Below, one piece after another: positions 1 through 37,290 of a stretch of DNA of 37,290 nucleotides. This stretch comes from Burkholderiaceae bacterium (lineage in GTDB: Bacteria; Pseudomonadota; Gammaproteobacteria; Burkholderiales; Burkholderiaceae_B): positions 1 through 37,290 of the forward strand of contig SKIZ01000158.1 of the NCBI GenBank assembly GCA_007116135.1. The letters run 5' to 3'. Numbering within the stretch: position 1 is the first letter of the stretch; every line of letters begins with the position of its first letter. The notes under the pieces were generated by a model. The model searched no databases, was not told the DNA's origin, and saw only the letters and a program-made list of their open reading frames with translations. A program made the translations under genes and the position numbers.

Positions 1-812
1 AATGACTCGCACGGGTCAGGCCGCGGGTGAGCGGGCATGAACCGAACCCGGTCATAAGCGAGCGCGTCGCCCGATTCGATCTCAACATAACCAAAGACCG
101 TTACGCGCTCGCGCAGCGCTGGCGTGAGCCACACATAGATGCCAAGGTCCTTGCGAACATGGCCATTGCCGGCGATGACCACGGCACCCTGACTGGCGTA
201 GTCCTCAATGAACCGCGCATACATGATGTCACGTACCGCTTGCGCATTGACCATCGGGTCGATCATGCGCTCGGGCAACAAATTGCAATGACCCTCTCGC
301 ATGGCGTGTCGTTGCTGATCGAGCCAGGGTTGCGGCAACGGCTCGGTCAAGGCGAATTGCTCGATCACCGCTGGCTCAAAAACCACATCGAAACCTTCTT
401 TGATGACACCGCTTAACTGCGCGCGCGAGACATTGGCTGCAACCAGTGGCAAACGATAGTCCAAGGCCAGCTGTATCAGTGGCAGGTAAAGCGGCCACTG
501 CCAGCCCGAGCCACCAGCCATATCGACGACGCATTGCGCCTGCTTGCAGGTTTGCCAGGCACGGGTCAAGTCATCCTGGCGCTCGGTGTCAAACTGCTCC
601 ATCAAAATAGCCGGTCGCCACGAGCGCCCGAGCGCAGCTTTCAGGTCTCTGATCCGGTAGTCGTGACCTAGCTCATGGTCATGCACCTCGCCCATGAGCC
701 AAATAGCCTGCGGCTGACTTTGCGAGCTTTGCGCCGGCAAAGGAAACCACATCAGAACCAAGACAGTCAACAAAAGCAACCATAACTGGACTGTAAGCGG
801 CAAACGCAACAT
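1..812 (-). CDS. ChaN-like / haem-binding uptake (Tiki superfamily) protein, partial (C-terminus runs off the window)
   Basis: Manual minus-strand translation from ATG at 812: MLRLPLTVQLWLLLLTVLVLMWFPLPAQSSQSQPQAIWLMGEVHDHELGHDYRIRDLKAAL...AILMEQFDTERQDDL...VVIAGNGHVRKDLGIYVWL. Signal-peptide-like N-terminus and a GE.HD motif as in ChaN-type proteins. Not in the ORF track, presumably because no stop lies inside the window. Confidence 0.75.
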   Translation of the reverse strand, partial: MLRLPLTVQLWLLLLTVLVLMWFPLPAQSSQSQPQAIWLMGEVHDHELGHDYRIRDLKAALGRSWRPAILMEQFDTERQDDLTRAWQTCKQAQCVVDMAGGSGWQWPLYLPLIQLALDYRLPLVAANVSRAQLSGVIKEGFDVVFEPAVIEQFALTEPLPQPWLDQQRHAMREGHCNLLPERMIDPMVNAQAVRDIMYARFIEDYASQGAVVIAGNGHVRKDLGIYVWLTPALRERVTVFGYVEIESGDALAYDRVRFMPAHPRPDPCES

Positions 813-830
813 CAATGACCTCACTGATAA

Positions 831-2042
831 TTAACCATCGTGCCCAAGCGCTGCGACTGCCGCCTCAAGCCCGCCCTGACCGATTGCCACACCCGAGGCC
901 TGCAGCGCGCCCTGGACACCGGCCAAACAACCCAACACCATGGGTGCACTCAAGTCACCGAGATGCCCGATACGAAAGACGCGCCCCTGAAATGAACCCA
1001 GCCCACCAGCAATTGCCACATTGAATTGCTCGCGTGCGATCTGCCGAATCGTCTCAGGGTCTGCGCTGTTGACGGCAATACTCGTGACACCGACTGCCCG
1101 CGCAAGCGGCGCCCGACAGATAAACCGTAGTTGCCCAGGCGCGCCCCATTGGCTGACAGCGGCATGCACTGCCGCGGCAAAACGCCGATGGCGCGCTTGC
1201 ACCTGAGCCAAACCTTCTTGCTCAATTAATCCAATGGCCGCGCGTAACGCCATCAAGAGATTCTGCGGCGGCGTCCCGCAAAACTTGCGGTACGAGGGCG
1301 CCCCACGGCGCCGGTTCCAATCCCAGTAGTAGCGAGGCGTTGGATTGACCTGCGCGCGGGCGATGGCCTTGTCATCGACCACACAAAAAGCCAGCCCTGG
1401 CGGACACATCAACCCTTTCTGAGACGCGCCAAGCGCCACATTGACGCCCCAGGCATCCATCTCAAACGTCTCAGCAGCCAAAGAAGCCACCACATCGACT
1501 ACGAGCAACGCGCTGTGGCCCGCGCGATCCATGGCCGCGCGGATCGCGGCCACGTCGCTTGTGACACCACTGGCCGTGTCGGTCTGCACGACATACACGG
1601 CCACGATGCTCTGGTGCGGATCGGCCGCAAGCAACCGTTCGACCTCAAGTGGGTCAATCGGCTCACCTTCGACATAGGGGGTATGAACCACCAGCGCCCC
1701 CATGGCTTGACTCATCTTGGCCCATGAATCAGAAAAGTGACCGGTACTGGCCACCAGAATCTTCTGACCGGGCGCCACCAAATTAACAGTCACCGCCTCC
1801 CAAACACCATGGCCATTTGAGGCGTAGATCATGACTTCGCCTTGGTCGCTGCCCACCAGGCGACGCAGCCCCTGCTCGCAGTCATGGATCAATGGGTCTA
1901 GCCGCTCATCGGCCATGTCTAGTGGCTGGCCAGTCAGGGCATCCATTACCGCTTTGGGCACATGGGTTGGTCCCGGCGAATGCAGAAAACGTAGACCCGC
2001 AAAGAAATGATCTGCCTGTGTCATCCGCAAGGCTCCCGCCAC
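831..2042 (-). CDS. Class V aminotransferase, serine--glyoxylate / alanine--glyoxylate type (start may be ATG at 2024)
   Basis: 403 aa; FLHSPGPTHVPKAVMDAL, LLVVDVVASLAAETFEMDAWGVNVALGASQKGLMCPPGLAF (PLP-lysine region) typical of the AGT/SGAT family. Confidence 0.85.
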   Translation of the reverse strand: MAGALRMTQADHFFAGLRFLHSPGPTHVPKAVMDALTGQPLDMADERLDPLIHDCEQGLRRLVGSDQGEVMIYASNGHGVWEAVTVNLVAPGQKILVASTGHFSDSWAKMSQAMGALVVHTPYVEGEPIDPLEVERLLAADPHQSIVAVYVVQTDTASGVTSDVAAIRAAMDRAGHSALLVVDVVASLAAETFEMDAWGVNVALGASQKGLMCPPGLAFCVVDDKAIARAQVNPTPRYYWDWNRRRGAPSYRKFCGTPPQNLLMALRAAIGLIEQEGLAQVQARHRRFAAAVHAAVSQWGAPGQLRFICRAPLARAVGVTSIAVNSADPETIRQIAREQFNVAIAGGLGSFQGRVFRIGHLGDLSAPMVLGCLAGVQGALQASGVAIGQGGLEAAVAALGHDG

Positions 2043-2162
2043 AATGTCGATGTCGTTATGTTACGCCAGACACCCGCGAATCACTTAGGCCAAACGTTGC
2101 AAAAAAGCTCAGTGATGACTGTGGCTTGGAGTTTTGGGTCAGGCTGACCAAGCGTCAGTCAG

Positions 2163-3212
2163 TTAGCCCTTGACGCCTGCTTGATAACGCTGCGCGTATT
2201 GCCATCCGATTTGCGCCAGCGCAGGCGCCTTGGCTGCCATGACCAAGGCGTCAGGCGAGCTTGCCGTGCCTTGCTTGGCGCGCTGACCGATGCCATAAAG
2301 AATCGAAGCGATCCGAAAAAAGTTATAGGCCAAATAGAAATCCCAATGGATCAGCACATCTTCAAAGCCCGTGACTTCCAAGTACTGGTCAATATACTGG
2401 CGCTCACCAGGAATCCCGAGTGCGGCCAAATCCAACCCACCGATGCCGCGCCACAGATCCGGTGAAATGTGCCAGCTCATGCAGTGATAAGAGAAGTCTG
2501 CCAAAGGATGGCCAAGCGTTGACAGCTCCCAGTCGAGCACCGCAATAACGCGAGGCTCGGTTCGATGCAGCATCACGTTGTCTAATCGGTAATCACCATG
2601 CACGATGCTGGTCATCTCGCCCGGTGGGATACGGCCAGGCAACCAATCGATTAGACGCTCAAGGGCCTCGATCCGGTCACTATGATTATCTTGATACTGC
2701 CGGCTCCAGCGACCGATTTGACGCTCAAAGTAATTTCCCGCACGGCCAAAGTCACTCAGCCCAAGCGCTTGGGGGTCCAAACAATGCAACTGCGCGATGG
2801 CTTGATTCATGGCCCGGTAGACTTGGCCGCGCTCATCAATGCTGAAGTCCGGCAAGCGTTGATCAAAAAACACCCGACCATCGAGATAGTCCATGACATA
2901 AAAGGGCGTGCCAAGGATCGACTCGTCCTCACAATACAGCCGCATCTGCGGCACCGGCACCGCGGTGTCTCGTAACGCACTCATGATGCGGTACTCGCGA
3001 TCAATGGCGTGCGCCGAGGGCAACAACGCCCCGCTTGGTTTCTTACGAATCACCAATTGCTGCTCGCCGCTGCGCACCAGGAAAGTGGGATTGGACTGGC
3101 CCCCGCTTAACTGCTCGCCAGTCAGACTTGGCTGCTTGATTAACTGCTCGCCATACAGGTACTGGGCAAGCGCTTGCCAATGAGCCGGGCTTAATTGACT
3201 TGACGCTTTCAT
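2163..3212 (-). CDS. Phosphotransferase family protein, ACAD10/ACAD11 N-terminal-kinase-like
   Basis: 349 aa; LSGGQSNPTFLV...VIRKKPSGALLPSAHAIDREYRIMSAL...IVHGDYRLDNVMLH...VIAVLDWELSTLGHPLADFSYHC: APH-fold catalytic motifs with the ACAD10/11-type signature. Confidence 0.88.
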   Translation of the reverse strand: MKASSQLSPAHWQALAQYLYGEQLIKQPSLTGEQLSGGQSNPTFLVRSGEQQLVIRKKPSGALLPSAHAIDREYRIMSALRDTAVPVPQMRLYCEDESILGTPFYVMDYLDGRVFFDQRLPDFSIDERGQVYRAMNQAIAQLHCLDPQALGLSDFGRAGNYFERQIGRWSRQYQDNHSDRIEALERLIDWLPGRIPPGEMTSIVHGDYRLDNVMLHRTEPRVIAVLDWELSTLGHPLADFSYHCMSWHISPDLWRGIGGLDLAALGIPGERQYIDQYLEVTGFEDVLIHWDFYLAYNFFRIASILYGIGQRAKQGTASSPDALVMAAKAPALAQIGWQYAQRYQAGVKG

Positions 3213-3988
3213 AAGCCACTGACCAGATGGGCGCCATCGACCTCCACCGTGCTGCCGCTCATCGCGCGCCCAGCGTCGCTGGCCAACAACAACAGCGGGC
3301 CCTGCAGATCCTCGAGTTCATTGAACCGTCGGCTTGGAATGCGCAGCCGCAGTTTGTCACCCACCTCGCTATCGAGAAACTCGCTGTTTAGTTCGGTGCG
3401 CACGTAACCGGGGCATAGCGCATTGACTCGAATACCGTAGCGTGCCCATTCCAAGGCCATCGCTTTGGTCGCTTGAATAACACCGGCCTTTGAGATCGCG
3501 TAAGGTGCCACTGCTGCGGTGACCCGCAGCCCGAGTATCGAGGCGATGTTGACAATGCTGCCTGGTTTGCCAGCTGCGATCAATCGCCGTGCGGCCTGCG
3601 TATTGACCAGCCAGCAGCCCCGCAAGTTAGCGTTGATGACCGCATCAAAATCCGACGGCGTCTGATCAATGGCCATCTTGGTCACCGTGACACCGGCATT
3701 GCTGACCACAACATCAGGTACACCGACTTGCTTGTCGCATTCATCAAAACAGGCAACAACACTTTGCGCATCGGTGACATCTAGCGCCACCGGGTACGCA
3801 CGTCCACCGGCTGAGCTAATTTGCGCACACAAGCTCTCTAGCTGCGTCTGCCGGCGCGCGGCGACCACCACCGTGGCGCCGGCTGCGGCCAATACCTTGG
3901 AGAAATACCAGCCCAGTCCACTGGAGGCCCCCGTGACCAAGGCCACTTTGCCGTCGAGTCGAAACAAAGAGGGCTGCTCGGTACTCAT
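3209..3988 (-). CDS. SDR family oxidoreductase
   Basis: 259 aa; TGASSGLG cofactor motif, NAG (VVSNAGV), YAISK active site. 4-nt ATGA overlap with the downstream kinase gene. Confidence 0.9.
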   Translation of the reverse strand: MSTEQPSLFRLDGKVALVTGASSGLGWYFSKVLAAAGATVVVAARRQTQLESLCAQISSAGGRAYPVALDVTDAQSVVACFDECDKQVGVPDVVVSNAGVTVTKMAIDQTPSDFDAVINANLRGCWLVNTQAARRLIAAGKPGSIVNIASILGLRVTAAVAPYAISKAGVIQATKAMALEWARYGIRVNALCPGYVRTELNSEFLDSEVGDKLRLRIPSRRFNELEDLQGPLLLLASDAGRAMSGSTVEVDGAHLVSGL

Positions 3989-5154
3989 GGCGCAGGCGCC
4001 TTTTGATCGAGGATCTTACGGGCCATGCTCCAGCGATGAACCTCGCTTGGGCCGTCATAAATACGGAACGATCGCATGTCCATGAAGATGCGCATCAACT
4101 CGGTCTCGCCGGTGACACCCTGGCCACCAAGAATCTGCACACAGCGATCGACGATGCGCCATTGCGCCTCGGAACAAACGACTTTCGCGCGGCTAGACTC
4201 AAAGTTGCCGGTGTGACCTTGATCGAGCACCGACGCGGTATGCCAAATGTGCAGCCGAGCGGTTTGCAGATCCATGTCGTTGTCAGCGAGCATGAATCCC
4301 ACGCCCTCGTGATGCCCCAAGGGCTTGCCAAATGCCTGCCGGGTTCGGGCGTAGGCCGTCGCAATATCATGCGCGCGCCGGGCTTGCCCAAGCCAGCGCA
4401 TGCAGTGCGTCAGGCGCGCTGGTGCCAGGCGCACCTGCGCGTAGCGAAATCCCTTACCAAGCTCTCCCAACACTTGATCGACTGGCACACGCAAGTCGTT
4501 AAAACGCATCACCGCATGCCCGCCCGTAAAGCACGTGTCCATGGCGTTCATCTGGCGTTCGATTTCAATGCCAGGGGCATCCATGTCCGACAAAAACATG
4601 GTTGCCGACCCGTCCTCAAGCTTGGCCATGATGATGACATAGGCCGCGCCGACCGCACCGGTGATGAACCACTTGGTGCCGTTGATGATGAAATGGTCAC
4701 CCTCGCGGCGTGCGGTCGTGGCAAGCATCGAGGGGTCTGCGCCTGCCCCATCGGGCTCGGTCATCGCAAAGCACGAGCGGGTCTGACCCTGAACTTGCGG
4801 GCGCAACCAGCGCTGCTTTTGCGCCTCGGTGGCCACCACTTCCAGAAGATGGATGTTGCCCTCATCAGGCGCATGAATATTTAAAGCCGTTGGACCGAGC
4901 CGGCTGTAGCCAGCCTCCTCAAAAACAATGGCCTTCTCAAAATGCGTCAAGCCCAGCCCACCCATGGCCACTGATGCATGCGGGGTCAGCAAGCCCGCTT
5001 GGCGCGCAAGCGCCACAAGCTCGGCACGCAGCGACGGCTCGGGGCCGTGCTCGCCAAGTCTGGGATCAGACTCATATGCCATGACCTGTTGGGCAATAAA
5101 ATCCCGGGTACGCTCTCGCAGCTCAAGCTGCCTGTCGGTCAGAGAAAAGTCCAT
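3985..5154 (-). CDS. Acyl-CoA dehydrogenase family protein
   Basis: 389 aa; CFAMTEPDGAGADPSMLATTA, WFITGA, RQAFGKPLGHHEGVGFMLAD, QILGGQGVTGETELMRIFMDMRSFRIYDGPSEVHRWSMARKIL. 4-nt overlap with the SDR gene. Confidence 0.92.
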   Translation of the reverse strand: MDFSLTDRQLELRERTRDFIAQQVMAYESDPRLGEHGPEPSLRAELVALARQAGLLTPHASVAMGGLGLTHFEKAIVFEEAGYSRLGPTALNIHAPDEGNIHLLEVVATEAQKQRWLRPQVQGQTRSCFAMTEPDGAGADPSMLATTARREGDHFIINGTKWFITGAVGAAYVIIMAKLEDGSATMFLSDMDAPGIEIERQMNAMDTCFTGGHAVMRFNDLRVPVDQVLGELGKGFRYAQVRLAPARLTHCMRWLGQARRAHDIATAYARTRQAFGKPLGHHEGVGFMLADNDMDLQTARLHIWHTASVLDQGHTGNFESSRAKVVCSEAQWRIVDRCVQILGGQGVTGETELMRIFMDMRSFRIYDGPSEVHRWSMARKILDQKAPAP

Positions 5155-5191
5155 CGATGCTCCTTGGCTCTACACAGCCCAATAAGGCACT

Positions 5192-6025
5192 TCAAGTGCC
5201 AACCCGCAACGCGGCCCCCATCTTGCGCAACAAAGCCACCACACTTTGCGAGACGATTCGTCCGGTCTTTGGGTTCTCAGACGGGATATTCTCGATGGTC
5301 ATATTAAAGCTCGCTGAGTCCGAATCCACATGAATCGTGTGTGTGTTGCGTACCACCGTCGGATCAGCCCAAATCTCCAGCCGCGTGTCATCAGGGCCCA
5401 CCCCGGCAAGTGCTAGAGCCACCACCACATTCAAATTGGCCGGAAAGCCACGAGCGGCATCGCGCGCATTGCCTTCAAACACCTTGAGCGGCTCAGTCAA
5501 GCCATCGACGCTGATGTTGTGCGCCTCGAGATGCGGCGCGCCTTTGAGTCCGGCAGGCGGCTTGCGCGTGACCATGCGTACCGAGTTGATTTTGCCCTCA
5601 GCCGCGGCAATGACGGCATCCAAGCCAAGCAATGCGCCGGTTGGCACCACAATAGTGCCGCCATGCGCTTTTGCGACATCGCGTAGGTGCTCATTGAACA
5701 GAAGCGCACCAACAGAGAGCACGATGGCTTGCTTGCCTGCTGTCAGAAACGGCGTGACGATGTCGCTTAGCAAGGCAGCCGGGGCGCACTCAACAACCAC
5801 ATCGGCCATTGGCTCAAGCGACTCAATCGTCAGAACCGGGACCTCATGATCAAGCGTTTTTACAAAGGTTTTTGCTTTGTCATGGTTCTTGGCTGACACC
5901 GCCACCAATTGGACGCCAGGCACGGCGCCGGCGGCCAATGATTTAGCCAATGACTGTCCGATTGCGCCAAGGCCCGCGATGGCCACACGCACCGGTGATG
6001 CTGTCGTACGTTGTTGCTCTGACAT
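5192..6025 (-). CDS. nadX: Aspartate dehydrogenase-like (NadX family)
   Basis: 277 aa; VAIAGLGAIGQSLAKSL Rossmann motif; C-terminal DDTRLEIWADPTVVRNTHTIHVDSDSASFNMTIENIPSENPKTGRIVSQSVVALLRKM typical of the L-aspartate dehydrogenase family. Confidence 0.82.
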   Translation of the reverse strand: MSEQQRTTASPVRVAIAGLGAIGQSLAKSLAAGAVPGVQLVAVSAKNHDKAKTFVKTLDHEVPVLTIESLEPMADVVVECAPAALLSDIVTPFLTAGKQAIVLSVGALLFNEHLRDVAKAHGGTIVVPTGALLGLDAVIAAAEGKINSVRMVTRKPPAGLKGAPHLEAHNISVDGLTEPLKVFEGNARDAARGFPANLNVVVALALAGVGPDDTRLEIWADPTVVRNTHTIHVDSDSASFNMTIENIPSENPKTGRIVSQSVVALLRKMGAALRVGT

Positions 6026-6322
6026 TGTTTGTCCTATAAGAATGAATCACGCAAAGTGGACTATACGTGAGCGCCGATCTTTGTTCTAGAGTGCGCGCAA
6101 GCGAGCGCGCGGTTCGCAAAAGAAAAACAAAACCGAGGGTTTCCCCCACGCGTAACCACTTGATCAATCCGGTTTGGGCTAAGACAATCTAACTCTGTGC
6201 CAATCAAATAAAGAGCAGCATCAAATCTAGGCACGGTTTTTGCTTTAGAACTGCTGCTTGCAATCAGACCCCACCTATCTGTTTTGATGGTGGCGCTGAA
6301 AGGCTCATCACCCCCGATAACA

Positions 6323-6329
6323 AAAGGAG
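6323..6329 (+). promoter_or_regulatory. Ribosome-binding site for the tctC-like gene
   Basis: AAAGGAG 5 nt upstream of ATG at 6335. Confidence 0.6.
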
Positions 6330-6334
6330 TTTGT

Positions 6335-7303
6335 ATGTTTAAAACAAAACTTTTATCTGCAGCCGCTGCGCTCGCTTGCGCCGGCGTGTTGTCGGCGCCC
6401 ACCAACGCCGATGCCGCACCGAACTGCTCAACGGCTCAATTGATCGTGCCATGGGGCGCCGGCGGTGATACCGACATCGTGTTTCGCACGTACGTTGACA
6501 CCATTAACAAGACGGGCATCCGCCCGCAGCTGCAAGTGGTCAACGTCGCTGGCCAAGGCGGCATTCGTGGTGCCGCACAGGTTAAAGATGCACGCCCAGA
6601 CGGCTGCCAGCTGATCGCCCTGCATGAAAGCGTCATCACGAGCTTTTTGACCGGCCGCGCCAACTTCAACCACGAGGCGTTTGAGCCCGTGGCCACCGTC
6701 AGCTTTACCCCTTCGATCGTGGGCTCCTCGGTGAAGTCGCCGTTTTCCTCGCTCTCAGAGATGATTGCGATGTCGAAAAAAGATCCTGAGTCCGTCACTG
6801 TTGGCGTGACCTTGGGCTCGACTAGCCACTTCATCTTCTTGCTCATTGAAGATGCCGCCGACATCAAGCTGCGCTACGTCTCGTATGACGGCACACGCGA
6901 GCGCAACACGGCCATTCTGTCTGGCAACGTCATGATGGGTGAGACCAACGTGCTGACAGCCAAGCAGTACATCGAGGAAGGCACACTGTACGCACTTGGC
7001 ATCGCAACGGCCGAGCGTGATCCCATCATCCCGGTCGTGCAAACCCTGCAAGAGCAAGGTGTCAACGTGCTGTATGGTCTGACCCGCGGTGTGGCGCTGC
7101 CCAAAGGCACACCGGCTGACATCATCGCGTTCTGGGAGAATGCGTTTGTGAGCGCCGCGCAAGACCCAGCGCTGAAGGCTGCGATTGAGGCTGGCGGCTC
7201 GGTGGCACTGTCCAAAGACAGCAAAGGCTATGGCGAGTTTTTGGCGCAGTCCTATGCTGAGCATGAGCGTCTTGCCATCCAGATCGGCATGTTCAAGAAG
7301 TAA
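6335..7303 (+). CDS. tctC: Tripartite tricarboxylate transporter substrate-binding protein (TctC/Bug family)
   Basis: MFKTKLLSAAAALACAGVLSAPTNADAA signal peptide then LIVPWGAGGDTDIVFRTYVDTIN. The track ORF starts at 6284, but ATG 6335 has a good RBS and signal peptide. Confidence 0.85.
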   Translation: MFKTKLLSAAAALACAGVLSAPTNADAAPNCSTAQLIVPWGAGGDTDIVFRTYVDTINKTGIRPQLQVVNVAGQGGIRGAAQVKDARPDGCQLIALHESVITSFLTGRANFNHEAFEPVATVSFTPSIVGSSVKSPFSSLSEMIAMSKKDPESVTVGVTLGSTSHFIFLLIEDAADIKLRYVSYDGTRERNTAILSGNVMMGETNVLTAKQYIEEGTLYALGIATAERDPIIPVVQTLQEQGVNVLYGLTRGVALPKGTPADIIAFWENAFVSAAQDPALKAAIEAGGSVALSKDSKGYGEFLAQSYAEHERLAIQIGMFKK

Positions 7304-7316
7304 ACTGGCGCAAATC

Positions 7317-7354
7317 GCGGTGCATCAGTTATGATGCGCCGCGTTGTTTTTTTT
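7317..7354 (+). terminator. Intrinsic terminator/attenuator after tctC
   Basis: GCGGTGCATCA-GTTA-TGATGCGCCGC stem (one G-T pair) followed by GTTGTTTTTTTT. Confidence 0.8.
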
Positions 7355-7393
7355 ATTCAGGCCCTGTTGGCTTACGCCCCGAGGGCCTGAATA
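7354..7393 (+). other. Intercistronic hairpin, perfect 12-bp stem
   Basis: TATTCAGGCCCT (7354-7365) ... AGGGCCTGAATA (7382-7393), 16-nt loop. Confidence 0.75.
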
Positions 7394-7456
7394 CTTTTAG
7401 GGCGAAAAGCCCTTGGCAGTAAACCATCAATCGAACCAATCGAGGGAAGCAGTCAC

Positions 7457-7933
7457 ATGAAAGGACTGAATCGAGACGCAATCACGGCCATCTTGCTTTT
7501 AGTTTTGTGCGGTGTGTTTTTCTGGCAGACCTTCAATATCCGTGAAGTCCCTTTCTCTCAGGTCGGCGCCGAAGTCTGGCCGCGTGTCGTGCTGGTATTG
7601 CTAACCATCCTTAATCTGGTCTATCTCTTTAAGTCCGTGACAGAGCCTCGCCCGCAGGCTGAACCCTTGAGCATCAAAGGGATCCTGCGCAAGTACAAGA
7701 ATCCGATCATCTGCTTTGTCATGTTTTTCCTGTTCATGCTGGTATTGCCCTATCTTGGCATGCTGGTGTCGGGGATTTTGTTTGTGTTCATTACGCAAAC
7801 ACTCATCGGTGGCGCAAGCCCACGCTATCTCTTGGTACATGCACTGATCGCGGTTCTAGCCGTTGGTGGCATGTGGGCAATATTTACCTTTGGCCTTCGC
7901 GTCATTTTGCCGGTGGGTGATCTTTTTTACTAA
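7457..7933 (+). CDS. tctB: Tripartite tricarboxylate transporter TctB family protein
   Basis: 158 aa, about 4 TM segments; sits between tctC and tctA. Confidence 0.85.
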   Translation: MKGLNRDAITAILLLVLCGVFFWQTFNIREVPFSQVGAEVWPRVVLVLLTILNLVYLFKSVTEPRPQAEPLSIKGILRKYKNPIICFVMFFLFMLVLPYLGMLVSGILFVFITQTLIGGASPRYLLVHALIAVLAVGGMWAIFTFGLRVILPVGDLFY

Positions 7934-7949
7934 TTGATTGGCACAAACA

Positions 7950-9602
7950 ATGGTTATTCAAAACTTAGTAAGCGCATTTGGCGAGGTCTTTGCCCTCTAC
8001 AACCTGATGCTCATGGCAATCGGCGTGCTCGCAGGATTGATTGCCGGCTCCATCCCTGGCTTTACGATCACCATGGCGGTCGTGCTCGCGCTGCCCTTTA
8101 CCTTTGGCATGAGCCCCATCGAGGGGCTCTCGACCATGCTCGGCGTCTATGTTGGCGGCCTAACCGGCGGTATGTTTGCTTCGATTCTCATCGGTGTGCC
8201 AGGAACCCCTTCGGCCATTGCGACCACATTCGATGGCTTCCCTATGGCCAGAAATGGGCAGCCTGGCTTGGCCTTGGGCATTGGCCTGTGGTCATCATTT
8301 TTTGGTGGTTTGATTTCAGCCGTCGTGTTGGTGTTTCTCGCACCGAGCTTGGCGGCCATCGGCCTGGAGTTTGGGCCGTGGGACTACTTCATGCTGGTTT
8401 TGTTCGCACTAACCATTGCCGCAAGCCTGTCGTCCGGGGCCATGATCAAGGGGCTCATCGCCGGGGCCGTGGGATTGCTGGTTGCCAGCATTGGTGAAGA
8501 CCGGATCAATGGTGCGGCCCGATTCACTTTTGGTTTTGACTCCTGGGCCGCTGGCTTTGCGTTTCTGCCCATACTGATTGGCTTGTTTGCGTTTAGTCAG
8601 CTCCTAAACGACATGAACGACACCGAGTCGGCCAGAAAGCCGATGCTACCTGGCCATCACAAGGCCGTACGGATGAAGCACCGCGAATCGATCGTGGCAG
8701 TGCTCACGCACTGGGTGGCCCTGGTGCGATCATCTTTCATCGGGTTATTTGTCGGTCTGCTGCCAGCGGCTGGCAGCTCGATTTCAAACATCCTGGCCTA
8801 TGACCAGACCAAGAAAGCCTCCAAGACCCCTGAGGCCTTTGGCACCGGCACACCGCCTGGCTTGGTTTCTTCCGAAGCGTCAAACAATGCCACCGCCGGC
8901 GGTGCGCTCATCATGATGATGGCTCTTGGCATTCCCGGTGACGCCGTGACAGCGGTCATGCTCGGGGCGCTGACGATCCACAATATTGCACCGAGTCCGA
9001 CCTTCATTACCTCTCAACCCATCTTGGCCTACGGCATCATGGTGGCGTATTTCCTAGCCAACTTCATGACGTTGATTCTGTGCGCAGGCGCGCTGCGCGG
9101 CTTTTTGCTCGTGACGCGAATCCCGCTCTATATCCTTGGGGTGGTCATCCTGTTGTACTGCGCCATTGGTGTGTTCACACTGAACAACACGATCTTTGAC
9201 ATCTGGACCTTGCTGGCCTTCGGCGTACTGGGCTTTGTCATGGTTAAAAACGGGTTTCCACTCACGCCGATGGTGCTTGGCGTGGTCTTGGGTCCGATTG
9301 CCGAGGTCAACTTCGCCCGTGCAATTGCCACGAGCGACGATTACACGCTGTTTTTCACCCGCCCATGGGCCTTTTTCTTTATTGTTCTTGCCCTGTTTTC
9401 AGCGTTTTTCCCTCTATACCAGAACGCTGTCAAGGCTGGCAAATCCTGGGCTCGTTACTACGGCGTTGCTTTTATCGGCTGCGTCGGCGTGCCGCTGTTG
9501 CTCATGGACGGTTGGTTTCGGACCTCGCTTGGCTGGGCATTGATCCTGTTGGCCGTCATGCTAACCCTACAAAAACGTCGGCTTGCTACACAGAACCAGT
9601 AA
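7950..9602 (+). CDS. tctA: Tripartite tricarboxylate transporter permease TctA
   Basis: Polytopic; GLIAGSIPGFTITMAVVLALPFTFGMSPIEGLSTMLGVYVGGLTGGMFASILIGVPGTPSAIATTFDGFPMA, LGIPGDAVTAVMLGAL. Track start is TTG 7938; ATG at 7950 is likelier. Confidence 0.92.
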   Translation: MVIQNLVSAFGEVFALYNLMLMAIGVLAGLIAGSIPGFTITMAVVLALPFTFGMSPIEGLSTMLGVYVGGLTGGMFASILIGVPGTPSAIATTFDGFPMARNGQPGLALGIGLWSSFFGGLISAVVLVFLAPSLAAIGLEFGPWDYFMLVLFALTIAASLSSGAMIKGLIAGAVGLLVASIGEDRINGAARFTFGFDSWAAGFAFLPILIGLFAFSQLLNDMNDTESARKPMLPGHHKAVRMKHRESIVAVLTHWVALVRSSFIGLFVGLLPAAGSSISNILAYDQTKKASKTPEAFGTGTPPGLVSSEASNNATAGGALIMMMALGIPGDAVTAVMLGALTIHNIAPSPTFITSQPILAYGIMVAYFLANFMTLILCAGALRGFLLVTRIPLYILGVVILLYCAIGVFTLNNTIFDIWTLLAFGVLGFVMVKNGFPLTPMVLGVVLGPIAEVNFARAIATSDDYTLFFTRPWAFFFIVLALFSAFFPLYQNAVKAGKSWARYYGVAFIGCVGVPLLLMDGWFRTSLGWALILLAVMLTLQKRRLATQNQ

Positions 9603-9622
9603 CTGCCATGTAAACTTCGTGC

Positions 9623-10993
9623 ATGTTTACAAAAGCGCATCAAACTTGGATCGTTGTGTTGCTGCTGATGAGTCTGCTCATCGGCGGCTGGGTTGGTGCG
9701 CAGTCAGCCAATTCCCGCACCGATGGCCCCGTGGTCATTGTGGCAAAGATTGACGGCACCATCGACCTAGGCTTGGCTCCCTTTGTCGATCGGGTGATGC
9801 GCCAAGCGCAGGCCGATAACGTGGCAGCCGTGGTGTTGCAGATCAACACGTTCGGTGGGCGCGTTGATGCGGCGGTGCAAATACGCGATGCGTTACTCAA
9901 AAGCCCGGTTACCTCAATCGCGTTCATTGATACGCGAGCCATCTCTGCCGGTGCTTTGATCAGTCTGGCGGCCAATGTGATTGTCATGGCCCCAGGCGGC
10001 ACCATCGGTGCGGCAACGCCTGTGATCAGCTCAGGCGCCGAGACGCAGCCGACGTCCGAGAAAACTGTCTCGTACGTGCGCAAGGAATTTAGCGCAACCG
10101 CCGAGAGCCGTGGACGTGATCCCTTGGTGGCCGAAGCCATGGTTGATACCGATGTGGTCATTCCCGGGGTGACTGCTCGCGGCAAGCTTTTAACGCTAAC
10201 CACCGAAGAGGCACTAAAGCTTGATATTGCCGACTTTGAAGCCGCGACGATTCAATCAGTCCTTGAGCAGCTTGGGATGCGCAACGCGCAAATTGTGCAA
10301 GCCTCGACGAACTGGGGTGAGGAAGTTGTTCGGTTTCTGACCAACCCCATTGTGAGCTCCTTGCTGGTGTCACTTGCCATGATCGGCATCATTGTCGAGG
10401 TGCGCACGCCCGGTTTTGGCGTTCCAGGTGCCGTGGGCGTATCGAGCCTGGGTCTGTTTATCTGGGGACACTGGATTGTCAACCTCGTTGGCTTAGAGGA
10501 GTTTCTGCTGCTAGCGGCAGGCATCGGTTTGTTGCTGATTGAGGCCTTTGTCTTGCCCGGTTTTGGTATTGCGGGGATCCTAGGCATTCTTGCGCTTTTG
10601 GCAGCGCTGATCATGAGCACCGTGGGCGACGGCGTATCAACCCAGGGGCTAATTGCCGCAACCAGTCGTTTTGGGTTGTCTTTGCTAGTGGCATTGGTCG
10701 CTAGTGCCGTGATGCTGCGCTACCTTCCCAAAACCAAGTTTGGCCGCCAACTCGTGCTTGAAACCGATCTGTCTGCCGCGACCGGTTACACCTCGGAGCC
10801 GCTATCGGAGCATGATCTCGTGGGTAAGGAAGGCGTCGCGAGCTCCACCTTGCGACCTTCGGGCGTGGCAGACATTGATGGCAAACGCATCGATGTGGTC
10901 TCCGATGGCGAGTTTATAGACCCCGGTGAGCGCATCCGTGTCGATCATGTTGACGGCAACCGCGTTGTTGTGCGCAGGATCGTGCAGCCCTAG
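9623..10993 (+). CDS. NfeD-family membrane-bound ClpP-class serine protease
   Basis: 456 aa; VVLQINTFGGRVDAAVQIRDALLKSPVTSIAFIDTRAISAGALISLAAN, TM cluster, C-terminal OB-like GKEGVASSTLRPSGVADIDGKRIDVVSDGEFIDPGERIRVDHVDGNRVVVR. Confidence 0.9.
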   Translation: MFTKAHQTWIVVLLLMSLLIGGWVGAQSANSRTDGPVVIVAKIDGTIDLGLAPFVDRVMRQAQADNVAAVVLQINTFGGRVDAAVQIRDALLKSPVTSIAFIDTRAISAGALISLAANVIVMAPGGTIGAATPVISSGAETQPTSEKTVSYVRKEFSATAESRGRDPLVAEAMVDTDVVIPGVTARGKLLTLTTEEALKLDIADFEAATIQSVLEQLGMRNAQIVQASTNWGEEVVRFLTNPIVSSLLVSLAMIGIIVEVRTPGFGVPGAVGVSSLGLFIWGHWIVNLVGLEEFLLLAAGIGLLLIEAFVLPGFGIAGILGILALLAALIMSTVGDGVSTQGLIAATSRFGLSLLVALVASAVMLRYLPKTKFGRQLVLETDLSAATGYTSEPLSEHDLVGKEGVASSTLRPSGVADIDGKRIDVVSDGEFIDPGERIRVDHVDGNRVVVRRIVQP

Positions 10994-11159
10994 CACGATG
11001 GTGCGGTTCGCGTTAACCGCCTTGTAGTTGCGCAGTACCAACAGGCAGGTATACTGCTCAATCAACGTGGATAAGCCGACCGTTTGAATCACGAGTCAAC
11101 AAGTAATGCGAGCACTGGCGCGCTTTATCGTGTGTCACGTCTCATACTTGACACAAAGT

Positions 11160-11178
11160 CTCCCGCCGCGCGTGGGAG
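11160..11178 (+). other. Short hairpin upstream of the first floA-like gene
   Basis: CTCCCGC-CGCGC-GTGGGAG (one G-T pair), about 40 nt before ATG 11219. Confidence 0.45.
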
Positions 11179-11218
11179 TCGATCTGTAAACCAACCGGTC
11201 ACCGGGGAGAGTTAGGTA

Positions 11219-12202
11219 ATGGATGAATCAATTTTTGGGTTATTCAGTGCGTTTGGGATTCTTATTCCCATTCTCATTGGTCTGGTCATCATTTTGTATC
11301 TGGTGCCCATCCCATTGTGGATTGCCGCCTGGGCCTCAGGAGCCTACGTTGGGCTATTCACGCTGGTGGCTATGCGACTGCGACGTGTCCCGCCGGCAAC
11401 CATGATTACCGCCCGAATCAGCTCAGTGAAGGCCGGGCTCGACGTCTCGCTAAACGATCTGGAAGCGCACTTTCTTGCCGGTGGCAACGTTGTCAGGGTG
11501 GTCAATGCGATGATCTCAGCTGACAAAGCCAACATCCCGCTGAACTTCAAGCGCGCAGCCGCCATTGATCTGGCTGGCCGTGATGTGCTCGAGGCGGTGC
11601 AAATGTCGGTGCTGCCCAAAGTGATTGAAACACCCCGCATCATCGCAGTTGCGCGCGATGGTATTCAGCTCGTTTGTTTGGCTCGCGTGACGGTTCGCAC
11701 CAACATCGATCGCCTGGTTGGTGGCTCAGGTGAAGAGACCATCATCGCCCGGGTTGGTGAGGGCATGGTCAGCACCATCGGTTCTTCAGAGAACCACAAA
11801 CTGGTGCTAGAAAATCCCGACAAAATCTCCAAATACATTCTGGAGAAAGGCTTAGATGCCGGCACAGCCTTCGAGATTCTTTCCATTGACATTGCTGACG
11901 TAGATGTCGGCGAGAACATTGGTGCAAAGCTGCAAATCGATCAGGCTAACGCAGACAAGCAAATCGCCCAGGCCAAGGCCGAAGAGCGCCGAGCGATGGC
12001 TGTGGCCAAAGAGCAAGAAATGCGCGCCAAAGTGGTTGAGGCTGAAGCCGAAGTACCCTTGGCGATGGCCGAGTCGTTTCGCAGCGGTCAACTCGGCATC
12101 ATGGACTACTACCGCATGCAAAACCTGCAGGCTGACACCGATATGCGTCAGAACATCGCTGGTGACGAGGACACTGGCCCAGGTAGTGTGCCGCGGCTCT
12201 AA
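11219..12202 (+). CDS. floA: Flotillin-like FloA family protein, copy 1
   Basis: 327 aa; N-terminal hydrophobic segment, [99 protein letters not shown]-terminal [22 protein letters not shown]. Confidence 0.9.
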
Positions 12203-12226
12203 CCTAATCATTGATGGGTAACTGAT

Positions 12227-12814
12227 ATGTCCGAGAACAAGCGCAAGAAAAAGCAATCATCGCCAGTATCGTTTGTGTTTATGGCGGTCTTTGCGTTCCT
12301 GATTGGTCTGCCAATCTGGGTGGTGCTTGTTTTGCTGTTGATGGCTTTTCTGGTTTGGCGCAATCAAAAAAGCCAAAAGGCACTGCAAGATATTGCTCTG
12401 CCCCCAGAAGACGAGATAGCCATTGAACAGACCGAGCGGCCGCTGTCGATTCAAGAGCAATTCGAGCGCGCCCAGCGCGAGCTACCAGCACAGGGTGAAC
12501 CTGACTTTGAGACTTTCGAGCAACCAGCGCCACGAGCACCCGAGCCGGTTCGAACAAGAATCGAGGCGCCACCGGCGTTTGAGCAGCGGCAATCGTTTCA
12601 GCGCGCCTCAGCCTTTACGCCAACGGCCGTTACGCCTTATGGCTCTTGGGGTCATGCTCGGCGCCGCAGTCCGTTTGCTAAGTCCATCAAAGGGCGCACG
12701 GGATTGCGCCAAGCCATTGTTGCGATGAATGTCTTGGGTATGCCCCGTTCATTACAACCCCATGAGTTAGACCCTATGCACCAACGCGAAGTCTTACCCA
12801 AACGTAATCATTGA
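12227..12814 (+). CDS. Hypothetical single-pass membrane protein between two floA paralogues
   Basis: 195 aa; basic N-terminus, hydrophobic segment FVFMAVFAFLIGLPIWVVLVLLLMAFLVW, Pro/Glu-rich linker, C-terminal GRTGLRQAIVAMNVLGMPRSLQPHE. Confidence 0.75.
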   Translation: MSENKRKKKQSSPVSFVFMAVFAFLIGLPIWVVLVLLLMAFLVWRNQKSQKALQDIALPPEDEIAIEQTERPLSIQEQFERAQRELPAQGEPDFETFEQPAPRAPEPVRTRIEAPPAFEQRQSFQRASAFTPTAVTPYGSWGHARRRSPFAKSIKGRTGLRQAIVAMNVLGMPRSLQPHELDPMHQREVLPKRNH

Positions 12815-12901
12815 TTTGTCAGTCGTGCAGTACAAATATCGACACCATAGACCTTCGGCGCTGCCTTGTTGGCGCAGAACATAAAGTTATCAGGAGCCTT
12901 C

Positions 12902-13801
12902 ATGGAATTTTTTAACGCTATCGCCGGCACCGGCTTTTTAGGTTTGCTGATCATCCTGTTAATCGTCATCGCGGTGATCGGTTACTTTGTTCCATTTCGG
13001 CTGTGGATTACGGCTTGGGCATCGGGCGCCTACGTTGGTCTACTCACACTGGTGGCCATGCGACTGCGCCGTGTGCCACCACACAGCATCATCAAGGCGC
13101 GCATCAGTGCGGTTAAAGCGGGTCTGAGCATTCCCCTTGATGACCTCGAGAGCCACTTTCTGGCTGGCGGCAACGTGGTTGATGTGGTCAATGCGATCAT
13201 CTCGGCCGACAAAGCCAACATTGAATTGACCTTTAACCGTGCAGCGGCCATTGATCTTGCCGGGCGCAATGTGCTTGATGCCGTACAAATGTCCGTACTG
13301 CCCAAGGTCATTCAGACACCGCGTAACGCCGCGGTTGCCCAAGATGGCATTCAGCTCATCAGCGTGGCTCGCGTGACCGTGCGCACCAATCTCGATCGGC
13401 TCGTCGGTGGTGCCGGTGAAGAGACGATCATTGCACGTGTGGGTGAAGGCATGGTGAGCGCCATCGGTTCAGCAACCAACCACAAAGACGTCCTCGAGCG
13501 CCCCGACAGCATCTCGAAACGTATCTTGTCCAATGGCCTCGATGCTGGTACGGCTTACGAGATTCTCTCCATCGACATCGCTGATATTGATGTGGGTAAG
13601 AACATTGGCGCAGCGCTGCAGATTGAGCAGGCCAACGCTGATAAGCAAATCGCGCAAGCCAAAGCCGAAGAGCGACGCGCCATGGCGGTTGCGCTTGAGC
13701 AGGAAATGCGCGCCAAAGTGGTTGAAGCCGAATCCGAGGTGCCACGCGCCATGGCCGACGCTTTCCGCCAAGGGCGAATCTACGGTGCAGCGGCCTCATG
13801 A
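12902..13801 (+). CDS. Flotillin-like FloA family protein, copy 2, lacking the C-terminal tail of copy 1
   Basis: From ATG 12902 ([20 protein letters not shown]...). Closely similar to copy 1 through the SPFH/coiled-coil region, but ends [17 protein letters not shown]. Confidence 0.88.
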
Positions 13802-14811
13802 GTTTGACGCAGGACGTGCGCAATCAACGCGTCCTGCTCGCGAGCCGGCCTGAGGGCTGGGTCACACCCGAACACTTCGAGATCGTTGATGCGCCCATAC
13901 CGACCATCAACGATCAAGAGGTCTTGATCAAGAATCACTGGCTCTCTCTAGATCCCTACATGCGCAGCCGCATTTCGGCTGAAAAGTCCTACGCGCAAGG
14001 CGTCGAACCCGGCCAACTCATGGTTGGCACCACCATCGGCGAAGTCATTGAATCGCGCGCTGACCGTCTGGCCGTCGGTGACATGGTTTTAGCGGCCACC
14101 GGATGGCAAGAATATGCGGCCCTGCCGGCCAAGCAAGCACTCAAGCTCGACTCGAAAGACGTGCCACTGACGGCTTACCTTGGTGTCATGGGCATGCCTG
14201 GCATTACGGCCTGGACTGGGTTGATGACGATTTGTGAGCCCAAGGCGGGCGACACGGTTGTCGTCGATGCCGCTTGCGGGGCCGTCGGGTCGGTGGTGGG
14301 TCAGTTAGCCAAATCGATCGGTGCAACCGTTGTAGGCATTGCCGGTGGCCCGCTCAAATGTCAGTACGCGGTCAACGAGCTTGGATTTGATGACTGCGTT
14401 GACCACAAAGACCCAGACTTTACTGCGCGCTTGGATCAATCAGTGCCCAGGGGCATCGATTGTTTATTTGAAAATGTCGGCGGTGCCATATTTGAGGCAC
14501 TACTGCCGCGTATGAACGTTTTTTCACGCATTGCCCTGTGCGGCATGGTGTCTGAGTTCAATCGCCCTGCCCATGGCAATCACGCCTTGCGCGCCATTTT
14601 GACTAACCGCATCAAATTGCAGGGCTTTATCGTCTCAGACCACATGCATACCTGGTCAGACATACGCCAACAGCTGCATCAACGGGTCGTATCGGGTCAA
14701 CTGAAGTTTCGTGAGTCGATCGCTTACGGGCTGCACAGTGCCCCGGCGGCCTTTGTTGGCATGCTCAAAGGTGAAAACTTTGGCAAGCAACTCGTTAAGT
14801 TGACTGACTAA
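13798..14811 (+). CDS. NADP-dependent MDR oxidoreductase (CurA/leukotriene B4 12-hydroxydehydrogenase-like)
   Basis: 337 aa; [79 protein letters not shown]-like [20 protein letters not shown] overlap with floA copy 2. Confidence 0.9.
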
Positions 14812-14949
14812 AGCCCAGCCGCCCTGTTCTTATCAGTAGTTTCCCTGATCCATTTATTGCCCGGTTTCATTGCTCAATTGAGCTATGTCCTCTAGCATGG
14901 AACCTAAGTAAATTAAAGGCGTCTTACACGCTTGATCAGGAGACTCACC

Positions 14950-15417
14950 ATGAAAACCGAACTGACGGTCAACGGCAAAGCAGTCACCATCGAAGCCGCG
15001 GCCAACACACTACTGGCGCAAGCGCTGCGAGAACACCTTCAATTGACCGGCACCCATGTGGGCTGTGACACAGCGCAATGTGGCGCCTGTACGGTGCTCG
15101 TTGATGGTGATGCGGTCAAGTCCTGTAACGTGCTGCTGGCACAAATGGCGGGCAAGTCCGTCACGACCATCGAGGGGCTGGCAAGTGCCGATGGCCAGAT
15201 GCATCCGATGCAGCAAGCTTTCAAAGACTGTCACGGCTTGCAATGCGGGTTTTGCACCACCGGCATGGTGTTAAGTGCGGTTGATTTGTGCAACAAGCAC
15301 CCCGAGGCCAGTGAACAAGAGATTCGTGAACTGCTTGAGGGCAATATTTGCCGCTGCACCGGCTACCAAAACATTGTTCGTGCCGTGCAGCAAGGCGCCG
15401 CCCAAATGAAGGCTTAA
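14950..15417 (+). CDS. coxS: Xanthine dehydrogenase/CO dehydrogenase-family [2Fe-2S] small subunit (CoxS-type)
   Basis: [25 protein letters not shown] and CGFCTTGM...[16 protein letters not shown] cysteine motifs; ATG at 14950. Confidence 0.93.
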
Positions 15418-15439
15418 GGCCTACTCAAAGGAGACAGAC

Positions 15440-17821
15440 ATGGGATCGAATGATTTTGCTACCCTGCCCTACATTGGGGAGTCGGTTTTACGCAAGGAAG
15501 ACGAGCGATTTTTAACAGGCGCTGGCCAATACACCGATGACATCTCGTTGACCAACATGGTCTACGCCTACTTTGTGCGCTCGCCACACGCGCATGCCCA
15601 GATCAAATCCATCGACAAGACCGCTGCCTTGGCCGCACCGGGTGTGGTCGCGATCTATGACGGCCAGGACGTGGCCGCCGACAACATCGCCGGCCTGCCC
15701 TGCGGTTGGCTCATCACCAGCACCGATGGTCAACCCATGAAGGAGCCGCCACACCCGATCTTGTGCCAGGGTAAGGCCCGCTATGTCGGCGATCATGTGG
15801 CCATGGTGATTGCGCAAACCCTTGAGCAGGCGCGTGATGCCGCTGAACTCGTTGAGGTCGACTATGACGTCTTGCCCGCTGTGGCCGATGTCCGTGACGC
15901 CAGCCAGTCCGGTGCGCCTACACTGCATGAGCAAGCCCCAGAGAACCATTGCTACAAATGGGCCATCGGTGACAAAGCCGCCGTTGACCAAGCATTTGAA
16001 CAAGCTGCCCACATCACCAAAATCGACTTGATTAATAACCGTTTGGTTCCTAACGCCATGGAGCCACGCGCAGCCATCGGTTGCTACAACCGTGCCAGCG
16101 ACGAGTACACCCTCTACGTTGCCAATCAGAACCCGCACGTTGAACGGCTCTTGCTGACCGCTTTTGTGATGGGGCTGCCCGAGCACAAAGTGCGGGTGAT
16201 CGCCCCCGATGTGGGCGGTGGCTTTGGTTCAAAAATCTATCTCTATGCCGAAGACGTCTGCGTGACTTGGGCAGCCAAAAAGTTAAACCGAACCATCAAG
16301 TGGGCGGCCGATCGCACCGAGGCATTCTTATCCGATGCCCATGGCCGCGATCACGTCACACACGCCGAAATGGCGATGGACCAAAACGGCAAGTTCCTCG
16401 CGTTCCGTGTGCATACCGACGCCAATCTGGGTGCCTATCTGTCGACCTTCTCGACGGCCATTCCCACAATTCTCTATGCCACGTTGCTCGCAGGCCAGTA
16501 CACCACACCGCAAGTCTACGTCGAGGTCGACGCCTGGTTCACCAACACCGCGCCTGTTGATGCCTACCGCGGTGCGGGCCGGCCCGAGGCGACCTACCTG
16601 CTTGAGCGTATCGTCAGTCGCGCCGGCTGGGAGCTCGGTTTGAGCCAGGACGAAATTCGTCGGCGCAACTTCATTACCGAGTTCCCCTACCAAACCCCGG
16701 TTGCCTTGCAATACGACAGCGGCGACTACCCCCAATGCCTCGATCGGGCCATGGCGCTTGCTGATGTGGCGGGCTTTCAAGCGCGTCGCGAGCAAAGCCA
16801 GGCCAAAGGATTGTTGCGTGGCATTGGCTACTCAAGCTACATCGAAGCCTGTGGTTTGGCACCAAGCAACATTGCCGGTGCACTTGGTGCTCGAGCGGGT
16901 CTGTTTGAGTGCGGCGAGGTTCGGGTTCACCCCACAGGCAGTGTCACCGTCTTTACGGGTTCGCATAGCCACGGGCAAGGCCACGAGACCACTTTTGCGC
17001 AAGTGGTGGCAGCTCGTTTGGGCATTCCGGTTGAAAATGTTGACATCGTCCATGGCGACACCGGACGCGTGCCCTTTGGCATGGGGACGTACGGCTCGCG
17101 CTCAATCTCTGTGGGTGGTTCAGCCATCATGCGGGCGATCGACAAGATCGAGGCCAAGGCCAAGAAAATTGCCGCGCATTTGATGGAGGCCAGCGACACC
17201 GACATAGAGTTTGCCAACGGCGAGTTCACGGTCAAAGGCACCGACAAAAAAGTGCCTTTTGCGCAAATCGCACTAACGGCGTATGTGCCGCATAACTATC
17301 CGCTCGAGACGTTGGAGCCGGGGCTAAACGAGACTGCGTTCTACGACCCCACCAACTTCACCTTCCCCTCAGGCACCTACATCTGCGAGGTGGAAATTAA
17401 CCCCCAGACCGGTGAGACCCGCGTCGATCGGTTCAGTGCGGTCGACGATTTTGGTGTCATCATCAACCCCATGATCGTTGAAGGCCAAGTCCATGGTGGC
17501 TTAGCGCAAGGCATTGGTCAGGCGCTTTTGGAGAACTGTGTTTACGATCGCGAGACAGCGCAACTCTTGACAGGTTCATTCATGGACTACACCATGCCAC
17601 GTGCCGATGATCTGCCGACCTTTAAGATCGACCATGTCTGCACGCCCTGCACCACCAACCCCTTGGGCACCAAGGGCTGTGGTGAGGCGGGCGCTATTGG
17701 CTCACCCCCAGCGGTCATCAATGCCGTGCTTGATGCACTGGCCCCACTTGGTGTTAAAGACATCGACATGCCCGCCACACCCCACCGGGTTTGGCAAGCC
17801 ATCCAACAAGCCAAGGCCTAA
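15440..17821 (+). CDS. coxL: Molybdopterin-binding large subunit, form II CO dehydrogenase-like (CoxL-type)
   Basis: 793 aa; [19 protein letters not shown], active-site-region [18 protein letters not shown] (form II, not form I AYxCSFR), [13 protein letters not shown]-like [37 protein letters not shown]. Confidence 0.92.
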
Positions 17822-17837
17822 GAAAGGAGCGTTCGAC

Positions 17838-18629
17838 ATGTATCAATTTGACTACGCACGGGCTGATTCGGTTGAGCAGGCAACCAAACTGATCAATGAA
17901 GGCGGTCAGGTTCTGGCTGGCGGACAAACGTTGCTAGCCTCCATGAAGCAACGCCTAGCCCAACCCCAGGCACTCATTGATCTAGCTCACATCGCTGGGC
18001 TCAGTGGTATTTGTGAAGAATCTGGCGCCATTGTGATTGGTGCCATGACGCGACACCAACAAGTCGCAAGCGACCCCTTGGTTAGCAACAAAATCAAGGG
18101 ACTGGCTCATTTGGCCAGTGGCATTGGCGATAAGCAAGTTCGGACCATGGGCACCCTCGGTGGATCGGTGGCCAATAACGACCCGGCGGCTTGCTACCCC
18201 AGTGCGGTGCTAGGGCTCGGTGCGACGATTCGAACCAATCGGCGCGAGATCGCTGCCGATGATTTCTTTGAGGGTCTCTACACGACTGCGCTTGAACCTG
18301 ACGAGCTCATCACGGCGATCTCCTTTCCGATTCCGCAAGCCTGTGCCTACGCCAAGTTCAAGCAACCCGCCTCACGCTATGCCCTTGTTGGCGTGTTTGT
18401 CGCCAAGAGTGCGCAAGGTGTGCGTGTGGCCATCACCGGTGCCGGTAATGGGGTGTTTCGACATGCCGGACTTGAGGCGGCACTGACTGCAAGCTTCAAG
18501 CCCGAAGCGATCAGCGATGTCGCTATTGACGCCAGTGACCTAAGCAGTGATCTGCACGCCAGTGCGGATTATCGCGCGCAGCTCATTAAGGTACAAACCG
18601 CGCGCGCCGTCACGCAAGCACTTAGCTAG
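17838..18629 (+). CDS. coxM: FAD-binding medium subunit (CoxM-type)
   Basis: From ATG 17838 MYQFDYARADSVEQATKLINEGGQVLAGGQTLLASMKQRLAQPQALIDLAHI; RTMGTLGGSVANNDPAACYPSAVLGLGATI FAD motifs. Track ORF 17601 start overlaps coxL and is rejected. Confidence 0.92.
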   Translation: MYQFDYARADSVEQATKLINEGGQVLAGGQTLLASMKQRLAQPQALIDLAHIAGLSGICEESGAIVIGAMTRHQQVASDPLVSNKIKGLAHLASGIGDKQVRTMGTLGGSVANNDPAACYPSAVLGLGATIRTNRREIAADDFFEGLYTTALEPDELITAISFPIPQACAYAKFKQPASRYALVGVFVAKSAQGVRVAITGAGNGVFRHAGLEAALTASFKPEAISDVAIDASDLSSDLHASADYRAQLIKVQTARAVTQALS

Positions 18630-18638
18630 GAGCGCTGA

Positions 18639-19538
18639 TTGGTCACAGGGCAGCAACCAGAGAGCATTTCGGGCTGGGTCACGGCCTTGCAATCGGCGGG
18701 CTACTTCGCGCAGCGAAGCTTGGCCACCGCAGTGCATTTATCCACCAAGCTGTGTCGACCTTTGCTTTTAGAGGGCGACCCCGGTGTAGGCAAAACGGCC
18801 TTGGCCAAAGCGCTTGCGACTGTCACCGGTCGCGAGTTAATCCGGTTGCAATGCTATGACGGCTTAGAGCAGCGCGACGCACTGTACGAGTGGAACTATG
18901 CCGCCCAGCTCATACATCTGAAAGCGGCCGAGTCATCGCGCTCGACCGAGCAAATGGAACAAGAAGTCTATCAGGCACGCTATCTGATCAAGCGGCCGTT
19001 GCTGCAAGCGTTGCAATGTCCAGGCGCCGGTGCCGTGCTGTTGATTGACGAAGTTGACCGCGCTGATGAGCCCTTTGAGGCTTTGTTGCTTGAATATCTC
19101 GGAGAGTACCAAGTCAGCATCCCAGAGCTAGGCGCAATCACGGCACAAACACCGCCACTGACCATTCTGACTAGCAACCGTACTCGTGACTTAAATGACG
19201 CGGTCAAGCGCCGATGTCTCTACCACTGGGTTGACTACCCAGACCGAGAGCGCGAATTGGCCATCATCGCCAGTCACGTCCCGGGCATCGATCGCCAACT
19301 CAGCCAGCAGGTCACCGATTTCGTGCAACGACTGCGTCAGGCGCCGCACGTCGATGCCTTTAGCCGCGCACCCGGGGTGGCCGAAAGCGTTCAGTGGGCC
19401 AAGGCGCTCGTGGCGCTTGACACGCTCAAGCTCGATCCGGAAGTTATCGAAAGCACTGCAGGCGTTTTATTCAAACAGCGCGATGATATCGCGGCCCTTG
19501 AGCCCATGCTGCCAAGCTTACTGACACCACAGGCTTAG
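18639..19538 (+). CDS. coxD: MoxR-family AAA+ ATPase (CoxD-type), TTG start
   Basis: Walker A LEGDPGVGKTALAKAL, Walker B VLLIDEVDRADEPFEALLLEYL; AGGAG at 18628-18632 upstream of TTG 18639. Confidence 0.88.
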   Translation: MVTGQQPESISGWVTALQSAGYFAQRSLATAVHLSTKLCRPLLLEGDPGVGKTALAKALATVTGRELIRLQCYDGLEQRDALYEWNYAAQLIHLKAAESSRSTEQMEQEVYQARYLIKRPLLQALQCPGAGAVLLIDEVDRADEPFEALLLEYLGEYQVSIPELGAITAQTPPLTILTSNRTRDLNDAVKRRCLYHWVDYPDRERELAIIASHVPGIDRQLSQQVTDFVQRLRQAPHVDAFSRAPGVAESVQWAKALVALDTLKLDPEVIESTAGVLFKQRDDIAALEPMLPSLLTPQA

Positions 19539-19542
19539 TCGC

Positions 19543-20724
19543 ATGGTGCTCGGCGATGCGCGCAGTGGCAAGCTGACAGAGAATTTGACCGGCTTTGGGC
19601 GAATGTTAAGACGTGCTGGGCTGCCCATCGATACCGCCCGAATCAGTCTGGCTCACCAAGCACTCGGTCTGATTGATCTTGGCGACAAAACAGATGTGCG
19701 CGCCGCTTTAGGTACGGTCTTTGTCAGCCGCGAACAAGACCAATTGGTGTTTGACGAATTATTTGAGGCCTACTTTAAAGACCCACAAATCGCCAAACAG
19801 CTCATGGCCCAATTGCTGCCGCAGGCCAAAGCACCGAGCCCGGCGACAAACCGTCGGGCTCGCACACAAGAGGCACTCCAAGCGCCTAAAGCTGCCAGTG
19901 CGAGCAAGCCCACCGCCGAGCAAAAGATAGAGCTTGACGCAGCCATGAGTGCAAGTGATCAAGCCAGACTGCGTCATGCTGATTTCAATACACTGAGCGC
20001 CAGCGAGTTCTTGTTGATTGAACAGCTCGTGCGCGATATTGCCCTGCCCTTGCCTGCGCACGCGACCCGCCGGCGGCGCGGCGCACGCGCAGGCGACCGC
20101 CTGCATTGGCCTAAGCTGATGCAAACCATTGGTCGCTATGCTGGCGAGGTGATCGATTTACCAATGAGCCAACGTCGAGCCCAAGAGTTGCCTTTGCTTG
20201 TTTTAATTGACGTCTCGGGCTCTATGGAGCGTTATGCCCGGCTCATGTTGGCTTTTTTGCACCGGGCAACCTACCGTAAGGAACGCCATGTGTTTGCGTT
20301 TGGTACGCAACTGACCTGTCTGGATCGTGCCTTCGATCAAGCCGACAGCGACGAGATGTTGCGCCTAGCAAACCTGGCGGTGGCTGATTTTGGTGGCGGC
20401 ACTCGCCTTGGCCAAGCGCTGCAGTCGATCCGGGAGAATCACCGCCATACCGTGATTGGCAATCGCACTTTGGTACTTCTCATCACCGATGGACTCGACA
20501 CAGGCGAGCCCGATGCCCTGCAAAAGGAGCTCAGGTGGTTGACGCAGCAAGCCAAAACCAGCGTGTGGCTCAACCCACTATTGCGTTACGATGGCTACGA
20601 GCCTTTGGCTGGCGGCGCCAAAGTGCTGCATCGGTTTGTTGACCAGATGCTGGCGATTCACAATCTTGAGCATTTAAAGATGCTGGCAAGAGCCCTGGCC
20701 AGTCTCATGAAAAGAGTCAGTTAA
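19543..20724 (+). CDS. coxE: VWA domain-containing protein (CoxE-type)
   Basis: 393 aa; MIDAS motif LVLIDVSGSMERYARLMLAFLHRATYRKERHVFAFGTQLTCL. Confidence 0.9.
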   Translation: MVLGDARSGKLTENLTGFGRMLRRAGLPIDTARISLAHQALGLIDLGDKTDVRAALGTVFVSREQDQLVFDELFEAYFKDPQIAKQLMAQLLPQAKAPSPATNRRARTQEALQAPKAASASKPTAEQKIELDAAMSASDQARLRHADFNTLSASEFLLIEQLVRDIALPLPAHATRRRRGARAGDRLHWPKLMQTIGRYAGEVIDLPMSQRRAQELPLLVLIDVSGSMERYARLMLAFLHRATYRKERHVFAFGTQLTCLDRAFDQADSDEMLRLANLAVADFGGGTRLGQALQSIRENHRHTVIGNRTLVLLITDGLDTGEPDALQKELRWLTQQAKTSVWLNPLLRYDGYEPLAGGAKVLHRFVDQMLAIHNLEHLKMLARALASLMKRVS

Positions 20725-20750
20725 GCGATTCACTTCAAAGGATAACGACT

Positions 20751-21338
20751 ATGGAAATGCAAGGAACACGTCAACTCGCAGTGTCAGCCCAAAAAGCGTG
20801 GGATGCCTTGAATGATCCGCAGATTCTCAAGCAATGCATTCCCGGCTGCCAAAAGTTTGAGTTGCAATCCGAGAATGTCTACCTGACTGCAGCAGCGATC
20901 AAGATTGGACCGGTGTCTGCAAAGTTTACCGGCAAGGTCGAGCTGACCGACATTGTTGCCCCGAAATCGTACACGCTTAACTTTGAGGCCCAAGGCGGTG
21001 TGGCCGGTCACGGCAAAGGGACATCACAGGTCGAGCTCGTTGAGAATGAACAAGGTGTTGAGCTGCGCTACAACGTTCAATCCCAAGTCGGTGGCAAACT
21101 GGCGCAATTAGGACAACGGTTAATCGATGGCGCGGCCAAATCGATGGCTGACGATTTTTTCAAGCGCTTTGAAAAAGCGCTGACTGATCAAATAGCCGAG
21201 CAAACACCAGATCAAGCGGCAAGCCAAGATAGCGCCGAGTCGCCCGAGACATCTGCAACCACCTCGGGCGTGCCTCGCTGGGCATGGATTGCCATTGCCG
21301 CGGCGGTCGCGGCCGTGGTGATCCTGGTGACCCGTTGA
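20751..21338 (+). CDS. coxG: CoxG/SRPBCC family protein with C-terminal TM anchor
   Basis: 195 aa; AWDALNDPQILKQCIPGCQKFE, FTGKVELTDIVAPKSYTLNFEAQGGVAGHGKG; C-terminal WAWIAIAAAVAAVVILVTR. Confidence 0.9.
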   Translation: MEMQGTRQLAVSAQKAWDALNDPQILKQCIPGCQKFELQSENVYLTAAAIKIGPVSAKFTGKVELTDIVAPKSYTLNFEAQGGVAGHGKGTSQVELVENEQGVELRYNVQSQVGGKLAQLGQRLIDGAAKSMADDFFKRFEKALTDQIAEQTPDQAASQDSAESPETSATTSGVPRWAWIAIAAAVAAVVILVTR

Positions 21339-21374
21339 CGGCTTGGTAGGCTAGCGCAGCCAAGGAAACAGACC

Positions 21375-22391
21375 ATGCAAAACCAGGATGTCATCGTTTT
21401 AGAGCGCCTGAAACAATGGCGCGATCAGGCCGAGCATGCCGTGCTGGTGACGGTCATGCGCACGTGGGGCTCATCGCCACGTCCGATTGGCTCAATCATG
21501 GCCATGTCGCAAACGGGGGCAGTGGTGGGGTCCGTCTCCGGTGGTTGTATCGAGGACGACTTGATTCGCGAATTCACCGGCAACACCAGTCAAAATCAAA
21601 CGCCAACGCCGATGACCGGTCAACCCAGGCGCATGCGCTACGGCATCTCGGCTGACGAAGCCCATCGGTTTGGACTGCCGTGTGGCGGCACATTGGAGCT
21701 GCTCTTGGAGTTCAATCCGGATGCGCAAATCCTCGATGATTTACTGCAGCGCTTAAAGGCTGGCAAACTGGTCAGACGAGTCACTGACCTTCAAACCGGC
21801 GAGGTCACTTTAGAGGATACGGATACGGCAGATAGCCTGCGCGTGAGCGAAACGGCGCTCATCAATACGTTTGGCCCTGCTTATCGAATGCTCCTCATTG
21901 GCGCAGGCCAGCTTGGTGAGTACATCGCGACCATGGCTATTTTCAATGGCTTTAGTGTCACAGTCTGCGATCCCCGACAAGAGTATGCCTCAGGCTGGAC
22001 GACCACCGGTGTTGAGCGCATGAACGATTGGCCCGATGACGCCGTGCGGCTTTTTAAGCCTGATCGACGCACCTGCGTGCTGGCGCTCACACACGACCCC
22101 AAGCTTGACGACCTCGCCTTGCTTGAGGCGCTCGAGACCGAAGCGTTCTATATCGGTGCGATTGGGTCGCGCGCCAATAACGCGGCACGGCGCCAACGCA
22201 TGATCGAACACTTTGAGCAAACCGAGCAATCTTTGGCGCGGCTGCGTGGACCCATTGGCGTCTACATCGGCAGCAAGACACCGGCCGAGATTGCGGTGAG
22301 CGTTATGGCAGAGGTGCTCGCTGTAAAAAATGCGGTGCCACTGCCACCGGAGGTGAATGTCGCTCACGCCAAGTCAGTCAAAGAGCAATAA
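21375..22391 (+). CDS. XdhC/CoxI (CoxF) family molybdenum-cofactor maturation protein
   Basis: 338 aa; TWGSSPRPIGSIMAMSQTGAVVGSVSGGCIEDDLI, LLIGAGQLGEYIA, FYIGAIGSRANNAARRQRM, IGVYIGSKTPAEIAVSVMAEVLAVKN. Confidence 0.9.
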   Translation: MQNQDVIVLERLKQWRDQAEHAVLVTVMRTWGSSPRPIGSIMAMSQTGAVVGSVSGGCIEDDLIREFTGNTSQNQTPTPMTGQPRRMRYGISADEAHRFGLPCGGTLELLLEFNPDAQILDDLLQRLKAGKLVRRVTDLQTGEVTLEDTDTADSLRVSETALINTFGPAYRMLLIGAGQLGEYIATMAIFNGFSVTVCDPRQEYASGWTTTGVERMNDWPDDAVRLFKPDRRTCVLALTHDPKLDDLALLEALETEAFYIGAIGSRANNAARRQRMIEHFEQTEQSLARLRGPIGVYIGSKTPAEIAVSVMAEVLAVKNAVPLPPEVNVAHAKSVKEQ

Positions 22392-22396
22392 GTCTG

Positions 22397-23023
22397 CTAG
22401 GCCGGTTTGGGCGCCTTTTGCATGATGGTCTTAAAGAGCGACGACTCCACCCATTGGGATAACCACGCTTGAACCGTTGTAGGCACGTCGGACTCAAACC
22501 AGTCAAGCTGTACACCAGCGAACTGACGCACAAACGGGAAGATAGCGACGTCATGCAAACTAGCGCGCTCGCCACCGATAAACGGTTGATGACTGAGCAC
22601 CTCAGCGAGTGGGTCGATTAAGGCGGCCATCGCTTGTGCCCGGGCTTGCGCCGGATCCAGATCCATAAATCGTGATGAGTACTTGTATTGATCAAGTGCT
22701 TGCTTAAAGGGCCCATCGGTCTGCGCAAGCAGTCTTTGCGCCACCGGCTCATGCGCTCGATCTAACCAGCCAAGGGGATCATGTTGCGCCAGCGCCCAAT
22801 GCATGATGTCTATGCTCTCATCGATCACCTCACCATTGCTTAGGCAAAGCACTGGTACGGTTGCCTTGGGAGATACCCTAATTAAATGCGCCGGCTTGTG
22901 GCGCAAATCGATCTCCACGGTGCGGCAAGTGATTTTTGCAACGTAAAGCGCCATGCGGGCTCGCATCGCATACGGGCAGCGACGATAGGAATAAAGCAGT
23001 GGGTTATTGAGCGGTTCAATCAT
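22397..23023 (-). CDS. Glutathione S-transferase family protein
   Basis: 208 aa; LYSYRRCPYAMRARMALYVAKI thioredoxin-fold N-terminus, RVSPKATVPVL, EVIDESIDIM. Confidence 0.82.
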   Translation of the reverse strand: MIEPLNNPLLYSYRRCPYAMRARMALYVAKITCRTVEIDLRHKPAHLIRVSPKATVPVLCLSNGEVIDESIDIMHWALAQHDPLGWLDRAHEPVAQRLLAQTDGPFKQALDQYKYSSRFMDLDPAQARAQAMAALIDPLAEVLSHQPFIGGERASLHDVAIFPFVRQFAGVQLDWFESDVPTTVQAWLSQWVESSLFKTIMQKAPKPA

Positions 23024-23084
23024 GAAGCAAATTTTGCAATGCGGGATTCTCAGGCGTTTTCATTTGTCGATCATAATAAATTTG

Positions 23085-23308
23085 GTTAGACTTCAGAAGT
23101 CTTAACAAGCTTAATGCTTGTGTCTGTTCGCAGACACGTCGAGCTTCAATACTGAAGCGTCAAAATGCCCCATATGGTTGGGGTGTCAAATGCTCATCGA
23201 GCAGCCGTTGTCCTCTACATGGGCATACCAGCGTCACTTGTGACGCATCACCGGACAAGTTGTGCATGGCCATTGGTCGCGCAACGACTTTCAGACTGAA
23301 ACGTCTGA
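23085..23308 (+). ncRNA. Candidate structured leader/sRNA: tandem short hairpins before the proX-like gene
   Basis: Eye-detected inverted repeats: GTTAGACTTC-A-GAAGTCTTAAC (23085-23105, one bulge), CAAGC-TTAAT-GCTTG (23106-23120), GTGTCTG-TTCG-CAGACAC (23120-23137), GCTTCA-ATAC-TGAAGC (23143-23158), CCCCA-TATGGT-TGGGG (23168-23183), TGCTC-ATC-GAGCA (23191-23203), GCGTCA-CTTG-TGACGC (23231-23246), GTTGTGC...GCGCAAC (23259-23285, one G-T), TCAGAC-TGAAAC-GTCTGA (23291-23308). Strand and RNA identity are inferred. Confidence 0.45.
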
Positions 23309-23351
23309 TCGTGTCCACAAGCCATTCTGGTTTGAGAACGGAGAGAAAACA

Positions 23352-24362
23352 ATGAAATTGATGAAATCCTCATATCTGGCCGCCATGGCGATTGCTGTCA
23401 GTGCGCTTGGCACGGGCGTGGCCAAAGCCGAATGTGGCAATGTCACCATCGCTGAGATGAACTGGGCTAGCGCCCAAGCAGCCGCACGGGTTGACGAGTT
23501 TATCCTCAAGCACGGTTATGGCTGCGACGCCGAGACGGTTCCTGGCGACACGGTCCCGACAGCTGCTTCAATGACCGAGCGCGCCCGTCCAGACATCGCA
23601 CCGGAACTGTGGATGAACACAGTCAAAGAACAAGTCGATCGTGCAGTCGCTGAAGGCCGCTTGACCGTGGTCGGTGACGTCCTCGAAGATCCAGCAACCA
23701 ACGCCGGTGAAGGCTGGTGGATCCCGCGCTACATGCTCGAGCAACATCCGGAGTTGGCGACCATCGAAGGTGTCAAGCAAAACGCCGCCCTCTTTAGAGA
23801 CCCGGAAGATCCAACCAAAGGCCGCGTCATCGGCTGCCCAGCTGGTTGGGCCTGCCAAATCATCACGGACAACCTGTTTCGCGCATTCGACATGGAGCAG
23901 GCTGGCTTTAACCTGGTCGACCCAGGCTCGGGCGCTGCCTTAGGTGGCGCCATCACGCGCGCCTACAACCGCGGTGAAGGCGTTATCGCCTACTACTGGG
24001 CACCCACTTCGCTTCTGTCCAAGCTCGATTTGGTTCGTGTCGACCTCGGTGCGCATGACGCCGCAACCTTTGAGAGCTGCATCGCTGTGGCTAACTGCCC
24101 CGACCCACAACCGAACAACTTCGCAGTCTCGGAAATCAAAACGGTGGTGGCCACTGACTTTGCCAATCGCAACCCCGAGACCATTGAGTACCTCAAAGCA
24201 CGTGTTTGGAGTGCTGAGGCCTTCGGTCAAGTGCTCGAGTACATGGAAGAGCAACAAGCCGACGGTCAGGCCGGTGCACGGTGGTTCCTTGAGAACCATG
24301 AAGATGTCTGGAGCCAATGGCTGCCAGCCGACGTTGCTGCTCGGGTCAAAGCAGCACTGTAA
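23352..24362 (+). CDS. Glycine betaine/choline-type ABC transporter substrate-binding protein (ProX/OpuAC-like)
   Basis: From ATG 23352 MKLMKSSYLAAMAIAVSALGTGVAKAE signal peptide; CGNVTIAEMNWASAQAAARVDEFILKHGYGCDAETVPGDTVPTAASM. Followed by ProW- and ProV-like genes. Confidence 0.87.
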   Translation: MKLMKSSYLAAMAIAVSALGTGVAKAECGNVTIAEMNWASAQAAARVDEFILKHGYGCDAETVPGDTVPTAASMTERARPDIAPELWMNTVKEQVDRAVAEGRLTVVGDVLEDPATNAGEGWWIPRYMLEQHPELATIEGVKQNAALFRDPEDPTKGRVIGCPAGWACQIITDNLFRAFDMEQAGFNLVDPGSGAALGGAITRAYNRGEGVIAYYWAPTSLLSKLDLVRVDLGAHDAATFESCIAVANCPDPQPNNFAVSEIKTVVATDFANRNPETIEYLKARVWSAEAFGQVLEYMEEQQADGQAGARWFLENHEDVWSQWLPADVAARVKAAL

Positions 24363-24381
24363 TCTGCATTAATCGAAGTAC

Positions 24382-24416
24382 CAGCAGGTTCATTGCCTTG
24401 GGCAATGAACCTGCTG
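24382..24416 (+). other. Perfect 16-bp intercistronic hairpin between the SBP and permease genes
   Basis: CAGCAGGTTCATTGCC-TTG-GGCAATGAACCTGCTG; no T-tract follows. Confidence 0.85.
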
Positions 24417-24451
24417 CAAGCCACGACTGAAAAAAACAAAGGCACACAGAC

Positions 24452-25339
24452 ATGATCTGGTCCAATGAATTTCCACAGATTGCAGACAACACGCTCAGAG
24501 CGTTAACGCGCTCAATCGATGCGGGCTATCTGGCGTTTTCTAGGGCGTACGGCGGCTACATCGAATCTTTCTTTGAGCCGCTGTTGCACTTTTTAATTTG
24601 GTTTGAACGTCTGCTCATTGGCTCACCTTGGTGGCTGGTGATCGGTATCACCGCCGCTGTTGGCTACCTTGCCTCACGCAGCATCAAATTATTCATTGGC
24701 ATTGCCCTGGCCTTGTTTGTCATCGGTCTATTTGGCATGTGGGACAACACCATGCGCACGATGGCGATGATCCTCGTGTGCACCCTTTTATCTATTCTGA
24801 TTGGCATCCCAATCGGGATATTCATGTCGCGCTCAGCGCGCGGCCAACGCATGATCTTGCCTGTGCTGGACGTGATGCAAACCATGCCAAGCTTTGTCTA
24901 CCTCATTCCTGTGGTGATGTTGCTTGGCATTGGCCGGGTGCCAGGACTGATTGCTGTGGTGATTTATGCCATCCCGCCTGTCATCCGCCTGACCAACCTA
25001 GGCATCCGCTTGGTTGAGAAAGAGGCCCTTGAGGCCGCCGATGCCTTTGGCGCAAGCCGCCTGCAAAAGCTATTGCGCGTTCAGCTACCGCTGGCACTAC
25101 CGAACATCATGGCCGGCATTAATCAAACCATCATGATGGCCTTGGCCATGGTGGTGATCGCCTCCATGATCGGTGTACGCGGTCTTGGGCAGCCTGTTTT
25201 ACAGGCGGTCACTAACCAATACTTCGCAATGGGGCTCTTTAACGGCATCGCCGTGGTGGTCTTGGCGATTATTTTTGATCGCATCACCCAAAGCTTTGGT
25301 TTCCGCCTGCAAAGGCACCGTGAAGGGGCGCGCCAATGA
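24452..25339 (+). CDS. Betaine-type ABC transporter permease (ProW-like)
   Basis: 295 aa; EALEAADAFGASRLQKLLRVQLPLALPNIMAGINQTIMMALAMVVIASMIGVRGLG permease EAA-type loop. Confidence 0.9.
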   Translation: MIWSNEFPQIADNTLRALTRSIDAGYLAFSRAYGGYIESFFEPLLHFLIWFERLLIGSPWWLVIGITAAVGYLASRSIKLFIGIALALFVIGLFGMWDNTMRTMAMILVCTLLSILIGIPIGIFMSRSARGQRMILPVLDVMQTMPSFVYLIPVVMLLGIGRVPGLIAVVIYAIPPVIRLTNLGIRLVEKEALEAADAFGASRLQKLLRVQLPLALPNIMAGINQTIMMALAMVVIASMIGVRGLGQPVLQAVTNQYFAMGLFNGIAVVVLAIIFDRITQSFGFRLQRHREGARQ

Positions 25340-26388
25340 ACAACGACACCATCATTTCGATTAAGAATCTGTATAAGGTGTTTGGCAAAAACCCCAAAGG
25401 CGCCATGAAACTTGTCCATCAAGGCATGGGCAAAGATGAATTGCTCGAGCAAACGGGTCACGTCATTGGCTTAAATAATGTCAACCTCGACATGGAGCGC
25501 CATCGCATCCAGGTGGTGATGGGCTTATCGGGTTCGGGCAAGTCCACCTTGATTCGACATATCAATCGCTTAATCGCACCGACCGAGGGTCAAATCCTGG
25601 TTGACGGCGACGATGTCTTGCAGATGAATGTCGATGCACTGCGTAACTTTCGTCGCCACAAAGTGTCGATGGTGTTCCAAAAGTTCGCGCTGTTTCCCCA
25701 TCGCACCGTCATCGAGAACGTCGGCTACGGGCTCGAGAACCAGGGCTTGGACAAGCAAAAGATACGCGATGTGGCTGAACGCTGGATATCGCGCGTCGGG
25801 CTGTCTGGATTTGAGACCCATTACCCAGGCCAGCTCTCCGGTGGCATGCAGCAGCGCGTTGGCTTGGCACGCGCGTTGGCAACTGACGCCGATATTTTAT
25901 TGATGGATGAGGCCTTCTCGGCACTTGATCCACTCATTCGCACCGAGATGCAGAACATTTTGCTGGATCTGCAAAATGAACTCGAGAAGACCATTGTCTT
26001 CATCACGCACGACCTCGATGAGGCGTTGCACATCGGTGACACCATTGCGATTTTGCGCGATGGTGAGATCATCCAAAATGACGACCCGCAAAATATCCTG
26101 ATGAAGCCAGCTGACACTTACGTCGCTAACTTTATGAAGGACATCAATCGCGCACGCGTCTTGCGCGTGCGCGCGATCATGAAACCCATTGAGCCTGACG
26201 ACCAAGGTCCGGTGGTCAAGGGCAACACCACGATTGAGGCGGCGCTGCAGATCTTTGCTGAAACCGAGGGTGACCGGTTAATCATTACCGATCGCCGCGG
26301 CGAGCGAGTCGGTCGTCTGACCGTTGAGGACCTGATTCGCGGAATGCGGCGGCCAACAACGGCTGAAATCGAGTCGGCACAGACCTAA
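25336..26388 (+). CDS. Betaine-type ABC transporter ATP-binding protein with C-terminal CBS-like region (ProV-like)
   Basis: 350 aa; VMGLSGSGKSTLIRHINRLI Walker A, QLSGGMQQRVGLARALATDADILLMDEAFSALDPLIR. 4-nt overlap with the permease gene. Confidence 0.93.
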   Translation: MNNDTIISIKNLYKVFGKNPKGAMKLVHQGMGKDELLEQTGHVIGLNNVNLDMERHRIQVVMGLSGSGKSTLIRHINRLIAPTEGQILVDGDDVLQMNVDALRNFRRHKVSMVFQKFALFPHRTVIENVGYGLENQGLDKQKIRDVAERWISRVGLSGFETHYPGQLSGGMQQRVGLARALATDADILLMDEAFSALDPLIRTEMQNILLDLQNELEKTIVFITHDLDEALHIGDTIAILRDGEIIQNDDPQNILMKPADTYVANFMKDINRARVLRVRAIMKPIEPDDQGPVVKGNTTIEAALQIFAETEGDRLIITDRRGERVGRLTVEDLIRGMRRPTTAEIESAQT

Positions 26389-26480
26389 TTGCATTGGCTG
26401 GCATGAATTAATAACCAAGAACTATTTCACAAACTGCGCCTAGCTGGTTAAGGTGATGACGTCACTTCAGGAGATGTTTG

Positions 26481-27764
26481 ATGAAACTCGAAACCATTGC
26501 CGTGCACGGCGGCTTTAGCCCCGACCCCACCACCAAAGCGGTGGCCGTACCGATCTATCAAACCGTCGCCTACGCCTTTGACAACGCCCAACATGGCGCT
26601 GACTTGTTTGACCTGAAGGTGCCCGGCAACATCTATACCCGGATCATGAATCCAACCAACGATGTGCTGGAAAAAAGAGTCGCTGAGCTAGAAGGCGGTA
26701 TCGCGGGCCTGGCTGTCGCCTCCGGCATGTCAGCCATCAGTTATGCGATTCAAACAATCACCGAGGCCGGTGACAACATCATTTCAGCCAGCACGCTCTA
26801 CGGCGGGACCTACAACCTATTTGCCCACACCATGCCGCAGCAAGGCATCGAGGTGCGCTTTGCCGATTCACGTGATCCAGCCAGTTTTGCAAGCCTAATC
26901 GACGACAAGACCAAAGCCATCTACTGCGAGTCTATTGGCAATCCACTGGGCAATGTGACCGATATCGCCGCCCTTGCCAAGGTGGCCCATGACCACGGCA
27001 TACCGCTGATTGTTGACAATACCGTGCCAAGCCCAGCTCTTTTGCGACCCATCGAGCATGGCGCTGACATCGTGGTCCATTCCCTGACCAAATACATGGG
27101 TGGACACGGCACGACTGTGGCCGGCGTCATTGTCGATAGTGGCAAGTTCCCCTGGGCGCAGCACAAAGAGCGGTTTAAGCGTTTGAATGAACCAGACGTG
27201 AGCTACCACGGGGTGGTCTACACCGAAGCGCTAGGACCGGCGGCTTTTATCGGTCGAGCCCGTGTGGTGCCCTTGCGAAACACGGGCGCGGCGCTGTCGC
27301 CCTTTAACGCCTTTTTAATTCTGCAGGGTATCGAGACGTTGGCCCTGCGCATGGAGCGTATCTGCGAGAACACGCTGCACATTGCCAAGTACCTTGAGCA
27401 ACACGATAAAGTTGCCAGCGTACAATACGCGGGCCTGCCCAACCATCCTGATCATGCGATCGTGCAGCGGCAAATGAATGGCAAAGCCTCAGGGATTTTG
27501 TCGTTTGAACTCAAAGCACCCCCAGGGCAAGCACGCGCAGCCGGTGCGCGCTTTCTCGATGCTCTAGAACTCTTTACCCGTCTAGTCAATATTGGTGATG
27601 CGAAATCGCTAGCAACGCACCCGGCATCGACCACGCACCGACAGCTTGATGGGCCAGAACTGGAAAAAGCAGGCGTCTCCGAGGGCATGGTGCGCTTAGC
27701 CGTTGGGATCGAGCACATCGATGACTTGATGGTCGATCTCCAACAGGCACTAGACCAGGTCTAG
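26481..27764 (+). CDS. O-acetylhomoserine aminocarboxypropyltransferase/cysteine synthase (MetY-like)
   Basis: ATG 26481, RBS CAGGAG 26468-26473; MKLETIAVHGGFSPDPTTKAVAVPIYQTVAYAFDNAQHGADLFDLKVPGNIYTRIMNPTN, VVHSLTKYMGGHGT PLP-Lys region. Confidence 0.92.
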   Translation: MKLETIAVHGGFSPDPTTKAVAVPIYQTVAYAFDNAQHGADLFDLKVPGNIYTRIMNPTNDVLEKRVAELEGGIAGLAVASGMSAISYAIQTITEAGDNIISASTLYGGTYNLFAHTMPQQGIEVRFADSRDPASFASLIDDKTKAIYCESIGNPLGNVTDIAALAKVAHDHGIPLIVDNTVPSPALLRPIEHGADIVVHSLTKYMGGHGTTVAGVIVDSGKFPWAQHKERFKRLNEPDVSYHGVVYTEALGPAAFIGRARVVPLRNTGAALSPFNAFLILQGIETLALRMERICENTLHIAKYLEQHDKVASVQYAGLPNHPDHAIVQRQMNGKASGILSFELKAPPGQARAAGARFLDALELFTRLVNIGDAKSLATHPASTTHRQLDGPELEKAGVSEGMVRLAVGIEHIDDLMVDLQQALDQV

Positions 27765-27765
27765 C

Positions 27766-28836
27766 CTATAACTGCAGCGCCTTGAGCAGCGCGGCAGTGA
27801 CGCTTTGCGTTGTTGCCGCGCCGCCCAAGTCGCGCGTGTGGTTGGCCGGGTTGGCTGTGACTACCTCGATGGCAGCCATCAATCGTTGAGCCAAGGCGGG
27901 TTGCTCCAAGTGCTCAAGCAGCATCACAGCTGACCAGAATGTCCCAATCGGATTGGCCAACCCTTTACCCATGATGTCAAAGGCTGAGCCATGAATTGGC
28001 TCAAACATCGAGGGATAGCGCCGCTCGGGATCAATATTGCCGGTTGGCGCAATACCGAGGCTGCCTGCCAATGCAGCAGCCAAATCACTCAAAATGTCGG
28101 CATGCAAGTTTGACGCCACCATCGTATCGAGCGTCTCGGGCTTATTGACCATACGCGCGGTCATGGCGTCGACCAACTCTTTGTCCCAAGTCACATCGGG
28201 ATAATCCTTGGCAACCTCGCTTGCGATCTCATCCCACATCACCATCGCATGTCGTTGCGCATTTGACTTGGTTACCACCGTTAGTTGCTTGCGCGCACGC
28301 GAGCGCGCCAATTCAAAGGCATAGCGAATGATTCGGGTGACGCCGGCGCGAGTCATCACGCTTAAGTCAGTGGCGACCTCAATCGGATGGCCTTGATGCA
28401 CTCGCCCGCCAACACCGGCATATTCGCCTTCGGTGTTTTCTCGCACAATGACCCAATCGAGGTCACCCGGTTTGCAGCGCTTGAGCGGCGCATCGATGCC
28501 CGACAAAATTCGGGTTGGGCGCACATTGGCGTATTGATCCAGCCCCTGGCAAATCTTCAGGCGCAAGCCCCACAGGGTAATGTGATCTGCAATGGCAGGA
28601 TCACCGGCGGACCCAAACAAGATGGCGTCAAACGGCTTGAGCTGCTGCACGCCGTCCTCGGGCATCATGACCCCGTGGGTCCGGTAGTAGTCACCACCCC
28701 AGTCAAACACCGTGAATTCAAACTCGACATCTTGCACACTAGCTGCCAGGGCGCTTAAGACCCGTTGGCCTTGAGGAATCACTTCCTTGCCAATGCCGTC
28801 ACCCGGTATGGCTGCGATACGATATTTTTTTGTCAT
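27766..28836 (-). CDS. Tartrate dehydrogenase / D-malate / isopropylmalate dehydrogenase family protein
   Basis: 356 aa; AIPGDGIGKEV, VIVRENTEGEYAGVGGRVH, SNLHADILSDLAAALAGSLGIAPTGNIDPERRYPSMFEPIHGSAFDI. Confidence 0.9.
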   Translation of the reverse strand: MTKKYRIAAIPGDGIGKEVIPQGQRVLSALAASVQDVEFEFTVFDWGGDYYRTHGVMMPEDGVQQLKPFDAILFGSAGDPAIADHITLWGLRLKICQGLDQYANVRPTRILSGIDAPLKRCKPGDLDWVIVRENTEGEYAGVGGRVHQGHPIEVATDLSVMTRAGVTRIIRYAFELARSRARKQLTVVTKSNAQRHAMVMWDEIASEVAKDYPDVTWDKELVDAMTARMVNKPETLDTMVASNLHADILSDLAAALAGSLGIAPTGNIDPERRYPSMFEPIHGSAFDIMGKGLANPIGTFWSAVMLLEHLEQPALAQRLMAAIEVVTANPANHTRDLGGAATTQSVTAALLKALQL

Positions 28837-28928
28837 ACGAAAATAAAGTCAATTGGAATCAGAATAGCTTAGCAGGTTGCAGGCCCTGTATTAACATGAT
28901 GCTTCGCCTTTCTTAACCGATCACATCG

Positions 28929-30005
28929 ATGTTGCGCCCTTTTTTCAGACGAATCGACCAGTTGCGCCGCCAATACTCCCAAACGATCGGCCGCTGGTTC
29001 TACAAAACGATTGGTCATGATCCTTTTCTAAGCGATGCGTCGCTGCCGATCGATCAAATCAGACATATTCTGGTGCTGCGCAACAACAAGCGCATTGGCA
29101 ACATGTATTTTTTGCTGCCATTCATGCATGGACTCAGAGGGCTGTTTCCTCGTGCCAAAATTGAACTCATGCTCATAGATGCCTCTCAGACGCAAGTCTT
29201 TAACCACTTGCCGATCGATCAAATCCATGTCTCAAACTTCTCATTTCGCAAGGCTTGGGCGTGGCTTAAGATGCTGCGCCAACAGCGCCAAGTGGTGTAT
29301 GACTTAATCCTCATGCCACACGGCTCGGCGACAGATATGCTGCTTGGTGCACTGCTGCATGCCCGCAACAAAGTCACCGACCGTAACGAGGAAAACGCCT
29401 CTGTCTATCGGCACGCCATCGAGGTGCCCCAGGCAAGCCCGCATGCGGCACTCACGCCGCTTGCGCTGCTTGCGGCAATGAGCAACCAAAGTGACATACC
29501 CATTGAGCACCACATGGTGTTGACCGCCCAAGAGACGCAAGCTGCAAAAGCCACGGTGACTGCCTTACGTGGCCAGTCGCGCTATTGCATTGCGTACTTT
29601 CGAGGTGCGCGCGGCAAGAAAGTGATCCCTGACAGTCAGTGGCGCCAGATTCGCGAGGACTTCGATCAGTGCGCGCCTGGCGAGATTTGCTGGGTGGAGA
29701 TACTCAGTCCAGACGTCACCCGGGCGCTTTCGCCCGAGACACAAACCTGGCAAAGCAGCAATTTACGCGAGTTAGCCGCGTTTCTGGCGGCCTGCGACTT
29801 ATTTATCTGCGGCGATACCGGCCCGCTTCATCTGGCAGATGCCGCTGGCGCCCGGTGTGTCGGGCTGTTTAATGCCACCTCGCCGACTCAATATGGCTGC
29901 CTCGGGCGGGCCTGCACCAATATCACCGACTTCACGCAGATTGACCACCTGCAGCTGCTAAAAGACGCGATAGAGAGACGCCCAATGAGCGCAAGCGCCT
30001 CATGA
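28929..30005 (+). CDS. Glycosyltransferase family 9 (heptosyltransferase-like)
   Basis: 358 aa; ILVLRNNKRIGNMYFLLPFMHGLRGLFPRAKIELM, LAAFLAACDLFICGDTGPLHLADAAGARCVGLFNATSPTQYG. Confidence 0.85.
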   Translation: MLRPFFRRIDQLRRQYSQTIGRWFYKTIGHDPFLSDASLPIDQIRHILVLRNNKRIGNMYFLLPFMHGLRGLFPRAKIELMLIDASQTQVFNHLPIDQIHVSNFSFRKAWAWLKMLRQQRQVVYDLILMPHGSATDMLLGALLHARNKVTDRNEENASVYRHAIEVPQASPHAALTPLALLAAMSNQSDIPIEHHMVLTAQETQAAKATVTALRGQSRYCIAYFRGARGKKVIPDSQWRQIREDFDQCAPGEICWVEILSPDVTRALSPETQTWQSSNLRELAAFLAACDLFICGDTGPLHLADAAGARCVGLFNATSPTQYGCLGRACTNITDFTQIDHLQLLKDAIERRPMSASAS

Positions 30006-31252
30006 AGGTTTTTTATGGCTGGAAAATGGCGTTTGCCGCCAGTGGGCTGCAAATCATTCAAGCCATGTTGTTGTTTCAGGCGTTTGGCGCCTACGTTGCC
30101 GTGCTCACCACCGAGATGGGTTGGAGCAAAACGTCATTGTCAGCGGCCTCAGCCATGCTCTCGCTCGAGGCGGCCCTGCTTGGCCCGATCGTCGGTTGGT
30201 TTCTGGATCGATTTGGCGCCAAAGGCGTCATAAAAATCGGCATATTGATGTTCGGCTTAGGCTTTATCGGCATGAGCCAAATCGAAACACTCACTGGCTT
30301 TTACCTATCCATTGCGGTGATTGCCGTGGGGGCGTCAATGGCTGGCTACTTCCCACTGAACGTCGCCGTCATTCAGTGGTTTGAGAAGAAGCGGGCGCGA
30401 GCGCTATCGATTGTGGGCCTAGGCTTTGCGCTCGGTGGCGTGTTTGTGCCCGTTGTGGCCGGTGCAATCGAGATGTTCGGCTGGCGTGCCACCGCGATGG
30501 GCTGCGGCATTGCTGCCATTGTCGTGGGATACCCGCTGGCAAATCTGTTTCGACGCCGTCCCGAGGATTACGGCGAGTTTGTCGATGGCATTGATCCAAA
30601 TAGCGCAGCCGCTGCCTCAAGCAAGTCGGCAAACTCAAGCCCTGAGCCTGATTTCACTGCACGAGAAGCGCTGCAGACGCGCGCGTTTTGGTTATTGGCT
30701 GTGGGCCACGCATTAGCCTTGGTGGTGGTGATGGCTGTCAACACCCACGCCATTAACCACATGCGCATCGCGCTAGGCTACAGCATCTCGCAGGCGTCGT
30801 TTTTCATCATGCTCATGACCATGTTCCAAGTCTTGGGCGTTTTGGCCGGTGGTTACCTAGGCGACAAATTCGACAAACGCATCATGGCAGCCGGTTGCAT
30901 GTTGCTGCATGCGCTGGCGATGTTCTTTTTGACCTATGCAACCTCGGCTGCTGAATTGGTCTTTTTTGCAATCACACACGGTTTGGCTTGGGGGCTACGT
31001 GGCCCCTTCATGCAAGCCATTCGAGCTGATTATTTTGGGCGACGTGCCATCGGCATGATTTTAGGCATATCAGCGATGGTGGCAGCCGTTGGGCAAATGC
31101 TCGGTCCACTATTGGCCGGGTTTCTCGGTGACCTCACAGGCAACTACGTCCTTGGATTCAATGTGTTGTCAGTCATTGCGCTTGCCGGCGCAGTTGTCTT
31201 TTGGCTGGCCAAGCCACCCCAGAGCAGGAGCGTGAGTGCACAAGTGGTTTAA
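30002..31252 (+). CDS. MFS transporter
   Basis: 416 aa, about 12 TM segments; GWFLDRFGAKGVIKIG and GGYLGDKFDKRIMAAG loops. 4-nt overlap with the GT9 gene. Confidence 0.9.
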   Translation: MKVFYGWKMAFAASGLQIIQAMLLFQAFGAYVAVLTTEMGWSKTSLSAASAMLSLEAALLGPIVGWFLDRFGAKGVIKIGILMFGLGFIGMSQIETLTGFYLSIAVIAVGASMAGYFPLNVAVIQWFEKKRARALSIVGLGFALGGVFVPVVAGAIEMFGWRATAMGCGIAAIVVGYPLANLFRRRPEDYGEFVDGIDPNSAAAASSKSANSSPEPDFTAREALQTRAFWLLAVGHALALVVVMAVNTHAINHMRIALGYSISQASFFIMLMTMFQVLGVLAGGYLGDKFDKRIMAAGCMLLHALAMFFLTYATSAAELVFFAITHGLAWGLRGPFMQAIRADYFGRRAIGMILGISAMVAAVGQMLGPLLAGFLGDLTGNYVLGFNVLSVIALAGAVVFWLAKPPQSRSVSAQVV

Positions 31253-31326
31253 ACAACTGGAACAAGCCGCTTGACTCCGGTATAACCTAGTACTCTACTT
31301 TTTCGCCAATAAACAGGCTGTTGATT

Positions 31327-31863
31327 ATGACTGCATCGGACACAAGCACTGCAAGCTGGAAGCAAGACATCTTCGAGGTTCTTAAGGAGGGCAACATCGA
31401 ACAGGTGACCTACGTACCTGATGCCGGACATGCCCACGTGATTGCCAAAGCCCACGCCGACCCCGGCATGAAGGCTGTCGTCTTGACCACCGAGGAAGAA
31501 GGCGTGGCGGTGAACACCGGCGCCTGGCTTGGTGGCCAGCGCGCCGCGCTTCTGATGCAAAGCAGTGGCGTTGGCAACTGCGTCAACATGTTTTCTCTGC
31601 TCCATAGCTGTCGCATCCCGTTTCTCACACTGATCACCATGCGCGGTGAATACGCCGAATTCAATGCCTGGCAGACCCCGATGAGCAAAGCCACTGAAAC
31701 CTGCCTGCAACTGATGGGCTTTCGGGTCTTGCGTGTCACTGAGCCCGGTGAAGTCCGAGAGGTCGTCTCAGCGGCGCTTGACGCTGCTTTTGAGGCAGGC
31801 GAGCAAGTCGCCGTCTTGATTTCGCAGCGCCTCATTGGCCGCAAAAAATGGATCAAAGATTAA
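31327..31863 (+). CDS. Thiamine-pyrophosphate-binding protein, sulfopyruvate/phosphonopyruvate decarboxylase alpha-like
   Basis: ATG 31327; VTYVPDAGHAHVIAKAHADPGMKAVVLTTEEEGVAVNTGAWLGGQRAALLMQSSGVGNCVNMFSLLHSCRIPFLTLITMRG. Confidence 0.83.
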   Translation: MTASDTSTASWKQDIFEVLKEGNIEQVTYVPDAGHAHVIAKAHADPGMKAVVLTTEEEGVAVNTGAWLGGQRAALLMQSSGVGNCVNMFSLLHSCRIPFLTLITMRGEYAEFNAWQTPMSKATETCLQLMGFRVLRVTEPGEVREVVSAALDAAFEAGEQVAVLISQRLIGRKKWIKD

Positions 31864-31875
31864 GGAAGCTGCACT

Positions 31876-32457
31876 ATGACTGCCATCATCAACCGTCGTG
31901 ACTTTGTGACACAACTGACCAAAGCCTGCCCAGATGCGCTTATTGTGGCTGGCCTTGGATCGTCGACCTATGATCTATTTGCCGCCGGCGACCGTCCCAA
32001 TCATTTCTACCTGTGGGGTGCCATGGGTGGCGCACTTGGTATTGGTCTGGGACTGGCGTTGGCCCAACCATCGAAATCCGTGATCGTACTGACCGGCGAC
32101 GGTGAGCAATTGATGGGGTTGGGTTTGCTTGCCACCATCGGTGCACAACAACCCAAAAACCTGACCGTGGTGGTGCTTGATAACGGCCACTTTGGCGAAA
32201 CAGGTATGCAACGCAGTCACACCAGTCTAGGCACTGACTTGGTTGCGCTGGCCAAGGCCTGCTCGATTAGCGAAAGTCATCGCGTTATAGATTCGGATTC
32301 AATCGCTGCGATCAGCGCAGCAGTTAATACGCCTAGCCAGACGAGTTTTTTTCAAGTCTTGGTCAAAGCCGATGAGGTGCCGCGAGCACTGCCGCCGCGT
32401 GATGGCGTCTACATCAAAAACCGGTTTCGCGATCTGCTTGGTTTAGAGCCGCTGTAG
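31876..32457 (+). CDS. TPP-binding decarboxylase C-terminal domain, sulfopyruvate/phosphonopyruvate decarboxylase beta-like
   Basis: 193 aa; GAMGGALGIGLGLALAQPSKSVIVLTGDGEQLMGLGLLATIGAQQPKNLTVVVLDNGHFGETG (GDG...N TPP motif). Confidence 0.87.
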   Translation: MTAIINRRDFVTQLTKACPDALIVAGLGSSTYDLFAAGDRPNHFYLWGAMGGALGIGLGLALAQPSKSVIVLTGDGEQLMGLGLLATIGAQQPKNLTVVVLDNGHFGETGMQRSHTSLGTDLVALAKACSISESHRVIDSDSIAAISAAVNTPSQTSFFQVLVKADEVPRALPPRDGVYIKNRFRDLLGLEPL

Positions 32458-32480
32458 ACAATCAAGGCCCGCCTGCCGGC

Positions 32481-33560
32481 TTACTTCACCGGCTGGCGGA
32501 TCATCACCACCACTAGCGTGATGATCGTAATCGGCACCACAAAGCTGATCATGACTGAGGAATAAGCTGGAAGCGCTGCGTGCTGCTGTGCTCTCAGAAT
32601 CAAGTAGGCGACATAGGCCACGTAGTAGCCGACAAATACCGCGCCTTGCCACCTCGAGATCTCGCGGCCGACTATAAAAAATGGCAAGCAAGCAAAAAAC
32701 GCGGCCATCATGACCCACAAGTCAAAGTTCAGTACCGCTGTGGGCAATGCCAAACCGGCCGAGCCCGCCACCAAACCACCGAGACCCAGACACCCAAGCG
32801 TATTGAAGACGCAGCTGCCAATGATGTTGCCCACGGCCATGTCACGCTCACCCTTAAAGGCAGCCGCTAGCGTGGCGGCAACCTCTGGCAGTGAAGTGCC
32901 TGCTGCGACGATGGTCAAGCCAATGACTAACTCACTGACACCGAAGGCACGCGCAAAGATAACTGCAGACTCGACTAACCAATTTGACCCCAGAACCAGC
33001 ATAACCAGTCCGGCCACGCAAAACCAAACCTGCACATACCATTTGGATAGCCAACCATTGGAGCGCAGCGGGGCCATTTCTGCATCAAAGTCAGCTGTCT
33101 GGTTCGAAGGCGTTCGGCGTGCCTGAACCACCAAAAAAACCGTATAGAGCACTAACAGTCCGAACAGCACCGCCCCTTGGAAAAACGAAATTCGACCATC
33201 TAGACCAAACGCCATGAAAAGCGCGGCCGCGCCCAGCAAAATCGGCATCTCCTGGCGCACCACCTGGACATGAACCACGAGAGGGACCACCATGGCGCTC
33301 AAACCAAGGATCATCAAAATGTTGAAGATGTTGCTGCCCACCACATTGCCGACTGCCACATCGCTTTGTCCATTAAGGACAGCACCTACTGTGACAGCCA
33401 TCTCGGGTGCACTCGTTCCAAATGCAACGATCGTCAAGCCGATGACCAGCGGTGACAAGCCAAATGACAGCGCCAAGCGACTCGCACCGTTGACCAACGA
33501 ATTGGCCCCTAGCACCAGCAAAGCCAAACCAGCAACCAGAAAGAATAAAGCGGACAACAC
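32481..33560 (-). CDS. Calcium/sodium antiporter (CaCA family)
   Basis: 359 aa; two alpha repeats LVIGLTIVAFGTSAPEMAVTVGAVLNGQSDVAVGNVVGSNIFNILMILG and LVIGLTIVAAGTSLPEVAATLAAAFKGERDMAVGNIIGSCVFNTLGCLG. Confidence 0.93.
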   Translation of the reverse strand: MLSALFFLVAGLALLVLGANSLVNGASRLALSFGLSPLVIGLTIVAFGTSAPEMAVTVGAVLNGQSDVAVGNVVGSNIFNILMILGLSAMVVPLVVHVQVVRQEMPILLGAAALFMAFGLDGRISFFQGAVLFGLLVLYTVFLVVQARRTPSNQTADFDAEMAPLRSNGWLSKWYVQVWFCVAGLVMLVLGSNWLVESAVIFARAFGVSELVIGLTIVAAGTSLPEVAATLAAAFKGERDMAVGNIIGSCVFNTLGCLGLGGLVAGSAGLALPTAVLNFDLWVMMAAFFACLPFFIVGREISRWQGAVFVGYYVAYVAYLILRAQQHAALPAYSSVMISFVVPITIITLVVVMIRQPVK

Positions 33561-33639
33561 GTGTCGAACTCCGTTAGAGGCCCTTTAGGGGTGCACTATA
33601 CCGCTTGCCAGTGATTTATGCCGGGTACAACCCAGAGAC

Positions 33640-34971
33640 TCAATTCCGCTCACGCGTCGGTGGGCCAAACGTCTGGTGAACATACGCACTGACCTGGTCG
33701 GCATAGCTGACTTGCCATGAAAATTTGCGACTATCGTTAATGGCCACGACATTGACCACCACCAGAAAACTTGCCGCCAAGAGAAGGGGCTTAAGTAGCG
33801 AACCAATGGTTGGTTGCAGGATGCGCAACAGCCACAACCAAACCGGTATGAGCGCGGCTGGCAATATCAGAATCAGATGCCAGTAATTAAAGACCAAGGG
33901 TGCGAGTGCGGCACTGACCAAGGTCGCCAAAAAAGCACCCATGCTGTAGAGGCTTAGCCATCGGTGCGCATCAAACACTGCACCATCGCGACGATGCCAA
34001 TACCCACGCACCAGACGAAATAACATCACATTGGCCAGTAGCGCTATGAGCAGTGTCGCCGCACCGAGGGTCCACATCAGAACACGCCAAGCCCAAATCA
34101 GTGTCATCTCAATGAGGTGACTACTGGTTAGCCAGTCAAATCCGGCGTCATTGACCAGCTTGCTGGGAAAGGCCCAGGCGCCGTAGCGAAGCCAGTAAAT
34201 GATCGATTTCAAGACGGGATAGACGTTTGCAGCACCCCAACCGATATAACGGTCACGCACTGAGCCGCCTTGATGCTGGGCAATTTCAGGCGCTGCAAAC
34301 CACTGTGCCAAGTAAGGCAGCAACGACAATAGCGCGAGCATGACCGCTAGCGTCACGCCCCAAGCGTTGAGCCGGATCATCTGACGCCACCACAGGTAAA
34401 GACTGATCACGACCAATAGTGGCCAAGAGAAATGCAACTGGATGGCCAACGCAATCGACATCACATGACAGAAGGACCAAAACACACTGCGCTGGTCCTT
34501 TAAGCGCCAAGCGCTATAGAGGTGCAGGCCCGAACAAAAGATCAAGTAGGCAGGGTTGTAGAGCAAACTGTCAAATTGCACCCAAGGATTAAGCCACAAG
34601 AGCACGAGCAGCAACAGTCGCGGCATCATCTGACCAGGGACGGCTTGACGAATGACCGCATCGATCATCAAGTAGCCCCACAACCGGATTAGCGTGAGAA
34701 AAATAATCGGTGCGTAAGGTGAGTCCCAGAGCAAAAGCGGCAAAGCCACCACAACCGTTGACAGATAGCCCGGCACGTCACCGACCACACTGGCTGTGTT
34801 GCCCGTAATCGACCACACCCCCTGGTAGGCTGCCAAATAGCCGCGATGAATCATCTGCAGCTGATCACCGTCGATGATCTGATTGACCTGATACCAAACC
34901 GATAACGTCAAGCCAAGCAAAAGGCCTGCGCCAAACAATCGCTTCAGGTTTGCTTGATGATCAAGTGCCAT
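33640..34971 (-). CDS. Polytopic membrane protein, possibly GT-C type glycosyltransferase
   Basis: 443 aa, about 10-11 hydrophobic segments; no clear catalytic motif recognised. Confidence 0.7.
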   Translation of the reverse strand: MALDHQANLKRLFGAGLLLGLTLSVWYQVNQIIDGDQLQMIHRGYLAAYQGVWSITGNTASVVGDVPGYLSTVVVALPLLLWDSPYAPIIFLTLIRLWGYLMIDAVIRQAVPGQMMPRLLLLVLLWLNPWVQFDSLLYNPAYLIFCSGLHLYSAWRLKDQRSVFWSFCHVMSIALAIQLHFSWPLLVVISLYLWWRQMIRLNAWGVTLAVMLALLSLLPYLAQWFAAPEIAQHQGGSVRDRYIGWGAANVYPVLKSIIYWLRYGAWAFPSKLVNDAGFDWLTSSHLIEMTLIWAWRVLMWTLGAATLLIALLANVMLFRLVRGYWHRRDGAVFDAHRWLSLYSMGAFLATLVSAALAPLVFNYWHLILILPAALIPVWLWLLRILQPTIGSLLKPLLLAASFLVVVNVVAINDSRKFSWQVSYADQVSAYVHQTFGPPTRERN

Positions 34972-35013
34972 AAACGAGCATCGTCGAAATCAAAACCGTG
35001 ATTTTACAATGCC

Positions 35014-36432
35014 TCATCCATCACTCTTGGCGGTGTAACTCGGTATCTTGACCCGCGAAGTTAACCAGCCAATAGCCATACTGGCAATCACAGCGCCCAT
35101 CAGACCGATACGCAGCCCTGACTGAATGGAGAAATGTGCAATCGCGATACCCACCAATGCTGTACCCACAGCACTCCCAACGGCCCTGGTGGTTTGTACG
35201 AGTGCCGAGGCCATTCCCACATCGTGCCTTTGCACCAGCGTTTGACCAAACACGGTGAAATTCGTGAGTAAAAAGCCCAGACCAATGCCGCACAAGGTCA
35301 TCGTGGCCAGCATCATGGCAAACGACGTGGTGGCTGAAAATGTCAGTGCCATGGCACAGCCAACGGTCAACAAGGCACTGCCAAAGACCATTAACCGCTG
35401 TGGATTGGTGATGCGCGGCCAGAGTCGGCCATTGACGATGCTACCAATGGGTATCCCGACCACCAGTGGAACAATAACGAAACCGGTTTGGGTGGGTGTC
35501 CAGCCAAATACGTCCTGCAGCAACAAAGGAATGTAGAAAATCAACACAAACATGACCGCGCCCGCCAGCAGTGCGGCCAGATTGAGGTAGCGCATTTGTG
35601 GCGTCTGCAGAATGCGCAGCGGAAAAATGGGTGTGCTGGCTCGGCGCTCGACACGTATCAAAAATAGGCCCGCAAGCACCGAACTGACTATCAGCATGAT
35701 GGCCACTGAACTGGGCACTACCCTTGCTTGCATGGTCAGTAACTCAAGCCCAATTAATGGGGCGCCAACCACCCAAATCAACAACAGCGCGCCTAACCAG
35801 TCCAGGGTCAGCTTTTGATCACGAATGGGTTTGATCGAAGGGAAAAACCGAACAATCAAGTAATACGCCATGGCTGCAGTCAACGGGATTAAGAAAAACG
35901 CCGCGCGCCACCCCAATGTTTGTGTGACCAGACCACCAAGCACCGGCCCAATTCCACTGGCTACTGCGAAAGTCACTGACAAAACAACCAACCACTGCAC
36001 TCTTTGCTTGGGATCAGGAATCAAATCGGCAGGCGCGGCAAACGCCGTGGCGATCATCATGCCTCCGCCAATGCCCTGGAGCACGCGAAAGGCAATGAGC
36101 TGGAGCATAGACTGCGACAGACCAGACAAGGCTGATCCGAGTGCCACGAGAATCAATGACCACAACATCAGTCGCTTGCGACCATATAAGTCGCCTAGTC
36201 TGCCAAAAATGAGGATGGCCACCGCGCAGGCCAGAAAATAGCCCGTACCTACCCAGGCGTACAAGCTCAAGCCACCCAGTGTGTTGGCCACTTGTGGCAG
36301 GATGGTGCTGATGATGGTCGCATCAAACGCAACGATTGTCACCGTCATCGCCACACCCGAGAGCGCGACTAATAAGTCGCGCTTGCTGCGAGCGATTTCT
36401 GGCAAATTGGTTGGGGTTGACTCAGACGACAC
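35014..36432 (-). CDS. MFS transporter, DHA2/EmrB-QacA type
   Basis: 472 aa, about 14 hydrophobic segments; DATIISTILPQVANTLGGLSLYAWVGTGYFLACAVAILIFGRLGDLYGRKRLMLWSLILVALGSALSGLSQSM. Confidence 0.92.
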   Translation of the reverse strand: MSSESTPTNLPEIARSKRDLLVALSGVAMTVTIVAFDATIISTILPQVANTLGGLSLYAWVGTGYFLACAVAILIFGRLGDLYGRKRLMLWSLILVALGSALSGLSQSMLQLIAFRVLQGIGGGMMIATAFAAPADLIPDPKQRVQWLVVLSVTFAVASGIGPVLGGLVTQTLGWRAAFFLIPLTAAMAYYLIVRFFPSIKPIRDQKLTLDWLGALLLIWVVGAPLIGLELLTMQARVVPSSVAIMLIVSSVLAGLFLIRVERRASTPIFPLRILQTPQMRYLNLAALLAGAVMFVLIFYIPLLLQDVFGWTPTQTGFVIVPLVVGIPIGSIVNGRLWPRITNPQRLMVFGSALLTVGCAMALTFSATTSFAMMLATMTLCGIGLGFLLTNFTVFGQTLVQRHDVGMASALVQTTRAVGSAVGTALVGIAIAHFSIQSGLRIGLMGAVIASMAIGWLTSRVKIPSYTAKSDG

Positions 36433-36516
36433 AGGTCAATGAACGATCCACGTAAGTTGCTTTAGAACTCAGTATAGATCGATGACATCGTCACGGCGAT
36501 GCTGTGCTGCAACATA

Positions 36517-36540
36517 GGCGCGCGCCCAAAGAGGTGCGCC
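36517..36540 (-). other. GC-rich hairpin directly downstream of the small membrane protein gene
   Basis: GGCGCGC...GGTGCGCC self-complementary over 7 bp (one G-T); no T-tract on the minus strand. Confidence 0.4.
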
Positions 36541-36942
36541 TTAAATAAAAGTTCTAATCAAAACATATAGCACGATGAACAAAGGCGGCACACCGAGGTA
36601 AGCGTCACCAAACAAAAACAGCTTTAAGAAAAAAAAGCAGAAAGCCGCATACAGTGACACCGCAAATGGCAATAAAAACTTCGGTGTGATCGGCTCAAGT
36701 AACGCGAGCAAAGGATCACTGACACGACGCATCACCACAAAGAAGGCAATATCACGGTCCACACCGATAAAGAGTTCCAGTATTCCCCTAGAAAACAACA
36801 AAGCTGCGAGCGCTGTCAACGCGTAAGTGCCACCGAGGTAAACGGCCACAATGCCCGGGGTTTGATACAGAAGAAAGGTGGCAACCGCCAAGATATAGGT
36901 AATGGCGATGACCAATAGGCCACGCAATGCTTGCGAACTCAT
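36541..36942 (-). CDS. Small hypothetical membrane protein
   Basis: 133 aa with about 4 hydrophobic segments. Confidence 0.75.
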   Translation of the reverse strand: MSSQALRGLLVIAITYILAVATFLLYQTPGIVAVYLGGTYALTALAALLFSRGILELFIGVDRDIAFFVVMRRVSDPLLALLEPITPKFLLPFAVSLYAAFCFFFLKLFLFGDAYLGVPPLFIVLYVLIRTFI

Positions 36943-36962
36943 ATATTTGCTTCTCCATCTCG

Positions 36963-36998
36963 AAAAATCACAGGGCCCTTTGATAGGGCCCTGTGATT
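36963..36998 (-). terminator. Intrinsic terminator downstream of the symporter gene
   Basis: AATCACAGGGCCCT (36966-36979) / AGGGCCCTGTGATT (36985-36998): perfect 14-bp stem, 5-nt loop; minus strand then reads TTT. Confidence 0.85.
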
Positions 36999-37020
36999 CA
37001 CTTTACAACCTTAAGTCATA

Positions 37021-37290
37021 CTAGTGGGTTTGCGTCATCATCGCACCACCCTTGGGGTAGCGCAATTTATCCACAAAGTCCTGCATTTCCTGACTTGGCG
37101 GCTTGGTAAAGAGCGACACCACATAAATCACCAAGAACGCCACCGGCACACCGAACACGCCAGCAGAGATCGGTGCCACACCGAACCAGCGGATCTGATT
37201 GGCGGTACTTCTGTCAAAGTCAAACCCATAGACGCTACCAATCAGGTAGATCATCGTGATGCTAAAGCCGGCCAAAATACCGAGCACGGC
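37021..37290 (-). CDS. Sodium:solute (cation/acetate-type) symporter, C-terminal fragment; 5' end beyond the window
   Basis: C-terminus IRWFGVAPISAGVFGVPVAFLVIYVVSLFTKPPSQEMQDFVDKLRYPKGGAMMTQTH resembles VC_2705-type SSS symporters. The track ATG at 37287 is probably internal. Confidence 0.8.
   Translation of the reverse strand, partial: AVLGILAGFSITMIYLIGSVYGFDFDRSTANQIRWFGVAPISAGVFGVPVAFLVIYVVSLFTKPPSQEMQDFVDKLRYPKGGAMMTQTH

Follow-up and report, generated by a model that had tools for sequence, protein, structure and literature searches.

The array of short hairpins upstream of an ABC transporter operon in a 37,290-nucleotide stretch of Burkholderiaceae DNA (the window) is best read as an undescribed, lineage-specific structured 5' leader of about 250 nt, which would be transcribed together with a DmpX-type (DMSP or betaine) operon and act in cis. 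On the strength of sequence comparisons, we put the probability of this reading at roughly 0.7.

The array lies between the start of a GST gene on the minus strand (23023) and the start of the binding-protein gene (23352), both located where an earlier note on this DNA had put them. That note had reported 8-9 hairpins in about 225 nt, and the stems it named were all found in place, reading directly in the window as GTGTCTG-TTCG-CAGACAC (23120-23137), GCTTCA-ATAC-TGAAGC (23143-23158), GCGTCA-CTTG-TGACGC (23231-23246) and TCAGAC-TGAAAC-GTCTGA (23291-23308). Counted as non-overlapping, perfect hairpins with a stem of at least 5 and a loop of 3-8, the array holds 8, as against 1.4 expected and a maximum of 5 among shuffles (n=1000). 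The segment 23085-23351 folds at -97.7 kcal/mol, whereas its dinucleotide shuffles reach -75.5 +/- 4.9 (z -4.5), and 0 of 200 such shuffles fold as well. No other place in the 37-kb window comes near 23085-23308 in hairpin density. In a wider scan, covering 400 kb of the complete genome of a relative (G008), the orthologous array ranks among the top hairpin sites; another hairpin-dense site in this sample, with 6 hairpins in 240 nt, lies at L139:840-1240.

The extent first proposed for the array, 23085-23308, holds only in part: the hairpins are real and nine of them (23120-23334) are kept in relatives, while the two 5'-most are not conserved. The latter, at 23088-23102 and 23105-23121, are inverted repeats in the window whose pairs are not kept in relatives, and they were rejected as conserved elements. 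From 5' to 3', the features of the leader and its operon are as follows.

23064-23092, + strand: candidate promoter, TTGTCG (23064-23069), 17 nt, TAGACT (23087-23092)
23120-23137, + strand: hairpin HA, 7 bp with a TTCG loop; double changes between relatives in 4 of 7 pairs
23143-23158, + strand: hairpin HB, 6 bp; 2 pairs change on both sides
23165-23186, + strand: hairpin HC, 8 bp, G.U pairs included; 3 pairs change on both sides; no counterpart in G005 and G003
23191-23203, + strand: hairpin HD, TGCTCATCGAGCA; stem near-invariant in eight taxa and present in the distant G006 too
23205-23207, + strand: conserved CCG, with alternative partners in CGG 23252-23254 (closing HE and HF) or CGG 23339-23341 (Shine-Dalgarno)
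23209-23225, + strand: hairpin HE; one double change, plus G.U/A-U changes
23231-23246, + strand: hairpin HF, 6 bp; 5 of 6 pairs change on both sides, with 100% of cells paired (eight sequences)
23252-23255, + strand: CGGA in invariant columns, the 3' edge of the core
23259-23285, + strand: hairpin HG, a two-part stem (23259-23265/23279-23285 and 23268-23271/23275-23278); inner-stem double changes in the clade G001/G002/L033
23291-23308, + strand: hairpin HH, 6 bp; an A-U to G.U to G-C series across the window, G007 and G008
23318-23334, + strand: hairpin HI, 7 bp, directly 5' of the Shine-Dalgarno; a hairpin in 8 of 8 sequences, with GGTCA/TGACC instead in G005 and G003
23339-23343, + strand: Shine-Dalgarno CGGAG, the same in all 8 orthologues that have the core; AGGAG in G006
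23352-24362, + strand: OpuAC-type substrate-binding protein, candidate DmpX (PF04069, E 1.2e-51; 7yle_A, E 1e-65)
24452-25339, + strand: ABC permease of the operon (PF00528), ChoW/ProW-like, under the NCBIfam cut-offs
25336-26388, + strand: ABC ATPase of the operon (PF00005; TIGR01186 above cut-off)

Close orthologues of the binding-protein gene (66-80% identity) occur in seven of eight genomes of the same genus and in one genome of another genus of the same family. The same ordered hairpins stand upstream of the operon in G007, G008, G001, G002, L033/G254, G005 and G003, with stem sequences that are largely different. G006 has a weaker version of the array in the same place, in which the core is only partly kept (E 0.011 for the core model in a 4-kb search), and G004 has neither the binding-protein gene nor the core. 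In G001 (L005/L034) and G002 (L006/L035) there are tandem binding-protein genes, each about 71-73% identical to the window protein; since the leader lies between the tandem copies, only the second is preceded by it.

Compensatory changes in orthologous upstream regions, named by the earlier note as a check, were sought in two alignments, A2 (the core, from HD to CGGA, in eight sequences) and A3 (HA to CGGA, two clades, 40 pairs). The counts come from few sequences, in three clades plus one, and are not independent events: in A2, standard pairs fill 96.7% of the pair cells and 13 cells carry double changes, a number reached in 0 of 500 shuffles, and in A3, 11 of the 40 pairs have changed on both sides, in 28 cells, with 96% of cells paired. 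Shifting the partners one to three columns out of register lowers the pairing in A2 to 22-53%, and the covariation score of A3, 0.373, compares with at most 0.165 when slid. Within clades, one-sided changes at paired positions produce G.U at 19 column pairs, as against 2 with A.C, a manual count that omits the poorly aligned hairpin H2 and favours G.U somewhat, the helices having been drawn by eye with G.U allowed. Because G.U is tolerated only in a + strand RNA, this bias points to the transcript. Pairing that is kept while sequence drifts between species argues for a real structured RNA, and, judging from this strong covariation, the array is one, encoded on the + strand. A long-range stem between GGAC (23253-23256) and GTCC (23313-23316) is possible in two clades and unsupported in the third, and was set aside.

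The preference for G.U over A.C also speaks against a feature acting at the DNA level, such as clustered operator palindromes or repeats able to form cruciforms. HD, a nearly invariant inverted repeat of the form TGCTC-n3-GAGCA, would fit such a feature; however, the length of its spacer differs in G005 and G003, and where the 13-mer occurs elsewhere in the genus, the sites are unlike a regulon. Its other genomic occurrences being unlike an operator set, HD was rejected as a DNA operator, and a DNA-level function for the array appears very improbable. That many short inverted repeats lie side by side might also recall REP-like palindromes, mobile or repetitive, sitting here by chance. This origin is contradicted by the single copy of the array in its own genome and in each relative; its individual hairpins also differ in sequence from one another and its position is conserved, which leaves such an origin with almost no probability.

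A covariance model built from the core (R1) finds one copy per genome, with E values from 1e-11 to 1e-17, in eight genomes, G006 being the sole transporter-bearing exception. Nothing convincing was found in the rest of the family, and there was no strong match in 398 genomes of the order, nor in 369 of the class, under strict filters that weak relatives could escape. The core is thus found only where the transporter occurs, always immediately 5' of its operon, with nothing comparable among about 1,000 other genomes. Matches to R1 with E 0.009-0.1 in other genera (L120-L125) have no binding-protein homologue beside them and were taken as chance. The core model likewise matches none of the leaders tested from more distant binding-protein homologues (among L037-L111). 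The leaders of L052, L066 and L069 (Marinomonas, Rhodobacteraceae and Celeribacter) fold more stably than shuffles, with z about -3.2 to -3.8; those of L052 and L069 have no core-model match. The carriers are a group of mostly uncultured Burkholderiaceae, the window itself lying in a fragmented genome. The narrow distribution of core-model matches marks the element as young or fast-evolving and lineage-bound, and it is tightly tied to a single operon.

Transcription of the array probably starts at its 5' edge. The hexamer TAGACT (23087-23092) is invariant in relatives, apart from TAAACT in G002, and in most of them a TTGNCR-like hexamer lies 17-18 nt further 5'. TAGACT is probably a -10 box, and TTGTCG-17-TAGACT looks like a sigma-70 promoter; it went unlisted in an automatic scan because only 8 of 12 positions match the consensus. 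This would set the start of the RNA near 23099, in which case the first hairpin of the window (23088-23102) would be partly promoter. No intrinsic-terminator-like site was found in 22950-23420, and so none between the array and the gene. The earlier note had left a choice between a cis-regulatory leader and a processed small RNA; the covarying array is strictly linked to the operon and lacks a terminator-like site, which favours the leader over a free small RNA. The lack of such a site also makes an effect on translation or stability likelier than attenuation.

Control of the transporter is the most likely role of the leader, going by its place and conservation. Transcription would run from the candidate promoter through the array into the operon, and the array, ending as it does at the ribosome site, might, less certainly, control translation. 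Translation control is proposed because the conserved CCG of the core can pair with either the core CGG or the CGG of the Shine-Dalgarno. In one state, the CCG and core CGG would pair; HE and HF would then be locked into a three-way junction, and the Shine-Dalgarno would stay accessible. In the other, the CCG would pair with the Shine-Dalgarno CGG and hide the ribosome site. Some signal, whether an osmolyte, ions or a protein, would shift the balance between the two states. The CCG/core CGG pairs are C-G, C-G and G-C in six taxa, and the first is U.G in two. The predicted CCG/Shine-Dalgarno pairing is partial (about 0.2-0.5) in the window, G007, G001 and G002 and negligible in G008 and L033; in G003 the Shine-Dalgarno is predicted to pair at about 0.27, through bases neighbouring the CCG. 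Among GGAG sites before long ORFs in the 400-kb G008 sample, 7 of 41 have a C in front, compared with 8 of 8 in the leaders. The CCG/CGG alternative amounts to three to five base pairs, and it lacks covariation because both partners barely vary. On these predictions, control of translation by such a switch is taken as the likeliest mechanism, one that we hold tentatively and at clearly less than even odds.

Two other mechanisms have to be weighed, and neither they nor the translation switch are mutually exclusive. Selection appears to act on the hairpins and less on their sequence, which would fit an mRNA-stability element, in which the string of hairpins shields the 5' end from RNases, or exposes it to them, and so tunes the lifetime of the transcript with osmolarity. 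Against this, the array consists of separate short hairpins with stems of 3-10 bp, and the long double-stranded stem typical of RNase III-regulated leaders is absent. The usual substrates of RNase III are longer than this. RNase III does control bdm, proU and betT mRNAs under osmotic change, and the E. coli proU and betT mRNAs, which encode osmolyte transporters, are controlled by it through RNA structure (PMC4067347 and reference 9 therein). The two cases share an osmolyte-uptake operon with RNA structure; post-transcriptional control was shown there and is proposed here, and RNase III cuts a double-stranded region (in betT within the coding sequence), whereas a leader hairpin string is found here. 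A stability element thus seems possible and rather doubtful.

The core also carries invariant unpaired stretches (CAA before HD and CGGA after HF), which, with the option of a three-way junction, would suit a riboswitch responding to the substrate of the transporter or to osmotic state through a metabolite or ion (DMSP, betaine, Na+ or c-di-AMP). A riboswitch candidate has been described before proX in saltwater bacteria: the proX (SRC-29-1) motif, with 17 representatives, mainly in Spiribacter, in which a stem further 5' can mask the ribosome site (PMC8632094). By its description, this is the closest published item. Both are structured leaders upstream of a proX-type binding-protein gene; the motif has an occludable ribosome site, while the window has the partial predicted CCG/Shine-Dalgarno pairing. 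On the other side, the earlier note had recognised no known riboswitch class, and Rfam bears this out, with no family of Rfam 15 at or above its gathering threshold in the window and only chance matches, to eukaryotic families, at the top of a lenient search (E<=10). In addition, most hairpins vary freely in sequence, which would be unusual for an aptamer, and the distribution is narrow. A riboswitch is accordingly a possible but rather unlikely mechanism. The leader is, then, of a known general kind, itself undescribed, and a regulatory function is plausible from its structure and position.

What the operon imports can be narrowed by comparison. The window binding protein has an OpuAC domain, and its best solved relative is 7yle_A (E 1e-65), which we take to be the DMSP-binding protein RnDmpX. 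The DMSP pocket of RnDmpX is made up of W35, T64, W84, E113, W152, A153, Y200 and W202 (PMC10030565), in a residue numbering that fits the 7yle_A chain, and all eight residues are identical in the aligned window protein. The NCBIfam choline and ProX models score it far under their cut-offs, and the operon order of binding protein, permease and ATPase is that of dmpXWV. Together, the match to RnDmpX, the identical pocket and the gene order make DMSP the foremost candidate for the substrate, with glycine betaine or a related compound as a possible alternative. Uptake of a betaine type, as the earlier note had it, therefore stands as to an osmolyte-type ABC operon, and is better worded as DMSP/betaine-type. 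The DmpXWV system (PMC10030565) shares with the window an RnDmpX-like binding protein with all pocket residues and the X-W-V order; the paper mentions no leader RNA, whereas the window operon has a predicted one, and its DMSP specificity is presumed from sequence likeness.

The surroundings of the operon hold further genes. Upstream of the GST gene, at 18639-22391, MoxR-type ATPase, VWA-domain, CoxG-like and XdhC-like genes stand in a row and, by their ORF translations, resemble molybdenum-hydroxylase accessory genes. Directly 3' of the transporter operon, an O-acetylhomoserine sulfhydrylase is encoded at 26478-27764 (TIGR01326 above cut-off). Next to a candidate DMSP importer, it may indicate a link to sulfur metabolism.

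The conservation of pairing with drifting sequence over some nine successive hairpins is itself unusual, and the array represents a covariation-supported RNA family, absent from Rfam, tied to a probable importer of DMSP, which is a marine osmolyte and a major marine sulfur compound. A literature search turned up no RNA that regulates a DMSP transporter, so that the leader would offer a testable entry into the control of DMSP uptake. It is conceivable, if unlikely, that the array defines a riboswitch-like or osmosensing class of leader, in which the core gates the ribosome site next to an interchangeable string of hairpins and controls DMSP uptake; if true, a DMSP transporter would for the first time be seen under control at the RNA level.
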